Shown here piece after piece: positions 1 through 64,000 of a stretch of DNA of 64,000 bases. The notes below the pieces were generated by a model. It was given only the letters and a program-made list of their open reading frames with translations. It made no database searches and had not been told where the DNA came from. The translations under genes were made by a program, and so were the position numbers. Where the stretch lies: contig NZ_JBBOCA010000001.1 in assembly GCF_038002225.1 (NCBI RefSeq), forward strand, positions 6,200,001 through 6,264,000, written 5' to 3'. Source of the DNA: Paenibacillus sp. FSL R7-0204 (GTDB lineage: Bacteria > Bacillota > Bacilli > Paenibacillales > Paenibacillaceae). Positions within the stretch are counted from its first letter, which is position 1, and every line of letters starts with the position of its first letter.

Positions 1-655
1 CCTGATACACAATGCTTGGCGGCTGCTCCATACTCTGGAACACACGATGAAGGCGCAACCAGTCGAGCGATCCGCATTCGAAGAATACGAGGGTCTGCTC
101 AGAAATCTCTTGAATGGAAGCACGGCCCTTATGGGCTAGCGGGTGACCGGCATACACATACAGTGAGATGGGGTCTTCACAGAAAGGAAACGACTGGATG
201 GCCGGATTCACTACTTTGCGGATAAAAGCAAGATCGATCTCCCTCGCCTTCAGCTTCTCAATCAACACTTCGGTCGGAGCAGTCGTCAGCTTGATGCGGA
301 TGTGGGGATATCGCTGCTTCAAATGCAGCAGCAGACGGGGCATCAGATAATTGGAGACCGATACGGTGCTGCCGATTCTCAGCTCGCCGGGGATTTGGCC
401 TTTGGACTGGATCTGATGCCTGCCGTTCTGATAGACCTGCAGAATTTGCTGCGCATAGGGGAGGAACTGGCGACCTTTATCCGTCAGGTTAATCTGCTTG
501 CCCAGCCGGTCGAATACCTTGCAGTCCAGTTCCCGTTCCAGCGACTGGATTCGGGCGGTCACTGTCGGCTGCGAGATATAGAGTACATCTGCCGCTTTGT
601 TGAAGCTTCCGTAATGGTTAATGTAGACAAAAGCCTCAATGTTCTCGATATTCAA
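1..655 (-). CDS. LysR-family transcriptional regulator (3' end cut by window edge)
   Basis: The reverse strand encodes an N-terminal winged helix-turn-helix (NIENIEAFVYINHYGSFNKA, then SQPTVTARIQSLERELDCKV) followed by the start of a periplasmic-binding-like effector domain (GELRIGSTVSVSNYLMP). This is the standard LysR layout. About 218 residues are visible, and the C-terminal part of the effector domain lies outside the window. I chose the TTG at 655 because an AGAGGGGGA ribosome site lies about 6 bases upstream and the reading matches the family from its first residue. The ATG at 659 is in another frame and ends after seven codons. LysR regulators often control a divergent neighbour, here the GNAT gene, but that is inference. 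The target and ligand are unknown. Confidence 0.9.
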   Translation of the reverse strand, partial: MNIENIEAFVYINHYGSFNKAADVLYISQPTVTARIQSLERELDCKVFDRLGKQINLTDKGRQFLPYAQQILQVYQNGRHQIQSKGQIPGELRIGSTVSVSNYLMPRLLLHLKQRYPHIRIKLTTAPTEVLIEKLKAREIDLAFIRKVVNPAIQSFPFCEDPISLYVYAGHPLAHKGRASIQEISEQTLVFFECGSLDWLRLHRVFQSMEQPPSIVYQ

Positions 656-860
656 GCATAGTCCCCCTCTGCATCAATAATTATATTATTCCTATCGTTT
701 AACAATGAATTTAATTAATCTTATGCACCGGCTATTTTTTTGTCAACTTAACTTATATTGAACAGCCGGAATAATCCTATTGATCACAATCACAGATAGA
801 ACTTTTCTATGGTTTAATAGAAATCATTAAATTCCACTTATGTTCATCGGATTTATGTAT

Positions 861-866
861 TATAAT
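861..866 (+). promoter_or_regulatory. Candidate -10 element of the GNAT gene
   Basis: A perfect TATAAT lies 35 bases before the GNAT start, with no convincing -35 hexamer at 16-18 bases. The 656-901 spacer between the divergent LysR and GNAT genes would also hold any LysR operator, but I could not single one out. Confidence 0.35.
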
Positions 867-901
867 AGCGGCACATCCCATTACCGGACAGGAGGCACCA
901 G

Positions 902-1456
902 ATGAATCACTCAGCAGAAATTGTAATCCGTGAAGCCGCAGCTTGTGACCGTGAAGCCATTGCCGGGGTCTTGCTCGAAGCTTACAGCGAATATGCAGCC
1001 GTGCTGCCCGAACCGTTCTGGGAGGAGTACCGTGACTCCATTCTCGGCTCCGTTCACGGCGAGGCACCCGTCTCCCGGATTGTAGCAGAGCTGGATGGAC
1101 AGATCGTGGGAAGCGTACTTCTGTTCACCTCCTCAGAAGCTGCTTACGGCAGACCGGAGCTGGACATCCATACGCCGATCATCCGTCTGCTGGCCGTATC
1201 ACCTGCGGTCCGGGGGCGTGGGGTGGCCAGACTTCTGATCCGCGAAGCGGCAGGAAGGGCCATTGCACTGGGGGCAGCCAGTCTGAATCTGCATACTTCG
1301 GATATGATGGCCTCTGCGATCAAGTTGTATGAGAGACTTGGGTTCAAGCGGGCTTATGAGACGGATCTGAAGAACGGGGATACTCTGGTCAAAGGCTATC
1401 GTCTGGAGCTGCAAGCACCAGCTGGTCTGCAGACGAAAAAAACCTCCACAGCCTGA
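902..1456 (+). CDS. GNAT-family N-acetyltransferase
   Basis: The 184-residue protein has the GNAT fold signature. Beta4 is LLAVSPAV, and the acetyl-CoA loop VRGRGVARLL matches the Q/R-x-x-G-x-G/A motif at about residues 100-112. A C-terminal LYERLGFKR segment completes the domain. It would transfer an acetyl group from acetyl-CoA to an amine, but the substrate cannot be read from the sequence. The start is well placed: AGGAGG lies 7 bases before the ATG. It is divergent from the LysR gene, which makes it a possible target of that regulator. The last 15 residues are low complexity and lie outside the domain. Confidence 0.88.
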   Translation: MNHSAEIVIREAAACDREAIAGVLLEAYSEYAAVLPEPFWEEYRDSILGSVHGEAPVSRIVAELDGQIVGSVLLFTSSEAAYGRPELDIHTPIIRLLAVSPAVRGRGVARLLIREAAGRAIALGAASLNLHTSDMMASAIKLYERLGFKRAYETDLKNGDTLVKGYRLELQAPAGLQTKKTSTA

Positions 1457-1477
1457 GCGGGGAGTTTGGCGTCCGGC

Positions 1478-1628
1478 GGGCTGTGGGGGCCGTTACGGCG
1501 GGCCGTGAGGCCGTTCTGGCGGGCCGTTGGGGTCGTTGCGGCGGACGTTGGGGCCGTTACGGCGGGTGTCGGCGTCCGTTATGGCAGGCTGTGGGGGGCG
1601 TTGCGGCGGGCCGTGAGGCCGTTCTGTC
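1478..1628. repeat. 21/22-bp GC-rich degenerate tandem array, seven units
   Basis: Seven head-to-tail units of 21 or 22 bases resemble GGGCCGTKGGGGCCGTTNCGGC, starting at 1478, 1500, 1521, 1543, 1564, 1586 and 1608. Units 6-7 are nearly the same as units 1-2, which suggests a higher-order duplication. The unit length alternates between 21 and 22, so no reading frame is conserved and the open frames over it are probably incidental. It begins 20 bases after the GNAT stop codon. Confidence 0.75.
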
Positions 1629-1719
1629 GAGACGCCCTACTGCTCCGCCTGGCCGGGATATTTTGCACAATCCTGCCCAAAGTACAACATTCCCCTCCTC
1701 ATTCCGGCCAGAGTCCAGC

Positions 1720-1794
1720 ATTGTTGCATAAAAGGCAGGATTTCTCCACCTCCAGACGGTTTGGCGGCACAGTTCCTGTATTTCGTGCAACAAT
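1720..1794. repeat. 75-bp palindromic element with ATTGTTGCA ends
   Basis: The left arm ATTGTTGCATAAAAGGCAGG (from 1720) is repeated in inverted form at 1774-1794 (TGTATTTCGTGCAACAAT), with a 33-base centre. A third, more diverged copy of the same motif lies at 1671-1692 in the same orientation as the right arm (CCTGCCCAAAGTACAACATT). The arrangement suggests a small dispersed palindromic or MITE-like repeat rather than a gene. Confidence 0.6.
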
Positions 1795-2224
1795 CCCTCT
1801 AACACCCAGGTATCTAAGAATCCAAGTTGCAATTAGTACAGCATTTTGCCTATATACGGCGAACTTAAGGACATATAAATTGAACTTGATTAAACTTGAG
1901 AATATACCGAAAGGGAAAAGCGATACAAGGCGAAATTTGGAAATGTAGCTGCGGTAGCTTCCTTCTGAGAACCCTTCCGCAAGAAAAATTTGCTACGAGA
2001 GCACTATTAGTGCGGATTTTTACTACTGTGAGGAATTACATAATTTTAGCTACTATATACCATTACTGGACAGTCAAAAGTCCTACATCACTAAGAAACG
2101 AGCGAATCGCGCTCCACATCTGTATTTTTTGCTTGGATTTAATTAATTGCGTTATGGATAAGTGCAGATTTCGGACAAACAGGCGAAGAATAGACTTGCA
2201 TAAATAGGTGGCCACACCGGCACA
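1795..2224. other. AT-rich spacer without a recognisable gene
   Basis: The stretch between the palindromic element and the transposase remnant has a marked drop in GC. Its open frames are short, lack ribosome sites and match nothing I recognise. Bases from about 2160 to 2224 may be decayed transposase sequence, because a shifted frame after the transposase stop still resembles the expected continuation. No RNA structure stood out. Confidence 0.5.
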
Positions 2225-2557
2225 TCACGAAGCCCTCGCTTGTTTCATCCCATCTCCGACCAGGACAACGCGATCCTTCACCACCAAGAGAGGCGCATGC
2301 TGGCGCACGACCTGGAGCCACTTCTGCCGCAGCGACGAAAGGAACCAGCCCGACGAATGGAAGAAATGAATGAGCGTTTCGTAACAGCGGGGATTCCGCG
2401 TGAGATCTCGAATCAGCGAAGTAACGCCCGAATGGTCGGCGCGCAGCATGAAGCCGAGGACAATCACGACAAACCACTCGAACGTGACTTTTCTGGAGAA
2501 GCAAGAACGTAAAGGCTGGATAAGGTTGTTCATGTATTTAAGCATAGGTATGGTCAA
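2225..2557 (-). pseudogene. Truncated DDE transposase remnant
   Basis: A 110-residue fragment matches the N-terminus of a family of Paenibacillus/Bacillus DDE transposases (KVTFEWFVVIVLGFMLRADH, then LIRDLTRNPRCYETLIHFF). It runs to the first catalytic Asp region (VVLVGDGMKQA) and then stops. Directly after the stop the sequence loosely resembles the expected continuation in another frame before similarity disappears, so a frameshift and a large deletion both occurred. The bulk of the catalytic domain is missing, and it cannot be active. I assign it to the IS701/IS4-like DDE group only tentatively. It sits 50 bases beyond the end of the TerD-VWA gene. Confidence 0.75.
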
Positions 2558-2607
2558 TTGGGTTATTTTCTATTTACTATTTTCGTCCTGCTATTTCATT
2601 CATGCCC

Positions 2608-3972
2608 CTATAGAATCCCCTTCGCCTTCGCAGCCTTCAACCACTGCGGGAACTCATTCAACAGCTGATCATACAGCTCCTCGTCGGATACGTCTTCAAT
2701 CCGGTCCAGGTGCATGAAGCTGGCGTTATCCACCAGTCTGCCGCTCATCGTGTCGAGCTGCTTCAGTACCTCGAAGTCAGAGTCGCCGATGCCTACAAAC
2801 TGCCAGAAGATTGGAAGAGAAGAGGCCGCCATGATGACTTTGCGGGTCAGCTTCACTACACCGCCGTCATTGATGAAGATAATGAATACAGGCGTCGTGT
2901 CCGGCTCCTCCTTCGTGTATTTCTGGATGACATCCTGCATGACCGGCGGTTCGTTATTGCGCCCAAACTTATGAATCGCGTCATTATTCGTAATATGGGT
3001 GAAGACATAGCTGCCAAGCTCCTGCTCGGTAACCGGCGGAAGTCTGCTGAATTCCGTATCATAGACCCACACATCCAGGGAGCCGTTATCATCGAACTTG
3101 CTGGCAACCGCGAGGATACGTTCTACCACCTCCTGCACCACGCCTCTGGCATAGAGACTGCGCATGGAACCGGTGATGTCCAGCACAATCCCCACCCTTG
3201 CGGTTACATCTGTAAGCTGTTTTTTGATCAGGGTAAGCTCCACCAGTTGTTTGCGCAGATTAATCGAAGACAACACATTCACCGGAGGCCCCGCCTCGGG
3301 CTGACGGATTACCTCCGGGATCTTATTCACCACCTCAGGTGCCTGCTCCACTAGCTCAGGTGTCTGCTCCACCACTTCAGGTGTTTGCTCCACTACCTCA
3401 GCCGCCGCTGCGGCTTCGTTCCCGGATTCCTGTTCCACCTCAAGCCCATAGCTTCGGCACAGGGCTGCAAGTCCCCCATTATACCCGCTGCCGATTGCAC
3501 TGAACTTCCACTCTCCCTGATGGCGGTACAGCTCCCCGGCTACGACGGCTGTCTCCTCTGACAGATCCGCCCCGTACTCGAAGCGGTGCAATTCTTCCCC
3601 GGTCCTGCGATCTGTCAGCGTAAGCTTCAAGCCGGACAGATCCTTCATCCGGTGGTTGCGCTGCTCGCCCTCATAGATCGTCAAGGTTACCGCAATGCGG
3701 GCATAATGCTGAGGTATTTTCGCTAACGAGATGGACAGGCTCGCCCCGTTCTCCCCATCCGCAGCATGAGCTACAGTCCCATCTCTGGATACCGGATTGC
3801 CATAGAAAATAAAGTCTTCATCACGTTCACACCGGTTCTGATCCGACAACAGAAAGGCAGCCGCATCGACGCCCATTCCGCTATGCTGCGTGTTCCAGCG
3901 GAGCTGGATGGATATCTCGTGAGCTTCTCTTCCTTTGGTGATATCGGCCTTTTGACCTTTTGACAGCTGCAA
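2608..3972 (-). CDS. TerD-domain / VWA-domain fusion protein (TerF/TerY-like)
   Basis: Residues 1-185 (counted from the ATG at 3981) form a TerD domain (LSKGQKADITKG; GELYRHQGEWKFSAIGSGYN). Residues 195-230 are a linker of VVEQTPE-like seven-residue repeats. About 262-440 is a von Willebrand A domain whose metal site reads DITGS (268-272) in place of DxSxS. Ter proteins act in tellurite and general stress responses, probably at the membrane. VWA domains bind partners through a metal ion. The acidic calcium loop usual in TerD is reduced to AHAADGENGA. I prefer the TTG at 3972 because GAGGAG lies 8 bases before it; for the ATG at 3981 it would lie directly against the start. The gene is divergent from an exonuclease-TerD gene. 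Confidence 0.88.
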   Translation of the reverse strand: MQLSKGQKADITKGREAHEISIQLRWNTQHSGMGVDAAAFLLSDQNRCERDEDFIFYGNPVSRDGTVAHAADGENGASLSISLAKIPQHYARIAVTLTIYEGEQRNHRMKDLSGLKLTLTDRRTGEELHRFEYGADLSEETAVVAGELYRHQGEWKFSAIGSGYNGGLAALCRSYGLEVEQESGNEAAAAAEVVEQTPEVVEQTPELVEQAPEVVNKIPEVIRQPEAGPPVNVLSSINLRKQLVELTLIKKQLTDVTARVGIVLDITGSMRSLYARGVVQEVVERILAVASKFDDNGSLDVWVYDTEFSRLPPVTEQELGSYVFTHITNNDAIHKFGRNNEPPVMQDVIQKYTKEEPDTTPVFIIFINDGGVVKLTRKVIMAASSLPIFWQFVGIGDSDFEVLKQLDTMSGRLVDNASFMHLDRIEDVSDEELYDQLLNEFPQWLKAAKAKGIL

Positions 3973-4061
3973 ATCTCTCATCTCCTCTTCATAGCAGTCT
4001 ATTCCAGAAGTTCATAGATAAGGTATACCCCATTGGCGCAGCCTTGTACACTCTGAACGCA

Positions 4062-4090
4062 TTGTATTTCCAGCTTTGCTCCTTTAATAT
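4062..4090 (+). promoter_or_regulatory. Candidate sigma-A promoter of the exonuclease-TerD gene
   Basis: TTGTAT (4062-4067), a 17-base spacer and TAATAT (4085-4090) give a good vegetative promoter, with a leader of about 30 bases before the ATG at 4126. The 153-base divergent gap would also contain the promoter of the TerD-VWA gene, so the two genes probably share control. Confidence 0.5.
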
Positions 4091-4125
4091 GAAAAGTATT
4101 AGATGATAGATAGGGGCCTTACCTG

Positions 4126-5502
4126 ATGGATTTCACTGCGATAGACTTTGAGACTGCCAATTCCGGACGCTCCAGCGCCTGTGCCCTGGGGCTTGTTCAG
4201 GTCCGGGACGGTATCGTCACTGCGGAACATAACTGGCTGATTGATCCGCGGCAGCGGTTCGACGGGATGAATATTGCCATTCATGGCATTACGCCCTCGA
4301 TGGTCAGAGGCCAGCCTACCTTCGCTGAGTTGTGGCCCACGGTAGAACCGCTGCTGCAAGGCGAGATTGTGATTGCGCATAATGCCGCCTTCGATATGAG
4401 TGTGCTGCGGTACTGCCTGGACGACTACTCTCTCTGCTATCCCGGCTTTCAATATTTATGTACCTACCTGCTCGGCAAAAAAATGCTCCAGGACCTCCCC
4501 TCCCATAAGCTGAATGTCATCTCGGCGCATTTCGGCATCCGCCTGAAGCACCATGATGCCCTGGAGGATGCCAGAGCTTCTGCACTGATTCTCCTGAAAT
4601 TGATGGAGCAGTGGCAGCAGTTCGATCCGCTGCTGTTAGCCGGCAGCCAGGGCTACAAGGCCGGGACGATGTATGACGGCGGGTATACGCCGTTCAAGGC
4701 AACGCCCAAGAAGGCCGCGAAGAAGCCGGCCGCCGGGAAGAAGGCAGCGGCCAGTCCTGCGGTCGATGTTAGCCCAGGATTGCCGATGGGCGGAACGGTG
4801 GCCGGGCAGTCGCCAGGTGAAGCGCTAGCGGTATCGCCCGGCCAGCTTCCGGCGGAAGCATCGCCAGCCACTGGAGCTGCGGCTGCCCCCATATTGGCGC
4901 GGGGGCAGCGAGTCGATATCGGAGACAAGCTTAGCGCCTCCAGACTCCTTGCCGCTGTGGAGTGGGACGCTCCGGCTTCGCACCTGGAAGTCAGTCAGCC
5001 GGAGACCGCTGCCTTCCTGCTTCGGGAGAGCGGACGATGTGAGCAAGAGCGGGAGCTTATCTTCTCTGGGAATATGGAAGACCCTAGCGGCTCCGTCTTC
5101 TGCTCTAAGCCCGCTGCGCACATGGGACATCTGTATCTTCAGCTGACCAGCCTGCCTGCAGCCATCACGCGGATTGCGCTGGCCTTCACGGTTGCGGAGT
5201 TCAGCGGTGACCGGAATCCGGGCCCGATCTGGAACGCTTCCGTATCACTGATTGATTCCCGGACAGGAGTCAGACTGGCCGTATTCCCCTTAAGCCGGAG
5301 TGTTATGCCAGGCATGTCCGTTATTATCGGCGAGTTCTACCGTTATAAGGATAAATGGAGATTCGCTGCTATCGGAGAGTTGCTGCCTGGCGGCCTTCCG
5401 GCCCTGTGCAGCCACTACGGTCTTACGGTGGGGGCCGATGGCCCTGAGGAGAAGGCTGCGGCTGAGTCCGCCGCCGCAGCGGAGGCTGAAGCTCCTGAAT
5501 AA
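4126..5502 (+). CDS. DEDDh 3'-5' exonuclease fused to a TerD domain
   Basis: Residues 1-165 are a DnaQ/RNase T-like exonuclease with all five catalytic residues visible: D7 and E9 (AIDFET), D90 (AHNAAFD), and H143 with D148 (HDALEDA). Residues 180-250 are a Lys/Ala/Pro-rich linker (TPKKAAKKPAAGKK) that could bind nucleic acid. About 255-445 is a TerD domain (ILARGQRVDIGD; GEFYRYKDKWRFAAIGE) without an acidic calcium loop. The tail is Ala/Glu-rich. The exonuclease should degrade single-stranded or frayed DNA or RNA from the 3' end. Its fusion to TerD suggests that stress sensing directs nucleic-acid processing. A weak AGGGG site lies upstream of the ATG. The strong hairpin directly after the stop ends the transcript. 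Confidence 0.88.
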   Translation: MDFTAIDFETANSGRSSACALGLVQVRDGIVTAEHNWLIDPRQRFDGMNIAIHGITPSMVRGQPTFAELWPTVEPLLQGEIVIAHNAAFDMSVLRYCLDDYSLCYPGFQYLCTYLLGKKMLQDLPSHKLNVISAHFGIRLKHHDALEDARASALILLKLMEQWQQFDPLLLAGSQGYKAGTMYDGGYTPFKATPKKAAKKPAAGKKAAASPAVDVSPGLPMGGTVAGQSPGEALAVSPGQLPAEASPATGAAAAPILARGQRVDIGDKLSASRLLAAVEWDAPASHLEVSQPETAAFLLRESGRCEQERELIFSGNMEDPSGSVFCSKPAAHMGHLYLQLTSLPAAITRIALAFTVAEFSGDRNPGPIWNASVSLIDSRTGVRLAVFPLSRSVMPGMSVIIGEFYRYKDKWRFAAIGELLPGGLPALCSHYGLTVGADGPEEKAAAESAAAAEAEAPE

Positions 5503-5550
5503 AGCAAGCCCCCCAAACCGCAATTACGGGATGGGGGGCTTGCTTTATTT
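5499..5550. terminator. Bidirectional Rho-independent terminator
   Basis: A 16-bp stem (AATAAAGCAAGCCCCCC pairing with GGGGGGCTTGCTTTATT) with T runs on the plus strand sits between two converging genes, exonuclease-TerD and yhaM. Confidence 0.9.
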
Positions 5551-5574
5551 TCAGCGATATAAGGGTCTCAATCG

Positions 5575-6531
5575 TTATAACTTCAGCCGGTAAACGGCCT
5601 TATTCTCCAGCCCTCTAATGAACGGCGTCCATTCCTCCGTCTCCGGAGTAGTATCAAGGGCGTCCTCCACCATTTGCAGCTTGGCATCCATCGCATCGAT
5701 ATGATGCAGGGCAACTGCTTCAGCCGTCTGCGGCTGGACCGGGCTTCCCCACTCGCCCAGATTATGATGAGATAATACCAGATGCTGAAGCGCCAGGATT
5801 TTCTCGGATTCCAGATCAATGCCGGTGCGGATTGCCGCTTCTGTAATCCAGCTGGAGGCCATGGAAATATGCCCGATCAGCTTGCCCTTCACACTATAGT
5901 CCGACACAATACCGTACTGCGAGATCATCTCTTCCGGCTTGGCGATATCATGAAGGATGATGCCTGCTCTCATCAGATCAGGATTCAGGAACGGACGCTG
6001 CTTGCACAGGAAGTCCCCAATCTCCAGCATGCGGACCATGTGATAAGCAAGCCCTGCGAAATACGCATGATGGTGGGTCTTGGCAGCCGGATAATGCATC
6101 AGCTTCTCCTCCACCTTACCGACACAGAAGTTCACAATCGCTGCAATCTCCGGATCAGCAATACTTGCCATTTCGTTCTTGATCGTATGGACCAGATCCA
6201 CTGGACGCACCGGAGCCGAGCGGATGAAGTCGGTCAGCGATACCCCATCGGATTCATTAACCAGTCTGAGCTTAGTGATTTTGACCTGGAGCTTCTCGCG
6301 GTAGGTATGGGCCAATCCCCGGACCTTCACCAGTGCCATCGGGAAAAAAGTCTCCTTATCCGTCACGCTGACGTCCCAGCATTTCGCCGAAATCTGGCCG
6401 CTGGCATCACCTAGTACAATATCGAAGTAATCCTTGGGAGGAGTCCCGTTCGTCTGTTTCAGCACCAGTTCTCTAAGCAGATAGAAGCCGGTGAATTCAT
6501 CCTGCGGGGCTAGCTGTTTGATTAATGTCAT
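5575..6531 (-). CDS. yhaM: 3'-5' exoribonuclease YhaM-like, OB fold plus HD domain
   Basis: The 318-residue protein has the two-domain layout and length of Bacillus YhaM (314 residues). An N-terminal OB-fold nucleic-acid domain covers about 10-110 (DYFDIVLGDASGQISAKCWD). An HD phosphohydrolase domain follows with H..HD..H..D residues at THHHAYFAGLAYH, GIILHDIAKP, GHISMA and HHIDAMDAK. YhaM trims RNA, and also single-stranded DNA, from 3' ends using a metal pair held by the HD residues. The start is fixed by TAGGAGG 7 bases upstream. It stands alone and converges on the exonuclease-TerD gene, so two 3' exonucleases lie side by side, perhaps only by chance. Confidence 0.9.
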   Translation of the reverse strand: MTLIKQLAPQDEFTGFYLLRELVLKQTNGTPPKDYFDIVLGDASGQISAKCWDVSVTDKETFFPMALVKVRGLAHTYREKLQVKITKLRLVNESDGVSLTDFIRSAPVRPVDLVHTIKNEMASIADPEIAAIVNFCVGKVEEKLMHYPAAKTHHHAYFAGLAYHMVRMLEIGDFLCKQRPFLNPDLMRAGIILHDIAKPEEMISQYGIVSDYSVKGKLIGHISMASSWITEAAIRTGIDLESEKILALQHLVLSHHNLGEWGSPVQPQTAEAVALHHIDAMDAKLQMVEDALDTTPETEEWTPFIRGLENKAVYRLKL

Positions 6532-6663
6532 TGTGAAGCCTCCTATGACTTACAGGCCTGGGCCTGCTGGGTATATTAGTGTGTATATTAGAGGTTTGAC
6601 ACTCCCTTCCCAAATCCCTTTAAATTACTATACGATTGGCATTCCTATTTATGTCCACACCTG

Positions 6664-6708
6664 CAAAAAGGGCTGTCCCGGCCATTTGCATGACCCAGGA
6701 CAACCCTT
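6664..6708 (-). terminator. Rho-independent terminator of the multi-FMN protein gene
   Basis: On the minus strand an AAGGGTTGTCC / GGACAGCCCTT stem is followed by TTTTTG, 16 bases after the stop codon. Confidence 0.85.
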
Positions 6709-6723
6709 AATGAATGGATTTTG

Positions 6724-8997
6724 TTATTTTCCGGCAGATTCGAGCGCTGCTTTGATCGCTTCTACCGCTTTGGCGGAGATGGCTTTCTGGGCATCATTCG
6801 CTCCGAAGGCTGCTGCACGGTACCCGTACTTATGCAGTCCCATGCCGTTCGAGGTATTCTCGATCTCGTATTTCACAAGCAACTCATCATCCGTCAGATT
6901 ATATCTTACTTTACCCTTATCATCCAGGTAGTACACAGCCATAGTTACAGGCACATTATACTTAGTAGTAACCATGACATTTACAGTCTTATCCACACTT
7001 GCACCGATGAAAATGCCATCGAAATACGCAGCCTTATCCGTTTCCGTAACTTCCGCTTTACCATAAGCTCTGTCAACGGCTGCCTTCAGCGCATTGCTGC
7101 TGCTGGTAGCGCCGGATACCGCATCCACATCCTGAGCGCCTTCTCTTGTGCCTGCGGCCAGGAAGCTGGCGGTCAGCACCGGAATGGCTTTTTGCACCTC
7201 AGCATAAGCGGCTTTACCCAGATCCACCATGTTCATGCCTACACGGGAAAGGGCCACATTTACGATCTTGCCGTTACGCAGTGTAACATCTGCTTTGTTC
7301 GTGCCCTTGTCATAAGCATCACCGTAAGCGGTGAAGGTGCCGTCTTTATAAGTGCCTTGTACTTTGGACGCATTGGTCAAAGCATCCGTCAGTGCTGCCT
7401 TCGCTGCAGCTGACAGGGCTTCCTGTCCTGCGATATCTGGAGCCTGCACGCCGCTTGCGAGCAGTCCGGCGGTCAGCTTTTCCACCAGTGATTTCTGTTC
7501 TTCGGTACGCTTATCATCTGCAATCAGCTTGCCGTCTGCGCCGAACAGGCTCAGCTTGATGCCCGTTACCTGATCCGCGTCGATATCAACCAGCAGCATA
7601 ACCTTAGACTGATTATCCACACCGGCAAATTTACCGTCGAAGGTTTGACCTTCACCCGGAGTCTTCAAGGCTTTCTCAAAAGCGCGCTCTACGGCCTGGT
7701 TCCAGCCATGGCTGCTCTCCGTAGCGCCGGAAATTCCATCTACCTTCTCATTATAGTTAGCGATATAAGATCCGTTAGCCAGCAGTTTGGCGGTCATCGG
7801 AGCATTCGCCTTCACAACCTCTGCATAAGCGGTTTCCCCTCTGTCGATCAGGTTGCTGCCAAGTCTGAACAGCTTCACATCCACCAGCTTACCGTTACGG
7901 ATCACAACATCCGCTCTCTCCACGCCTACACTTCTTGCTGTACCGTAGGAAGAGTAGAATCCGTCAACATAAGCAGCCTTGTTGTTGATGCTGGCATTCT
8001 GTTCAGCATCCCAGAAGGCATTCACTGCGGCTTTGGTCTCCGCCTCGAAGCCGGCTACCGGCTGCGCATTAGCACCTTTGGCGAGCAGTGCAGGAGTGAT
8101 TGCTGCAATCGCTGCAGTCTGTTCAGCCGTATACGTCTTCTCATCCACGAAATCTCCGGTAGCGCTCAGCGGATACAATTTAACCGCAGTCAGCATGTTT
8201 GCTTCATAGGTAGCAAACACTGCATATTGGGCCTCAGGGTCGACACCCATGTGAACTCCGCCAAAATAAGTGGTATCAGCCGCATGGTGCGTAAGCGATC
8301 GCTCAAAAGCTCTGTCTACGGACAGCTTCCAGCCGTTGCTGGTACGGGTTGCGCCGGATACAGCGTCAACGTTAGCTGCGCCGTCTCTGGTTTTGCCCAT
8401 CAGTCTGTCTTTCATCAGACCGTAGGCTGCCCACACGCCGCTGTAATTCTCACGGGCATTGCGGTCGATGATCTTCGGGCTGGTTCTGAGCAGCTCGATA
8501 TCGGCGATCTTGCCGTCTTTAATCGTTACCTTCGCACCCTCTGTACCTTTGGAATACGCATCGCCATAGGCAACATATACTCCATCCTGATATACATCCT
8601 TGTGCACAGTAACTGGTGCTGCTGTTGCTACAGGCTTCGCAGTTGCCGCTGGCTTTGCAGTTGCTTTGGCGGTTGCTGCTGGTGCAGTTGTTGCTTTTGG
8701 AGTGGCTGCCGGTTTGGCTGTCGCCTTCGGGGTTGCTGCCGGTTTGGCTGTTGCCTTCGGGGTTGGTGCCGGTTTGGCTGTTGCCTTCGGAGTTGGCGCC
8801 GGTTTGGCTGTCGCCTTCGGAGTTGGTTTCGGTTTGGCTGTTGCCTTCGGAGCTGGTTTAGCAGTCGCTGCCGGCGCTTCTTCCGAGGCTGCTGAAACCG
8901 CATCCACCTTCAGGTTCAAGGCCGGTGCGTTAATCGTGTAGGCTAATGGCGCGAGCAGTAAGGCTGCGCTTACAGTCAAAGAAATTAGTTTTTTCAA
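6724..8997 (-). CDS. Secreted protein with three FMN-binding (flavinylation) repeats
   Basis: A signal peptide (MKKLISLTVSAALLLAPLAY) is followed by an Ala-Thr-Lys-Pro low-complexity stalk (about 40-130, ATAKPAPTPK repeats). Then come three roughly 205-residue units. Each has an FMN_bind domain with the SGAT flavin-attachment motif: VDAVSGATRTSNGW (near 215), VDGISGATESSHGW (near 425) and VDAVSGATSSSNAL (near 630). Each FMN half is followed by a similar half-domain without SGAT. In NqrC/RnfG relatives, ApbE links FMN to the Thr of this motif, so this protein could carry three covalent flavins outside the membrane and pass electrons. No apbE or membrane reductase is visible here. Start: TTG at 8997 with AAAGGAG 9 bases upstream. 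Confidence 0.87.
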   Translation of the reverse strand: MKKLISLTVSAALLLAPLAYTINAPALNLKVDAVSAASEEAPAATAKPAPKATAKPKPTPKATAKPAPTPKATAKPAPTPKATAKPAATPKATAKPAATPKATTAPAATAKATAKPAATAKPVATAAPVTVHKDVYQDGVYVAYGDAYSKGTEGAKVTIKDGKIADIELLRTSPKIIDRNARENYSGVWAAYGLMKDRLMGKTRDGAANVDAVSGATRTSNGWKLSVDRAFERSLTHHAADTTYFGGVHMGVDPEAQYAVFATYEANMLTAVKLYPLSATGDFVDEKTYTAEQTAAIAAITPALLAKGANAQPVAGFEAETKAAVNAFWDAEQNASINNKAAYVDGFYSSYGTARSVGVERADVVIRNGKLVDVKLFRLGSNLIDRGETAYAEVVKANAPMTAKLLANGSYIANYNEKVDGISGATESSHGWNQAVERAFEKALKTPGEGQTFDGKFAGVDNQSKVMLLVDIDADQVTGIKLSLFGADGKLIADDKRTEEQKSLVEKLTAGLLASGVQAPDIAGQEALSAAAKAALTDALTNASKVQGTYKDGTFTAYGDAYDKGTNKADVTLRNGKIVNVALSRVGMNMVDLGKAAYAEVQKAIPVLTASFLAAGTREGAQDVDAVSGATSSSNALKAAVDRAYGKAEVTETDKAAYFDGIFIGASVDKTVNVMVTTKYNVPVTMAVYYLDDKGKVRYNLTDDELLVKYEIENTSNGMGLHKYGYRAAAFGANDAQKAISAKAVEAIKAALESAGK

Positions 8998-9000
8998 ATG

Positions 9001-9480
9001 CGTATTCTCCTTTATTATCCCCAGTAGTATGTAGCGTTTTCAAACCGTTTTGGTCCAATCATTCCTTCTGATTACGAAGAGCAGCCAACTCTTCCTGAAC
9101 GTCACCCACTCCTTCCTTCATTCCTGCTCGGCCCAGCCCGTGTAAGAAAAGATTCATCTATATATACAATCTTTCAAAAGGTGAAACAATTCACATAATG
9201 GAGTGAATTAATTCACATAAGTGGACTTCAAGCTGCTGGTGAATATTTCTGGCTTGATGGTAACAAAATTGAAACTCTTTTCTCTGTGTAGAAAATCACA
9301 TACCCTATAAGAAACATCACTTTTTTGCAATAACACAAAATATATATTCTTTCTACCTCTCATAATCTGCCATATCCTCCTTCATATGATATCCATGCGA
9401 TATATTATATTGTGCGGCTGTGCTTGGATATGATATTTTTAAACGATGTCATGTTCATGGAAAGGAGCAACAGCTGCTCA
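9001..9480. other. 480-base divergent spacer, FMN protein / ferrochelatase
   Basis: No gene is apparent. The first 130 bases are mixed sequence that probably forms the leader of the FMN protein. Paired operators lie at 9181-9216. Bases 9240-9440 are AT-rich and would contain the ferrochelatase promoter. I saw no riboswitch fold. Confidence 0.5.
9181..9216. promoter_or_regulatory. Two GTGAA-N4-TTCAC operators 22 bp apart (Rex- or FNR/CRP-type)
   Basis: Two palindromes, GTGAAACAATTCAC (9181-9194) and GTGAATTAATTCAC (9203-9216), have centres exactly 22 bp apart, two helical turns. Both continue with A after TTCAC. They resemble the Rex site TTGTGAA-N4-TTCACAA and, read as TGTGA-N6-TCACA, an FNR/CRP site. 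On the minus strand a TATATA/TATAGA -10-like run follows at 9157-9166. This places the operators at about -38 and -60, positions usual for an activator of the FMN-protein gene. Which protein binds is not settled by sequence. Confidence 0.55.
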
Positions 9481-10505
9481 TGAATCAGTCGTGTATAGGC
9501 GTTATTCTTGCTCAGATCGGAACCCCTGACGCCCCGAGCGCCAAGGCGGTCCGCCCTTACCTGAAGCGGTTTCTGTCTGACCGCAGAATCATTGATTATC
9601 ATCCGCTGCTCTGGCAGCCGCTGCTGCGCGGTATTATCCTGCGCACCCGTCCGCGACGGTCCGCGAGGCTGTATCAGGAGATCTGGATGGAAGAGGGCTC
9701 CCCTCTGCTCGTCCACTCCAGAGCACAGCAGGCAGCGCTCCAGGCACTGCTGGGCAGCAGCTATCAAGTCGAGCTGGGGCTTGCTTACAGCACACCCGGC
9801 ATGGCTGAAGCCTTCCGCAGGCTGGAGGCTTCGGGAGTCACCCGCATCATAGTCCTTCCGTTATTCCCGCAGTACTCCTCGACAACGACCGCTTCCGTCT
9901 ATGAAGCTGCAAGCTTCGCCGCTCTGGGACGGCATAACCCCTACGGACAGGTATCCAAACGCTTCGTACCAGCGCTGCGGTTCGTAGAAGCCTACCCTGA
10001 TGCACCCGGCTATATCGCAGCGATGCAATCCTTATTACAGCGGCAGATCCGCGCCATGAGTGAAGAGCCGGACTATTATGTCCTGTCCTTCCACGGCATC
10101 CCCCGCCGTTATGCCGAGACCGGAGATCCCTATCCGCAGCAGTGCCAGGAAACGGCCCGTCTGCTTGCAGAAGCAATGGGCTGGACCCCGGAACGCTGGC
10201 AGCTCTCCTTCCAGTCCCGCTTCGGGCCGGAGACCTGGGTGGGCCCGTCCACTGCCGATACGCTGAAGGAGCTTCACGGACGCGGAATCCGGCGGCCGCT
10301 TATTTTCTCACCCGGACTTGTCACGGACTGCCTCGAAACCCTGCACGAACTGGCTGTAGAAGGCCGGGAGCTCTTCGCTATGGGCGGCGGAAATGCTGAG
10401 CTGCTGGAGGTAGCCCCTTGCCTGAACGACACGGAAGAGTGGATCAGCTTCCTCGCTGAACGGGTAGACTGCTCAGCCCAGGGCTGGCTGTCTTCCGCCG
10501 AATGA
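9481..10505 (+). CDS. hemH: Ferrochelatase
   Basis: The protein inserts iron into a porphyrin, the closing or near-closing step of haem synthesis. It begins with the family opening IGVILAQIGTPDAPSAKAVR and continues with FLSDRRIID. The catalytic His lies in LSFHGIPRRY, and the conserved metal-site Glu in SPGLVTDCLETLHEL. At about 341 residues it is somewhat longer than Bacillus HemH. Its wording (LAQIGTPDAP; QYSSTTTASVYE) is closer to the protoporphyrin-type ferrochelatases of proteobacteria. The ATG at 9481 fits the family start. AAAGGAG lies 12 bases upstream, a little far. It is a single gene, divergent from the FMN protein and closed by its own terminator. Confidence 0.88.
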
Positions 10506-10513
10506 AGACAAGA

Positions 10514-10560
10514 ACGCCCGGTCTCAGGGATGCCATCATCCTGTGAGCCGGGCGCGTTTT
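10514..10560 (+). terminator. Rho-independent terminator after hemH
   Basis: CGCCCGGTCTCAGG pairs imperfectly with CCTGTGAGCCGGGCG, followed by GTTTTATTTT. It may also serve the converging gene on the other strand. Confidence 0.8.
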
Positions 10561-10576
10561 ATTTTATATAGTACGA

Positions 10577-11038
10577 TTACTGAAGAGTGGGCTGTTTATA
10601 TTTGGCAGTCAGTTCCTCGAACCACTGCTTATCCTGCAAAGTCAGGGCAAAATCGATCAATTCGGCAATTTCGTCAGGCTGCAGATCCGGCGAATCCTTG
10701 AAGCTGATCTCAGCCGAAGCCGCCGCTTCCCCCTCCGAGCCCTCCGCAAAATCATAGGAGAACCACAGCTTAATGTCACTTTCCAGAAACTCATTACGCA
10801 GGAAGTAGAGCACCTCACACATCAGAACAGGTCTGACATGGCTCTCGAACACACAATCCATGACCTTAGCCCAATAATGCTGGTTGCTGAGATGCAGCTT
10901 ATCATTGGTCAGCAGATATTGCTCACCCTGATAATCATTGACAAATTTCAGTTCAACCGGCTCCATTTTAAAAATACTGGTAATTTGCTTCCTGGTGATA
11001 TTCAAGATGTCCTGTGTTTCTAATTTCATCATTCTCAT
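10577..11038 (-). CDS. Conserved-looking hypothetical cytoplasmic protein
   Basis: This 153-residue acidic protein has no signal peptide or membrane segment. The N-terminal part (LETQDILNITRKQITSIF) may be helical. The middle (VELKFVNDYQGEQYLLTNDKL) looks like beta strands. Codon use matches neighbouring genes, and the frame is clean. I do not recognise the family. The start could be the ATG at 11038 or the ATG at 11032 or 11029, since a GAGG/GGGG stretch lies about 8-12 bases upstream of all three. It is monocistronic, converges on hemH, and has an AT-rich upstream region. Confidence 0.7.
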   Translation of the reverse strand: MRMMKLETQDILNITRKQITSIFKMEPVELKFVNDYQGEQYLLTNDKLHLSNQHYWAKVMDCVFESHVRPVLMCEVLYFLRNEFLESDIKLWFSYDFAEGSEGEAAASAEISFKDSPDLQPDEIAELIDFALTLQDKQWFEELTAKYKQPTLQ

Positions 11039-11704
11039 GCACCCCGTTCCTCAGGTTTGGACTATCTGTATATGCTGAATTTTCATGATTCGACAATAAT
11101 TTTAACTAATTTAAATGTATTATCGTCTTTTCCTCAGCTATTGTTAATGCTTTTCCAATAAAAACTTAAAATTTTCTGTTTCACGCTGCGAAAAATCGGT
11201 TAATTATTATTCTTTTTCGACATGGTAATGAAATTATTTACCTGACGGAAGGATAGAGGACTGAGGGGTATAGGGGAATACAGATTACAGAGGCTGCGGG
11301 TACGTAGGGATGTAGGGAAATAAGATACCGATAGGATAGTGCGGGGAAGATTCTGTTGATGTGCTGAGAGGGTAACGATAGAAGATTCCGTGAATATGGT
11401 CGGGAGGAGACTGCCCCGCAGCAAACAATTAGAAAAAGGTAGCTTAATTCGCCGATTTTAGAGGGTTAGGTTGAAACAGGTGGATAAACAGCATCTATTG
11501 AAGGAAGTTCTGCTACTTTGGGGGAAATGGGAGAAATTAAGTGTTGTTTTTCCAAGTCTTGTTCCAAAAGCTAGCCTTCTCCAATCGGTAAGTGTGCAAA
11601 ATCCAACTATTTTCGCGCCCCCATAGCATCCGTCCCGTTATCGTTTCAGTAAGAAATAGAAGGATAATGTATAACGTGAAGCCTATAATTTCTGTATTTG
11701 AACA
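11039..11704. other. 666-base intergenic region, no gene identified
   Basis: The region is AT-rich next to 11038, where the promoter of the hypothetical gene should lie, and more mixed from 11230 to 11700. Its open frames lack ribosome sites and show unlikely composition. A CTGAGAGGGTAACG string at about 11362 recalls part of a TPP riboswitch, but the rest of that fold is absent. No function is assigned. Confidence 0.5.
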
Positions 11705-11740
11705 AAAAGCCATTCAGTCCGCGAAAGACTGAATGGCCCA
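11705..11740 (-). terminator. Rho-independent terminator of the adenine deaminase gene
   Basis: A perfect 11-bp stem (GCCATTCAGTC / GACTGAATGGC) is followed on the minus strand by TTTTTG, 47 bases after the stop. It would end the whole purine cluster if transcription reads through. Confidence 0.9.
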
Positions 11741-11786
11741 ATATAAAAGTATACATATATCTTCACCGGTATGATGTCCCGCTGCC

Positions 11787-13598
11787 TTAGCTGACGAACA
11801 ACGGTACCAGCTGAATTCCCTCTTCGGGAGAAATCCGCACCAGGCCTTTATCGGAGATCCGCAGTGTGGGAATAACCGCCAAGGCCAGCAGAGACAGGGT
11901 CATAAAAGCATAGTTCAGCGTGCAGCCCGCATCATATAGCGCTTTGCTGATGGCAGCGGATTGTGCGGCGGCAATTTCAAACGGCTCAGCGGACATCAGT
12001 CCGGCAATCGCCAGCGGAAACAAGGTGGTCCCGGCAGCGGTAATCACCGCCACACCGCCCTGCGCTTGCGCCACAGCAACAGCCGCCTGTGCCATTAGTC
12101 CATCATCGTTACCGATGACCAGCACATTATGGCTGTCATGAGCTACGGTCATCGCTATCGCCGCTGGCTCGCGGAAGCCAATGCCCTGAACAACCCCTAC
12201 GGATTTGTTGCCGGTCCCCTTGTGCCGCTCCAGAACAGCGATTTTGCACAGGCCGTCCTGCACCACCAGCTCCGATCCAGCCACGGGCAGGCTCATGATC
12301 AGCTCGCCGGTCTCTACATGGTTCTCCATGACCTGGATGACCCGCGTGGCTAGAACACCTTCCTCAATGGGCGCGTGAATTACGAAGTCTGCGGGAACCG
12401 GAGGCTGCGGCAAATGCACGGAGGCCAGCACTTCAGCCGGGTAGGTATAAGGACTCAGCTCAGCCGACATGCTTCCGTTCTCAGCCACAACAACGCCAGC
12501 CGCAATCGTCATGACCACATGAACATCGGCCAGATTCCCGTCCAGCAGAATGATATCCGCGCAGGAGCCCGGCGTGATAGAGCCGATATCGCGGGCTACG
12601 CCGAAGCGCTCGGCTGTGTTGATCGTTGCCATCTGAAAAGCCGTGACCGGCTTCACCCCCTGGGAGATCGCATGGCGTACGACAAAATCCATATGCCCCT
12701 CATCGCGCAGCGATTCGGAGCTGCGGTCATCCGTCACCAGCATCATCCGGCGCGGGTCCAGCCCGTGCTCGGTATGCGCCGTAATGGTTTTGGCGACATC
12801 ATGCCAGGCAGAGCCGCGGCGCATTTTGGCATACATCCCCAAACGTACGCGTTCGATCACATCCTCCGCTGTCACACACTCATGGTCCCCGGTCACCCCT
12901 GCTGCGGCATAGACCGGAAGTCTCCAGTCACTCGCCGGCCAGGTGAAATGCCCGTCAACATAGCGTCCCGCACGCAGCGTGGCCTGGATCTCTCCAATCA
13001 TCTTCTCATCGCCGTAGACTACACCCGGGAAGTTCATGACTTCACCGAGTGCGATCACATCCTCGCCCCAGGTGTAGGCTTCCGCTACTTCCTCCGGTCC
13101 GATCGACGCGCCGGTTGTCTCAAATTCTGCTCCCGCAGAAGGGACACAGGAAGCCACCTGCATATAGGCAGCCAGCGGCGTTCCCCGCATCTCGTCCAGC
13201 ATCAGCTTAATTCCCTTAAGTCCGAATACGTTGGCAATCTCATGGGCATCGAAGAAGCCTCCGGTCGTCCCCAGCGGCAGCACCGCACGGGCGAATTCAG
13301 TCACAGTCAATTGAGTGCTCTCGATGTGGCAGTGTCCATCAATCAGGCCGGGAGCAATGTATCTTCCCGCTGCATCAACAACCTGCGTTCTCTCCCCAAT
13401 CGTATGGGAGACATCCTTGCCGACGTAAGCAATGCGACCGCCTTGTACAGCGACGGACATGCCGTCCAGAATCTCCCCGGAGCAGACATTGACCAGCTTG
13501 CCGCCTGTAATGACCAGTGTAGCCTTCTGATCTCCCCGGGCTGTAGCTACCAGCTCAGGGACGCAGTCCGCCAATGGTTGTCGTGTATAAGTCATCAT
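11787..13598 (-). CDS. ade: Adenine deaminase
   Basis: The enzyme converts adenine to hypoxanthine and ammonia. The roughly 603-residue amidohydrolase has an N-terminal composite domain, the metal-binding GLIDGHCHIEST motif, LVTDDRSSESL in the barrel, and the adenine-deaminase-specific C-terminal half (HNVLVIGNDDGLMA; GVAVITAAGTTLFPLAIAG). Length fits Bacillus Ade/AdeC. The longer GTG reading at 13604 sits too close to GGGAG. The ATG at 13598, 5 bases after it, is better. It is the last gene of the purine block. It is separated from pucG by a terminator and a 330-base spacer, so it probably has its own promoter. It supplies hypoxanthine for the xanthine/urate route. Confidence 0.9.
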   Translation of the reverse strand: MMTYTRQPLADCVPELVATARGDQKATLVITGGKLVNVCSGEILDGMSVAVQGGRIAYVGKDVSHTIGERTQVVDAAGRYIAPGLIDGHCHIESTQLTVTEFARAVLPLGTTGGFFDAHEIANVFGLKGIKLMLDEMRGTPLAAYMQVASCVPSAGAEFETTGASIGPEEVAEAYTWGEDVIALGEVMNFPGVVYGDEKMIGEIQATLRAGRYVDGHFTWPASDWRLPVYAAAGVTGDHECVTAEDVIERVRLGMYAKMRRGSAWHDVAKTITAHTEHGLDPRRMMLVTDDRSSESLRDEGHMDFVVRHAISQGVKPVTAFQMATINTAERFGVARDIGSITPGSCADIILLDGNLADVHVVMTIAAGVVVAENGSMSAELSPYTYPAEVLASVHLPQPPVPADFVIHAPIEEGVLATRVIQVMENHVETGELIMSLPVAGSELVVQDGLCKIAVLERHKGTGNKSVGVVQGIGFREPAAIAMTVAHDSHNVLVIGNDDGLMAQAAVAVAQAQGGVAVITAAGTTLFPLAIAGLMSAEPFEIAAAQSAAISKALYDAGCTLNYAFMTLSLLALAVIPTLRISDKGLVRISPEEGIQLVPLFVS

Positions 13599-13617
13599 GT
13601 GCACTCCCTTCCGGTTG

Positions 13618-13835
13618 TTATATAAATTGAACTAATAACTTTGATGTTTTGGGATGAGTCGTGACTCCAGAGAAGTTTTGGACTTCCGGCCGCTGTTGTC
13701 TCCAGATTTCTTGATTTATCCCGTTTTTAACGGTTGAAATCCGCAGACAAAGGCGGTCGCTACCGCTCCTCCAGTTCCAAAATTCCCCTCCGCCACTTCC
13801 CCCTTAACTTAAATACTTAAGTTCAATTTATATAA
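13618..13835. repeat. 218-bp intergenic segment bounded by 16-bp inverted repeats
   Basis: TTATATAAATTGAACT at 13618-13633 recurs in exact inverted form at 13820-13835. The enclosed bases are GC-rich, contain no open frame of note, and include a GTTTTTAACG-type turn near 13730. A similar ATATAAATTGAACTT string lies near 1875. The layout is that of a small non-autonomous mobile element. It fills most of the spacer upstream of ade, so it may also carry that gene's promoter. No clear target-site duplication was seen. Confidence 0.5.
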
Positions 13836-13861
13836 TTTTGTTATTTACTCTTATCTTTTTA

Positions 13862-13905
13862 GAAAAAACGGCCCTGACACCCCTAAAGGGGGGTGCAAGC
13901 CGCAC
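13862..13905 (-). terminator. Rho-independent terminator after pucG
   Basis: On the minus strand CACCCC-CCTTTA-GGGGTG is followed by TCAGGGCCGTTTTTT, about 30 bases after the pucG stop. It separates pucG from ade. Confidence 0.75.
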
Positions 13906-13927
13906 TTAAACAAATCGCATTGTATGA

Positions 13928-15157
13928 TTATCTTACTTTTGAATCATATACGTCAAGTGCCGCCTGAACGCCCTGCCCGGCAGGTACCGCGTACCCGTAT
14001 CGGATAAGCACGGCCTCCAGCGCGCCAAGCAGACGCAGCACATTATTCTCCCGGCAGCTGAAGCCCATGGTACCGATTCGCCAGATCTGGCCTTGCAATG
14101 GCCCGAAGGAGCTGGCAATCTCGATGCCGAAACGCTGCAGCAGCATGGAACGGACGGCTTCCCCGTCTATGCCCGCCGGAATGAGCACACAGGTGACTAC
14201 CGTCAGCTTGCTCTCCGCCTCCCCGTACAGCTCCAGCCCCATAGCTGACAGTCCGGCAGTAAGAGCTTGCTCATGGAATCTGTGCCTTGCATACCGCGCT
14301 TCCAGCCCTTCCTCCAGGACCAGCCGCAGGCCTTCCCGCAGAGCGTATAGCATGGAGGTCATCTCCGTATGGTGATTGAGCCGCCGTGGACTCCAGTAAT
14401 CCTGGAGCATACTCAGGTCCAGGTAATTACTGCGTACCACGGGCAGCTCGCTGACAGCAGCGTCAGTTCTAAGTCCACGCTCTACCTGCTTGCGCTTCAG
14501 AAGCTTGGCCTCAGCCCGGTCATTGTACGTCACCGGAGCCATACCTGAAGGGATGGACAGGCATTTCTGCGTTCCTCCGACCACGGCATCCAGCATCCAG
14601 GCATCCGTCTCTACCGGCACCCCGCCGATCGTCGCCACGGCGTCCACAATCAGCAGCGCATCCTGCTCCCGGCAAGCCCGCCCGATCTCGGCCAGCGGCT
14701 GTACACGGCCTGTAGAGGTCTCCCCGTGAACGATCGCCACCACATCCGGCTTAAAGCTCCGTATAGCTGCAATTACCTCCTCTTGGGGAAAGACACGTCC
14801 CCAAGTCTGTTCTATCGTGAAGACCTCTGCACCGCAGCGCTCAGCAATCTCATGGAGCAAATGGCCGAAACGGCCAAAGACCGGAACCAGCACCCGGTCC
14901 CCCGGCGCAATCAGGCTGACCATCACAGCCTCAATGCCGGAACGCGAAGTCCCGTCTACCGGATACGCCCACTGATTCTTGGTAGCGAACAGTTCACGCA
15001 GCATCTCCATCGTCTCATTCATGATCTCTGTGAATTCAGGATCGAATTGTCCGAGCACCGGATAAGACATCGCCCGCAGCACACGCGGATCAACCTCCAC
15101 GGGGCCGGGGGTCATAATGCACCGCAAGGACGGCGACAAATCTTCGTACCGCTTCAT
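13928..15157 (-). CDS. pucG: (S)-ureidoglycine--glyoxylate aminotransferase
   Basis: This class V PLP aminotransferase of 409 residues is similar in length to Bacillus PucG (416). The opening (MTPGPVEVDPRVLRAMSYP) and GTSRSGIEA are typical of the alanine-glyoxylate/ureidoglycine group. The lysine in GGTQKCLSIPSGMAP would bind PLP, and the aspartate of LLIVDAVATIGG would hold its ring nitrogen. PucG-type enzymes move the amino group of ureidoglycine to glyoxylate, giving oxalurate and glycine. Start: ATG with GGAGGGGAGAG upstream. It lies downstream of allC across a 103-base gap, with no terminator seen in the gap, so it probably belongs to the same transcript. Confidence 0.9.
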   Translation of the reverse strand: MKRYEDLSPSLRCIMTPGPVEVDPRVLRAMSYPVLGQFDPEFTEIMNETMEMLRELFATKNQWAYPVDGTSRSGIEAVMVSLIAPGDRVLVPVFGRFGHLLHEIAERCGAEVFTIEQTWGRVFPQEEVIAAIRSFKPDVVAIVHGETSTGRVQPLAEIGRACREQDALLIVDAVATIGGVPVETDAWMLDAVVGGTQKCLSIPSGMAPVTYNDRAEAKLLKRKQVERGLRTDAAVSELPVVRSNYLDLSMLQDYWSPRRLNHHTEMTSMLYALREGLRLVLEEGLEARYARHRFHEQALTAGLSAMGLELYGEAESKLTVVTCVLIPAGIDGEAVRSMLLQRFGIEIASSFGPLQGQIWRIGTMGFSCRENNVLRLLGALEAVLIRYGYAVPAGQGVQAALDVYDSKVR

Positions 15158-15260
15158 GATTCTCTCCCCTCCAGGCTTTCAAGTGATCAGATCTCGCTAT
15201 TTATAATGCAATTAGGATTACAACCCGAAGCTTGGTCGTCGCTGCGGTGAACAGCGCCTC

Positions 15261-16541
15261 TTATTCATAAGCTAATCTATATAATATGGCTGTCAGCACT
15301 TCCAGTCCAGCAGCGAGCTCCTCCGGGGAGCTATACTCCCCGGGAGAATGGCTGATCCCGCCTTGGCTCGGCACGAAGATCATTGCGGCCGGGCAGCGCG
15401 GGGCGAACAGCTGAGCATCATGTCCCGCGCCGCTGACCATACTCAGGTAAGGCTTCTCCTGCTGGAGACAGATCTCTTCAAGAGCCGCACGCAGCTCCTC
15501 ATCCATATGAGCAGGGGCTGTCTCCAGCAGCGGCTGTACCTCAAGCGTCAGGCCGCGCCTGCGCCCAAGCTCTGCGAACTCCGCCAGGACCGCTGCGCAG
15601 AAGCGCTCCAGCACCCCGGCTTCGCTATGCCGGATATCCAGCGTGAACTGCACTTCTCCGGGAATCACATTGGATGTCCCCGGATAGACCTCAAGCCGCC
15701 CCGTTGTGGCTACCAGCGGATCACCCTCCGCCAGGGCGGACCGCTCCAGCGCCAACAGCATCTCCGCACTCCCGGCCAGTGCATCCTGCCTTAACCCCAT
15801 CGGTGTAGTCCCTGCATGATTGGCCGTCCCGCCGACCTTGACAAGATACCGCCGCTGTCCGGCGATGGCCTGCACGACCCCGATTCTCCGGGACGTCCGC
15901 TCCAGAATAATCCCCTGCTCAATATGCAGCTCGACATACGCGGCAATATCACTGCGTACAGGACTATCATTGTGCCAGAAGCTCTCCTCCAGACCCGCCG
16001 CAGCTTCAGCCGCCAATCCTTCATTCCCTGCCAGGCCGCAGGCCGCCATCGCGGCCCCAAGCGTGATTCCATCCGCATCTGCGCAGTCTATACATTCCTT
16101 CCCGTTATACAGCCCCGTTACATTCCCCGAGCCCCAGAACGTCAGCGGAAAACGGCTGCCCTCTTCCTCGCAGAAGGATACCACCGCAAGCGTCCGCAGC
16201 GGCGGACCGAAGGTCTCCAGAAGATAATGCAGCGCAGTTACAGCTGCCGCTACACCATAAGCGCCATCATACCGCCCGCCGTTCACCACCGTATCGATAT
16301 GTGAGCCGGTCAGGATGATCTTGTCGCTGACCTGAGAACCGGCCAGTGTGCCATAGACATTCCCCACCTGATCCATCCTGACCTCAAGCCCGAGTCCGGC
16401 CATTCTCTCCTGCAAAAAATGCTGAACCCCTTGCCACTCCGGCGTATACAGCAGCCGGGTAACGCCGGGACCCGGAGCGCTGTAGGCTGCGAGTTCATCC
16501 AGCAGCTTCAGCATTCCCCCCGCCGGGACCGGCGGCTTCAT
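15261..16541 (-). CDS. allC: Allantoate amidohydrolase (M20 family)
   Basis: The enzyme hydrolyses allantoate to ureidoglycine, CO2 and ammonia. The M20 metallopeptidase-like fold shows metal ligands in LTGSHIDTVVNGGRYDGAYG and FCEEEGSRFP, and a dimer-side motif in AGQRRYLVKVGGTANHAGTT. The end carries GAGHDAQ and GGISHSPGEYS. I chose the ATG at 16541 because it overlaps the allB stop as ATGA, a classic coupling arrangement. The longer frame to 16574 would overlap allB by 37 bases without a better ribosome site. The product is about 426 residues. Bacillus calls this gene pucF. Confidence 0.9.
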   Translation of the reverse strand: MKPPVPAGGMLKLLDELAAYSAPGPGVTRLLYTPEWQGVQHFLQERMAGLGLEVRMDQVGNVYGTLAGSQVSDKIILTGSHIDTVVNGGRYDGAYGVAAAVTALHYLLETFGPPLRTLAVVSFCEEEGSRFPLTFWGSGNVTGLYNGKECIDCADADGITLGAAMAACGLAGNEGLAAEAAAGLEESFWHNDSPVRSDIAAYVELHIEQGIILERTSRRIGVVQAIAGQRRYLVKVGGTANHAGTTPMGLRQDALAGSAEMLLALERSALAEGDPLVATTGRLEVYPGTSNVIPGEVQFTLDIRHSEAGVLERFCAAVLAEFAELGRRRGLTLEVQPLLETAPAHMDEELRAALEEICLQQEKPYLSMVSGAGHDAQLFAPRCPAAMIFVPSQGGISHSPGEYSSPEELAAGLEVLTAILYRLAYE

Positions 16542-17935
16542 AGCCCCGGCTGGCTGTGCTTGATACGCAGCCATTCCCCGCCGCTGCCGGCAACAATGCC
16601 TTCCGCAGCAGTATAGACCGTAGCGCCCCGGCAGATCGTCGCCGTTACCTTGCAGGATAAGGTCATTCCGACATAGGGACTATGCCGGTGGCGGTACAAC
16701 AGATCGTCGGCACGCAGCGTATAGGCTGCATCAGGATCAAGCAGCACCAGATCGGCATCCAGCCCCGGCTTGATGGAGCCCTTGCGCTCCTCCAGCCCGA
16801 ACCGCCGGGCAGGAAGCCCGGAGAGCAGCTCCGAGATCTGGGTAACCGGCAGGCCGCGCACATGAACGCCTTCATGGAACATCAACTCCAGACTGCTCTG
16901 GGCTCCTGAGATCCCGCCCCAGGCTTCCATGAAGGACAGTCCGGGCGCCAGCTTCAATTCAGGCGGACAGGGGGAATGATCGGAGGCGACCAGATCCACC
17001 CGGCCTGCAGCCAGCGCCGCCCACAGCCGTTCCCGTTCCCCGCTGCTACGCAGCGGCGGAGCACATTTGGCCAGCGCTCCAAGGGTCTCCATGCTGTCTT
17101 CATTCAGAAACAGATAATGGGGGCAGGTCTCTGCGGTCACATCCAGGCCGCGCAGCTTGGCCTCATGAATCAGCTCCAGGGCTGCCGCTGTGCTGATATG
17201 GACGAAATGCAGCTTACAGCCGGTCCGCTCACTGTACAGCAGCGCCCTGGACACTGCCTCCAGCTCCGCTTGTGGAGGACGCGAAGCCGCAAAATCCCTC
17301 GCAGCGCTTCGCCCGGCGCGGAGTGCCGCCGCCCCCAGCGCCGAGGTTATCGCTTCGCTCTCCGCATGCAGAGCGAGAATCCCGCCGGTTGCGGCGATCT
17401 GAAGCATCCCCTGATACAGGGTATCATCGTCCACCTCACGGAACCGGCCCTCGCCTTCACCGCCGGGATTCGAAATGAAAGCCTTGAACCCGGTAACGCC
17501 CGCAGCAGCCAGTCCCTCCAGCTCTTCCAGATTTCCTGGTACCAGTCCGCCCCACAGCACATAATCCACCGCCGAGTTCCCGGCTGCGGCCTCCGCCTTC
17601 AGCCGGAGCGCCTCCAGATTCACTGTCGGCGGATTCCCGTTCAGCGGCATATCCGCATAACAGGTGCAGCCGCCGGCCGCAAGAGCAGCTGACCCGCTGC
17701 GGAAGCCCTCCCAGTGACTAAGCGCAGGCTCATTAAAGTGAACATGCATGTCGATCATGCCGGGCAGCACATATTGTCCTTCAGCATCCAAAATTCTGGT
17801 CCCGGAGGATGCCTGTAAGACTTCGCCCAGTGCAGCGATTTTGCCATCCTTCACCCCGATCTCAAGCCTGCGGACTTCTCCAGGCAGGACCACCCGTCCG
17901 TTCCTGATGATAAGCTCGTAGCCTTCTTCCTTCAT
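16538..17935 (-). CDS. allB: Allantoinase
   Basis: The enzyme opens allantoin to allantoate. The 465-residue cyclic amidohydrolase shows metal-binding HVH in MIDMHVHFNEP and the lysine to be carboxylated in GVTGFKAFISN. Further ligands lie in ILALHAES, LHFVHIS and VASDHSPCP. Length and motifs fit AllB/PucH. GGAGGTGG lies 8 bases before the ATG. It is followed by allC in ATGA overlap, so the two enzymes that use allantoin and allantoate are made together. Confidence 0.93.
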   Translation of the reverse strand: MKEEGYELIIRNGRVVLPGEVRRLEIGVKDGKIAALGEVLQASSGTRILDAEGQYVLPGMIDMHVHFNEPALSHWEGFRSGSAALAAGGCTCYADMPLNGNPPTVNLEALRLKAEAAAGNSAVDYVLWGGLVPGNLEELEGLAAAGVTGFKAFISNPGGEGEGRFREVDDDTLYQGMLQIAATGGILALHAESEAITSALGAAALRAGRSAARDFAASRPPQAELEAVSRALLYSERTGCKLHFVHISTAAALELIHEAKLRGLDVTAETCPHYLFLNEDSMETLGALAKCAPPLRSSGERERLWAALAAGRVDLVASDHSPCPPELKLAPGLSFMEAWGGISGAQSSLELMFHEGVHVRGLPVTQISELLSGLPARRFGLEERKGSIKPGLDADLVLLDPDAAYTLRADDLLYRHRHSPYVGMTLSCKVTATICRGATVYTAAEGIVAGSGGEWLRIKHSQPGL

Positions 17936-17997
17936 GATAGGGCCACCTCCGGTCTATTGGCTTAAGATTAGATGCAGCGTTACACTTACCTGCCACG

Positions 17998-18405
17998 TTA
18001 ACTTCCGCGATAAGTGCTGTATCCTCCAGGTGCAACCAGCAGCGGTACATGGTAATGGGCGGACGGGTCCGGCATATTAAAGCGGATCGGAATCTGGTCC
18101 AGGAACGGGATTACAGCGCCAGCTTCCTCCTCCTCCTCCTCCTCCGTCTCCAGTCCTCCGGCACCAGCCTGAGCGCCCCGGAAATAATCACCGGCCATAA
18201 ACAGCAGTTCATAGCTTCCGGCCTGCATTTCTTCTTCCGCCAGCAACGGAGCGTCCAGCCTGCCATCCTCATTTGTCACCGCCTCACGCAGCAGCACAGA
18301 CCCTCCGGTATCCAGCCGCCAGAGCTGAAGCGACAGGCCCGCAGCAGGCTTGCCCTGTGACAGATCCAGCACATGAGTTGTCAGCCGTCCGTTCATACCA
18401 GACAT
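17998..18405 (-). CDS. uraH: 5-hydroxyisourate hydrolase (transthyretin-like)
   Basis: This protein hydrolyses 5-hydroxyisourate, the product of urate oxidation, to OHCU. It has the family's N-terminal LTTHVLDLSQGKPA with the catalytic His, the Arg in IPIRFNMPD, the His of HYHVPLLVAPGGYS, and the diagnostic C-terminal YRGS. At about 135 residues it is longer than usual because of a Gly/Glu insert (near 84-100) with seven glutamates in a row. I prefer the ATG at 18405, 8 bases from AAGG, over the GTG at 18414. The gene lies between uraD and allB. The Bacillus counterpart is pucM. Confidence 0.88.
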   Translation of the reverse strand: MSGMNGRLTTHVLDLSQGKPAAGLSLQLWRLDTGGSVLLREAVTNEDGRLDAPLLAEEEMQAGSYELLFMAGDYFRGAQAGAGGLETEEEEEEEAGAVIPFLDQIPIRFNMPDPSAHYHVPLLVAPGGYSTYRGS

Positions 18406-18444
18406 TTGCGTCACCTTCCTCCTATAATATGCAGGGCCCTGCCT

Positions 18445-18963
18445 CTATTCCGCCCCCAGCAGATCCTCCAGCCGAAAACGAGTAATTGCACCAATCTCCA
18501 GCAGCGCCTGCTCCTGCTCCTCCATAAGCGGACGGTCCACACGCGCACTGATGGCGCTAAGGATGTCTTCTTTCGTTTTGCCCCGCACAGCGAAGATGAA
18601 CGGAAAGCGGAATTTCGCTGTATAGGCAGCGTTCAGTCCGGTAAGCTGTGCGAATTCCTCCGGTGTCAGCCGGTCCAGTCCGGCCCCCTGCTGCTCAGCC
18701 GCCGAGAGCGGACTGACCGCAAGTCTTGTCGCCAGATCCGGGTGAGCTCTCAGCAGTGCAAGCACCTGGTCCGGCTCCGCCTGCCGCGCTGTCTCCATCA
18801 TGGCAGCATGCAGCTCCTGCACCGAATCGAACGGGCGCCTGCCGTACACCCCCGCTGCTACCCATGGGGAATGCTCGAAGATGCCGCCGAGCTGCGCCAT
18901 GAAGTCTGATTTTGCCATCGAGTTCATCTGCTCCAGAGTCAACCGGTCCGCCGGTGTAGTCAT
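18445..18963 (-). CDS. uraD: OHCU decarboxylase
   Basis: The enzyme decarboxylates 2-oxo-4-hydroxy-4-carboxy-5-ureidoimidazoline to (S)-allantoin. The 172-residue all-helical protein has the catalytic His in GIFEHSPWVA, a conserved AHPDLA segment, and the C-terminal FRFPFIFAVRGKTKEDIL of this family. In Bacillus this domain is fused to uricase in PucL. Here it stands alone, and no uricase follows. GGGGG lies 7 bases before the ATG. It sits between the permease genes and uraH. Confidence 0.92.
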   Translation of the reverse strand: MTTPADRLTLEQMNSMAKSDFMAQLGGIFEHSPWVAAGVYGRRPFDSVQELHAAMMETARQAEPDQVLALLRAHPDLATRLAVSPLSAAEQQGAGLDRLTPEEFAQLTGLNAAYTAKFRFPFIFAVRGKTKEDILSAISARVDRPLMEEQEQALLEIGAITRFRLEDLLGAE

Positions 18964-19015
18964 AAGCCAGCCCCCATCCCTCTAATTTGTATATTGCCGC
19001 CTGTGCCCTTCCAGC

Positions 19016-19945
19016 CTAGAACCGCTGTTCGCGGATATAAGGGGTTCCCAGCGATTCCGGCGTACCGGAGGGCTTGTTGCGGTTGCGGTATCCCAAGTAC
19101 ATCAATACGAGAATCGTTACGACGTAAGGAATCATTTTCAGAAAATAAGACGGCACCGCACTCCCCAGCAGCTGAATACGGAAGCCCAGCGAATCGAGCG
19201 CTCCGAAGAAGTAGGCGCAGAAGAGAGCGCGCAGCGGATTCCATCTGGCGAAAATCACCAGACCCACGGCGATCCAGCCCCGCCCGGCGGTCAGCCCTTC
19301 ATTCCAGGTCGGTGCATAGGCCAACACCATATCCGCACCGGCCAGACCAATCAGCGCCGCTCCTGCAGTAACATAGCAGTAACGGATCAGCTGCACACGA
19401 ATGCCCATGACGTCCGCAGTAGCCGGATTGTCGCCGACTGCCCGCAGATGCAGCCCCCACGAGGTATGGTGAATCAGCAGATGCAGCACAAGGACGAGCA
19501 GAAGACTGAACCAGGTCAGCAGATCCAGCCTTCCAAAAAGCTCCCCGAGCACCGGCACCGGCTTCAGTATCTCCAGATCCAGCTTGGGCAGACTGCCGGG
19601 AAGCGGAATGCCGCTGATCGACTTGCCCACATAAGCGCTAAGGCCGCTGCCGAACAGCGTCATGGCCAGGCCCGACATCGTCTGATTCGCCCTCAGCGTG
19701 ACACATAAGAACGAATGAACCATACCCAGAAGAGCGGTAATGGCTACCGCCGAGAGCAGCGCAAGAATCAGATTCCCGCTGCGGATGTAGACGATACAAG
19801 TCGTCACTGCCCCCATCAGCATCAGCCCCTCCGCGCCAAGCTGGATAATGCCGGCCCGTTCGGTCAGAATGCCTCCCAGCGTAGCCAGCAGCAGCGGTGT
19901 TCCGGCGGAAATAGCGGCGATTAATAACTGTGTAGTGAAATCCAT
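19016..19945 (-). CDS. BMP-type ABC transporter permease 2
   Basis: The 309-residue hydrophobic protein has eight or nine likely membrane segments and belongs to the BPD_transp_2 group used by nucleoside/BMP importers (relative of Bacillus NupQ/YufQ). Motifs are GGILTERAGIIQLGAEGLML near the N-terminus and VGDNPATADVMGIRV in the cytoplasmic coupling loop. It pairs with the next upstream permease to form the channel. AGGAGGGAG precedes the ATG. The substrate is probably a purine, nucleoside or urate/allantoin-like compound from its position, but this is inference. Confidence 0.88.
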   Translation of the reverse strand: MDFTTQLLIAAISAGTPLLLATLGGILTERAGIIQLGAEGLMLMGAVTTCIVYIRSGNLILALLSAVAITALLGMVHSFLCVTLRANQTMSGLAMTLFGSGLSAYVGKSISGIPLPGSLPKLDLEILKPVPVLGELFGRLDLLTWFSLLLVLVLHLLIHHTSWGLHLRAVGDNPATADVMGIRVQLIRYCYVTAGAALIGLAGADMVLAYAPTWNEGLTAGRGWIAVGLVIFARWNPLRALFCAYFFGALDSLGFRIQLLGSAVPSYFLKMIPYVVTILVLMYLGYRNRNKPSGTPESLGTPYIREQRF

Positions 19946-19975
19946 GAGTGAACTCCCTCCTGTACGAGAATGCTG

Positions 19976-21091
19976 TTATGCGCTCCGGCGGATGCGGAAC
20001 CGGTGAATCATGTCGCCGGCAATCAGGAAGAACAGGATCGCCCCCTGCAGCATTTCCGATATGGACGAAGGCAGTCCGATCGTCTGAACACTATAGCCGC
20101 CTACAATCAGGCCGCCGAACAGAATCGAAGTCACAATCAGGCCCAGCGGGTTCAGCTTGGCAAGCCAGGCTACGATGATCGCCGTATAGCCATAGCCCGG
20201 AGAGATCCCCTGCATCAGCTTATGCGTAACCCCCGACACTTCAGCCATGCCGGCAATCCCGGCAAGGCCGCCGCTAATCAGCATGACGATGATAATATGC
20301 TTCTTGATGTGAATACCCGCATACCGGGCGGCTGTGGGATTGGCGCCGATCAGACGCAGCTCATAGCCCCAGCGGGTGAACCGGATCATCAGATAATAGA
20401 TCAGCACGGCCACGAGGCCGAAGACCAGCCCGATATGCAGCCGGGTACTTCCAAGCACCGGCAGGGACTGGGCGGCCGTGAACATCGGCGAACCCGGGAA
20501 GTTGAACCCCTTCGGGTCCTTCCAGGGGCCGAACACTACGTAATCCAAAGCCAGCAAGGCCACGTAGTTCAGCATCAGCGAGGTAATCAACTCATTGACA
20601 CCGAAATGGGTCCGCGGCACCGCCGTCATCAGGCCCCACAATGCTCCGGCTGCTGTACCGAAAACCAGCATCAGCGTGATAGACCAGAAGGAAGACAGGT
20701 CGGGGAAATAGATCGTTACCGCAGTAGCCGCCATATCACCTACCGTCAGCTGGCCCTCTGCCCCGATATTCCACACGGAGATCCGGTAAGCCACAGCAAT
20801 GCCTAGTCCACAGAGCAGCAGCGGAATAGCCTTGACCATGGTTTCTGTGAAGCCGTAGGAGGTGCCGAAGGCTCCGCGGAACATTTTCTCATAGACAACC
20901 AGCGGGCTCATTCCATTAGCGGCGATGAACACCGCACAGAGCAAAAGCGCCAGAACAACCGACAGAATAGGCGTCCACCACGGTGAACGGGTACGGCTTG
21001 AATCATATTCCAGCCTGAGGGAGTACCACCTCCCGCTGCGCCCCGCCAGCGGCGTAAGCGTTGCAGACTCATTTCCAGGCTTCGGACTCAT
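19976..21091 (-). CDS. BMP-type ABC transporter permease 1
   Basis: The 371-residue membrane protein is a relative of NupP/YufP. A short cytoplasmic N-terminus leads to a first membrane segment (ILSVVLALLLCAVFIAANGM). The family motif WNIGAEGQLTVGDMAAT and the coupling-loop motif IGANPTAARYAGI follow. Its start overlaps the ATPase stop by four bases (ATGA), so translation is coupled. With the partner permease 30 bases downstream it forms the heterodimeric channel. Confidence 0.88.
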   Translation of the reverse strand: MSPKPGNESATLTPLAGRSGRWYSLRLEYDSSRTRSPWWTPILSVVLALLLCAVFIAANGMSPLVVYEKMFRGAFGTSYGFTETMVKAIPLLLCGLGIAVAYRISVWNIGAEGQLTVGDMAATAVTIYFPDLSSFWSITLMLVFGTAAGALWGLMTAVPRTHFGVNELITSLMLNYVALLALDYVVFGPWKDPKGFNFPGSPMFTAAQSLPVLGSTRLHIGLVFGLVAVLIYYLMIRFTRWGYELRLIGANPTAARYAGIHIKKHIIIVMLISGGLAGIAGMAEVSGVTHKLMQGISPGYGYTAIIVAWLAKLNPLGLIVTSILFGGLIVGGYSVQTIGLPSSISEMLQGAILFFLIAGDMIHRFRIRRSA

Positions 21092-22620
21092 ACAGCACTT
21101 CCCTCCCTGCTCCGGATGCCGGCCATCATCAGGCCGATTTGTTCCCGGTCCGCCTGCTCATGGTCGCTCTCGCCTATAATGGAACCGTCATAGATCACCA
21201 GTATACGGTCGGATAACTGCAGCAGTTCATCCAGATCCTCGGAGATTAACAGCACCCCGCTGCCGGAGCTCCGCAGCTCCATCAGCAGCTCATGCACCCC
21301 TGCCGCCGCGCCGACATCCAGCCCTTGCGTCGGGTGCACGGCCACCATCAGCTTCGGACGGTGGCTGACCTCGCGGGCGAACAGCAGCTTCTGCTGATTC
21401 CCGCCGGACAATTGCTGCACGGGAGTATCCAGCTCCGGCGTCTTCACATTGAAGCGGCGGACCAGCTCCTGCGACCAGGAGCGGTTCCTGGCCGCCTTCA
21501 GGAAGCCGAACCGGGAATGCTCCGCGCTGCGGTAAGACTTGAACAGCAGGTTGTCAACTGACCCCAGCCGTCCGGCCAGACCGCTCTTCATCCGGTTCTC
21601 CGGCACATGCGAGATGCCCGAATCGATCGCCCCTCTTACCGAAGCTGTTTTCACAGGACTGCCGTCAAACCGGATCTCGCCCGTCCTCCATGCTCTAAGC
21701 CCCGTCAATACCTCAGCCAGCTCCTTCTGCCCGTTGCCCGCGACTCCGGCCACGCCCACAATTTCGCCTTCATGAACAGTAAGCGACAGGGAATCCAGTG
21801 CCTTGCGGCCATGATCTGCTGCGACCTCCAGATCGCGGACGATCAGCAGCGGCTCTCCGGCCGTCGCCTCGCGCTCCTGCCGGCTGATCGTAACCTCCCG
21901 GCCCACCATAAGCCGGGCCAGCTCCAGCTCATCCGTCTCGCCTGTCATCAGTGAAGCAATCATTTTCCCCTTGCGCATCACGGATATCCGGTCTGAGGAG
22001 GCCATGACCTCCTTCATTTTATGCGTGGTCATGATCACTGTCTTGCCCGCCTGCTTCATCACCTGAAGGGTCTCGAACAGCTGCTCCGCCTCCCCCGGCG
22101 TGAGCACCGAAGTCGGCTCATCCAGAATGATGATGTCTGCCCCCCGGTACAGCGTCTTGACAATCTCAACACGTTGCTGCTCGCCGACAGACAGCTGCCA
22201 GATCGGCCGGCCGACGGGAAATTTCAGGCCAAAACGTTCTCCAAGCACCTCTATCTCTTCATGCTTACGTTTGATCCATCTGCTGCCGCGCCAGAAAGAC
22301 GACTTTTCGCCAAGCACGATATTCTCCGCCGCTGTAAGGCTCTGCACCAGTCTGAAGTTCTGAAAGACCATGCCTACACCGAGCAATGCCGCATCCTTCG
22401 GGGAACGGATTCTGGCCGGTTTGCCATGAATGAGAATCTCCCCGGCGTCCGCCCGGTACACTCCTGACAGCATGCTCATGACTGTGCTTTTCCCTGCCCC
22501 GTTCTCCCCGAGCAGCGCGTGAATCTCCCCCGCATTTGCCGAAAAATCAACTTGATCGCTGGCTGTTACAGCACCGAATGTCTTCACTATCCCGCGCATT
22601 TCAACCGAAGGGTCCTGCAT
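21088..22620 (-). CDS. BMP-type ABC transporter ATP-binding protein
   Basis: The 510-residue protein holds two ABC domains in tandem, as in NupO/YufO and sugar importers. The first has Walker A GENGAGKST, signature LSVGEQQRVEIVKTL and Walker B IIILDEPTSVLT. The second has a weak Walker A (GVAGNGQKE), signature LSGGNQQKLLFAREV, and KLMVAVHPTQGLDVGA in place of the canonical Walker B, so the second site is probably non-hydrolytic, as is common in this family. It follows the binding-protein gene after 107 bases. Confidence 0.92.
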   Translation of the reverse strand: MQDPSVEMRGIVKTFGAVTASDQVDFSANAGEIHALLGENGAGKSTVMSMLSGVYRADAGEILIHGKPARIRSPKDAALLGVGMVFQNFRLVQSLTAAENIVLGEKSSFWRGSRWIKRKHEEIEVLGERFGLKFPVGRPIWQLSVGEQQRVEIVKTLYRGADIIILDEPTSVLTPGEAEQLFETLQVMKQAGKTVIMTTHKMKEVMASSDRISVMRKGKMIASLMTGETDELELARLMVGREVTISRQEREATAGEPLLIVRDLEVAADHGRKALDSLSLTVHEGEIVGVAGVAGNGQKELAEVLTGLRAWRTGEIRFDGSPVKTASVRGAIDSGISHVPENRMKSGLAGRLGSVDNLLFKSYRSAEHSRFGFLKAARNRSWSQELVRRFNVKTPELDTPVQQLSGGNQQKLLFAREVSHRPKLMVAVHPTQGLDVGAAAGVHELLMELRSSGSGVLLISEDLDELLQLSDRILVIYDGSIIGESDHEQADREQIGLMMAGIRSREGSAV

Positions 22621-22727
22621 TGTGCTACGCTCCTTTCCAGGTAGTTATAGTACAGGTGGGGAAGGCTCCGGTATCCGGAACCCGCCCCACCCGTAAGGCT
22701 GTGCTGTATGAAGATGTGCAACAGCTG

Positions 22728-23903
22728 TTATTGCGGAATCGCGCCCTCGACACCCTTGACCAGCCAGTTCATGCCAAGCACCTCTTCAAGGGTTAGCTTT
22801 TGGCCGTCCTTAACAGTTACATTGCCCTTGTTGTCCGAGATCGGTCCGGTGAATACCTCCAGCCCGCCGCTGATGATCTTGGCCTTGGCATCCTCCACCA
22901 GCTTCTTCACATCCTCGGGAACCTTGTTGCCCAGCGGTGCCAGCTCCACCATGCCGTCCGCCATATCGCCGGAATACTGCTCACTTTTCCAGGTTCCGTC
23001 CATCACAGACTGTACAGCTTTTACATAATAAGGACCCCAGTTCCATACAGGGTTGGTTAAGTAGTTGTCCGGTGCATACTTGCTCATATCCGAGTCATTT
23101 CCCCCGGCAAAAGCTCCCCGTTCCGCCGCAGCCTGAAGGGTAGCCGGTGAATCCTGATACGCCAGCAAGACATCCGCCCCTTTGTCGAGCAAGCTGATTG
23201 CCGCCTGACGCTCCGTAGCAGGGTCATACCAGGTATTCGTCCACACCACATCCACCTTAACCGCCGGATTGACACTCTGCGCACCAAGCGTGAAGGCGTT
23301 CAGATTATAGATCACCTCGCTGATCGGGAAGGCTCCCACATAGCCGAGATGGTTTTTCTTCGTCATTTTGCCTGCTGCGATCCCCGACAGATAGCTTGCC
23401 TGATAGTTTTTGCCGAAGTAAGTCCCCATGTTCTCGGCGGTCTTGTAACCGGAGGCGTGCAGGAACTTCACGTTAGGGAATTTGCCCGCCACATTCAAGG
23501 TGAAATCCATATAGCCGAAGCTTGTAGTGAACACGATATCATGGTTCTGCGCAAGCTCTGTGATGATCCGCTCGGCATCGGCGCTTTCCGGTACATTTTC
23601 AACGAAATCCGCCTTAATCCCTAACTCCTTCTCCATGTACAGACGGCCCTGATCATGCTGATACGTATACCCGCCGTCACCCGGAGGCCCGATATAGACA
23701 AAAGCAACCGTCGGCTTCTTCGCTGCCGGCTCAGTTGTTGCCGCAGCCTCGCTGCCTTCCGGTGTACTTGCCGCCGAAGGCGCCGCCGTTGCCGCTGCAT
23801 CTGTATTAGACACCGTATTATTCTTCGCGCACCCCGTTAGAACCACCGCCAGCAGGAACATCGTGATGATGCTGAATTTGAATACCTGACCCCTTTGTTT
23901 CAT
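22728..23903 (-). CDS. BMP-family substrate-binding lipoprotein
   Basis: This is the extracellular receptor of the importer. A signal peptide with lipobox LTGC (Cys near residue 25) leads into a Ser/Thr/Ala-rich spacer to about 60. The BMP (PnrA/BmpA, COG1744) domain follows: VAFVYIGPPGDGGYTYQHDQ, FTTSFGYMDFT, LGYVGAFPISEV. Members of this family bind purine nucleosides or related bases. Its neighbours argue for urate, xanthine or allantoin, but ligand residues cannot be settled by eye. GGAGGAGGAG lies just before the ATG. It begins the transporter-enzyme transcript, behind a 212-base promoter region. Confidence 0.9.
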   Translation of the reverse strand: MKQRGQVFKFSIITMFLLAVVLTGCAKNNTVSNTDAAATAAPSAASTPEGSEAAATTEPAAKKPTVAFVYIGPPGDGGYTYQHDQGRLYMEKELGIKADFVENVPESADAERIITELAQNHDIVFTTSFGYMDFTLNVAGKFPNVKFLHASGYKTAENMGTYFGKNYQASYLSGIAAGKMTKKNHLGYVGAFPISEVIYNLNAFTLGAQSVNPAVKVDVVWTNTWYDPATERQAAISLLDKGADVLLAYQDSPATLQAAAERGAFAGGNDSDMSKYAPDNYLTNPVWNWGPYYVKAVQSVMDGTWKSEQYSGDMADGMVELAPLGNKVPEDVKKLVEDAKAKIISGGLEVFTGPISDNKGNVTVKDGQKLTLEEVLGMNWLVKGVEGAIPQ

Positions 23904-23930
23904 AATTCTCCTCCTCCAGGATATCTCTCC

Positions 23931-23998
23931 TAATGGCTACAGCCATTAATGTATCTCTACTATACTGAGGAGCAGCACTTACGTAAATTTATATAACA
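23931..23998 (-). promoter_or_regulatory. Promoter region of the BMP-uraD-allB operon with an 18-base palindrome
   Basis: On the minus strand TTTACG and TATAGT (23959-23964) are about 17 bases apart. TAATGGCT-AC-AGCCATTA (23931-23948), a perfect palindrome, follows the likely transcription start, in position for a repressor. TGTTATATAAATTTACG (23982-23998) resembles a GlnR/TnrA box (TGTNANAWWWTMTNACA) with three mismatches and overlaps the -35. Each element is tentative. Confidence 0.4.
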
Positions 23999-24115
23999 TA
24001 GCTTTGTATGGATGGATAAGAAGAGAAGCCGCTTTTGTGCTTCATGCACGAATTCGTCTCAAATTAAACTTAAATTATGTGATATTACCTTACGCAATTC
24101 CTTAAATTAGCGAAT

Positions 24116-24745
24116 TCACTGTCTATTCCCGCTCCGCACGCTCCATTCTCTGCGGTACTCTCCGAAGTTCTCCGGCAGCCCGGCCTCTGCGAATGTCTGA
24201 ACAGGCTCTTGCGGCAGGATGAGCCCATTATACTCCTTGGTCTGCATAATGGCAGCAATGCCCTCTTCATCGTCCAGCTCTTGAAGTTCGCGGAACAGCG
24301 TGCTTGAGAACAGGGTAGGCGGCATCATCAGCCCCTCCTGTGCACTCGTGACATAATCAAGCTCCGGGTGCTGCTCATACGACTGGATGAACCGGCGGAT
24401 CCGAGCCGCTGCCACAAACGGCTGATCCGCCGCCGCAATGACCACCGCATCCGGCTGAAGCGAAGCTACAGCATTCAAGCCGCAGCGCAGTGAGAAGGAC
24501 AGGCCCAAGTGGGCCGTCAGACAAGTCTCAATCCGCCGCATATTCTCCGCCTTCCCGGCCGGCGGCAGCCAGCCCAAAGGATCATCCGCGCGAACCACCA
24601 CAACCAGCGGCGCAAGCCCGCAGGTCTCCAGCTCACTGAGCATCGCCGCACCGGCTGAACCCGCGCCCGCCCTGTTCAGAGAACCTTCAGAGGCCCCTGC
24701 TCCATTACTGCGGCCTGCCGCCAAAAAGATTCCGGCCACCTTCAT
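24116..24745 (-). CDS. MocA/PucB-like molybdopterin nucleotidyltransferase, degenerate active site
   Basis: The 209-residue protein has the fold of molybdenum-cofactor nucleotidyltransferases: an opening strand VAGIFLAAGRS, a central AVVIAAADQPFV strand with the metal-binding DQP, and a C-terminal VTSAQEGLMMPPTLF segment. In active MocA/PucB the first loop reads LAAGxSxRMG followed by a Lys. Here it is replaced by a Ser/Gly/Ala stretch (RSNGAGASEGSLNRAGAGSA). PucB would supply the CTP-derived cofactor to xanthine dehydrogenase, which is not in this window. It begins 44 bases after pucR. Activity is doubtful. Confidence 0.72.
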   Translation of the reverse strand: MKVAGIFLAAGRSNGAGASEGSLNRAGAGSAGAAMLSELETCGLAPLVVVVRADDPLGWLPPAGKAENMRRIETCLTAHLGLSFSLRCGLNAVASLQPDAVVIAAADQPFVAAARIRRFIQSYEQHPELDYVTSAQEGLMMPPTLFSSTLFRELQELDDEEGIAAIMQTKEYNGLILPQEPVQTFAEAGLPENFGEYRREWSVRSGNRQ

Positions 24746-24789
24746 TGTTCTCCACTCCTTTTTTTGGGCAATCTGCTCATGGACGGCTG

Positions 24790-26364
24790 TTATTCTCGCT
24801 CCAGCATTCTGCGGAACAGGAAGACCAGCTTCAGCTTCATGAGATCATTGATTTTTTTGAAATCGACATCCAGCAGCTCGCTGAGCTTCTCAATCCGGTA
24901 AGTGGCCGTATTGCGGTGAATGAACAGCTTCTTGGCCGTCTCGTTCACATGGCCGTCATTCTCCAGATAGACCTCCAGCGTGTGGAGCATCTCCTTAACA
25001 TATTCAGGCTCCCGGCTAAGCAGTCCCCGCAGGCTGCCGCTGTAGTAACGCTCCATGGTCTCTGCCGGAATCTTGCCCAGCAGCAGATCAAGCTCCAGCT
25101 GGCGGTAATGCACCACATTTCCGTGTGCGCCCCATTGCCGGGCCATGCCCATACATTCCTTAATCTCGGCAAAAGCTTCCTTCAGCCCCTCCGGCTTCTG
25201 CTTCACACTGCTGACAGCGGCCTGCGGATAGTACCCTTTATCGAACTTCAGGTTGTCGAAGCATTCCTGAATCAACGCCCGGAACTCCTCCGGCTGGTGA
25301 GGCCCGGCCGGATACAGCGACACCAGTCCCTCTTCCACCAGGAAGTGGACCGCCTGCAGGCCATCCAGCACCGGATGCTCCGAATACTCCTCCTTCAACC
25401 GCAGCAGCTCTCCCTGCCGGGCTTCTCCCGCAGCAGCCACATCGGTAAGCAGCAGCTGAAACGGGGCCTCAAGCAGCGTAATCTCCAGCCGGAGCGCTGC
25501 CTGTGCCAGCTCAGCGTATTTCAGCCCGTCCTTCAGGAACCGCCGCAGCAGCCCGCTGAATTCCCGGTGTCCGGCCTGCTCGAAATAATCCTCCAGTCCG
25601 GTATGCATATGATAAGAAATCAGTTCTGCCCCCTGGACGAACAGACTTTCCTCCACGGGCAGCAGCAAAGGATCAATATCGCAATAATGTAGGTAACCTA
25701 GGCATTTTCCCGCTTGCAGCAGCGGAATCCGGTAGCCTGTGCCCGTGCTGAGCCGGAAGCGCTGATTGCGGGGCTGCCAGGGCCAGCCTTCCAGCAGCTC
25801 ACTTTCGGTGTACCCCGAGTTATTGAATACTACCGTTCCGCGGCTACTGATTACAGCCAGCGGATAACCGATGATCTCAGAGACGGTGTCCAGCAGCGGA
25901 CGGCTGCGCCCGGAACGCAAGGCAAGACGCATCAGCAGCCGCTGCTTCTCCATCATGCTCTGCAGGGTGCCCACGCTGCGCGACAGCTCCGCGCGGAACA
26001 AGCCGTTCATCTGGTCGGAGAAGGTGAACTGGAACGGCAGCTCGATCAGCGGGAAATTCAGCTGCTCCGCCTCCGCAATCAAGGGCGGCGGCACAGCCTC
26101 CCAGAACCGGCCCAGCTTAATGCCCAGCCCCGCTGACCCGCGCCGGTTCAGCATCTGCAGCAATGCCGAGGCATCCTCCGGGCTGTCCTTGATCAGATAG
26201 GCTGTGGTCAGCAGCATTTCTCCTTCCTTGATCCAGTCCGAGATATCGGGAGCATCCATGACATTGATTGATTTCACAATCCTATGCTTCCCCTTGGACC
26301 CGGCTATCAGCTTCGCTTCGGATAAAGGATAAATGGACAACGCTTCTTCCACTGTAAGATGCAT
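24790..26364 (-). CDS. pucR: PucR-family purine catabolism regulator
   Basis: The 524-residue regulator has an N-terminal PucR domain (TVEEALSIYPLSEAKLIAGS; INVMDAPDISDWIKEGEMLL), a variable GGDEF-like middle, and a C-terminal helix-turn-helix (YLENDGHVNETAKKLFIHRN, then TATYRIEKLSELL). In Bacillus PucR senses allantoin-type metabolites and activates or represses puc genes. Position and direction suggest that it governs the genes following it on the minus strand. AAGGAGG lies 7 bases before the ATG at 26364. The in-frame GTG at 26370 abuts it and is less likely. A GlnR/TnrA-like box lies about 50 bases upstream. Confidence 0.9.
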   Translation of the reverse strand: MHLTVEEALSIYPLSEAKLIAGSKGKHRIVKSINVMDAPDISDWIKEGEMLLTTAYLIKDSPEDASALLQMLNRRGSAGLGIKLGRFWEAVPPPLIAEAEQLNFPLIELPFQFTFSDQMNGLFRAELSRSVGTLQSMMEKQRLLMRLALRSGRSRPLLDTVSEIIGYPLAVISSRGTVVFNNSGYTESELLEGWPWQPRNQRFRLSTGTGYRIPLLQAGKCLGYLHYCDIDPLLLPVEESLFVQGAELISYHMHTGLEDYFEQAGHREFSGLLRRFLKDGLKYAELAQAALRLEITLLEAPFQLLLTDVAAAGEARQGELLRLKEEYSEHPVLDGLQAVHFLVEEGLVSLYPAGPHQPEEFRALIQECFDNLKFDKGYYPQAAVSSVKQKPEGLKEAFAEIKECMGMARQWGAHGNVVHYRQLELDLLLGKIPAETMERYYSGSLRGLLSREPEYVKEMLHTLEVYLENDGHVNETAKKLFIHRNTATYRIEKLSELLDVDFKKINDLMKLKLVFLFRRMLERE

Positions 26365-26409
26365 AGCCACCCCTCCTTCTGAGCTTTATTATAAGTTTAT
26401 TCGATTCAT

Positions 26410-26428
26410 ATGTTACTTTATGTAACAT
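26410..26428. promoter_or_regulatory. GlnR/TnrA-like palindrome upstream of pucR
   Basis: ATGTTAC-TTTAT-GTAACAT is a perfect palindrome. Its inner 17 bases fit the nitrogen-regulator consensus TGTNANAWWWTMTNACA at all but two positions. It lies 46 bases before the pucR start, so it would sit in or near the promoter. It suggests nitrogen control of purine use. Confidence 0.5.
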
Positions 26429-26576
26429 TATAGATAAAATGACCGCTGTTGGAAAGAGAAAAGTTAGAGTGGGATTAGTTTGCGTTATATAATATTACTC
26501 ATAAGTAACATTCATCAGCATCGAACCTCATTCGGTCCCTTGGAGCTGCATACGGCCTACTCATCTCCTCACCGGC

Positions 26577-26930
26577 CAATGTATGCTGTTTATCGCATAC
26601 ATTCGGTGCGCTCACCCGCCACCTGCCCATTGGATGCTGTTTTTCGCACACATTCGGTCAACTCACCCCCGCACCGGCCCATTGCAATCGCTCCGTCAGC
26701 CCTCGCACCGCCCAATGTAATCGGTTTTCCGATTACAATCGCACCGTCAGCCCTCGCACCGCCCGATGTAATCGGTTTTCCGATTACATTCGCCCCGTCA
26801 GCCCTCGCGCCGCCCAATGTAATCGGTTTTCCGATTACATTCGCCCCGTCAGCCCTCGCGCCGCCCGATGTAATCGGTTTTCCGATTACAATTGGATGCT
26901 GTTTTCCACATACACTGAGCAATCAGCAAA
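26577..26930. repeat. Tandem hairpin array: four 51-bp units plus degenerate flanking units
   Basis: Units beginning at 26711, 26762, 26813 and 26864 are 51 bases apart and nearly identical (the last is partial). Each carries a hairpin with arms TGTAATCGG / CCGATTACA and a TTTT loop, followed by a CGCMCCGTCAGCCCTCGCRCC spacer. Older units at about 26577 and 26629 have different stem letters (ATGTATGC / GCATACAT around TGTTTATC), yet keep the hairpin. A shortened unit lies at about 26680, and the end at 26890 returns to the GGATGCTGTTTT form. An open frame runs through it because 51 is a multiple of three, but it has no ribosome site. Confidence 0.85.
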
Positions 26931-26966
26931 TAGCCCTGGTTCTCTTCGTTCAGAGAACCAGGGCTA
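26931..26966 (-). terminator. Strong hairpin after the amidase gene
   Basis: A perfect 14-bp stem (TAGCCCTGGTTCTC / GAGAACCAGGGCTA) lies 7 bases after the amidase stop. The following T run is poor (TATTTGC), so it may act as a weak terminator or as a 3'-end stabiliser ahead of the hairpin array. Confidence 0.6.
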
Positions 26967-26973
26967 TAACTTT

Positions 26974-28353
26974 CTACTTCCATACCTCCTGTATCCAGGA
27001 CAGGAGTCTCAGATCTTGTCCGTGCCCGCCGATGACGGACAACCCCAGCGGCAGTCCGCCGGGGCCGGGCACCGGCAGCGTAACCTGCGGCAGCCCGGCC
27101 AGTCCGGACAGGCAGCTGAGCATCATGGCGCTGCTGCGGCTCCGCTCCAGCTGCCCGGGTCCCGCGCCGCGCAGCGGGGCCGGACCCGGCACGGTCGGAA
27201 GGACGAGACAGCCGTCCTTCCCGAGCAGCGCCCGCAGCCGCTGAGTGATCCGGCTGCGCAGCATAGCGGCCGGGCTGTGATCCGCCCCGGCCAGCTCCGC
27301 CGCCCAAGCGAACCGGGCGGCAATATCCGGCCCGAAGACCGGCTGCTCCCGCCCGATCCACTCCCCATGGGTTGCCCAGATCTGGGCACCCTGCAGCTCG
27401 CGGAAGGCGTCCATCCAGGTCTTCAAGCCTTCAGGGGCAACCACGGCTTCAGCAGCCTGCAGCGAAGCGCCTGTCTGAAGCTTGTCCAGCCCCCGCCTCA
27501 GGTAGTCTGCACAGTCCTGCTCCACAAGCGCCCAGCCTTCCGGAGGGAAGAACATCCGGGATATTTGAAGGTCACCGGCTGACTTGTCAACCGCCTCCCC
27601 GCCGCTCTGCTCCATGCTATTTTCCATGCTCTGGGCAACTACGCCGCTGTTCGCAGACCTGAGCTGATCGCCTGCCTTCTTCCTGTTCTCCCCGCTACAG
27701 GCATCTTCGTTGCTGTCCGCATGCCCGAGCAGATCACTCTCCTTTTTCCCACTCTCCCCGCCCTGGGCCTCTCCGCCGCTGTCCACAGAACCGAGCAGAA
27801 CTCGCCCCGTCTTCAGCAGCAGCTCCGTGCTTCCCGCGATCCATCCCACCGTGTCAAAAGCCGGGGCCAGCGGAATAACTCCCTCCAGGGACACCGCCCC
27901 GTGCGATGGACGATAACCGAACACACCGCAATAAGCCGATGGAACCCGGATAGAGCCGCCTGTATCCGTCCCGAGGGCAAAATCCACACTCCCCGAGGCC
28001 ACCGATACCGCCGACCCGCTGGACGAGCCGCCGGGAATCCGGTTCTCCCCGTGCGGATTCACTGGCGTACCGTAATGATAGTTCTCTCCGCCAAGGCTGT
28101 ACATCAGCTCATCCGTATGGGCAGCCCCCCGCAGCGTAGCTCCCGCTTCCAGCAGCCTGCGTACAGCAGCTGCATGGGAGTCCGCCGGTTCGTGGCTGCG
28201 CAGCCAGTCCGGGTTACCGGCGGAAGCGCGGTGCCCGGCCACTGCGAAGACATCTTTTACCGTGAAGGTCAGACCGTACAATACCCCATGCCCGCTGCCG
28301 GGAATCTCCAGCTCCGGGACCCGGAATGCACCGTGCCGATTATCAAGAACCAT
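26974..28353 (-). CDS. Amidase-signature hydrolase (HpxY/AtzE/GatA-like)
   Basis: The enzyme hydrolyses an amide through the Ser-cisSer-Lys triad: Lys in TVKDVFAV, cis-Ser and nucleophile in GGSSSGSAVSVASG and TDTGGSIRVPSA. The 459-residue chain carries an unusual hydrophilic insert (about 190-265) built of two or three 22-25-residue repeats rich in Ser, Gly, Glu and Lys (SGGEAQGGESGKKESDLL). In Klebsiella an amidase, HpxY, lies beside HpxW in the oxamate branch of urate breakdown. The small partners HpxX and HpxZ are missing here, so this role is only a suggestion. The ATG at 28353 follows GAGGGTGG. The upstream leader contains the 8-bp repeat tract. Confidence 0.82.
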   Translation of the reverse strand: MVLDNRHGAFRVPELEIPGSGHGVLYGLTFTVKDVFAVAGHRASAGNPDWLRSHEPADSHAAAVRRLLEAGATLRGAAHTDELMYSLGGENYHYGTPVNPHGENRIPGGSSSGSAVSVASGSVDFALGTDTGGSIRVPSAYCGVFGYRPSHGAVSLEGVIPLAPAFDTVGWIAGSTELLLKTGRVLLGSVDSGGEAQGGESGKKESDLLGHADSNEDACSGENRKKAGDQLRSANSGVVAQSMENSMEQSGGEAVDKSAGDLQISRMFFPPEGWALVEQDCADYLRRGLDKLQTGASLQAAEAVVAPEGLKTWMDAFRELQGAQIWATHGEWIGREQPVFGPDIAARFAWAAELAGADHSPAAMLRSRITQRLRALLGKDGCLVLPTVPGPAPLRGAGPGQLERSRSSAMMLSCLSGLAGLPQVTLPVPGPGGLPLGLSVIGGHGQDLRLLSWIQEVWK

Positions 28354-28388
28354 GCTGTTCCACCCTCTCCCTCCCGGACACACCGGGT

Positions 28389-28592
28389 CTATCTCCCTAT
28401 CTCCCTGCCTCCCTATCTCCCTATCTCCCTATCTCCCTATCTACCTATCTCCCTCTCTCCCTCTCTCCCTATCTCCCTATCTCCCTATCTCCCTATCTCC
28501 CTATCTCCCTATCTCCCTATCTCCCTATCTCCCTATCTCCCTATCTCCCTATCTACCTGCCTTTCCGCCTTCCTGCCTCCCTATCTCCCTGC
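28389..28592. repeat. 8-bp tandem repeat (CCCTATCT; AGATAGGG on the transcribed sense)
   Basis: About 25 octamers span some 204 bases, with eleven perfect units in a row at 28467-28554 and variants (CTCTCTCC, TACCTATC, GCCTCCCT) at both ends. In the direction of the flanking genes the strand reads (AGATAGGG)n, with GGG runs five bases apart, a pattern able to form G-quadruplexes in RNA or non-template DNA. It lies between hpxW and the amidase start. Confidence 0.93.
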
Positions 28593-28608
28593 CACGAATT
28601 CAATCCCT

Positions 28609-30186
28609 CTACCACCCGATAGCCGCTCCATCAGAGCGAGGGTCCGTCCCCCCGCTGCGGTAGCCGTTACCATCAATCGAAATAGCATGGGCGTGCCCCA
28701 TCACCCCGTCATAACTCTCTGCCTCACGAACCAGATGCCCCGCTTCCGCCAGCTCCGCCCGCACGGCTTCCTCTACCCGATTCTCGATCCGCAGCCCCTG
28801 AGTCGGCTCCCCCCAGGTTCTGCCCCAGACGAAGCGCGGTTCACTCACCGCAGTCTGCGGGTCCATCCCATAGTGAAGCATGCGCGTGAGCAACAGGGTC
28901 TGCGTCTGCGGCTGTCCTTCACCGCCCTGCGTGCCATAGAGATAAGCCGGCTTCCCGTCCCGGCAGGCCATCGCCGGCATCAGCGTGTGGAAGGTGCGCT
29001 TGTGGGGCTCCAGCGTATTGACATGGGCGGGATCAAGCGAGAAGAAGGACCCGCGGTTCTGAAGCAGAATTCCCGTATTCCCCGCCACAACCCCCGACCC
29101 GAATTCGAAATACAGACTCTGGATGAACGAGACTGAATTACCCTCTTCATCCACCACCGCTGCGTAAGCCGTGTCCCTTCCAACCGGTTCGCTGCTGAGA
29201 GCAAGCGCCTTACGGGGAGAAATTGCCGCCGCGAGTTGTGCCGCATAGGGCTTACTCAGCAGACGGTCCAGCGGAATGCTGCTGAAGGACGGGTCGGTGA
29301 GCACCTGGTCCCGGTCACAGAAGCTCAGCTTCAGCGCCTCAACCAGCAGATGATAATACTCATAGGAGCCGTGCCTGATCTCCGCGAAGTTAGAATGCTC
29401 CAGGATATTAAGCGCCATGAGCGCCGTGAAGCCCTGCGAGTTCGGCGGAACCTGATAGACGGTATGCCCATGGTACTCCGTCTGGAGCGGCTCTTCCCAG
29501 CTCCCCTGGTGATCCGCGAAATCATCGCGGGTCAGGTACCCGCCGGAAGCCTGCATATAATCACTGATCTCTTCCGCAATGCTCCCTTTATAAAAAGCAT
29601 CCCGGCCTCCCGCCGCAAGCGTCCGCAGCGTCCCGGCCAGCTGCCGCTGCACAAACCGCTCTCCCGCCGCCGGTATCCGGCCGCCGGGAAGATACACCGC
29701 CGCCGCTTCGGGTGACAGCGCGGCTCCGGCCAGTACGCTGCCGCCATGCTGATCCGGCGACAGCGGAAAGCCCCCGGCGCTGTAGCCGATAGCCGGCTCC
29801 AGCACCTCGGCCAGGGTCAGCCGTCCATACTCCCGCTGGACGGCTGACCAGCTATCCGCCATTCCGGGCACCGTAATGGCGCTGCGCACACCCCGCCGGG
29901 GAATGGCTTCCTCCCCGGCATAGCAGTCCCGGCGGACGGCGTAGCCCGAGCGTCCGCTGCCGTTGTAAGCCCGCACGCGCCCTTCGCTGGCGCTGTACCC
30001 CAGCCAAAAGGCGTCGCCGCCGAGCCCGGTCATATGCGGGTAGACCACAGCCAGCGCCGCGCTGACTGCAACGGCCGCATCATAGGCGTTGCCGCCTTTG
30101 GCCAAAACTTGCGCGCCCGCTGCCGAGGCCAGATAATGCGGGCTGACTACCATCGTTTTCGTTCCGGTCACCGGTCCTCTACTCAT
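28609..30186 (-). CDS. hpxW: Gamma-glutamyltranspeptidase-like oxamate amidohydrolase (HpxW-like)
   Basis: This Ntn hydrolase is made as a precursor and self-cleaves before the Thr in GRDTAYAAVVDEEG (near residue 337), which becomes the nucleophile of the small subunit. Motifs include AAGAQVLAKGGNAYDAAVA, MTGLGGDAFWL, and the small-subunit GTQGGEGQPQTQ. Bacterial relatives are oxamate amidohydrolase HpxW and Bacillus YwrD. Beside PucG, which makes oxalurate, conversion of oxamate to oxalate and ammonium fits well. I chose the ATG at 30186, 6 bases after GGAGG and at the family's usual start. The frame remains open to 30312, but that extension looks foreign. The 525-residue product has no signal peptide, unlike secreted Ggt. 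Confidence 0.8.
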   Translation of the reverse strand: MSRGPVTGTKTMVVSPHYLASAAGAQVLAKGGNAYDAAVAVSAALAVVYPHMTGLGGDAFWLGYSASEGRVRAYNGSGRSGYAVRRDCYAGEEAIPRRGVRSAITVPGMADSWSAVQREYGRLTLAEVLEPAIGYSAGGFPLSPDQHGGSVLAGAALSPEAAAVYLPGGRIPAAGERFVQRQLAGTLRTLAAGGRDAFYKGSIAEEISDYMQASGGYLTRDDFADHQGSWEEPLQTEYHGHTVYQVPPNSQGFTALMALNILEHSNFAEIRHGSYEYYHLLVEALKLSFCDRDQVLTDPSFSSIPLDRLLSKPYAAQLAAAISPRKALALSSEPVGRDTAYAAVVDEEGNSVSFIQSLYFEFGSGVVAGNTGILLQNRGSFFSLDPAHVNTLEPHKRTFHTLMPAMACRDGKPAYLYGTQGGEGQPQTQTLLLTRMLHYGMDPQTAVSEPRFVWGRTWGEPTQGLRIENRVEEAVRAELAEAGHLVREAESYDGVMGHAHAISIDGNGYRSGGTDPRSDGAAIGW

Positions 30187-30362
30187 GTTCAGCCTCCGCC
30201 TCCCTTCCCTGCCGCTTAAGTTAGTGTCATTTAACAGCAGGCCCGGAACCTCTGTCAACGGCTTCCGCAGGACCATACATTTGCTGCCGCTTATTTTGTG
30301 AGCCGTGCACAAACTTTAGGAGACAAGCAGGCGGATGCAGAGCGGCCTCTACGCACATCCCC

Positions 30363-30740
30363 TTATTTCAGGATATATTGGGACAGCACAGCCTGCACTT
30401 CATAGATATCGACCGATTTGTTGAAGGTTTTCTTCAGCGGCAGCCCCGCACCAGAGATATACAAGCACAGCTCCGCATCCAGATCGAAATGCCCCGCCGT
30501 CTCTACAGAGTAATGAGTGATGCTTTTGTAAGGAACAGAGTGGTATTCGGTTTTCTTTCCGGTCATCCCCTGCTTGTCTACAAGAATCAGCCGCTTGTCT
30601 GTAAAAATAAACATGTCCCGGACCAGCTTATAGGCGCGCTCAATCTTTTCATTCGAAGCCAGAATCCGTCCGTATTCCCGCTGCACCTCCCCCAGCTCCA
30701 CCTGAGTTGCATTGCCGAGCAATCCGTTAAAAATCGCCAT
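30363..30740 (-). CDS. Bacterial PH-domain protein
   Basis: The 125-residue protein is a single bacterial pleckstrin-homology-like domain: MFIFTDKRLILVDKQGMTGK, then YHSVPYKSITHYSVE and DLDAELCLYISG, and a closing amphipathic helix (VYEVQAVLSQYIL-like). These domains, often annotated DUF1696, form ring-like oligomers. Their exact role is unknown. AGAGGAGAG lies just before the ATG. It is a lone gene upstream of and in the same direction as the HpxW gene, 176 bases away. Its connection with purine use is not evident. Confidence 0.85.
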   Translation of the reverse strand: MAIFNGLLGNATQVELGEVQREYGRILASNEKIERAYKLVRDMFIFTDKRLILVDKQGMTGKKTEYHSVPYKSITHYSVETAGHFDLDAELCLYISGAGLPLKKTFNKSVDIYEVQAVLSQYILK

Positions 30741-30845
30741 AACTCTCCTCTTTTCCCGCAGCCGTTATAAGGGCAGTGCCCCTTCGCCACACTCCATACT
30801 ACTTGCAGTGCCATGCATTTATGTCTCTGCGGGAACAATTCTCCC

Positions 30846-30874
30846 TTGCTTATTTCGGGATTTTTGGTTACACT
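30846..30874 (+). promoter_or_regulatory. Candidate promoter of the ABC-F leader transcript
   Basis: TTGCTT (30846-30851), a 17-base spacer and TACACT (30869-30874) give a sigma-A-like promoter. Transcription would begin about 28 bases before the leader ORF. Confidence 0.5.
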
Positions 30875-30908
30875 AGCTTTAAATTTATCAAAAAGGAGGT
30901 GTAGGAGA

Positions 30909-31076
30909 ATGGATCACAATCGGACCAACAGTGTTAGCAGCCGGCTGATTAATATTATGGCTGGCGTTATTCATGCAAATCTGGACAACGGGAGAAGTCT
31001 GTCCATTTACATGAATTTAATAACACTACAACATTGTGAAATGCCTTTCTCGCCTACACTTCAACGGATATCCTAA
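30909..31076 (+). CDS. 55-residue leader peptide of the ABC-F gene (candidate)
   Basis: The ATG follows an excellent AAAGGAGGTG ribosome site by 7 bases, far better than any chance ORF in the window. The peptide begins MDHNRTNSVSSRLINIMAGV and ends MPFSPTLQRIS. It has no signal peptide or recognisable domain. It is preceded by its own promoter and followed after 14 bases by a terminator hairpin, then by an ABC-F ATPase gene. Leader ORFs with this layout control ABC-F and erm genes by ribosome stalling. An independent small protein is the other possibility. Confidence 0.65.
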   Translation: MDHNRTNSVSSRLINIMAGVIHANLDNGRSLSIYMNLITLQHCEMPFSPTLQRIS

Positions 31077-31090
31077 CCCGAAGAATACTC

Positions 31091-31122
31091 AGGCCGCGGG
31101 GAAATTTCCCTGCGGCCTTTTT
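31091..31122 (+). terminator. Intrinsic terminator / candidate attenuator before the ABC-F gene
   Basis: A strong stem, AGGCCGCGGGGAAA / TTTCCCTGCGGCCT with one mismatch, is followed by TTTTTA. It lies 14 bases after the leader stop and about 80 bases before the ABC-F ATG. A ribosome stalled near the leader stop would cover the 5' arm and let transcription proceed. I could not identify a clear competing antiterminator. Confidence 0.85.
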
Positions 31123-31201
31123 ATGCTGTTTTGACCGGAATCCGCAGAAGCCAAAGGACGGCGAAGGAGAGTGCATTCCTAATTAAAGGAGAAGAATAAC
31201 G

Positions 31202-33214
31202 ATGATAATCTCATGTCAAAATATCCAAAAATACCACGGTGCCCAGCTCGTCCTGAGCGATGTCACCTTCGATATCCGCCAAGGCGAAAAAATCGGTCTG
31301 ATCGGCCGCAACGGCTGCGGCAAAACCACCCTCTTCCACCTGCTGAGCGGGGAGGAACGCCCGGATCAAGGGCAGCTCTCCATCCGCCGGGGCAGCGTCA
31401 TCGGCCTGCTTGCCCAGATTCAGGAGGTGAACGAGAGCGACACGGTCTATGCCGTCCTTCAGCGCAGCTTTGCGGAGCAGCTCGGCTGGCAGCGCCGCCT
31501 GCGGGAGCTGGAGCTGGAGATGTCTTCCGCAGGCGCGGGCGAAGACGGGCAGGCCTGGAACCGGCTGCTTAAGGAATACGGCACCCTGCAGGAGAAGTTC
31601 GAGGCCGCAGGCGGCTATGAGCTGGAAGCCTCGATCCAGCGTGTAGCCTCAGGGCTGGGGATTGGAGCGGAGCAGTACGACCGCCGCTTCTCTTCCCTCT
31701 CCGGCGGAGAGAAGACCAAGGTAGGGCTGGCCGAGCTGCTGCTGCGCCGTCCCGACATCCTGCTGCTCGATGAGCCGACCAACCATCTGGACATGGAGGC
31801 TATCGAGTGGCTGGAGCAGTTCCTCCAGAGCTATGACGGCACGGTGCTGGCGATCTCCCATGACCGTTACTTCCTGGATGCCGTGGTGAAGAAGGTCATC
31901 GAGATTGAAGACGGGGAGGCCTTCACCTTCCATACGAACTACAGCGGTTATCAGGTGGAGAAGGAAGCCCGGCTCCTTCAGCAATTCGCTGACTACCAGG
32001 AGCAGCAGAAGAAGATCAAACAGATGCAGGAGAGTATCAAAAGGCTGATTGAATGGGGCAACCGCTCCAATCCGCCGAACCCTTCCTTCCACCGCCGTGC
32101 GGCGTCCATGCAGAAGGCGCTGGACCGGATGGTCAAGGTCAAACGCCCGATCCTGGAGCGCAAGTCCATGGATCTTCAGCTCCAGCAGGAGGACCGGACC
32201 GGCAACCAAGTCGTCATCCTGGACCGGATCAGCAAGTCTTACGGGGAGCGCAGGCTTTTCTCGGCCGCCAGCGATATTCTGAGATACGGTGAGACCACCG
32301 CACTGATCGGCGGCAACGGAGCAGGCAAAAGCACCCTGCTGAAGATCATCCTCAGCCAGGAGACACCGGATAGCGGGAGCTGTACGCTTGCTTCCCGAGC
32401 TGTCGTCGGTTATCTGGCCCAGGAAGCTGTGCCGGAAGAGGGCGGCCACTCCGTGCTGCGGTATTTCCGCGAGGAGGCCGGACTTGAAGAAGGCGAAGCC
32501 CGCAGCCAGCTGGCCCGCTTCCTTTTCTATGGCAGCGATGTCTTCAAGAGCATCACTAACCTCTCTGGAGGAGAATGGACCCGGCTGCGCTTCGCGATCC
32601 TGATGCACAAGAAGCCGAATCTGCTGATTCTGGATGAGCCGACCAACCATCTGGATATCGATTCACGCGAGGCGCTGGAGGAAGCGCTGGAGGAGTTCCC
32701 CGGCACCGTGCTGGCGGTATCCCATGACCGTTATTTCATCAACCGCTGCTTCGGCAAGCTCTGGCATATTGACGGCGGACACTTCTCCTCCTTCCCGGGC
32801 AACTACGAATACTATAAGGAAAAGCAGGCCGAAGCCGCCCAGCGGCAGGAGGTCACGCAGCCTTTCGGAGGCGGAACCGGCAAGCCCCGCTCCTTAAGCG
32901 GGCAGGTAGACCGCTCCCCTTCTGCCTCTGCCTCAGCAGGTTCGGGTACGGAATCCGCTTCCTCCCGCCGCAAGAATACAGGGGGATCACCCTCCAGTCC
33001 TGCCAGTCCGGACCGCAAGCCGCGTCCGGCAGCTTCGTGGGAGCAGGATATTGCCGCAGCGGAAGCGCAGCTTGCTCTTATCGATGCCGAGATGCTGGAC
33101 CCGCAGCTGTCGAGCAATGCAGCGAAGCTGGCCGAGCTGCAAGGAATGAGAGATGCTGCGCAGCAGAAGCTCGATGACCTGTATAGCGGCTGGTTAAGCG
33201 AAGCGGAGATGTGA
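31202..33214 (+). CDS. ABC-F family ATPase (ribosome-associated)
   Basis: Two ABC domains share one chain with no membrane segment. Domain 1 has Walker A GRNGCGKTT (near 35), signature LSGGEKTKVGLAELL and LLLDEPTNHLD. Domain 2 has Walker A GGNGAGKST, signature LSGGEWTRLRFA and LILDEPTNHLD. Both catalytic Glu residues are present. The interdomain arm (about 245-325, rich in Lys/Gln/Arg) is the part that reaches the peptidyl-transferase centre in this family. A Ser/Pro linker and a C-terminal coiled coil (AAAEAQLALIDAEM) follow. ABC-F proteins act on stalled ribosomes or displace antibiotics. Which of these applies is unclear. Ribosome site AAAGGAG. The leader and hairpin upstream suggest drug-induced attenuation. 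Confidence 0.9.
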   Translation: MIISCQNIQKYHGAQLVLSDVTFDIRQGEKIGLIGRNGCGKTTLFHLLSGEERPDQGQLSIRRGSVIGLLAQIQEVNESDTVYAVLQRSFAEQLGWQRRLRELELEMSSAGAGEDGQAWNRLLKEYGTLQEKFEAAGGYELEASIQRVASGLGIGAEQYDRRFSSLSGGEKTKVGLAELLLRRPDILLLDEPTNHLDMEAIEWLEQFLQSYDGTVLAISHDRYFLDAVVKKVIEIEDGEAFTFHTNYSGYQVEKEARLLQQFADYQEQQKKIKQMQESIKRLIEWGNRSNPPNPSFHRRAASMQKALDRMVKVKRPILERKSMDLQLQQEDRTGNQVVILDRISKSYGERRLFSAASDILRYGETTALIGGNGAGKSTLLKIILSQETPDSGSCTLASRAVVGYLAQEAVPEEGGHSVLRYFREEAGLEEGEARSQLARFLFYGSDVFKSITNLSGGEWTRLRFAILMHKKPNLLILDEPTNHLDIDSREALEEALEEFPGTVLAVSHDRYFINRCFGKLWHIDGGHFSSFPGNYEYYKEKQAEAAQRQEVTQPFGGGTGKPRSLSGQVDRSPSASASAGSGTESASSRRKNTGGSPSSPASPDRKPRPAASWEQDIAAAEAQLALIDAEMLDPQLSSNAAKLAELQGMRDAAQQKLDDLYSGWLSEAEM

Positions 33215-33259
33215 ATTGTAGACAGACTAAATACTAAATCTAAGGTAGAGGTGACCGTA

Positions 33260-33736
33260 ATGACATTAACCCCGGAAATTGCGAAATATTGGGAGAGTTA
33301 TCTGGCGAAGCATCCGGAAGCGGCAGACAAATTCGACAGCGCCTGGGCGTTCGGCGACAATCCCCGGCTGGCAGATGAGCTGCTGGATCTGGTTCTGAGC
33401 GGAATCAAGACAGGAACCGCGCAGAATTATGAGCTGGTTGAAGCTCAAGGGCTGACCATGCCTTTTACAGGCGGGTTATCCGTCCTGCTTGACAGTAATG
33501 GGCAGCCGCGTGCGATCATCGAAACAACGAAGGTGGAGGTCGTTCCATTCGCTGAGGTAACCGCTGAATTCGCCTACTCCGAAGGGGAGGATGACCGCAG
33601 CCTTGAATCCTGGCGCTACGAGCATGAGGTGTTCTTCACCAGGGAGCTGGGGCGTGAGGGCAAGCCATCATTCGACCCGGATATGCGGGTGGTCTGCGAG
33701 ACCTTCCAGCTCGTGCATATCAACAACGACTTGTAA
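33260..33736 (+). CDS. ASCH-domain protein
   Basis: The 158-residue protein has an ASCH domain, an RNA-binding-like beta barrel related to PUA. The signature regions are AWAFGDNPRLADELLDLVLSG, then KTGTAQNYELVEAQG and IIETTKVEVVPFAEV, and WRYEHEVFF near the end. Some ASCH proteins (YqfB) hydrolyse N4-acetylcytidine, and others bind RNA or nucleotides. I chose the ATG at 33260 with AGAGGTGA 5 bases upstream. The GTG at 33251 overlaps that site. It follows the ABC-F gene by 45 bases on the same strand with no terminator between them, so it may be cotranscribed. Confidence 0.88.
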   Translation: MTLTPEIAKYWESYLAKHPEAADKFDSAWAFGDNPRLADELLDLVLSGIKTGTAQNYELVEAQGLTMPFTGGLSVLLDSNGQPRAIIETTKVEVVPFAEVTAEFAYSEGEDDRSLESWRYEHEVFFTRELGREGKPSFDPDMRVVCETFQLVHINNDL

Positions 33737-33748
33737 TTTCAGCATAAA

Positions 33749-33784
33749 AAGGCTGCTTCTTCACTTCGAAGAGGCAGCCTTCAT
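33749..33784. terminator. Bidirectional terminator between the ASCH gene and a small membrane protein gene
   Basis: AAGGCTGCTTCTTC pairs with GAAGAGGCAGCCTT. The minus strand has the better T run (TTTTTATGC), and the plus strand has TTCATTG. Confidence 0.8.
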
Positions 33785-33836
33785 TGTATATGTGCAGTTA
33801 GTAGTAGTGAGACTTAGCAATTGCTGCGGACGGGTC

Positions 33837-33992
33837 TTAGAATTTCCAGATGCCCATCATCCAGCCGATCAACGAGATCCATAAGGGAATACTGATCAGG
33901 ACACCCCATACCAGGCCCGTGGCGATATTGCCCTCTGTAGGCCGGGTCATCCCCTCCTGCGCAAGCGGAAGTCTTAGCTCTTCTTGTTCCAT
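33837..33992 (-). CDS. Small single-pass membrane protein, unknown function
   Basis: This 51-residue protein has a polar N-terminus (MEQEELRLPLAQEGMTRPTE) and one hydrophobic segment (GLVWGVLISIPLWISLIGWMM) before a short IWKF tail. AGGAGGGGATCGC precedes the ATG at 33992, a strong and well-spaced ribosome site. The open frame extends further upstream to 34055, but that part overlaps the promoter area. A terminator follows. I do not recognise the family. Confidence 0.7.
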   Translation of the reverse strand: MEQEELRLPLAQEGMTRPTEGNIATGLVWGVLISIPLWISLIGWMMGIWKF

Positions 33993-34194
33993 GCGATCCC
34001 CTCCTAAAATTCTTATCGTCAAAGCAGAGGAAAAAATGTAGACCGCCAGGCCCAAAAAGAGATGTTTTCGATAAATTTTTTAGATATAAAGGCTCAGCGG
34101 ACTATCATTGTAAAGGCTTACATAAATAATATTAACCAAAAAATGTATTCATAAAACTTATATACACTCTTGGTTACCTAATATATGCAGTTCT

Positions 34195-34812
34195 TTAGTC
34201 CAATATTACTTCTTTTTCGGGATTGTGTAAATATTGGAATAGGGTGTGCAGCTGCTCGGCCGTGTTGCGTTCCTCAGACAATTCGGGCAATGCATCCTCG
34301 GCAAAAAATCCCGCACCGCTCGTCTCCACACCACCCGCCGCTTCCCCGCCTGTAATTCTGCACAGGATAAACATTTTATAGGTATGGTATGGCTCCGGCG
34401 GATGCTGGTGGAACTTCTTATCCAGTACAGCAAGCAGACGGACCGCTTCCGCCTGGTAACCGGATTCCTCGGCAATTTCCTTCACTACTACCTCGCTTGG
34501 TGACAGGCCGATATCCGCCCACCCTCCGGGCAGTGCCCATTTTCCGTCGAGCTTCTCGTGTACGAGCAGAATTTTATTATCCTGAAAAAGTACTCCCCGA
34601 ATATCCACCTTAGGTGTGCTATACCCGCCTTCGCCCGCGAAAGAGAGCCTGATACGTTCCTTGCTCTCATACGTATAGTTCGCCAGAATATCCACACTCA
34701 GCTCGCGCAGCGCCTGATAACGCTCAATATCATATACATCCTTGGCATACGCCAGCCCTGTCTGGGCAATCCCTTGAATTTCTTTGGCCCAGGTTAACCA
34801 TTTCGGTTCCAC
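34195..34812 (-). CDS. NUDIX hydrolase with Nudix_N domain
   Basis: The enzyme hydrolyses a nucleoside diphosphate linked to another group, probably ADP-ribose or a related sugar nucleotide. The N-terminal 65 residues (PKWLTWAKEIQGIAQTGLAY, then DVYDIERYQALRELS) are the Nudix_N helical domain. The Nudix box reads GGWADIGLSPSEVVVKEIAE followed by ESG, with Lys in place of the usual Arg before the catalytic Glu pair. The GTG at 34812, 7 bases after AAGGCGG, is preferred to the GTG at 34818. The product has 205 residues. It is preceded by a methylase gene on the same strand, 44 bases away. Confidence 0.88.
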   Translation of the reverse strand: MEPKWLTWAKEIQGIAQTGLAYAKDVYDIERYQALRELSVDILANYTYESKERIRLSFAGEGGYSTPKVDIRGVLFQDNKILLVHEKLDGKWALPGGWADIGLSPSEVVVKEIAEESGYQAEAVRLLAVLDKKFHQHPPEPYHTYKMFILCRITGGEAAGGVETSGAGFFAEDALPELSEERNTAEQLHTLFQYLHNPEKEVILD

Positions 34813-34862
34813 AAGCACACCGCCTTCACTCGGATTTAGTTACGCTGTTTCTTCCAGCCGCT

Positions 34863-35819
34863 CTACTCGCACAGCATCAGGTGACGGGAGAACGCACCTT
34901 TGCGCGCCACACAACGGTCTACAATCGTAAAACCGGCCGCAGCAATCATCTCATCCACCGCCTCAATCGCCACAATGACCACTCTGTCCGCAATCCGCCG
35001 CGTATGGCTCAGAATCCCAAGCTGCTCTTCGGGGGTAATCCGTGAATACAGATTATAAGGCATATCCACGATGGCCGCATCGTAATGCTCCTGGATGTCT
35101 GCGATATCTCCGAGCGTAACAACGCTCTCGAAGCCGAAGTGAGTAATGTTCGTCCGCGCACCTGCCGCTATGAGCGGGTTAATATCACGGCCGACGACAT
35201 CGATTCCCATCGACAGAGCTTCCACCATTACTGTGCCAATTCCGCAGCAGGGGTCGATCAGCTTCACACCGTGTATGCGCGGAACCGCCATATTGACCGC
35301 TGCCCGGGCTACCCGTGTGCTGAGCGCTATCGAGTAGCTGCGGGGCTTTTTCATCTGCCGGAACCAGGTTGCATTGTTCTTATGATAAGGGCCGAAGTAC
35401 CAGCGTCCGCCGAGCGTAACAATCCCGTACACCAGCTCCGGATGGTTCACATCCGCCTCTCCCTCAATCCGCAGGCCGATTTCCCGCTCAATCACTCTGC
35501 GCTCACCATATTCGATTTTATGTTCAGGAGCCAGATCATTAGTCTTCACAAAAATAACCTTGAAGCTCCGCCCCGCAACCTCTACCTGCTCCGTCTGCTT
35601 GTAAATCTCCGGGAGCGTGTCCCCTTCGTACATCACATCTATCCGCTCTTTGATAAAAGGACTGCGGCTGACATCCACCTCCACCCCGCTTGCAAATATA
35701 GCCGGAGGAATCTCCCTGCCGAACAGGCAGCGCAGCTCCATCCCGCACAAAGAGGTCTCATCCGGCGAATGGGCATACGTATAAATATATATCGGTTCAA
35801 CACTTGCAGGTATATTCAT
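34863..35819 (-). CDS. TRM11-like / UPF0020-family RNA N-methyltransferase
   Basis: The protein pairs an N-terminal substrate-recognition part (PIYIYTYAHSPDETSLCGME) with a SAM-dependent methylase: LIDPCCGIGTVMVEALSMG binds SAM, and DMPYNLYS is the DPPY-type catalytic motif for an exocyclic amine of a base. Family members modify guanosine in tRNA or rRNA. The start is uncertain. The ATG at 35819 fits the family's usual opening, but its ribosome site (AGGAG) is 16 bases away. A GTG at 35825 is 10 bases from it. The open frame to 35894 adds 25 residues without similarity. It lies divergent from the dipeptidase gene. Confidence 0.8.
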   Translation of the reverse strand: MNIPASVEPIYIYTYAHSPDETSLCGMELRCLFGREIPPAIFASGVEVDVSRSPFIKERIDVMYEGDTLPEIYKQTEQVEVAGRSFKVIFVKTNDLAPEHKIEYGERRVIEREIGLRIEGEADVNHPELVYGIVTLGGRWYFGPYHKNNATWFRQMKKPRSYSIALSTRVARAAVNMAVPRIHGVKLIDPCCGIGTVMVEALSMGIDVVGRDINPLIAAGARTNITHFGFESVVTLGDIADIQEHYDAAIVDMPYNLYSRITPEEQLGILSHTRRIADRVVIVAIEAVDEMIAAAGFTIVDRCVARKGAFSRHLMLCE

Positions 35820-36139
35820 TGACACTACAATTTCGCTCCTGTCGCTTCCGCCGCGCCCGGCGGTTCCTTTGCTTAAACTAATTAAGTCTATCACGGTTAC
35901 TGCCAGTTATCAACAGCCTGCAAGGAACTGTTTGCTAAGCTGCGCAGCTCCGGTCACCCTCTGTTGAAGGGGTAGGACAATCCTTTTTTGATCCATCGGG
36001 ATATCTCCAGTATAATGAATGCATTACACTGCCGAACCTGAGCCGCAGAGACCCTCCGTTATGCCTTTCGCCGCATAAGCCGCATAATAAGGGTAGCTGT
36101 GGTATTAAGCAGCGAATTCCAAGGAGGTACATACCTACA

Positions 36140-37495
36140 ATGTCATACAAAACTTACTTTCAGGCTGAGCGTGAAGCACAGCTTGGCGAGCTCAAGCAAT
36201 GGCTGGCCATCCCCAGCATTTCAGCCCTGTCCAGCCACAAAGAAGATATCCATACCGCAGCCGGCTGGCTGGTAGAGACCCTGAAGCGTGCAGGCCTTGA
36301 GAATATCGAGCTGCACCCTACAGCCGGTCATCCGGTGGTCTATGCAGATTACCTTCACGCCCCCGGCAAGCCGACCATTCTGGTCTACGGCCATTATGAT
36401 GTACAGCCGGTTGATCCGCTGAACCTGTGGACTACGCCTCCGTTTGAACCGGAGATCCGTGACGGCAAGCTCTATGCGCGCGGCGCTACAGACGACAAAG
36501 GCCAGGTATTCATGCATATCAAAGCCATCGAGGCTATTCTCAAGCAAGAGGGTACTCTGCCGGTCAACATCAAGCTCTGCATCGAAGGGGAAGAAGAGAT
36601 TGGCAGCGTCAACCTGCCGCCATTCCTGGAAGCCAATCAGGACAAGCTTGCAGCAGATGCCGTCCTCGTCTCGGATACTTCCCTGCTGGAACGCGGACGC
36701 CCTGCCATCTGTACCGGACTGCGTGGTCTCTGCTCCATGGAGGTCACAGTGAACACCGCCTTGACTGATTTGCACTCCGGCTCCTACGGCGGCGGCGTTC
36801 CCAATGCGCTGCATGCGCTGGTGTCGCTGCTGAGCACCCTTCACGATGACAAGGGCCGCGTATCTGTAGAAGGCTTCTATGAAGGCGTGCCTGCCCTGTC
36901 CCCGCTGCTGCGCGAAGAATTCGCCAAGCAAGGCGTGGATGAAGACAAAATCCGGACCGCCCTCGGCCTGGAGCAATTGTACGGTGAAGAAGGTTACACC
37001 TTCGTAGAACGGGTCGGCGCGCGTCCAACACTGGAGCTGAACGGTGTATACGGAGGCTTCCAAGGCGAAGGCAGCAAGACTGTAATCCCGAAGGAAGCCC
37101 ATGCCAAGATTACCTGCCGCCTGGTCGGCGACCAGGACCCGCAGCACATCCTGGATGCCGTTGAAGCTCATTTGAAAGCTAATATTCAAAAGGGTGCCAA
37201 GGTTCAGGTGAAGCAGATGGAGAAGGCACGCGCCTTCAACATCGACCCGTCGCACCCGATCCTCCAGACCGCTGCCGATGCTTACGGCAAGGTCTACGGC
37301 ACCCGCGCCCTCTTCACCAAAGACGGCGGCTCCATCCCGATCATGGAGAGCTTCTCCCGCATCCTGAAGGCGCCGGTCGTCCTGATGGGCTTCGGACTCG
37401 ATGACGAGAACCTGCACGCGCCGGACGAGCATTTCAACCTGGAGAACTTCGACAAAGGCCTGTTGACCCTTGTTGAGTTCCTGAAGACCGTCTAA
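36140..37495 (+). CDS. M20-family dipeptidase
   Basis: The zinc peptidase splits dipeptides or acyl-amino acids in the cytoplasm. The 451-residue chain shows metal ligands in VYGHYDVQPVDP, RGATDDKGQVFMH (bridging Asp), CIEGEEEIGS (catalytic and metal Glu) and VSDTSLL, plus the lid motif LTDLHSGSYGGGVPNAL and the C-terminal HAPDEHFNLENF. Length fits the PepV/carnosinase-like group without secretion. AAGGAGGT lies 12 bases before the ATG, slightly far. It is monocistronic with its own terminator. Confidence 0.92.
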   Translation: MSYKTYFQAEREAQLGELKQWLAIPSISALSSHKEDIHTAAGWLVETLKRAGLENIELHPTAGHPVVYADYLHAPGKPTILVYGHYDVQPVDPLNLWTTPPFEPEIRDGKLYARGATDDKGQVFMHIKAIEAILKQEGTLPVNIKLCIEGEEEIGSVNLPPFLEANQDKLAADAVLVSDTSLLERGRPAICTGLRGLCSMEVTVNTALTDLHSGSYGGGVPNALHALVSLLSTLHDDKGRVSVEGFYEGVPALSPLLREEFAKQGVDEDKIRTALGLEQLYGEEGYTFVERVGARPTLELNGVYGGFQGEGSKTVIPKEAHAKITCRLVGDQDPQHILDAVEAHLKANIQKGAKVQVKQMEKARAFNIDPSHPILQTAADAYGKVYGTRALFTKDGGSIPIMESFSRILKAPVVLMGFGLDDENLHAPDEHFNLENFDKGLLTLVEFLKTV

Positions 37496-37530
37496 CGTCC
37501 AAGGCAGACGGCTTACCTGTCATTTCATAA

Positions 37531-37570
37531 AGCCAGGCCCCCGAAGGATCGGGAGCCTGGCTGCTTTTTG
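37531..37570 (+). terminator. Rho-independent terminator of the dipeptidase gene
   Basis: AGCCAGGCCCCCGA pairs with TCGGGAGCCTGGCT, followed by GCTTTTTG. Confidence 0.9.
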
Positions 37571-37616
37571 TTTTATTTTCGTCTATATTGGGTCCACACG
37601 CCCTCATTTTCACAAC

Positions 37617-37640
37617 AAAAAAACCCTTGCGGACAAGGAT
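37617..37640 (-). terminator. Terminator of the tRNA-Gly gene
   Basis: On the minus strand CCTTG-TCCG-CAAGG is followed by GTTTTTTT, 16 bases after the tRNA end. Confidence 0.75.
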
Positions 37641-37655
37641 TTCGGAAGTTAAATA

Positions 37656-37729
37656 TGGAGCGGGTGATGGGAATCGAACCCACGCTATCAGCTTGGAAGG
37701 CTGAAGTTCTACCATTGAACTACACCCGC
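37656..37729 (-). tRNA. tRNA-Gly, anticodon UCC, with encoded CCA
   Basis: The minus strand folds as a complete cloverleaf: acceptor GCGGGTG with CACCCGC, D-arm GTTC/GAAC, anticodon stem TCAGC/GCTGA with loop CTTCCAA (anticodon TCC), and T-arm TGGG-TTCGATT-CCCA. The discriminator T and the gene-encoded CCA close the 74-base gene. It decodes GGA (and by wobble GGG). It stands alone with a small terminator and no neighbouring tRNA. Confidence 0.97.
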
Positions 37730-37814
37730 AACTCGAATTGAGTACAAGAAACATTGTAGCATCACTACGAATAAATTGCAACCCTATTAAATTCAGATAC
37801 CGGAGGTCCGGAGG

Positions 37815-39938
37815 TTACGACGGCATTTCCAGCAAAGGCCTGAGGAAGGACTGCTCGAATTCAGCGGCCTTCACCGGCTTGCTGAACAGATACCCCTGGG
37901 CCTCATGGCAATGCTGCTGGCGCAGAAAGTGCAGTTGCTCCTTGTTCTCCACTCCTTCGGCGGTAACCTTGAGCTTCAAATGGTGGGCCATCGAGGTAAT
38001 CGTAGAGACAATCGCAGCATTGTTGCTGTCCTCCATAACATCGGATACGAAAGAACGGTCGATCTTCAAGCGGTCAATCGGCATATTCTTCAGATAATGC
38101 AGCGAGCTGTAGCCCGTGCCGAAATCATCGATGCTGATGCATACGCCAAGTCTTTTGAGGCGGTTGAGCTGATCGAAGGCGGTCTCCTTGTCCAAGGTCA
38201 TACTCTCGGTAATCTCCAAATCCACGTAGCAGGGATCCAGACCGATATCCTTCAGGATGGCATCAATTTTTCCGGCCAGATTAGGCTGCAGGAACTGGCG
38301 CATCGAGAGGTTAATGGACACGCAAATCGGATGATAGCCGGCATCCTGCCACATTTTATTCTGCAGACAGGCCGTCTTAAGCACCCACTCCCCAATGGGA
38401 ACAATTAGCCCGCTCTCTTCAGCGATAGGAATGAAATCTACCGGAGAGACCAAGCCGCGTTTGGGATGGTTCCAGCGCAGCAGCGCCTCCATGCCTACAA
38501 TCTCTTCTGTCTCAAGCAGGACCTGGGGCTGATAGACCAGATAGAACTCCCCCCGCTCCAGCGCCCGGCGCAGATCATTCTCCAGCTTGAGACGTTCCTT
38601 CGCCTTCATCTGCATAGCCGGAATATAGCGGCGGATCTCCACCCCCTGTTCCTTGGCATTGTGCACAGCTGTGTCTGCATTCTGTATCAACTGCTCAGCC
38701 GTATCTCCGTCCCCGGGATAGATGCTTACCCCCAGACTAAGCGAGATATGGTATTCACCCGACTCCAGACCTACCGGTGTCTCGAACAGGCGCAGCAGCT
38801 CACCCGCCCGGACCAGACAATTCTCCAGCCCTGTCCGCTCCGTCATCAGAAAAGCAAACTCGTCCGCCCCCATACTAAAGAGTTCTTCATTGACTCTAAC
38901 CTCGTCCCCGATCCGCCGGGCAACCAGCTGCAGCAGCAGATCTCCTGCATAATGACCAAGAGAGTCATTGATATTCTTGAAATGGTTGATGTTCATAATG
39001 ACTAGCCCCGAGAAGCCGCGGCTTTTGTCCTGCTCACTCTGGAGCACCACCTCTTCCATGCGCTGCATCAGACGGCGTCTGTTCGGAAGACCTGTCAGCT
39101 CATCGTGGTACGCCAGATAATTAATCCGTGCTTCCGCCTGCTGGTTCTCCTGGAACGGCTCCTCAATCGTCAATCTGTAGACTCCGGTCAGCAGAAGATA
39201 ATACGCCGCTGCGCTGCTGAGCATCCCAAAGAGATAATCCAATTCTCCGACACTGAACAGATTCATGAAGAAGACCTGAGCCAGTGAGAAGAACACAAGG
39301 GAACGGATAATAATCAGCAGAGAGGCTGACTTTTCGCTTTTGCCCGGATAGATGATAATCGCAGCACCAAGCAAGTAGACGAACAGTATCGCCATGTTCA
39401 TCAGATCTCTTGCCGTTTCTGTCCATGGTTCGTCTGCCAGCCCGGAGACAATCAGGTTGCCGAGACCAAACACAGCCAAAGACAGCAGAATCACCACAAA
39501 AGCATTCCTGAACACCTTCCCCTTGCTGCCGGTTCCTACAAGCTGGTCTTCTCTGCTGAAAATAAGCATAATCCCCAGTGCGCTGGCCAGCCGGGAGAAC
39601 GTCAGGAGCCATAAGGACTGCCCCTGGCTGATATAAGGGGTGATTCCGGGAATACCTGCAAACCCGAGTACATGCAGGAAGTCAAAAATGCTCACCCCCA
39701 GGAACAATGCAGAGGTGTACAGCCTGGCCTTGGATAAACTATTAGCGAACAGCAGCCAGCCCTGGGCGAAAATCGCAAAACCGAACGCGACAGTGCAGCA
39801 GCCCAAAATAAGGTAAAAGGCCATCAGTAAATCCTTGTCCTCTATTTGGCCCAGCGGTGTACGAAAAATCTGGATCAGAAGGAATAGCGCAGCCCCCAGA
39901 ATAGCCGCATGAATCGTCTTTCTCTCTTCTTGTCTCAT
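37815..39938 (-). CDS. Membrane GGDEF-EAL protein, probably a c-di-GMP phosphodiesterase
   Basis: About eight membrane segments cover residues 10-260 in a MASE-type sensory region (FDFLHVLGFAGIPG with conserved His). A GGDEF domain follows whose metal residues are changed: MNINHFKNINDSLGH in place of DxD (near 313), and GADEF in place of GGDEF (near 357). The EAL domain (about 455-700) is intact: EALLRWNHP, NLSMRQF, ITESMTLD, DDFGTGYSSL and AEGVE. The enzyme therefore probably breaks down c-di-GMP, with the degenerate GGDEF serving as a GTP sensor or scaffold. ATG with GAGGGA upstream. It is monocistronic and follows the tRNA on the same strand. Confidence 0.92.
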   Translation of the reverse strand: MRQEERKTIHAAILGAALFLLIQIFRTPLGQIEDKDLLMAFYLILGCCTVAFGFAIFAQGWLLFANSLSKARLYTSALFLGVSIFDFLHVLGFAGIPGITPYISQGQSLWLLTFSRLASALGIMLIFSREDQLVGTGSKGKVFRNAFVVILLSLAVFGLGNLIVSGLADEPWTETARDLMNMAILFVYLLGAAIIIYPGKSEKSASLLIIIRSLVFFSLAQVFFMNLFSVGELDYLFGMLSSAAAYYLLLTGVYRLTIEEPFQENQQAEARINYLAYHDELTGLPNRRRLMQRMEEVVLQSEQDKSRGFSGLVIMNINHFKNINDSLGHYAGDLLLQLVARRIGDEVRVNEELFSMGADEFAFLMTERTGLENCLVRAGELLRLFETPVGLESGEYHISLSLGVSIYPGDGDTAEQLIQNADTAVHNAKEQGVEIRRYIPAMQMKAKERLKLENDLRRALERGEFYLVYQPQVLLETEEIVGMEALLRWNHPKRGLVSPVDFIPIAEESGLIVPIGEWVLKTACLQNKMWQDAGYHPICVSINLSMRQFLQPNLAGKIDAILKDIGLDPCYVDLEITESMTLDKETAFDQLNRLKRLGVCISIDDFGTGYSSLHYLKNMPIDRLKIDRSFVSDVMEDSNNAAIVSTITSMAHHLKLKVTAEGVENKEQLHFLRQQHCHEAQGYLFSKPVKAAEFEQSFLRPLLEMPS

Positions 39939-40072
39939 AAGTCCCTCGCGTCTAAAAATAATATCTATAAAGTCAGATGGTTGTGTATGATGTCCTATGT
40001 ATAAATATCGGCTAGACAGCTCCGTAAAGTTACATTGATCACCTACAATATTGCACGAAAGCAGCTCCGGCA

Positions 40073-40112
40073 GAAAAAAAGCACCTGCCTACAAATAGAG
40101 GCCAGTGCTTTC
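40073..40112 (-). terminator. Terminator of the aldolase-like gene
   Basis: On the minus strand AAGCACTGGCCT pairs with AGGCAGGTGCTT, followed by TTTTTC. Confidence 0.85.
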
Positions 40113-40125
40113 TCCTTCCAGACGG

Positions 40126-41085
40126 TTATTTGTCCCCGAAATTGACCTCAGGTGTTGTCAGTGTGTCATAGAAGTCAACCGCCTTATCTTTATCGGCCGA
40201 AGATCGCAGCGCCATTGCCGAGCGTGGATGCTCATCTAGCGTTCCCGTAATCATATACGGAATGATATAGCCCCACTCTTCCTTCTCCCGCAGAGGGATC
40301 ATCAGGTTCTCAACGATATCCAGAACAGGCCGGAGCGTATAATTCGTGTTCTTCAGATGGGTAACCAGCAGCTCTGTAGGACAGTTGCCTGCGGCGCGGC
40401 CCATCCCATAACAGGAAGCATCCAGCAGCTCTACCCCCTTCTCGGCTGCAATCAGCGTATTGGAGAAGGCCAATTGAAGATTGTTGTGGGTATGCACACC
40501 GAGCCGCTTCTCCGGCAGATGCGTCTTGAACTTCTCTACCAGGTAATGAAAGTCATTATGATCCAGGCTGCCGTAGGAATCCACGATATAGACTACATCA
40601 ACTACGCTCTCACGGATCTGCTCGAAGGCTTCCAGCAGCTCATTCTCCATCACATTGGACAGGGCCATAATATTAATGGTCGTCTCATAGCCCAGGTCAT
40701 GGAATGTCTGCACCAGTTGAAGAGCCTTGTCCACATCCTTGCTGTAACAAGCCACACGGATCAGATCGAGCATGCTCTCGCTGCGTGGCAGAATATCATT
40801 CTCGTCCACACGGCCGATATCGACCAGAGCCGACAGCTTCGTATGCCCCTTTTGCGGAATAACCTTGCGCAGGAAGTCATCATTCAAAAAGCGCCAAGGG
40901 CCTGCACCCTCTGCCCCTTTGAGCAGCTTCGGCGAGTTCTTATATCCGATTTCCATATAATCAACACCGGCTTCATTCAGTCCGGCATATAATTTCTGAA
41001 CAAATTCAATGCTGAAATCCCAGTTATTCACCAATCCCCCATCACGGATGGTACAATCGACAATTTTACTATGATTAGTCTTCAC
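40126..41085 (-). CDS. HMGL-like aldolase domain protein
   Basis: The 319-residue TIM-barrel protein belongs to the DRE-TIM family of carbon-carbon lyases and synthases. It shows the metal-binding opening KIVDCTIRDGGLVNNWDF, the metal-ligand motif LGVHTHNNLQLAFSNTL, and the closing LDASCYGMGRAAGNCPTE. These resemble 4-hydroxy-2-oxovalerate aldolase and related lyases, but it lacks the communication domain of that enzyme. It is usually annotated only as aldolase catalytic domain-containing protein. The true substrate is unknown. GTG start with AAGGGAG 8 bases upstream. It is a lone gene, divergent from the Feo operon. Confidence 0.85.
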   Translation of the reverse strand: MKTNHSKIVDCTIRDGGLVNNWDFSIEFVQKLYAGLNEAGVDYMEIGYKNSPKLLKGAEGAGPWRFLNDDFLRKVIPQKGHTKLSALVDIGRVDENDILPRSESMLDLIRVACYSKDVDKALQLVQTFHDLGYETTINIMALSNVMENELLEAFEQIRESVVDVVYIVDSYGSLDHNDFHYLVEKFKTHLPEKRLGVHTHNNLQLAFSNTLIAAEKGVELLDASCYGMGRAAGNCPTELLVTHLKNTNYTLRPVLDIVENLMIPLREKEEWGYIIPYMITGTLDEHPRSAMALRSSADKDKAVDFYDTLTTPEVNFGDK

Positions 41086-41267
41086 AATCTGTTCTCCCTT
41101 CGGGGTATCTCTTAAGTACTATGCTTATATTATCGTTCAATCATACTTTAATGAAGAAGATATTGTAAAGAAAATTTCAGCAATCTTCATATCGATTTTC
41201 GCGAACAGAAACAATGACATTAATCACAGAAAAAATGGAAGTAAAATGCTACATTACAAGAAATCAT

Positions 41268-41282
41268 TGAGATTGATTATCA
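41268..41282 (+). promoter_or_regulatory. Fur-box-like site upstream of feoA
   Basis: TGAGATTGATTATCA matches the 7-1-7 Fur consensus TGATAATNATTATCA at 12 of 14 defined bases, with a perfect right half. It lies 22 bases before the feoA start. Iron repression of the ferrous-iron importer is the expected use. Confidence 0.6.
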
Positions 41283-41303
41283 GTCTCTTTCGGAGGGATA
41301 ACA

Positions 41304-41546
41304 ATGGCTCTAACATCCTGCTCCTTGCTGCGTTTGCAACCAGGCACTACAGGCTCCATTCAAAGAATTGAAGGCATGAATCCTATCTTGCGCCGCCGTC
41401 TGGCCGATCTGGGAGTATCTGAGGGTGTAATGATCCGTCTCAAGGGTAAAGGGCCTTTCATGGGTCCGATTACGCTTGAATGCAACGGTCAGTTATTTGC
41501 TATCCGGCGGAAGGAAGCATCTATGATAGAGGTGAAGGTATCATGA
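41304..41546 (+). CDS. feoA: Ferrous iron transport protein A
   Basis: The 80-residue SH3-like protein is typical of FeoA: SIQRIEGMNPILRRRLADLG, then GVSEGVMIRLKGKGPFMGPI and a closing FAIRRKEASMIEV. It supports FeoB at the inner face of the membrane. CGGAGGGA lies 8 bases before the ATG. It ends in a four-base ATGA overlap with feoB, so the two are translated together. Confidence 0.92.
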   Translation: MALTSCSLLRLQPGTTGSIQRIEGMNPILRRRLADLGVSEGVMIRLKGKGPFMGPITLECNGQLFAIRRKEASMIEVKVS

Positions 41547-43555
41547 GCTCTATAGCACTTGTGGGGAATCCCAACACTGGGAAAACCTCGCTGTTCAATA
41601 CCCTGACTTCTTCCTACGAATACGTGGGGAACTGGGCAGGCGTTACGGTTGAGAAAAAGATCGGCAGTCTCAAGAACGGAGCCGGCAAGCTGATCGATCT
41701 GCCCGGAATCTACTCTCTTCACCCCCTCTCCCGCGATGAGGGCGTAGCCGCACAATATCTGATCGAAGAAACCCCTGAAGCGCTTATCAATATTGTCGAT
41801 GCCTCGCAGTTGGAACGGAACCTGCTGCTTACGCTGCAACTGCTGGAATACGGCAAGCCGACGATCCTCGGATTGAATATGACCGATGTCGCCAAAGCAC
41901 GCGGCATTCAGGTGAATCCCGACATCCTTAAGGAACGTCTCGGTGTCCCCGTACTGCCGCTGATTGCCCGGACAGGCAAGGGAACCAGTCAGGTGCTTAG
42001 CGTGCTGGAACAGCCCTCCCACATCCCGCCTGTTACCTTCCAGTTGAATTATGGCGAAATCGCTGAGGAAGCGATAGCCTCCATTGTTGCACAATTGCAG
42101 AAGACCTCTGGTCTGCCTAATCTCCGCTGGGTTGCTCTGCAGCTGATGGAGCAGAACCCGGTTATCCTTGAGCTGCTGAAGAAACGAACGGATATTTCTG
42201 GATTGCTGCTGATCGCAGATGCCGCTCAGACCCGGCTGCAGCAGGAGAAGCTTGCACTCACTCTTCCCCAATGGATTCGCTCCGTCCGCATGGACTACAT
42301 CCGTAAGGTATGCGCTGACGCTATAGACTCTACCCTGCAAAAACCGCATAATCTGACTGAACGTCTGGATTCCATCCTTACCCACCGTTTTCTGGGACTT
42401 CCCCTGTTCATCGTCTTTATGTATGCCATGTTCAAAACTACCTTCGACTGGATTGGAGGCCCTTTGTCAGATCTCTTGGATGGCTTCATCGGCGGTCCGC
42501 TCAGCGATTGGACGAATTCGCTGCTGCAGACGATCGGGGCTTCGGAATTCACGCACGCACTGATCGTTGATGGTCTCATCGGTGGTGTTGGCGGCGTACT
42601 CGTATTTGTCCCGCAGATATTCATCCTGTTCCTGATGATCTCCTTCCTGGAGGATTCCGGGTATATGGCCCGTGTCTGCCTGCTGATGGACAGCACGATG
42701 GAACGGATGGGACTGAACGGCAAGGCCTTCATTCCGTTCATTATCGGCTTCGGCTGTAACGTACCGGCGATTATGGCTGCCCGGAGCATTGAACAGCCCA
42801 AAGACCGGCTTTTGACGACGCTGCTTATGCCGCTAATGTCCTGTTCCGCCCGGCTTCCGGTATATCTGCTGTTCGCAGCGGTCTTCTTCCCCGCGCAGCA
42901 GGCCACTGCCGTATTGGCTATGTATGTAATGGGTGTTGTATTTGCCCTGATTCTATGTAAGTTCTTCTCCAAGTACCTGTTCAAGAATGAGACGTCTATC
43001 TTCATTATCGAGTTGCCTCCTTACCGGATGCCGCAGCTCAAGACACTTAGCCGCAGCACCTGGGAGAAGGGCAAGGGCTTCCTGCGCAAAGCAGGGACTA
43101 TCATCCTGGCCGGCTCTGTCCTGATCTGGCTGATGTCCTACGCTGGTCCTGGCGGCCTCAATGTGGACATGGATCACTCCTTCCTGGCCAAATTCGGCGG
43201 CTTCATTGCCCCGCTGCTGCAGCCGCTCGGCTTCGGGACCTGGCAGGCCGGTTCTACCCTGGTGCCCGGCTTCCTCGCCAAAGAGGTTGTGGTCTCCACC
43301 ATGAACATCATCTACCATGCCCCGGATGCAGCAGGACTGGAAGGCCAGATTGCTTCAGTCTTTACACCGCTTAGCTCGATCAGCTTCATGGCCTTTATCC
43401 TGCTCTACATTCCTTGCCTGGCCACTGTCGGCGTTATCAAGAAGGAGACTGCCTCCTGGAAATGGACATTCTTCTCCATGGGTTACTCTCTGGTATTGGC
43501 CTATGCGGTGTCACTGGTGATCTATCAGGGAGGACGTTTGCTCGGATGGTCGTAG
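41543..43555 (+). CDS. feoB: Ferrous iron transporter FeoB
   Basis: The 670-residue iron(II) transporter has an N-terminal G domain with G1 GNPNTGKTS, G3 DLPGIYSL, G4 LNMTD and a GDI helical region to about 265. Membrane helices follow, with two gate repeats carrying conserved Cys (GFGCNVPAIMAARS; MSCSARLPVYLLFAAVF) and closing IPCLATVGVIKKE. I placed the start at the ATG in the feoA stop overlap, because the open frame runs back to 41480 inside feoA. It takes up Fe(II) under low-oxygen or acidic conditions. A Fur-like box lies upstream of the operon. Confidence 0.95.
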   Translation: MSSIALVGNPNTGKTSLFNTLTSSYEYVGNWAGVTVEKKIGSLKNGAGKLIDLPGIYSLHPLSRDEGVAAQYLIEETPEALINIVDASQLERNLLLTLQLLEYGKPTILGLNMTDVAKARGIQVNPDILKERLGVPVLPLIARTGKGTSQVLSVLEQPSHIPPVTFQLNYGEIAEEAIASIVAQLQKTSGLPNLRWVALQLMEQNPVILELLKKRTDISGLLLIADAAQTRLQQEKLALTLPQWIRSVRMDYIRKVCADAIDSTLQKPHNLTERLDSILTHRFLGLPLFIVFMYAMFKTTFDWIGGPLSDLLDGFIGGPLSDWTNSLLQTIGASEFTHALIVDGLIGGVGGVLVFVPQIFILFLMISFLEDSGYMARVCLLMDSTMERMGLNGKAFIPFIIGFGCNVPAIMAARSIEQPKDRLLTTLLMPLMSCSARLPVYLLFAAVFFPAQQATAVLAMYVMGVVFALILCKFFSKYLFKNETSIFIIELPPYRMPQLKTLSRSTWEKGKGFLRKAGTIILAGSVLIWLMSYAGPGGLNVDMDHSFLAKFGGFIAPLLQPLGFGTWQAGSTLVPGFLAKEVVVSTMNIIYHAPDAAGLEGQIASVFTPLSSISFMAFILLYIPCLATVGVIKKETASWKWTFFSMGYSLVLAYAVSLVIYQGGRLLGWS

Positions 43556-43591
43556 CCCCGCAGCAAGTCCAAGTTATTAAGAGAGGAAGCG

Positions 43592-43783
43592 ATGACAGTA
43601 ATGATCGTTAATATTGTGATTGTGGCGCTAATATTCGGGTATTCCGGCTGGATGATCTACCGTCATGTACAGAAGGGCAAGCAGGGAGCCTGTGCCGGCT
43701 GTGATAAAGGCAAGACCTGTCCTGCAGCAGCGATGGATTCACCTTTGTCCTGCGGCAGTACTACACTGGGCAGCAAGCGCTAG
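43592..43783 (+). CDS. FeoB-associated Cys-rich membrane protein
   Basis: This 63-residue protein has one N-terminal membrane helix (VMIVNIVIVALIFGYSGWMI) and a short basic/Cys tail (ACAGCDKGKTCPAA). This is the form that follows feoB in many Firmicutes and may take the place of FeoC. The four cysteines could bind iron or sense redox state. AGAGGAAGCG precedes the ATG. It lies 36 bases after feoB and completes the operon. Confidence 0.88.
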   Translation: MTVMIVNIVIVALIFGYSGWMIYRHVQKGKQGACAGCDKGKTCPAAAMDSPLSCGSTTLGSKR

Positions 43784-43895
43784 GATGCAGCTCTAGCGGA
43801 TACGGACTTCATATTCTTTCGTTTAGAAACCTTGGCATGCGGGTATGTTAGTTATAAGCTTTTAACAACCAGACTATTGCCAAGGAGGAATCACC

Positions 43896-44027
43896 ATGAA
43901 CACCAAGAAGACTTTGTTTACAACGGTAGCCTTGGGAGCCGCCTACTTGCTGAAGAATAAGAATACGCGGGATAAGATTATGAATAGCGTCCAATCCCTG
44001 ACTGCCCAGATGAAGGCCCGTAAATAG
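43896..44027 (+). CDS. 43-residue basic small protein
   Basis: An AAGGAGG ribosome site 7 bases before the ATG marks this as real. The product begins MNTKKTLFTTVALGAAYLLK and ends in an amphipathic basic helix (NKNTRDKIMNSVQSLTAQMK). The first part could sit in a membrane, and the whole resembles a shortened YtxH-type protein. It lies 112 bases after the Feo operon with its own terminator beyond. The function is unknown. Confidence 0.7.
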   Translation: MNTKKTLFTTVALGAAYLLKNKNTRDKIMNSVQSLTAQMKARK

Positions 44028-44069
44028 GCTGCCATTCCCGCAGTTATAGGAATCAGGATGCCAAGCAGC

Positions 44070-44113
44070 AAAGAGCCGCAGGTCTCAGGGAACTGAGAAT
44101 CTGCGGCTCTTTG
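44070..44113. terminator. Bidirectional terminator between the small protein gene and pepA
   Basis: AAAGAGCCGCAG with CTCAG inside pairs with CTGAG and CTGCGGCTCTTT. T runs lie on both sides. Confidence 0.88.
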
Positions 44114-44133
44114 TCTATCAGGGGCGATTCGGC

Positions 44134-45657
44134 TTAGCCTTCAGGGGAGCGGCGATCCGGTTCAGCGGCAGCGCTCAGCAGATATTCCAGCAAGGTGCGG
44201 ACCATTACGCCCGTGGCACCCTTAGGATTCATTCCCCGTTCCGCAGACAGAAAGGCAGTCCCTGCAATATCGAGATGTACCCATGGCAGCCCCTCGGCGA
44301 ATTCTCCAATGAACAGCCCCGCCGTACTTGCAGCTCCATACCGCCCGGCAGCATTACGGAGATCCGCAACCTCGCTGGTCAGCATCTCCCGGAATTCAGG
44401 ATAGACAGGCAACGGCCAGATCTGCTCCCCCGACAGCCTTGAAGCTGCCAGAAGCTCTTCCAGGAATGCTTGGTCATTCGTTACTGCCCCTGTAGCCACA
44501 TCTCCCAGAATCGATACCACAGCTCCTGTCAGCGTGGCTACGTCAATGATCCTCTGCACCTCCCACTCCCGGGCATAGGTAAGCGCATCTCCCAGAATAA
44601 TCCGGCCCTCCGCATCGGTATTGATAATTTCAATTGTTCTTCCACTGAGGGTAGTAATGATATCGCCGGGTTTAAAAGCATTCGCTGCCGGCATATTCTC
44701 AGCCGCAGGAATCAGCATGATCACATTGACCTTGGGACGCAAATGCCCCAGCGCATCCATGACCGCCAGGACGGCTGCGGCCCCGGCCATATCGCTGTGC
44801 ATGCTCTCCATGCCCGGTGCCCGCTTCAGAGAAATACCTCCAGTATCGAAGGTAACCCCTTTGCCGACTATGCCCACTGCGTTCTCCCATTGATTCGTTC
44901 CTTGATAGCGGATAACAATCATCCGGGGAGGATTCACACTGCCGCTGCCGACCGCAAGCAATCCGCCCATTCCCTTAAACGCAAGCTCCCGTTCATCCAG
45001 CACTTCAGCCGGAAGTCCGTGCCGTTCAGCGATTTCAATAGCGGCCACCGCAAGACCCGACGGAGTCAGCAGATTCCCCGGACGGTTGGTCAAATCACGG
45101 GCAAGGTTAACAGCCTCCCCGAAAGCCTGCCCCCGCTTGATCCCCTGTCTCCAGGCTTCCTCTTCTGCTGCTTCGCTCTTGCCTTCCATACGCAGAAGTA
45201 CCGTATCTATACCCGGGTAGGCTGCCTGTTCCAACTTATATTGCCTTCTGTGATACGACCCCAGAACTAGCCCTTCTGCGATGGCCTGGCCGGCCTTCTC
45301 TGCCTTCAGCGCCCCAGCCCGCCCGCCTAGTGCCACCGGTATCTGCACAACGAGCGCAGCAGCCTTCAGCCTGTAAGCCGCCTTGGCGGTCTGTGCCATC
45401 AGTTGCCGAAGCTCGTGCATACCCATCTGGCCCTTTCCGCATCCGGCCAGAATGACCACAGGCTGCTCCATTACGGGCAGGATATACACTTGCCCCAGCT
45501 TGCCGCTGAACAGGCCCGCTGCGGACAATAGGCGGACTCGCGCGGCCCAGTCCGCCGGAAGTCCTTCTCCCTGTACCTGTGCCTCTGAGATCATTAGACA
45601 TGCAGCCTCTCCTCGCGCCATTGCTACACTGGCATCACTGCTCCATTCAAAAATCAA
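44134..45657 (-). CDS. pepA: Leucyl aminopeptidase (M17)
   Basis: The enzyme removes N-terminal amino acids from peptides in the cytoplasm. The 507-residue chain has the variable N-terminal domain to about 180, then the catalytic domain: GIVGKGVTFDTGGISLK (metal Lys and Asp), MHSDMAGAAAVLAVMDAL, the family signature NTDAEGRI, and DIAGTAF near the end. M17 enzymes form hexamers with two metals. TTG start with GGAGG 8 bases upstream. A hairpin separates it from the sensor-kinase gene. Confidence 0.92.
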   Translation of the reverse strand: MIFEWSSDASVAMARGEAACLMISEAQVQGEGLPADWAARVRLLSAAGLFSGKLGQVYILPVMEQPVVILAGCGKGQMGMHELRQLMAQTAKAAYRLKAAALVVQIPVALGGRAGALKAEKAGQAIAEGLVLGSYHRRQYKLEQAAYPGIDTVLLRMEGKSEAAEEEAWRQGIKRGQAFGEAVNLARDLTNRPGNLLTPSGLAVAAIEIAERHGLPAEVLDERELAFKGMGGLLAVGSGSVNPPRMIVIRYQGTNQWENAVGIVGKGVTFDTGGISLKRAPGMESMHSDMAGAAAVLAVMDALGHLRPKVNVIMLIPAAENMPAANAFKPGDIITTLSGRTIEIINTDAEGRIILGDALTYAREWEVQRIIDVATLTGAVVSILGDVATGAVTNDQAFLEELLAASRLSGEQIWPLPVYPEFREMLTSEVADLRNAAGRYGAASTAGLFIGEFAEGLPWVHLDIAGTAFLSAERGMNPKGATGVMVRTLLEYLLSAAAEPDRRSPEG

Positions 45658-45683
45658 ACCTCATCCCTCCGGCAGACGCAGAT

Positions 45684-45730
45684 AAGGCTGATCTCCTGCA
45701 CTTGTTGGTGCTTTGCAGGAATCAGCCCTT
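45684..45730 (-). terminator. Hairpin between the sensor-kinase gene and pepA
   Basis: On the minus strand AAGGGCTGATTCCTGCA pairs with TGCAGGAGATCAGCCTT (one bulge). Only a weak TTATCTG tail follows, so termination may be partial. Confidence 0.5.
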
Positions 45731-45787
45731 ACATATTGATTATAACCCGTATGCACTCCACCGAGAACAACGGGCTTAAGATAAGCA

Positions 45788-46891
45788 TTAATGAGTAAGC
45801 GGAAGGGAAATGACGAACCGGGTTCCTTCATTCAGCCGGCTGCTGACCGAGATGCAGCCGCCATGATTCTTGATGATCCGGTCACTGACGGAGAGTCCGA
45901 GTCCCGTCCCATTCTCCTTCGTGGTGAAGAACGGATTGAACAGTCTGTCAAGCGTGCAGATATCCATTCCCTTACCGTTGTCAGAGATGAAGATGCGCAC
46001 CTCTGTTCCTTCTTTACGTGCGCCTACCTCAATCCGGCCTACAGAATCATCCACCCGCTCCGAGATCGCTTCCATCGCATTTCTGATCATATTCAGCACA
46101 ACCTGCTTCATTTGCTTAATATCCCCTGAGATGACCAGGTCTTCCTGGAGCATCTGCAAGTTGATCTGGCAGCCCTTCATCAGCGCCTCGCTCTCTGTCA
46201 GCAGGACCACTTCCTTCAGCAGGGCAGAGACAGGAATCATGCTGATCTGCGGCACAGAAGGCTTGGAGGAAGTCAGAAATTCATGAATAATGTCATTGGC
46301 ACGGTCAATCTCCGCTAATATAATCTTCGCATATTCTTCTTTGCCAAGCAGATGCAGATGGGGATGAAGCAATTGGATGAACCCCCGGATAGCTGTCAGG
46401 GGATTGCGGATCTCGTGGGCAATGGAGGCCGATAACCGGCCCAGCATGGCCAAGCTGTCATTCTGGTAGGCCGTCTGTTCAATCAGCTTGTAATCGGAGA
46501 TCTCTTTGAATGTGAACAGGTAGCTGCCCTTCATCTCCTCTCCGCTGGACAGGGTTGCGCGCCAGTACCGTCCATATTCATCCACGAATTCATAGCTTGG
46601 CTTACCTTTGAGCACCATTTCACGGTAACTACGGAGCACCTGCTTCTTCTTGAAGCGGCTGAGCTGAATATGGGATAACAGATGATGCAAGGTGCAGCCC
46701 AGAAGAGAGTGACGGTTAAGCTCCAGAATGCCGTACATCTGCTTATTGACGAAAGTCAGCACACCCTCATCATCAAAAAGCAGAATCCCGCTGTCGATGT
46801 GCTCCAGCACATCCTCAAATGTGGTATCCATCGGACCAGTTTGAAACGTTCTTGCCGATAATAGCAAGCTTTCCTGATATTGGCTTATCAC
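45788..46891 (-). CDS. PAS-domain sensor histidine kinase (sporulation-kinase/NtrB-like)
   Basis: The 367-residue soluble kinase has a PAS domain (about 22-135, HIDSGILLFDDEGVLTFVNK), a HisKA dimer domain with the phosphorylated His in SIAHEIRNPLTAIRGFIQLL, and an ATPase domain with N box NMIRNAMEAI, G1 DNGKGMD, F box NPFFTTK and G2 GTGLGLSV. It lacks membrane segments, so it senses a cytoplasmic signal. No response regulator is adjacent, as in Bacillus phosphorelay kinases such as KinA/KinE, which may be its role. GTG start with GGGGGA about 9 bases upstream. Confidence 0.9.
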   Translation of the reverse strand: MISQYQESLLLSARTFQTGPMDTTFEDVLEHIDSGILLFDDEGVLTFVNKQMYGILELNRHSLLGCTLHHLLSHIQLSRFKKKQVLRSYREMVLKGKPSYEFVDEYGRYWRATLSSGEEMKGSYLFTFKEISDYKLIEQTAYQNDSLAMLGRLSASIAHEIRNPLTAIRGFIQLLHPHLHLLGKEEYAKIILAEIDRANDIIHEFLTSSKPSVPQISMIPVSALLKEVVLLTESEALMKGCQINLQMLQEDLVISGDIKQMKQVVLNMIRNAMEAISERVDDSVGRIEVGARKEGTEVRIFISDNGKGMDICTLDRLFNPFFTTKENGTGLGLSVSDRIIKNHGGCISVSSRLNEGTRFVISLPLTH

Positions 46892-47155
46892 GATACGAAG
46901 TTCCCCCTTTTACTGCAATTGACGAAGACGCTTAAGCGACATCAAATTACTATGTATCTGAGTATATGACGAAGCCGCCAGAACATTCGAAAATCGTATT
47001 GTATTATCCAACCGTTTCAACTATATTCCAATCATATCCAAGAGAAGAAGACAACGCAATCAGAGAATCTGTCGAATGACAAAAATATTCTTAAAATGAT
47101 TCTTAAGACACATTTAAGTGTGAGGGGAATGATTTGTTTCCTGCAAATACATTGA

Positions 47156-47186
47156 AAAGAGCCCCCGCCATGTGGCGGGAGCTCAC
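47156..47186 (-). terminator. Terminator of the zinc-ribbon-like hypothetical gene
   Basis: On the minus strand GAGCTCCCGCC-ACAT-GGCGGGGGCTC is followed by TTTTC. Confidence 0.85.
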
Positions 47187-47226
47187 TAATTTATAACATG
47201 ATGGTGGCAGGATCTAAAAAAGATAT

Positions 47227-47634
47227 TCAAGCCTTCTGCTGGAGACGGTGACGCCGCTGGCTCATAACAGCCAGACGCTTCTTCAGCTCACGTTCCCATT
47301 TGGAGTCACCGATCTGTTTGGCAACTGCCAGCAGGTCCAGCGACATATCGATCTGGCTGCGTATGATCGCGAGCGGGTCCTCGCTCTCCATATTGATGAC
47401 GTTCTCGAAGATCGCTTCCTCTTCCTCCATCACATAATCCTGGAAATCCACATCCGTGACGCCGTCGCCATGGGCATATTCCGCCAGAATTTCATATTCA
47501 TTCTCGACTTTGTAATGTACCTCTACCCGGTGGCATACCGGACAAAAAAGCAGGGGAACATTATGGACTTGCGTGCGATAATGCTTTAGGGTCCCCTTCG
47601 TTCCAACCATACTCGCTCCACAGCAAAAGCTCAT
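47227..47634 (-). CDS. Hypothetical protein with N-terminal Cys motif
   Basis: This 135-residue protein begins MSFCCGASMVGTKGTLKHYR and carries a second pair in FCPVCHRVEVH. CC and CPVC together could hold a zinc ion like a YgiT-type ribbon. The rest is acidic and helical, ending in a basic KRLAVMSQRRHRLQQKA tail. GGAGGGTG lies 7 bases before the ATG. It stands alone with its own terminator. I recognise no named family. Confidence 0.72.
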   Translation of the reverse strand: MSFCCGASMVGTKGTLKHYRTQVHNVPLLFCPVCHRVEVHYKVENEYEILAEYAHGDGVTDVDFQDYVMEEEEAIFENVINMESEDPLAIIRSQIDMSLDLLAVAKQIGDSKWERELKKRLAVMSQRRHRLQQKA

Positions 47635-47760
47635 TTTTGTTCACCCTCCTTGAGTGTTGTCGTTGATTTGATTTCCTATTAGTATATTACAAAGCAGCAG
47701 GAGAGATTCCTCCCCTTACAAGCTATATATTAACCTTTATGCCCATTTTCAAACGTCTGC

Positions 47761-47830
47761 CCTTATCTCAAGTGGAAACGGCTTTGCCGTCCTTTTAAAG
47801 GACGGTACCGTTTCAGCGAGAAAGATAAGG
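47761..47830. repeat. Nested palindromic repeat element, copy 1
   Basis: Three nested inverted pairs share one centre: CCTTATCTC with GAGAAAGATAAGG outside, GAAACGG with CCGTTTC, and CCGTCCTTT with AAAGGACGG inside. A diverged 42-base relative of the central part lies at 55193-55234. It is probably a dispersed intergenic repeat that folds as RNA or DNA. Confidence 0.7.
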
Positions 47831-47870
47831 ATAATTATAGTGCGAAGCATATACATTCTTATCTTTTTGC

Positions 47871-47913
47871 AAAAAACCTCCTTGAAGGGAATAATGCTTC
47901 CCGCAAGGAGGTC
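47871..47913 (-). terminator. Terminator of the peroxiredoxin gene
   Basis: On the minus strand GACCTCCTTG pairs with CAAGGAGGTT, followed by TTTTGC. Confidence 0.88.
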
Positions 47914-47955
47914 CTCTTAGTATATCAAAGATCGCGGCTCATGAGGTCCGGAAGC

Positions 47956-48495
47956 TTACAGGTTCTTGTCGCCTGGTTTCCAGTTCATAGCGCACAGCCC
48001 GCCGGATTGGAGAGCCTGCAGCACACGCAATGTCTCTTCAACGCTGCGGCCTACATCATTGTGGTTAACAACCTGATACTTCAGTTCACCTTCAGGATCG
48101 ATGATGAACAGTCCGCGCAGCGCAATGCCTTCTTCTTCAATTAGGACGCCATAATCGCTGGCAACCTTCTTCGTGATGTCAGAAGCCAGTGGGAAATTGA
48201 TCTGGCCAAGGCCGTTCATATCCTTAGGAGTAGACAACCAAGCCTTGTGGCTATGGATGGAGTCGATGCTCACACCTAGAATCTCTGTATCAAGCTCTGC
48301 GAAATCCGCAGCAGCATCACTCAAGGCTGTGATTTCAGTTGGACATACGAAGGTGAAATCAAGCGGATAGAAGAAGAATACAAGCCATTTGCCGCGATAG
48401 TCGGACAAGCTTACCTTACCGAAATCCTTACCGTCGCCTGTTACTGTCTCCATGAAGAAGTCAGGAGCGGGTTTACCTACCAAACGTTCTGCCAT
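47956..48495 (-). CDS. Typical 2-Cys peroxiredoxin (AhpC/TSA)
   Basis: The 179-residue enzyme reduces hydrogen and organic peroxides. The peroxidatic Cys is in YPLDFTFVCPTE with its conserved Pro-Thr, and the resolving Cys is in GGLCAMNWKPG near the C-terminus. GGLC and length mark the thioredoxin-linked 2-Cys group. No ahpF is adjacent. AAGGAGG lies 10 bases before the ATG. The upstream region has a clear promoter and a perfect PerR box, so peroxide induction is likely. Confidence 0.93.
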   Translation of the reverse strand: MAERLVGKPAPDFFMETVTGDGKDFGKVSLSDYRGKWLVFFFYPLDFTFVCPTEITALSDAAADFAELDTEILGVSIDSIHSHKAWLSTPKDMNGLGQINFPLASDITKKVASDYGVLIEEEGIALRGLFIIDPEGELKYQVVNHNDVGRSVEETLRVLQALQSGGLCAMNWKPGDKNL

Positions 48496-48608
48496 TGCTT
48501 AAATCCTCCTTTTGATTATGTAAGAAAAACAGCTACCGGACCGTTGCCGGATGCAATATGCTTTTCTTGATTTTATGGGATGGTTACATTCTTACGGGTA
48601 CAGACCAA

Positions 48609-48637
48609 ATGTTATCATCGTACAAAATCAAAGTCAA
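48609..48637 (-). promoter_or_regulatory. Promoter of the peroxiredoxin gene
   Basis: On the minus strand TTGACT (48632-48637), a 17-base spacer and TAACAT (48609-48614) form a good sigma-A promoter. The leader would be about 105 bases. Confidence 0.6.
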
Positions 48638-48656
48638 TATTACATTGATTACTTTT

Positions 48657-48671
48657 TTATAATAATTATAA
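48657..48671. promoter_or_regulatory. PerR box
   Basis: TTATAATAATTATAA is an exact match to the Bacillus PerR consensus TTATAATNATTATAA. It lies 19 bases upstream of the -35 of the peroxiredoxin promoter. It could also bind Fur-family relatives, but PerR fits the gene. Confidence 0.8.
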
Positions 48672-48732
48672 ATAAGCAACATTTTGTGAAGTTTTTCTTC
48701 ATTCTGCGTCAAAAGGGATACATGTGGTAGAA

Positions 48733-49815
48733 CTAGGCTTTGCGGATAGCGGCTACAATCAGGTCACCCATCTCTGTGGTGCTGATCGCCTTGCTCTTAT
48801 CAACTGCGATATCGCTCGTCCGGTGACCGGCATCCAGTACCTCCGCAACTGCGGCTTCAATGGCAGCGGCTGCATTCTCGTAGCCGAAGGTCATGCGGAA
48901 CATCAGTGCAAGCGACAGGATCGTAGCGATCGGGTTCGCCAGCCCTTGTCCGGCAATGTCAGGCGCCGAGCCGTGAACCGGCTCATAGAGGCCGTAGCTG
49001 CCTTCTCCCAGTGAAGCGGAGGCCAGCATGCCAATCGAGCCGGTCAGCATCGCTGCTTCATCGCTCAGGATATCTCCGAACATATTCTCGGTCACGATAA
49101 CATCGAAGCTCGCAGGACGGCGCAGCAGCTGCATCGCACAGTTATCCACCAGCACGTGCTCAACCTCAACCTGCGGATATTCCGGCGCCACTCTGTTCAC
49201 CACTTCACGCCACAAACGGGAGGTCTCCAGTACATTGGCTTTGTCTACACTCGCCAGCTTACCCCGGCGCTTCCCGGCAATCTCGAACGCCTGGCGTACA
49301 ATCCGCTCAACCTCCATGACATTATAGACACAAGTGTCTACCGCTTCTTCTCCATGCTCGCCTTGACGGCGCAGCTTGTCCCCGAAGTAAATCCCGCCTG
49401 TCAATTCACGTACGACCATCAGGTCCGTTCCTTCCAGTACCTCGGGCTTCAGCGTCGAAGCATCCTTCAGACAATCGAAGACCACCGCCGGGCGCAGATT
49501 GGAGAATAGGCCAAGCGCCTTGCGGATACCCAGCAGTCCGGTCTCCGGACGCAGTTCCTTCGGATTGTTATCCCACTTCGGTCCGCCTACGGCTCCAAGC
49601 AATACAGCATCGGCGCTGCGGCAGATTTCCAGCGTATCCTCAGGCAGCGGAGTTCCGCGTTCATCAATGGCGATTCCGCCGAACAGGGCGTGCTCCGTTT
49701 CAAATGTATACCCAAACAGCTCTTCCGTTCTTTTCAATACCTTTTCCGCTTCTGCCACAACTTCAGGTCCGATGCCGTCCCCGGCAATTACGGCGATTTT
49801 TTTGACCTCGCTCAT
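48733..49815 (-). CDS. leuB: 3-isopropylmalate dehydrogenase
   Basis: The enzyme oxidises and decarboxylates 3-isopropylmalate in leucine synthesis, using NAD. The 360-residue chain has the opening [18 protein letters not shown], the substrate-binding [11 protein letters not shown], and the NAD/metal motif [36 protein letters not shown] also matches. ATG at 49815 with AAGGAG 8 bases upstream. The GTG at 49824 overlaps that site. It stands apart from leuA by some 10 kb, and leuCD are not in the window. Confidence 0.95.
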
Positions 49816-50042
49816 TCCTGTCACTCCTTAGGTAGTCCTGCTGGTCGCAGACATAGTTCTTCTGTATATTGTTGTATCATAACGAAGGACAAAGGACAAA
49901 GATATAGATTCTATCACGTTCATAGATATAGCCTATAAGTGAAACGGAGCGTGAATTTGCCCTTGTCCCGCCAAGTGATTACAATTAATGGGTAGGTGAA
50001 ATTATCGGATCTCTAATCATATGGAAGAGGAGTGATCTTAAG

Positions 50043-51023
50043 ATGCAATACGCGAAGCTTGGCAAGTCTGGTATGAAGGTAAGCCGCCTCTGTCTGGGAA
50101 CGATGAACTTCGGTCCCATCACCGACGAGAAAGAAGCCTTCCGGATTATGGATGCGGCGCTGGACGCGGGAGTCCAGTTTTTTGATACCGCCAATGTGTA
50201 TGGCTGGGGTGAGAACTCGGGTCTGACCGAGACTATTATCGGCCGCTGGTTCAAGCAGGGCGGCGGACGCCGTGAGAAGGTTGTCCTGGCGACCAAGGTC
50301 TACGGGGCGATGAGTGACAAGCTGGATGGACCCAATGATGAAGGCGGACTCTCCTCCTACATTATCCGACGCCATCTGGAGGGCTCCCTGCAGCGTCTGC
50401 AGACCGATCACATCGAACTCTACCAGATGCACCATATCGACCGTAACGTGTCCTGGGACGAGCTGTGGGGCGCCTTTGAGCTTGCGGTCAGCCAAGGCAA
50501 GATCGGCTACACCGGCTCCAGTAACTTTGCCGGCTGGGATATTGCCGTTGCCCAGCAGGAAGCTAAGGCCCACGGGTTCCTCGGACTGGTATCCGAGCAG
50601 CATAAATACAGCCTGACCTGCCGTCTGCCGGAGCTTGAAGTTCTGCCTGCGGCGCAGCATCTGGGCCTTGGCATTATTCCGTGGAGTCCGCTTGACGGAG
50701 GGCTGCTTGGCCGCAATGCGCTGAAGAAGATTGAGGGCAGCCGCAGTGGCGGCAACGCGGAGCGTGTGGAGCAGCACAAGAAGCAGCTAGAGGCCTTTGC
50801 GGAGCTAAGCCTGGAGCTGGGCGAGCCGCAGGATAATATCGCTCTGGCCTGGCTGCTGACGAATTCTGCCGTCACAGCTCCGATCATTGGACCGCGTACG
50901 CTGGAGCAATTCGAGAGCGCGCTGCGCAGCCTGGAGGTCGTTCTGGACGAATCCGTGCTGAAGCGTCTGGATGAGATTTTCCCCGGACCCGGCGGTGCCG
51001 CTCCGAAGGCTTATGCATGGTAA
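50043..51023 (+). CDS. Aldo/keto reductase
   Basis: The 326-residue TIM-barrel oxidoreductase uses NADPH to reduce carbonyls. The catalytic tetrad is visible: Asp in FFDTANVYG with Tyr four residues later, Lys in LATKVYG, and His in LYQMHHIDRN. The C-terminal cofactor region is IIGPRTLEQFESAL. It is closest in wording to the YajO/Tas-like AKR group. GAGGAGTGATCTTAAG precedes the ATG. It is monocistronic and divergent from leuB. The physiological substrate is unknown. Confidence 0.9.
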   Translation: MQYAKLGKSGMKVSRLCLGTMNFGPITDEKEAFRIMDAALDAGVQFFDTANVYGWGENSGLTETIIGRWFKQGGGRREKVVLATKVYGAMSDKLDGPNDEGGLSSYIIRRHLEGSLQRLQTDHIELYQMHHIDRNVSWDELWGAFELAVSQGKIGYTGSSNFAGWDIAVAQQEAKAHGFLGLVSEQHKYSLTCRLPELEVLPAAQHLGLGIIPWSPLDGGLLGRNALKKIEGSRSGGNAERVEQHKKQLEAFAELSLELGEPQDNIALAWLLTNSAVTAPIIGPRTLEQFESALRSLEVVLDESVLKRLDEIFPGPGGAAPKAYAW

Positions 51024-51081
51024 TCAAGACTAACTGGCTGCAGCCCGCATAATCTCCCGAAATCATTTCTTCTCTTACAAC

Positions 51082-51126
51082 AAAGAGCTGTTCACCGGCA
51101 TAACGTATCCGGTGAACAGCTCTTTA
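51082..51126. terminator. Bidirectional terminator, aldo/keto reductase / DUF4097 gene
   Basis: A perfect 17-bp stem, AAAGAGCTGTTCACCGG with CCGGTGAACAGCTCTTT, sits between converging genes. Confidence 0.92.
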
Positions 51127-51140
51127 TGCTTCTATGTCTT

Positions 51141-52232
51141 TTATTGCGCCGTATCCACTGTTATAGAACCATTGCTGGTGGACAAGGTGACCTCATGGGT
51201 CCCTTTGCCAAGTACAGCCGTTCCATGGTCCTCATCGCCGCCGCCCCAGTCCACGTTGCCTTTAAGCGATCCGTTACTGGTATCTGCCGTAATCTTGGCA
51301 TCCGTTACCGCCGGAAGACCCAAGACAATCTTGCCGTTGCTGGATTTCAGCTCCCATGCACCCGTGATTGACGAATTGACTGTAATCTTGCCGTTGCTGC
51401 TTCTGGCCGACACAGCGCCGTCAATATTCCCCAGCGTAATCGCACCGTTCGAGCTAACCAGGTCTGCTCCGCCCTGTACATTCTTTACCGTCAGCGTGCC
51501 ATTGCTGCTATGAGCCTTCACACCGCCGGAAACATCATGGATATCCATCGTCCCGTTGCTCGTATCCACATTAATGCCTGCGGCCAGCCCACCGGCTTCG
51601 ATGGAACCGTCACTGGTCTCTACCTGAGCGGCCAGATTCTGCGGAATGCTGACATTCAGATATGGCGCATTGTTGTTGAAGCCGATCTGGATATTGGAGA
51701 GCCAGCCTGAATCTCCCTCAAGCGCCATCACAAGCGTGTCGCCCTCGGTTGTCACTTTCCATTTACGCTCCAGAGCACTTGCTGCTTCATTATCTGTATT
51801 GCCCGGCAGCTCCAGTTTCCCTTCATACGCCAGCGTGTTCCCATCCACACCCTGAAGCTTAACCTTGCCTTGGGGCAGATTAATCCGCAAGTTCTTAATA
51901 TCCTGCTGCACTTCTACCTTCCCGTCCACCGGCACCAGCTTGGTATTGCCGAAGATACTGCTCAGCGATCCTCCGGCCAACACCGTCTGTGCCCCGCTTG
52001 CCGCGATGAGCACAATGATCAGCAAAATGGCCCAGCCGCTTACCCGGCTTTTGACATCCGATTTAATGAAGAGCCTAAGCAGCATCTCCAGGCCGAACAG
52101 GATAAGCAGGGCCGGCCAGATATAGCCCAGCACATCGTACGTGATTACACCATACTGAGCCATGACTACAATAACTCCTACTATTATGCACCCTATTGCG
52201 GCGGTAAAGCTGCCGATCTTCCATCTCCCCAT
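51141..52232 (-). CDS. Membrane-anchored DUF4097 beta-helix protein (LiaF-like N-terminus)
   Basis: The N-terminus has three membrane segments (FTAAIGCIIVGVIVVMAQYG; YIWPALLILFGLEMLL; WAILLIIVLIAASGA), like the LiaI-LiaF transmembrane region. The exterior part, about 110-363, is a DUF4097 beta-helix of SSNGxI rungs (HSSNGTLTV, SSNGAITLG, RSSNGKITV, KSSNGKIVLG). Such proteins sense or buffer envelope stress and are often encoded with ECF sigma/anti-sigma pairs, as here. It is the last gene of a four-gene minus-strand set. GGGGAATTGAAAG precedes the ATG. Confidence 0.85.
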   Translation of the reverse strand: MGRWKIGSFTAAIGCIIVGVIVVMAQYGVITYDVLGYIWPALLILFGLEMLLRLFIKSDVKSRVSGWAILLIIVLIAASGAQTVLAGGSLSSIFGNTKLVPVDGKVEVQQDIKNLRINLPQGKVKLQGVDGNTLAYEGKLELPGNTDNEAASALERKWKVTTEGDTLVMALEGDSGWLSNIQIGFNNNAPYLNVSIPQNLAAQVETSDGSIEAGGLAAGINVDTSNGTMDIHDVSGGVKAHSSNGTLTVKNVQGGADLVSSNGAITLGNIDGAVSARSSNGKITVNSSITGAWELKSSNGKIVLGLPAVTDAKITADTSNGSLKGNVDWGGGDEDHGTAVLGKGTHEVTLSTSNGSITVDTAQ

Positions 52233-52251
52233 CTTTCAATTCCCCATTTCA

Positions 52252-52749
52252 CTATACTTTTGAATTATTCTTCAGCATCCTGAATCCATACCCGATCAAA
52301 GCAAGCGACAGCAGAATCGCTCCGATGTTCATATCGTTCAGAATCTCCCACAGAGCTGGAAATGCAGTGATGAGCAGCAGCAGGATGCCCGCGATAACAC
52401 ACCCTATACCGACCCATACCGGATTCACATCATCATGCGGATACATCGGGGGTGCAGACATGCCCATCGACCAAGGCGCTCCAAAGCTATCCGGATGGAA
52501 CATCATCCGCTCATGCTCGGCAGCCGACACCTTCATCCAAGCCGCCTTTTGCAGCGCATCGAATAATTGATAGAACCAAAGCGCAGCAAGCGCGAACGGA
52601 AACACTGTGGGCATGGACGGAATGAATATAATGCAGAGCGATGCTCCAATCATATACTCCAGACCCATTTTTTTAAAGCCCAGATACATGTGGCCCAGTC
52701 CCGGAACCATGGCCAGGAGAAACGTGAGCCAGCGTCTTTTCTTAATCAT
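52252..52749 (-). CDS. Small multi-pass membrane protein (TM2-like)
   Basis: This 165-residue protein has a first hairpin with the TM2-like signature (LAMVPGLGHMYLGFKKMGLE), a further segment around FPFALAALWFYQLFDAL, a polar Met/Pro-rich loop (HPDSFGAPWSMGMSAPPMYP), and two C-terminal segments. GGGAGG lies 7 bases before the ATG. It sits between the anti-sigma and DUF4097 genes with short gaps, so it is probably part of the same envelope-related operon. The function is unknown. Confidence 0.8.
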   Translation of the reverse strand: MIKKRRWLTFLLAMVPGLGHMYLGFKKMGLEYMIGASLCIIFIPSMPTVFPFALAALWFYQLFDALQKAAWMKVSAAEHERMMFHPDSFGAPWSMGMSAPPMYPHDDVNPVWVGIGCVIAGILLLLITAFPALWEILNDMNIGAILLSLALIGYGFRMLKNNSKV

Positions 52750-52810
52750 ATGTTACCCTCCCAAAAGTTTTGTTGAAATAAATTAGATAACCGGCGAAGC
52801 CGCTATGGAT

Positions 52811-53281
52811 TTATTTATGGTTACCTTGCGGGCCGAACCAGGAGCTGACCGATGTGGACATATGCCCGTTGATTTCAGTGATGCCATAGGCCAAATTCTC
52901 AAATACGCCAAGCTGCAGCAGGATAAACGTCAGGCCAACCGCCACACCGTAATGCATCCAGGAGGTTCCCCGGGTCGTGCGCCGTCTGGTCATGGTGGAT
53001 TTCACGATCCGTTCTCTGCGCCCGTTCTCCAGCTGGCCGATCCTTGCCATAACATCCCCGGTCAAATCAGGGAAGTCATGCGGCAACACGGGCTCCTGCC
53101 CGTTAAGATCAAGCCCGGCTTCCATATCGCTCCACATCGCCGCAAGCTCGCGCGCCTCCTCCAGCCATTCCGCGCAGCCGGGACAGGTCAGGGTATGCAG
53201 ATAGATGGCCTGCTGGGCCTCTGGTGACAACTGTCCATCTATATAATGCGGCATCCACTCTTTTACTGTTGAACAATTCAT
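52811..53281 (-). CDS. Zinc-finger anti-sigma factor
   Basis: The N-terminal cytoplasmic domain has the zf-HC2/ZAS motif: YIDGQLSPEAQQAIYLHTLT, then CPGC, giving His-x3-Cys-x2-Cys. One membrane helix follows at about 115-135 (YGVAVGLTFILLQLGVF), and a short outer tail. It would hold the preceding ECF sigma factor inactive until a signal arrives. I chose the ATG at 53281, which overlaps the sigma stop as ATGA and lies 7 bases after GGAGG. The ATG at 53287 abuts that site. RsiW-like in layout. Confidence 0.87.
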   Translation of the reverse strand: MNCSTVKEWMPHYIDGQLSPEAQQAIYLHTLTCPGCAEWLEEARELAAMWSDMEAGLDLNGQEPVLPHDFPDLTGDVMARIGQLENGRRERIVKSTMTRRRTTRGTSWMHYGVAVGLTFILLQLGVFENLAYGITEINGHMSTSVSSWFGPQGNHK

Positions 53282-53820
53282 CGCCATTCCTCCCCGCTTT
53301 TGCGCATCATCTGTCTGGCCCGATAGAGCTGCGATTCAACCGTTTTAACCGAAATTCCTTTTTGCTGCGCTATCTCCTGATACGAGTGTCGCTGAAAATA
53401 GTACAGCTGCACAACCGACCGGTACGGTTCCGCCAGACTATCCAGGTTCTCACCCAGCTCACGGGAAGCCTCCTTGCGAAGCACTGCCTGTTCAGGTGTC
53501 TGCGAAGTCACCCAGTCATTCTCCGTGTAATCTGCTGCGCTCCGGTGCCGCCATTCCCGGTCATTGGCACGTTTCCAGTCCAGACAGGTGCGGTAAGCAA
53601 TCCGGTACAGCCAGGTGGAGAAGGAAGACTGTCCTCTGAAGGTGGGAAGGGCTTTATAGGCTTTGATGAAGACTTCCTGAGCCATATCCTTGGCAGACTC
53701 GGCTTCTCCTGTAATTTTGATGCATACACTATATACCATGCCTTGATAACGGGTCACCAGATTCCCGAAGGTCTGATGCTCCCCGCTTAGCACAGCATTG
53801 ATCCACTCCGTCTCTTCCAA
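53278..53820 (-). CDS. ECF RNA polymerase sigma factor (SigW-like)
   Basis: The 180-residue sigma factor has region 2 (YQGMVYSVCIKITG; DMAQEVFIKAYKALPTF; STWLYRIAYRTCLDWKR) for -10 recognition and region 4 (LAEPYRSVVQLYYFQRHSYQ; EIAQQKGISVKTVESQLYRA) for -35 recognition, joined by a short linker. TTG start with AAGGAGGG about 10 bases upstream. It is coupled to the anti-sigma gene by ATGA overlap. It probably controls its own operon and other envelope genes. Confidence 0.92.
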   Translation of the reverse strand: MEETEWINAVLSGEHQTFGNLVTRYQGMVYSVCIKITGEAESAKDMAQEVFIKAYKALPTFRGQSSFSTWLYRIAYRTCLDWKRANDREWRHRSAADYTENDWVTSQTPEQAVLRKEASRELGENLDSLAEPYRSVVQLYYFQRHSYQEIAQQKGISVKTVESQLYRARQMMRKSGEEWR

Positions 53821-54030
53821 GTCTTTCTTCCCTCCTTCAGCTACATAACGTTAGACGCCTGGCTTTAAGGTTCCCCTGCATGGTTTTCTAAATTATTTTA
53901 GAATAGCAGCATTTCTATTCAAAAATCAGCCTCAAGCAAGCTCAGAGGGAGGATAACCATCATCCTTGTCGAATTATCCTTAAACAGCCAATGACAAGAC
54001 AACATTCCTTAATGAAGTGGTGGGATAGAT

Positions 54031-55179
54031 ATGATTCAGGCCTTGCTGGTTGATGATGAACGGCTTGCTCTTATGAAGCTGAAAATGATGCTGGAAGAAC
54101 TGACAACTATAAATGTAATCGCTACTTATACTGATCCTTCCGAGGCGGTCAATGCAGCGCCGCTGCTACGTCCTGATGTGATTTTCCTCGACATTGATAT
54201 GCCTGAGATGAATGGCGTCCAGGCTGCGGAGGCCATGCAAAAGCTGTGCCCGCAGGCAAGCATCGTATTTGTGACTGCCCATAACAGCTACGCCATCGAG
54301 GCGTTCGAGCTTTATGCGCTTGACTATGTTCTTAAGCCTGTACAGCGGGGCCGTCTGTTGAAGACCATTGAACGGCTGGAGGAACGTGTCAGCCGGGCAC
54401 AGGAGGATTCCCGCAAGCCTGCGCAGACGGTCATGATCCGCAGCTTCCAGTCCTTAAGATTCGAACGCAGCGGCCAGCCGCTGCCCAATATCCGCTGGCG
54501 CACCACCAAAGCACAGGAATTATTTGCTTATTTATTTCACAACCGCAACCGGTTCGTAAGCAAAGATACCTTAACCGATCTGCTGTGGCCCGATTTCAAT
54601 CTTAAGAAAGCCTCCACTCATCTTTATACAACGATTTATCAGGTTCGGCAATGCCTGAAGCAGGCAGAGATTGATCTGCAGATCAGCAATGCCAGCGGGG
54701 GAGAAGGCTACACCCTGGAGACCGGCAGCCTGCTGATAGACAGCTACGAATGGGAGAAGGGCATTCTGACTCAAGATGCCATCAATAAGGACAACTATGA
54801 GGAGCACCAGCGGTTGTTCGATTTCTATTCGGGCGACTATCTGAACGATTACGATTACCTCTGGGCTGAAGGGGAACGGCAGCGTCTGCGGACCATCTGG
54901 CTGCATCACGCAATGAATATCGCCGAATTCTATGTCAGCAGCGGCCGGATACCGGAAGCGGTAACCGTGTACCAGAGGGTGGTGCAGCTTCAGCCTTATT
55001 TTGAACAGGGGCATCTCGGGCTGATGAAGGTCTACGACAGCATTGGGGAGCGTTCAGCGGTAGAGGAGCAATATCATACTCTGACGGCATTACTGAAGCG
55101 GGAGCTCGGTGTGAAGCCTCCTGCGAGTATTAAGCGCTGGTATGAGGAATGGAAGCATCTTAACCTCAGAAGTATGTGA
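54031..55179 (+). CDS. Response regulator with BTAD/SARP-type output domain (orphan)
   Basis: Residues 1-120 are a receiver domain: acidic pair VDDER, phosphorylated Asp in DVIFLDIDMPEMNG, Thr in VFVTAH and Lys in YVLKPV. Residues 140-225 form an OmpR-like winged helix (TTKAQELFAYLFHNRNRFVS; LTDLLWPDF). About 245-375 is a bacterial transcriptional activator (BTAD) repeat domain. The architecture is well known in Paenibacillus and Clostridium. No sensor kinase lies beside it. GTGGTGGGATAG is a weak ribosome site before the ATG. It is divergent from the sigma operon. Confidence 0.9.
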   Translation: MIQALLVDDERLALMKLKMMLEELTTINVIATYTDPSEAVNAAPLLRPDVIFLDIDMPEMNGVQAAEAMQKLCPQASIVFVTAHNSYAIEAFELYALDYVLKPVQRGRLLKTIERLEERVSRAQEDSRKPAQTVMIRSFQSLRFERSGQPLPNIRWRTTKAQELFAYLFHNRNRFVSKDTLTDLLWPDFNLKKASTHLYTTIYQVRQCLKQAEIDLQISNASGGEGYTLETGSLLIDSYEWEKGILTQDAINKDNYEEHQRLFDFYSGDYLNDYDYLWAEGERQRLRTIWLHHAMNIAEFYVSSGRIPEAVTVYQRVVQLQPYFEQGHLGLMKVYDSIGERSAVEEQYHTLTALLKRELGVKPPASIKRWYEEWKHLNLRSM

Positions 55180-55192
55180 TTCTCCGTGAATA

Positions 55193-55234
55193 GAAACGGC
55201 AATGCTGACCTTTCAGGGGACGGTATTATTTCAG
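55193..55234. repeat. Nested palindromic repeat element, diverged copy 2
   Basis: The 42 bases align without gaps to 47775-47816. By my count 32 positions agree, including GAAACGG at the start, GGACGG in the middle and TTTCAG at the end. The inner palindrome has decayed, so this is probably an older copy. Confidence 0.55.
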
Positions 55235-55255
55235 AGACTTTATATTTGTAACAGC

Positions 55256-55288
55256 AAAGACACCCGCAGCAGGCTGCGGGTGTCTTTG
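55256..55288. terminator. Bidirectional terminator, response regulator / adhesin
   Basis: A perfect stem AAAGACACCCGCAG with CTGCGGGTGTCTTT around CAGG lies between converging genes. Confidence 0.92.
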
Positions 55289-55334
55289 TCTATACTGCCT
55301 TATTAGCTGTTAATGCTTGATAAGTTGTACTCTC

Positions 55335-58300
55335 CTACATTTTCTTGCGGGCATTGAATCTTCTGGACAGTACAAGTCCCAGAATGATCAATCCGCCGCC
55401 AGTCAGATACAGCGGGAGAGGACTTTCTTCACCGGTCTGAGGAAGCTTGCCGGGAAGTCCGCTGTTGTTGCCTTTGTCAGTTGGTTGTGTAACCGTACCC
55501 TTAGGCACTTCATCGACTCCAACTTCAATTGTAATCTCTTCCTCATTGCCGTCTTCATCTGTAACGACAATCGTGAATTTATCCTTGCCGGTGTAGCCTG
55601 GATCTGGAGTATACGTCCATTTGCCATCCGGTGTAATAGTTACCGTACCATGCGCCGGCTCTTCGCCGATGCTAGGGATACCTCCCAGCGGGATCTCGCC
55701 GTCAATAGGCACTTCCTCAATCGTAGTCACCTGTGTGGCTTGCGGCGTTGGAGTGCTGACCGTTCCAGGCTGAGCCGGTGTTGCTGCTGGCGTTACCTGT
55801 GGCGTAGCTGTTACTCCTGGCGTACTGGAAGCAGCCGGAGTTGCCGTTGGTGCTGGCGTTACCGATGGTGTCGGCGTTGGTGTACCGATAACTCCAGGAA
55901 TGCTTGATGGTCCAGGTGTCGGTGTGTAATATACCGGCGGTGATGTTGGTACTGGTGTTGCTGTTGGTTCTGTAACTGGCGTCGGTGTTGCTGTTGGTGT
56001 CACCGGCGTTGGTGTCGGTGTCGATTCTGTAGGCGGTGTGGTTACCTTTTGGTTAGTAATTGGCAACAGCACCTTTTGCACGCCGGAATCAATCGTTACA
56101 GGATGCTCTGTATCGCTCAGAACATAACCTTCCGGAGCTGTAATTTCCTTCAGAATATAATTCCCCAGCTTCAGCGATGTGAATACCAGTTCACCATTTG
56201 CATCGGTTTTTCCGCTTACTACCAATTTCTTGGCGGAATCATACAGTCCGAACTCTGCTCCTGCAAGCTTCTTGTTCGTATCCTCCCCAGCAACCTTCGT
56301 TACTTTGAGCGAGCCGAGGATTTCAACCGGAATCAGTTTGTTCGTAATTGGTGCGAGTACCTTCTGTACGCCGGAATCAATCGTTACAGTATGCTCTGTC
56401 GCCTCCAGCACATAACCGGCAGGGGCAGTAAGCTCCTTCAGTGTGTAGGTTCCGAGCTTCAGCGATTTGAATTCCAATACGCCGTCAGCGTCTGTTTTTC
56501 CGCTTGTCACAAGCTTCTTAGTGGAATCATACAATCCGAACTCTGCATCTTTCAGCTTCTTGCCCGCATCCTCTTGCGCTACCTTAGTCAACTTCAGCGA
56601 TCCGAAGACTTCGGCCGGAATAAGTGCATTAGTCACTGTAACAGTTTTCTCTTGATTGGGATCAATGGTAACATTAATGGCTTTGGTATCCAGGACATAA
56701 CCGGCAGGGGCGGTTTTCTCTTTCAGGGTATACTCCCCGCCTTTAAGCTTAGTGAATACCAACTCACCGTTGCCATCAGTTGTTTTCAAACTCACTAGTG
56801 CACCCTTGGAGTCGAATAGTTCGAACACTGCGCCTTCAAGTTTCTTCTTGGAATCATTCACATCCAACTTGGTCAGCTTAAGTGAACCGAAGAAGTCATT
56901 CTTGACGGTAAGCTGCACAGGCGTGGACGAATTAATCGTTACTTTATGCTCGGTGCTGTCCAGCGCGTAACCTGCCGGAGCTTTGGTTTCTTTCAGAACA
57001 TATTTACCAGCCTTAAGATTTGTAAAAGTCAGGGTTCCGTCTTCTGCAGAAGTCTGTTTTTGAGTCTCCTTCAGTTCAGTTCCAATCACCCGTGAGAGTG
57101 CGAATTCGGCGCCTTCAAGCTTTTCATCGCCGGTCTGATTGGTTTTGGTAACATTTAGCGAGCCAGTAACGCCGCTTCCTGTACCGGAAGTGTCAACAAT
57201 TTTAATACTTTTCTCAGATGTAATAGGTTTTGTAATCTGTTCTACACCATCACCGCTAAACGAGATAGCATTTTTCAGTTGCACATTATTTCCTGCCTCA
57301 GTCACAACGGACTTATAAGTCAGAATATATGGTTTACTGATCGGGTTCGGGTTAATGAAGGCAAGCTCGAAGCTTTCTTTACCATCTTTGTCGGTTTTGA
57401 AGGTAAGGGTGTAATCAACATCCTTCTTCAATTCATTCCCAGACGTAGGATCTACTGCTTCCCCGCTCTGATTCACTGTAGTCACGTAGAGATGGAAGCT
57501 GTCCGGCAGCAGCACCTGATTCGTGCTAGGATTATCTACCAGTTTTACGTTTTTGACAATGGACTGGTTGGCGTTGATGACCACTTTCCAGTTCAGAAGA
57601 GTCTGATCATCTTTATCGCGTGTAAAATCTTTAGCTACATATTCGCCGCCCTTAGGAACCGTTACTGTTACTTCCAAGGGCTCTGATACAGCCTTGTTAT
57701 CCTTATCGTATAAAGTGGCTTTATTTGTAACTGTACCTTGATTGACATCACTCCCAATGAACTCTGTACTGAAGACCACATAGAAGGCATAGTCAACCTC
57801 GTCTTTGAATTTCACTGTGAGTTGCTTGTCTGTGACAGTCAGATCATATTTCGAAGCGTCAATGATAGCACCCTTACTGTGCTCCCCATCTTCTTCATAT
57901 CCCATCTTGTAGACTACTGCAGTTACGCTAGTTGCTTTCTGGCCTACAGGAATCGTATCCACTAGAGTGGCTCCTGCAGCCAATACACGTTTATTATAGT
58001 TGGCCCCAACGGTCCAGGTAAGCTGCTTGGTATTTACATCGTAAGAACCTGTCTTCTTACCGTTGTTTTTAACTTCTTCCCGCGGATCAAAGGTTTTGGT
58101 CGATGTCAGCGGTTTATTCGTTTTATTTTCATCCCATGTAATCGAAGCTGTGTTACTGAACTCCTTCATACCATCAATCAACTTATAAAAATCAAACTTT
58201 GTGGTGTAAGTAATCGTGTAGGCTTCATTAATCGGATTTTTAAATTCGATTTTAAAACCATCGCCCTTACTGAAATCTTCAGTACCAACCTTAGTAATGA

Positions 58301-59906
58301 TATAATCTGTACCTTCAACACCAGGACTCGGGCTAATAATTGGTTTGCCGATAAGTTTCAGTCCGGCATTGCCGAAAGTATCCGTCAGAATCAGGTTGGT
58401 CATGGTTCTTTTGTCTTCATTGACTTTAACGGTCCATTTTACTGTTTTATTGAGATAATCGACATCTTTATCCTTACCCGTATCTACATTCTGCTTGTTT
58501 AAAATACGCTGAGTAGTATATTGGTTTGCTTCTCCCTTATACGTATCTCTGGTAACTGTGTTAAAAATTTGTTCAGCTCCATATACACGGTCTTTGACTT
58601 TGGTTTTATATTTAATTTTATATGCAGAATTGATATCATTATTAAATTGCAGTTTGAACCCGATCTTGCCTGTTTTGTCGGTCAAAGGCGAGGTTAGAGT
58701 ATAATCGGGTCCTTCATTGATAGGAGTCCCGCTTCCTACTTCTTTTCCGTCTTGATCCAATTGAATTTTGTATACGACTAATGAACTTTCAACCAACTTT
58801 TGGGAATCATTAAAATAATCCAGCAACACCGCATTAGCGGATGTAATGGTTTGTTCATTATAGTTGAACTGAATCTCCCAAGGAATGGTCTCATCCATAG
58901 GATCAAAATTTCCCGCAGTCTTCTTCAGTGGAACTCCCCGCACAATATCAACCGTCTTAGAAGAACTCTTATCGATTCCTTCACCAGTAAGCTTAGCGGT
59001 ATTAGTGAAATTTTTAAGCGTTGTATTTGTAATTTTGGTCGAGAATGTCACCTGGTACGCATCCGTAATGGTGTTGAAGAACTTCACATTCAAGCTGCTC
59101 GTCGTGCTGCCTGAAGGATCATATTGGTCGGACCCGATCTGCGTTCTATGGGTCACTTTACCCTGAACATCAACCTCAAGCTTATAGACCTCAATTGAAC
59201 TTAGGTCAAGCTCCAGGCCTGCCGGAATGGAGTCTGTAACAACCGCTTTGTATACTTCATCCTGCACAGTGTTCACATTAACAGTCCATAAGATGCTGGA
59301 CGGATTATATTTTTGCGGCTGTGGAATCCCGTCCTTGGTAATGCTGGTGCCGCCCTTAGGATGGACTTTAATCACAATCGTATTATTCAGGTTCCCGGCG
59401 ATCGGGAATAACAGCTCCTGTGTCGTAGTTCCCGTGACTTTGGTGGAGCTAAGTTTGGACGTCACATTAAAAGTACCGCCCACATTGAACAAACCTTCGA
59501 TATCTTTAATGAACGTAAGCACCACTTTGTTGTCAGTACCGACTTTGTACGTTCCGATTTTCCCCGATGCTACACCACTGTATACCAAGTCACCCGTGTA
59601 TGATTGGTCAATGGCTAACTGGTAAGGCAACTGATATTCGAACGTGTCCCCATCCTTATAACCATGGGCTCCAGTCTCAGGGTCCGTCACTGGAAGCTTG
59701 AAGGTCAAGCCTACTTTGACTTCCGAATCAAGCTTATACACACTATCCGTGACCTGTGTGCCGTTTTCATATACTGCCATTGTGACACTTGTAATGATAC
59801 TATTCGTTGCCCCCGCATTAACCTTCGTCATGAACCCGAAACCGTTGGCAAACTGTGTAATCAGCATTACAACAACCAACCAGGCGCCTATCGTCTTTTT
59901 CTTCAT
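55335..59906 (-). CDS. LPQTG-anchored adhesin with collagen-binding-like and Cna-B/SpaA domains
   Basis: This 1523-residue surface protein begins with a signal peptide (KTIGAWLVVVMLITQFANGF). Residues 35-905 hold repeated Ig-like adhesin domains of the collagen-binding/fibrinogen type (TDSIPAGLELD; WTVKVNEDKRTM). About 915-1290 are four Cna-B/SpaA domains (GSLNVTKTNQTGDEKLEGAE; GSLKLTKVAQED) with the Lys and Glu usual for internal isopeptide bonds (LKEITAPEGYVL). A Pro/Thr/Ala linker covers 1290-1395, then a cadherin-like domain (TYTPDPGYTGKDKFTIVV). LPQTG near 1490, a membrane helix and RRFNARKKM allow sortase anchoring. GAGGGAATAGTGAT precedes the ATG. No sortase is nearby. Confidence 0.93.
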   Translation of the reverse strand: MKKKTIGAWLVVVMLITQFANGFGFMTKVNAGATNSIITSVTMAVYENGTQVTDSVYKLDSEVKVGLTFKLPVTDPETGAHGYKDGDTFEYQLPYQLAIDQSYTGDLVYSGVASGKIGTYKVGTDNKVVLTFIKDIEGLFNVGGTFNVTSKLSSTKVTGTTTQELLFPIAGNLNNTIVIKVHPKGGTSITKDGIPQPQKYNPSSILWTVNVNTVQDEVYKAVVTDSIPAGLELDLSSIEVYKLEVDVQGKVTHRTQIGSDQYDPSGSTTSSLNVKFFNTITDAYQVTFSTKITNTTLKNFTNTAKLTGEGIDKSSSKTVDIVRGVPLKKTAGNFDPMDETIPWEIQFNYNEQTITSANAVLLDYFNDSQKLVESSLVVYKIQLDQDGKEVGSGTPINEGPDYTLTSPLTDKTGKIGFKLQFNNDINSAYKIKYKTKVKDRVYGAEQIFNTVTRDTYKGEANQYTTQRILNKQNVDTGKDKDVDYLNKTVKWTVKVNEDKRTMTNLILTDTFGNAGLKLIGKPIISPSPGVEGTDYIITKVGTEDFSKGDGFKIEFKNPINEAYTITYTTKFDFYKLIDGMKEFSNTASITWDENKTNKPLTSTKTFDPREEVKNNGKKTGSYDVNTKQLTWTVGANYNKRVLAAGATLVDTIPVGQKATSVTAVVYKMGYEEDGEHSKGAIIDASKYDLTVTDKQLTVKFKDEVDYAFYVVFSTEFIGSDVNQGTVTNKATLYDKDNKAVSEPLEVTVTVPKGGEYVAKDFTRDKDDQTLLNWKVVINANQSIVKNVKLVDNPSTNQVLLPDSFHLYVTTVNQSGEAVDPTSGNELKKDVDYTLTFKTDKDGKESFELAFINPNPISKPYILTYKSVVTEAGNNVQLKNAISFSGDGVEQITKPITSEKSIKIVDTSGTGSGVTGSLNVTKTNQTGDEKLEGAEFALSRVIGTELKETQKQTSAEDGTLTFTNLKAGKYVLKETKAPAGYALDSTEHKVTINSSTPVQLTVKNDFFGSLKLTKLDVNDSKKKLEGAVFELFDSKGALVSLKTTDGNGELVFTKLKGGEYTLKEKTAPAGYVLDTKAINVTIDPNQEKTVTVTNALIPAEVFGSLKLTKVAQEDAGKKLKDAEFGLYDSTKKLVTSGKTDADGVLEFKSLKLGTYTLKELTAPAGYVLEATEHTVTIDSGVQKVLAPITNKLIPVEILGSLKVTKVAGEDTNKKLAGAEFGLYDSAKKLVVSGKTDANGELVFTSLKLGNYILKEITAPEGYVLSDTEHPVTIDSGVQKVLLPITNQKVTTPPTESTPTPTPVTPTATPTPVTEPTATPVPTSPPVYYTPTPGPSSIPGVIGTPTPTPSVTPAPTATPAASSTPGVTATPQVTPAATPAQPGTVSTPTPQATQVTTIEEVPIDGEIPLGGIPSIGEEPAHGTVTITPDGKWTYTPDPGYTGKDKFTIVVTDEDGNEEEITIEVGVDEVPKGTVTQPTDKGNNSGLPGKLPQTGEESPLPLYLTGGGLIILGLVLSRRFNARKKM

Positions 59907-60307
59907 ATCACTATTCCCTCTCTCTCTTTCTGCAAAATGATTGTTCCAGCATCGCCATTACCCGTTCCCGCCTGCTTTTTTCGGATCGTCCCCCTGTCAC
60001 TAGTATGTATATGGGCCTTCGATTTCGCTTTGACTTTACTTCAGTAACTCTACTTCCCGCCTCTGAACAATTTCTGAACAGATTATGAGATAAATCATAG
60101 TTAACTCAAAAATAAAATAATTTTATCGGTAAAAAAGTGGCTTCAAACGCAGAATATGAGGAATCAGCCCTCGATTGTGAACTATTTTTCATTTTTTCGA
60201 CTCATCTTGTTCATTCTTTTTATGCAAAATCTTGTTTCAAAACCTCCCCGGCTGGATTCTAAGCCAGCATGCTCTGCACAAAAAAAATTTCAGCAGATTT
60301 TTGAACA
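59907..60307. other. AT-rich promoter region of the adhesin gene
   Basis: About 400 bases with few GC pairs and no plausible gene. TTTT/AAAA runs at 60090-60140 and 60240-60310 could bend DNA. I see no clear operator. The right border is the leuA terminator. Confidence 0.5.
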
Positions 60308-60358
60308 AAAAAAAGAAGCCTCCCCGGACAAATCGTACTAGTCCGGTGAAGCTTCTTT
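60308..60358. terminator. Terminator after leuA (bidirectional stem)
   Basis: GAAGCCTCCCCGGAC pairs with GTCCGGTGAAGCTTC, with a long run of T on the minus strand (TTTTTTTTG). It ends the ilvBNC-leuA transcript. Confidence 0.9.
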
Positions 60359-60370
60359 TAAATAGTTGAA

Positions 60371-61912
60371 TTAAAGATTGGCATGTTCACGCTTGGTGTA
60401 GGTCTTGCGCTTCTCAATCAGCTTGTTCAGTGCATCCAGGTAGGCTCTGGCACTCGCTTCCAGAATATCGGTGCTAAGTCCGCGGCCCTGCGCAGCCACC
60501 TCGCCTTGCGAGAGCACGACATGTACCTCACCCTGAGCATCCTTCCCTCTGCTGACGGCTTTGATTGAGTAATCGCCAAGTGTGACTTCTTCCCCTGTAG
60601 CCTGATCAATGGCATTGTAGATCGCGTCTACCGATCCGTTGCCTTCGGCAACCGCCACAATCGGCTGCGGGTCCTGGCCGTGAATAATTACCTTGGCGGT
60701 TGGAGTAGCCTCATTGCCATACGTAACATAGATCGTCTGCAGACTGAAGGTCTCCGGCGTATCAATCAGCTTCTCTTCCAGAAGCGCAAGGATATCCTCG
60801 TCTGAGACTTCTTTTTTCTTATCAGCAAGATCCTTGAACTTGGCAAAAGCGGCATTGACCTCTTCCTCAGAAATGTCATAGCCCAGATCACTCAGCTTAT
60901 CGCGGAAAGCGTGCCGGCCCGAATGCTTGCCAAGCACCAGCTTGCTTTCTTTGAGACCAATCGTTTCCGGTGTCATAATCTCGTAGGTGGTCTTCTCCTT
61001 CAGCATGCCATCCTGATGAATCCCGGATTCATGGGCGAAGGCATTGGCGCCGACAATCGCCTTGTTGCCCGGCACAACCATTCCTGTCAGCTTGCTGACG
61101 AGACGGCTGGTACGGGAGATTTCGGACAGGACCAGAGAGGTCTTGGCACCGAAATACTCACTGCGGGTCTCAAGCGCCAGAGCGACCTCTTCAATCGCTG
61201 TATTGCCGGCTCGTTCCCCGATCCCGTTGATCGTACCCTCAATCTGGTCTGCACCATTCTGAATGGCAGCGAGGGTATTGGCGGTAGCCATCCCCAGATC
61301 ATTGTGACAATGGGCGCTAAGCTGAACCCGCTCGATATCCGGCACCGTATCCTTCAGGAACTTGAAGATGGCTCCGTATTCCGCCGGATTCAGGTATCCG
61401 ACCGTATCTGGAATATTCACCACATTCGCACCCTCGCGGATCGCCATGGAGACCATTTCAGCCATGAATTCACGTTCGGTACGGCCAGCGTCCTCCAGGG
61501 AGAATTCAAGCTTGGGAAAATACTTCTTGGCATAGCGGATCGCCGATTGTGCCGTTTCCAGCACCTGTGACTTCTCCATGCGCAGCTTATGCTGACGGTG
61601 TATCGGCGAGGTTGCCAGGAAAATATGAATGCAAGGGTCCTGTGCCCCCTGCAGCGCTTCCTTGACCGCATCAATATCGCTCTCTCTGGAACGGGACAGA
61701 CCGATTACGGTGACATTCTTGACGGCTCTGGCCACTGCGTTCACCGCAGCCAGATCTCCGGGCGAAGCGGCAGGGAAGCCTGCCTCCATCCGGTCAATTC
61801 CCAGCTTCTCCAGCTGGTAAGCGATTTCTACCTTCTCACGCGTATTGAGGTTCACACCCGGCGACTGCTCCCCGTCACGCAGCGTCGTGTCGAACACATA
61901 AATTTTCCGCAT
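60371..61912 (-). CDS. leuA: 2-isopropylmalate synthase
   Basis: The enzyme condenses 2-ketoisovalerate with acetyl-CoA, the first committed step to leucine. The 513-residue chain has the DRE-TIM barrel opening FDTTLRDGEQSPGVNLNTRE, the metal HCHNDLGMA motif, GIGERAGNTAIEEV, and a C-terminal leucine-binding regulatory domain (about 390-505). ATG at 61912 with AGGAGG upstream. The longer frame to 61939 is less likely. It is the last gene of the ilv-leu operon here. leuB is elsewhere, and leuCD were not seen. Confidence 0.95.
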   Translation of the reverse strand: MRKIYVFDTTLRDGEQSPGVNLNTREKVEIAYQLEKLGIDRMEAGFPAASPGDLAAVNAVARAVKNVTVIGLSRSRESDIDAVKEALQGAQDPCIHIFLATSPIHRQHKLRMEKSQVLETAQSAIRYAKKYFPKLEFSLEDAGRTEREFMAEMVSMAIREGANVVNIPDTVGYLNPAEYGAIFKFLKDTVPDIERVQLSAHCHNDLGMATANTLAAIQNGADQIEGTINGIGERAGNTAIEEVALALETRSEYFGAKTSLVLSEISRTSRLVSKLTGMVVPGNKAIVGANAFAHESGIHQDGMLKEKTTYEIMTPETIGLKESKLVLGKHSGRHAFRDKLSDLGYDISEEEVNAAFAKFKDLADKKKEVSDEDILALLEEKLIDTPETFSLQTIYVTYGNEATPTAKVIIHGQDPQPIVAVAEGNGSVDAIYNAIDQATGEEVTLGDYSIKAVSRGKDAQGEVHVVLSQGEVAAQGRGLSTDILEASARAYLDALNKLIEKRKTYTKREHANL

Positions 61913-61940
61913 GCTGAGCACCTCCTGAAGATTGTCCATA

Positions 61941-61985
61941 AACCCTCAAATGCGGCCCGCAAAATTACGGCCGCATCTGAGGGTT
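61941..61985 (-). other. Strong hairpin between ilvC and leuA
   Basis: AACCCTCAGATGCGGCC pairs with GGCCGCATTTGAGGGTT (one mismatch) on the minus strand. There is no T run, and the leuA ribosome site follows at once. It is more likely an RNA processing or stability element than a terminator. Confidence 0.65.
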
Positions 61986-62018
61986 ACCTATGGTTCATTG
62001 CAATTGTAAGTATATGAC

Positions 62019-63026
<1,008 letters not shown>

Positions 63027-63048
63027 TTAATTTGGGACCCATCGTAAA

Positions 63049-63118
63049 GAGCGGGTGCTTCAAGAGCACACTCCTGTTAGGCTTACTCTATTATAGCGTG
63101 CTCCTCAAGCCCCCGCTC
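63049..63118 (-). other. Long imperfect hairpin between ilvN and ilvC
   Basis: Arms of 23 bases, GAGCGGGGGCTTGAGGAGCA and GTGCTCTTGAAGCACCCGCTC in core, pair with a few mismatches on the minus-strand transcript. It lies in the 180-base gap. The T run after it is short (TTTACG), so it is not a clear terminator. Attenuation, processing or a stability role would all fit. Confidence 0.55.
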
Positions 63119-63199
63119 TTTAGCGGGCAAAGTCTGTCCTAATCTTAATTAAATTAATGCACGCAAGCAGCAATTCGTTAAAGCTGTAAAATGTGACGA

Positions 63200-63682
63200 T
63201 TAGGCATTCCCGCGGATCATCGCCGTTACTCCTGTCCGGGACAGCTCCTTAATGCCATAAGGCTTCAGCAGCTCAATCATTGCATCAATCTTGGTGGTAT
63301 CCCCAACTACCTGTACAAGCAGGCTGGTTGAGCCAATATCTACAACAGAAGCACGGAAGGTTTCGACTACGCCCATAATCTCAGGCCGCTCAGAGGGCTC
63401 AGCCTTGACCTTAATGAGCGCCAGCTCACGGGCAACCATAGGCCTTACACCCAGATCAACTACCTTAATTACATCAATCAGCTTGTAGAGCTGCTTCTCA
63501 ATCTGCTCCAGAGTATGCTGATCACCTAACGTTACAATGACCATCCGGGACAATCCGACCTCTTCGGATTGCCCAACAGTAATACTCTCAATATTGAACC
63601 CCCGGCGGCCGAATAATCCGGATACCCGCTGCAGCACGCCAGGCTGGTCATTCACAAGCACAGCAATCGTATGTCTCATCAC
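63200..63682 (-). CDS. ilvN: Acetolactate synthase small (regulatory) subunit
   Basis: The 160-residue protein has an N-terminal ACT domain that binds valine (HTIAVLVNDQPGVLQRVSGL, then FGRRGFNIESITVG) and the C-terminal ALS_ss domain (AIMELLKPYGIKELSRTG-like). It regulates IlvB by feedback. The GTG at 63682 is 9 bases from GGGGGA. The ATG at 63679 is a near alternative. It lies two bases after the ilvB stop, so translation is likely coupled. Confidence 0.93.
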   Translation of the reverse strand: MMRHTIAVLVNDQPGVLQRVSGLFGRRGFNIESITVGQSEEVGLSRMVIVTLGDQHTLEQIEKQLYKLIDVIKVVDLGVRPMVARELALIKVKAEPSERPEIMGVVETFRASVVDIGSTSLLVQVVGDTTKIDAMIELLKPYGIKELSRTGVTAMIRGNA

Positions 63683-63684
63683 TG

Positions 63685-64000
63685 TTATTCATCCCCCATC
63701 AGCATTTGATCAATGGTAGACCCTTGGGTTACCATCGGGTAGACATTCTCGTCTTTGGGGACAACGAATTCTACCAGGACAGGTCCAGGTGTTTCCATGG
63801 CTTCTTTCCAGGCGGCGCTGGCTTCTTCCTTGTTCGTTGCCCGCAGGCCCTTCACACCGTAAGCCTCAGCCAGCTTCACAAAGTCCGGGCTGCCGGCCAG
63901 ATCGGTATAGCTGTAACGCTTCTCATAAATCAGGTTCTGCCACTGACGAACCATCCCGAGTACCTGATTGTTGATCACAACGATCTTGACCGGAATCTTA
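63685..64000 (-). CDS. ilvB: Acetolactate synthase large subunit, C-terminal fragment (runs off the window)
   Basis: The last 104 residues of the thiamine-diphosphate enzyme are visible: the ThDP/metal-side strand KIVVINNQVLGMVRQWQNLI, FVKLAEAYGVKG, and the closing DENVYPMVTQGSTIDQMLMG. The frame is open to the window edge, so the gene continues upstream. It makes acetolactate for valine and leucine synthesis. Any T-box leader of the operon would be outside the window. Confidence 0.93.
   Translation of the reverse strand, partial: KIPVKIVVINNQVLGMVRQWQNLIYEKRYSYTDLAGSPDFVKLAEAYGVKGLRATNKEEASAAWKEAMETPGPVLVEFVVPKDENVYPMVTQGSTIDQMLMGDE

Follow-up and report, generated by a model that had tools for sequence, protein, structure and literature searches.

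The window, a 64,000-nucleotide stretch of DNA from Paenibacillus sp. FSL R7-0204, carries at positions 2608–5502 two genes arranged head to head, one encoding a TerF-type protein on the minus strand and the other an exonuclease–TerD fusion on the plus strand. Their open reading frames, strands and end points agree with the first-pass annotation, which had described a divergent pair of TerD-carrying genes. The 153-base gap reported there is obtained only if a TTG at 3972 is taken as the TerF start; with ATG starts the genes are separated by 144 bases, and across 32 pairs with an intact terF the start-to-start gap spans 79–262 bases. The locus comprises the following features.

2608..3981, minus strand: TerF-type protein, 457 aa, TerD plus vWA (Pfam TerD 174.7 bits, vWA-TerF-like 265.2 bits)
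2611..3204, minus strand: C-terminal vWA domain of the TerF-type protein, residues 260–457 (vWA-TerF-like PF10138, E 6.3e-79)
3448..3969, minus strand: N-terminal TerD domain of the TerF-type protein, residues 5–178 (PF02342, E 1.8e-51)
3982..4125, no strand: divergent intergenic region, 144 bases (from the ORF starts; 32 intact pairs)
4060..4093, plus strand: conserved, promoter-like block upstream of the exonuclease (32 aligned intergenic regions)
4126..5502, plus strand: DEDDh exonuclease–TerD fusion, 458 aa (ORF, Pfam)
4138..4590, plus strand: exonuclease domain, residues 5–155 (RNase_T PF00929, 67.3 bits, E 3.2e-18; D7, E9, D90, H143, D148)
4696..4890, plus strand: variable Lys/Ala/Pro-rich linker, residues 191–255 (alignment; median dN/dS 0.327)
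4894..5418, plus strand: C-terminal TerD domain of the fusion, residues 257–431 (PF02342, 90.1 bits against a cut-off of 25.3, E 1.6e-25)

We call the upstream block promoter-like because it is conserved; a promoter scan found no consensus promoter in the 144-base gap, and the block itself lay under the scan threshold. Its strict pattern occurs in 24 of 35 loci with an adjacent terF, compared to 14 of 41 without one.

With TerD at its N-terminus and a vWA-TerF-like domain at its C-terminus, the minus-strand product belongs to the TerF proteins, and a DITGS stretch, a candidate part of a MIDAS motif, is visible in its sequence. In enterobacterial plasmids, terF lies at the end of the ter operon. 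The window protein has the same domain order as TerF of ter operons, with PF02342 and PF10138 both well over cut-off, but its gene adjoins an exonuclease and lies 1.3 Mb from the same genome's ter cluster (~7.50 Mb), which contains TerC, TerB, three TerDs and Ter-linked biosynthesis genes. No vWA match was found in that cluster, the genome's two PF10138 matches being at 3.06 and 6.20 Mb. TerB, TerC and further TerD genes are absent beside the pair, so that no ter operon, with all of these in one cluster, is present there; the surrounding genes encode ferrochelatase, FMN-binding, HD-domain and GNAT proteins, in a chromosomal setting that is syntenic in relatives.

A DEDDh exonuclease joined to TerD

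The plus-strand product has the four acidic residues and the histidine expected of a DEDDh enzyme. All five are invariant in 76 of 76 aligned relatives longer than 200 aa (74 of the genus and two from outside it, with the broken copies G025 and G035 left out), and the earlier proposal of an intact 3′–5′ exonuclease is borne out at the level of predicted active-site residues. Among named models it comes nearest to exonucleases of the DNA polymerase III epsilon type and of DinG, and among solved chains to the PolC exonuclease 2p1j. Relatives of the exonuclease, with a BRCT tail or no tail, occur in many phyla, and the BRCT-tailed form is also found among relatives in the order. With exonuclease–BRCT proteins (NCBIfam PRK06195, 'DNA polymerase III subunit epsilon') the fusion has the exonuclease domain in common, at 203.9 bits over residues 1–192, but it carries TerD and no BRCT at its C-terminus and stays below the equivalog cut-off of 373. 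Other long reading frames related to the exonuclease were rejected as hidden TerD fusions: of those scanned, 19/19 match BRCT and 0/19 TerD.

These affinities bear on whether RNA, in place of DNA, might be what the pair processes under stress. Both nucleic acids serve as substrates of DEDDh enzymes, and the next gene (5575–6531, minus strand), encoding an HD-domain protein that we take to be a YhaM-like 3′–5′ exonuclease, adjoins the exonuclease in many loci, both of which would suit an RNA role. The nearest models and solved chain named above speak against it, however, as does the frequency of BRCT, a domain known from DNA repair proteins, among the relatives, and we judge RNA processing quite improbable.

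Even less probable, in our estimate, is an anti-phage module in which TerF senses infection and releases the nuclease. The exonuclease domain does score against PDC-S48 candidate-defence models (96.0 and 81.8 bits), and a passage of PMC7824862 mentions a proposed action of Ter systems against phages. The PADLOC match is nevertheless confined to the generic exonuclease domain (residues 2–169) and, up to an E of 1, no PADLOC model recovers TerF, so that nothing in the pair is recognized beyond that domain; moreover, the chromosomal setting is syntenic, and in the classical operon terF insertions had no effect on phage inhibition, according to a passage of PMC12054061. Neither PADLOC models nor the gene neighbourhood yielded support for phage defence at the locus.

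The fused TerD covers positions 5–187 of the 187 in PF02342 and, of the canonical TerDs 2kxt and 3ibz, matches the sequence of 2kxt with an E of 4.2e-16. The first-pass annotation had described the two TerD domains of the locus as similar in layout; both proteins indeed contain TerD, but at opposite ends, N-terminal in the TerF-type protein and C-terminal in the fusion, and identity between the two domains is ~33%. An AlphaFold2 model of the fused domain, built from a 5-row alignment, reached a mean pLDDT of 66; the best Foldseek match of this modest model was 9a6r_B, described as a GLPD-SCP2 model, and the entries ranked 2, 3, 5 and 6 are, by their descriptions, TerD proteins or a homologue of TerD.

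Compared with canonical TerD, the fused domain is fast-evolving, joined to a nuclease and devoid of the acidic loop, a difference that bears on whether it could be a Ca2+ sensor switching the nuclease on or off. Canonical TerD binds Ca2+ (title of 2kxt; passage on Pan et al. 2011 in PMC8123226), which would favour such a switch. Against it, none of the aligned fused TerDs (0/19) or locus TerF TerDs (0/34) retains the acidic stretch GDNRTGEGDGDDE of the three ter-cluster TerDs, presumably the seat of the Ca2+ site, which is lacking or substituted in each of them; if the loop is that site, neither group has the hallmark of a canonical Ca2+-binding TerD. We give the Ca2+ switch very little credence.

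Ancestry of and selection on the fused TerD

The fused TerDs, 19 in total, group in a single clade (support 98/94) that is sister to the 34 locus TerF TerDs (joint support 100/97) and apart from the ter-cluster TerDs, although the depth of this tree is uncertain because it contains several long branches and drew the program's attraction warning. A recent copying of the adjacent terF is not supported as the source of the fusion, since the fused TerDs branch as sister to the whole set of locus TerF TerDs and not from within those of their own clade. The exonuclease parts of the fusions do not form one clade: a single clade of fused exonucleases was rejected when other genera were included (p 6e-5) and was not rejected within the genus alone (AU p 0.298). 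Because the TerDs are monophyletic and the exonuclease parts are not, a single old fusion followed by repeated TerD loss would fit these sequences best, with probably several losses of the fused domain.

Where present, the fused TerD is under purifying selection (median dN/dS 0.239; 0.113–0.331 in 89/89 usable pairs), with its reading frame kept open across a 14-species clade, and it evolves ~3-fold faster than the exonuclease. With exonuclease and vWA controlled for, the fused and TerF TerDs show correlated pairwise distances (r 0.64). GNAT, an unrelated neighbour used as a control, nevertheless reached r 0.72 against the fused TerD in the same test (12 genomes), and additionally controlling for GNAT and the HD gene left r 0.25 (p 0.034). 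Because the GNAT control matches it, we read the correlation as a fast-domain effect; distance correlation with GNAT and HD controls gave no specific signal of TerD–TerD co-evolution, and the TerD–TerD contact proposed in the first-pass annotation gains no support from it.

Distribution and relation to the ter cluster

The exonuclease is encoded in 76 of 100 genomes of the genus. As the first-pass annotation supposed, the two genes are neighbours in related species: the exonuclease lies beside terF in 35 of the 76, on opposite strands in every case, with terF broken in three, and 41 have no adjacent terF. The TerD fusion is a minority form, complete in 16/76 and broken in one, while the stand-alone exonuclease occurs in 58/76. 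Fifteen of the 16 complete fusions face a terF, which do not amount to 15 independent cases because the 14 closest fusions are one clade. Elsewhere, the fusion turns up in two further genera of the same family as well as on a plasmid of Paenibacillus cellulosilyticus, there lacking an adjacent terF; none of the three fusions from outside the genus has one. A class-wide scan of 398 genomes scored at most four candidates per genome, and among the matches listed even the known fusions G000 and G114 were split into separate pieces. A mobile origin was rejected, as coverage of the fusion of at least 80% was found in 0 of 76 matching phage records and 1 of 2,793 matching plasmid records.

As further TerDs we counted the PF02342 matches left once one had been deducted for an adjacent terF and another for a fusion; by this count, every one of the 35 pair genomes carries further TerDs elsewhere (lowest count four), and 33 carry TerB. 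Where the exonuclease lacks an adjacent terF, two or more further TerDs are present in 23/41 genomes and TerB in 20/41, and 18 have no ter cluster; among genomes without the exonuclease, the TerD figure is 1/24. A kinship-aware test of the link between pair and ter cluster comprised six independent pairs, with an average of 1.2 for and none against, and was not significant. The pair had been proposed as a compact two-gene Ter module, with independence from the remaining ter operon as its check; because all 35 pair genomes carry further TerDs, we reject a self-sufficient Ter module.

The same distribution makes a plainer account worth weighing, namely that the exonuclease is a resident enzyme with general duties in nucleic-acid trimming or repair, that its TerD tail is a remnant it could do without and that terF lies next to it through history alone. 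The many genomes without an adjacent terF, the prevalence of the stand-alone form, the tailless or BRCT-tailed relatives found across many phyla, the high dN/dS of the fused TerD, and several lineages in which terF is missing or broken and the exonuclease kept all favour it. Against it stand the open, selectively constrained TerD frame of the 14-species clade and the head-to-head order in 35 genomes that all have further TerDs, and on balance we find this account rather less likely than not.

Proposed role of the pair

We favour, with a probability of roughly 45%, a reading in which the locus is a satellite of the Ter stress system and TerD docks the nuclease. The genes for a TerF-type TerD–vWA protein and a putative DEDDh 3′–5′ exonuclease stand head to head with one short intergenic region between them, and in the window's clade the exonuclease has a TerD from the lineage to which that of TerF belongs. 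The fused TerD would most likely be a protein-docking domain tethering the nuclease to a Ter assembly, its partner being TerF, the TerD proteins of the distant ter cluster, or both, and under stress 3′-end trimming of nucleic acid may thereby be positioned or held back. We infer docking, co-regulation, stress control and a substrate of DNA rather than RNA. The exonuclease itself has a role of its own, because 41 of 76 genomes lack an adjacent terF and 18 of these lack a ter cluster.

The satellite reading shares its scheme with the Ter-dependent stress response systems of Anantharaman, Iyer and Aravind (2012), in which TerD/TerF complexes are reportedly linked to DNA processing. Recurrence of the pair in many species of the genus hints that the tellurite/stress (Ter) system may be linked to nucleic-acid processing, and with a predicted intact nuclease and TerD in one gene, adjoining a TerF that has a TerD of shared lineage, the Ter/DNA-processing connection becomes directly testable; natural fused and unfused forms of the exonuclease provide ready-made comparisons.

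A bolder proposal, which we consider unlikely, is that TerD acts as an interchangeable adaptor through which nucleic-acid enzymes are connected to the Ter complex. In an ancestral Paenibacillaceae exonuclease it would have come to sit where relatives have BRCT, with TerF then guiding the nuclease and one lineage even gaining a helix-turn-helix. Were this true, the fusion would be a direct effector explaining how Ter systems touch DNA.

A divergent exonuclease-terF pair recurs in Paenibacillus

The head-to-head arrangement of terF and a DEDDh exonuclease gene is real, recurring and under-described. As the first-pass annotation had read it, the two genes diverge and each carries a TerD domain; the gap, put there at 153 bases, measures 144 bases when both genes are read from ATG.

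The locus in the window
2608-3981 (-): TerF-type protein, 457 aa, TerD and vWA-TerF-like domains
4060-4093: conserved block upstream of the exonuclease gene, ATTGTATTT, then CTTTAATATGAA
4126-5502 (+): exonuclease-TerD fusion, 458 aa, RNase_T/DEDDh exonuclease with C-terminal TerD

The exonuclease is intact, as had been claimed: its catalytic residues are present, and they are invariant in an alignment of 76 relatives, each longer than 200 aa (74 from the genus and 2 from beyond it). Among 100 Paenibacillus genomes, the window's own included, 76 encode the exonuclease (called at E <= 1e-40) and 44 a vWA-TerF domain. The two lie within 5 kb of each other in 35 of the 76, on opposite strands in every case (35/35), bearing out the expectation that they would be neighbours in related species. 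Start-to-start distances span 79-262 bases in the 32 pairs with an unbroken terF. In the other three loci (G012, L034; G032, L035; G035, L050) terF is broken, which looks like decay of the locus; in G035 the fusion is broken as well. One genome (G070) has terF 9.1 kb away from the exonuclease, another (G105) has a locus-type terF without the exonuclease, and in P. monticola, P. ihuae and P. albidus a TerD-bearing ORF of 426-438 aa diverges from the exonuclease. Among the matches listed for 392 genomes of the order, with positions compared by eye, no terF-exonuclease neighbours appeared outside the genus. Among the named loci listed, the closest exonucleases belong to Paenibacillus, with one further record under the name Bacillus sp.

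Many loci share the gene order FMN-binding, HD-domain, exonuclease, (terF), GNAT. Ten of the 41 loci lacking an adjacent terF have the GNAT gene on that side; its distance from the exonuclease is 124-515 bases in seven of them and 1.6-2.2 kb in the other three. Judged by eye, about 9 of these 41 loci still show a relic of the sequence beside the terF start, and terF was therefore probably lost from these; by parsimony, the exonuclease tree requires 13 changes of terF adjacency. In the window, an ORF at 2225-2557 (-), which lies between terF and the GNAT gene and may be a remnant, weakly matches the start of the DDE_5 transposase model (23.7 bits, cut-off 27). A 757-aa protein at 6724-8997 (-) combines three FMN-binding stretches with a long N-terminal part that is repetitive and rich in Lys, Ala, Pro and Thr.

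The block at 4060-4093 is conserved in an alignment of 32 intergenic regions and is promoter-like, falling under the threshold of the promoter scan. Its strict pattern occurs at 24 of 35 loci with adjacent terF and 14 of 41 without; the block goes with the exonuclease, not with the pair. Co-regulation of the two genes across the gap is possible, and functional coupling of exonuclease and TerF is plausible and can be tested.

The pair resembles a satellite of the Ter system

The pair maps to 6.20 Mb of the main contig, in a genome of 7.7 Mb with further TerD genes.

Other Ter loci of the window's genome
~7.50 Mb, same contig (L012:915-11354, G000:C1): ter cluster with TerC, TerB and three TerDs
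3.06 Mb, G000:C1 (L011:6658-7989): second, diverged TerF-type gene, 443 aa
5.35 Mb: TerD protein, 438 aa

The cluster also has a gene for a protein with two stretches of TerD, along with StiP/PELOTA, PRTase, ATP-grasp, C-C bond lyase and HAD-type genes; it contains no vWA-TerF match, and no exonuclease was found among the ORFs near the 3.06-Mb gene. At least two TerD matches beyond the locus occur in 35/35 pair genomes (lowest count four), 23/41 genomes with the exonuclease and no adjacent terF, and 1/24 without the exonuclease; the corresponding counts for TerB are 33/35, 20/41 and 0/24. These counts make the pair look like a satellite of Ter, not a system of its own. The proposal of a two-gene form kept without the rest of ter held for recurrence (35 genomes) and failed for independence. 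Pair genomes differ from exonuclease genomes without adjacent terF at a raw Fisher p of 3e-6; with kinship counted, six independent pairs (average 1.2 for, none against) give no significance.

In the accessible portions of the bacterial literature joining TerD or TerF with exonuclease, DnaQ or vWA, PMC7824862 included and a 2012 Ter paper outside the scope, we found no description of the fusion or the pair; part of that literature uses terD for a replication-termination site. The first-pass annotation had suggested phage defence or DNA repair. The former is weakened because, according to the portion of PMC12054061 available, terF insertions left phage inhibition by the classical operon unaffected. 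Repair is weakened by the available text of PMC8123226, which describes UVC survival in E. coli carrying a minimal ter operon and argues against a direct action of ter genes in DNA repair.

The TerD fusion is a minority form

The 76 exonuclease genomes comprise 16 with complete fusions, 58 with stand-alone exonucleases (208-246 aa, Lys-rich tail in those inspected), one broken fusion (G035) and one broken gene (G025), making the fusion the minority form in the genus. terF lies opposite 15 of the 16 complete fusions, the exception being G017. G401 and G397, two genomes from other genera of the family, also encode the fusion, as does P. cellulosilyticus plasmid NZ_CP054609.1 (L185:8001-9227, annotated 'TerD family protein'); no terF was present within the 12-17 kb examined around these three. 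The plasmid copy has an ATP-dependent DNA ligase three genes away and a site-specific integrase nearby, and the G397 fusion (L187:5367-6887) has a further helix-turn-helix at its C-terminus (HTH_31, 24.0 bits, below the Pfam cut-off of 27).

BRCT replaces TerD in 19/19 other long reading frames retrieved for exonuclease relatives; 17 come from the order and two from other parts of the class. One of the 17 is a second, diverged exonuclease of the family in G071 (G071:C1:1749335-1749811, L211; 39% identity, 455-aa frame with BRCT match). Among 80 of 578 confirmed loci of the named genome collection, whose list may omit records close to the window's genome, exonuclease ORFs gave no TerD match and at least 13 BRCT matches, a lower bound from a single query sequence.

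When 59 TerD domains are placed in one tree (broken terF genes excluded), the 19 fused TerDs form a single clade (98/94) adjoining 34 locus-type TerF TerDs (joint support 100/97); the ter-cluster TerDs and the second TerF fall outside this group. Long branches lead to FUS_G017, FUS_G089, FUS_G401 and the TerD of the second TerF (the 3.06-Mb gene; very long), and the tree program warned on some joins involving them. For the exonuclease parts of the fusions a single clade is rejected (AU p 6e-5), with fusions from outside the genus branching close to the base. A single old fusion event with several later losses of TerD explains this most simply; domain moves between lineages are a possible alternative.

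Selection and structure of the fused TerD

Median dN/dS by segment (14 species of the window's clade, 91 pairs; pairs with dS <=0.1 or undefined left out)
Exonuclease: 0.076 (90/91 pairs usable)
Linker: 0.327 (83 pairs)
Fused TerD: 0.239, range 0.113-0.331 (89 pairs)
TerD of TerF: 0.155 (89 pairs)
vWA: 0.057 (90 pairs)

The fused TerD is retained yet fast-evolving. Its sequence matches the solved TerD 2kxt (E 4.2e-16), and TerD structures are among the top hits of its modest model (pLDDT 66). The ter-cluster TerDs have an acidic loop, whereas the fused TerD and the TerD of the locus TerF both lack it; because it is absent from both, their sequences would argue against direct Ca2+ sensing by the locus TerDs and would point, by inference, to a role in binding.
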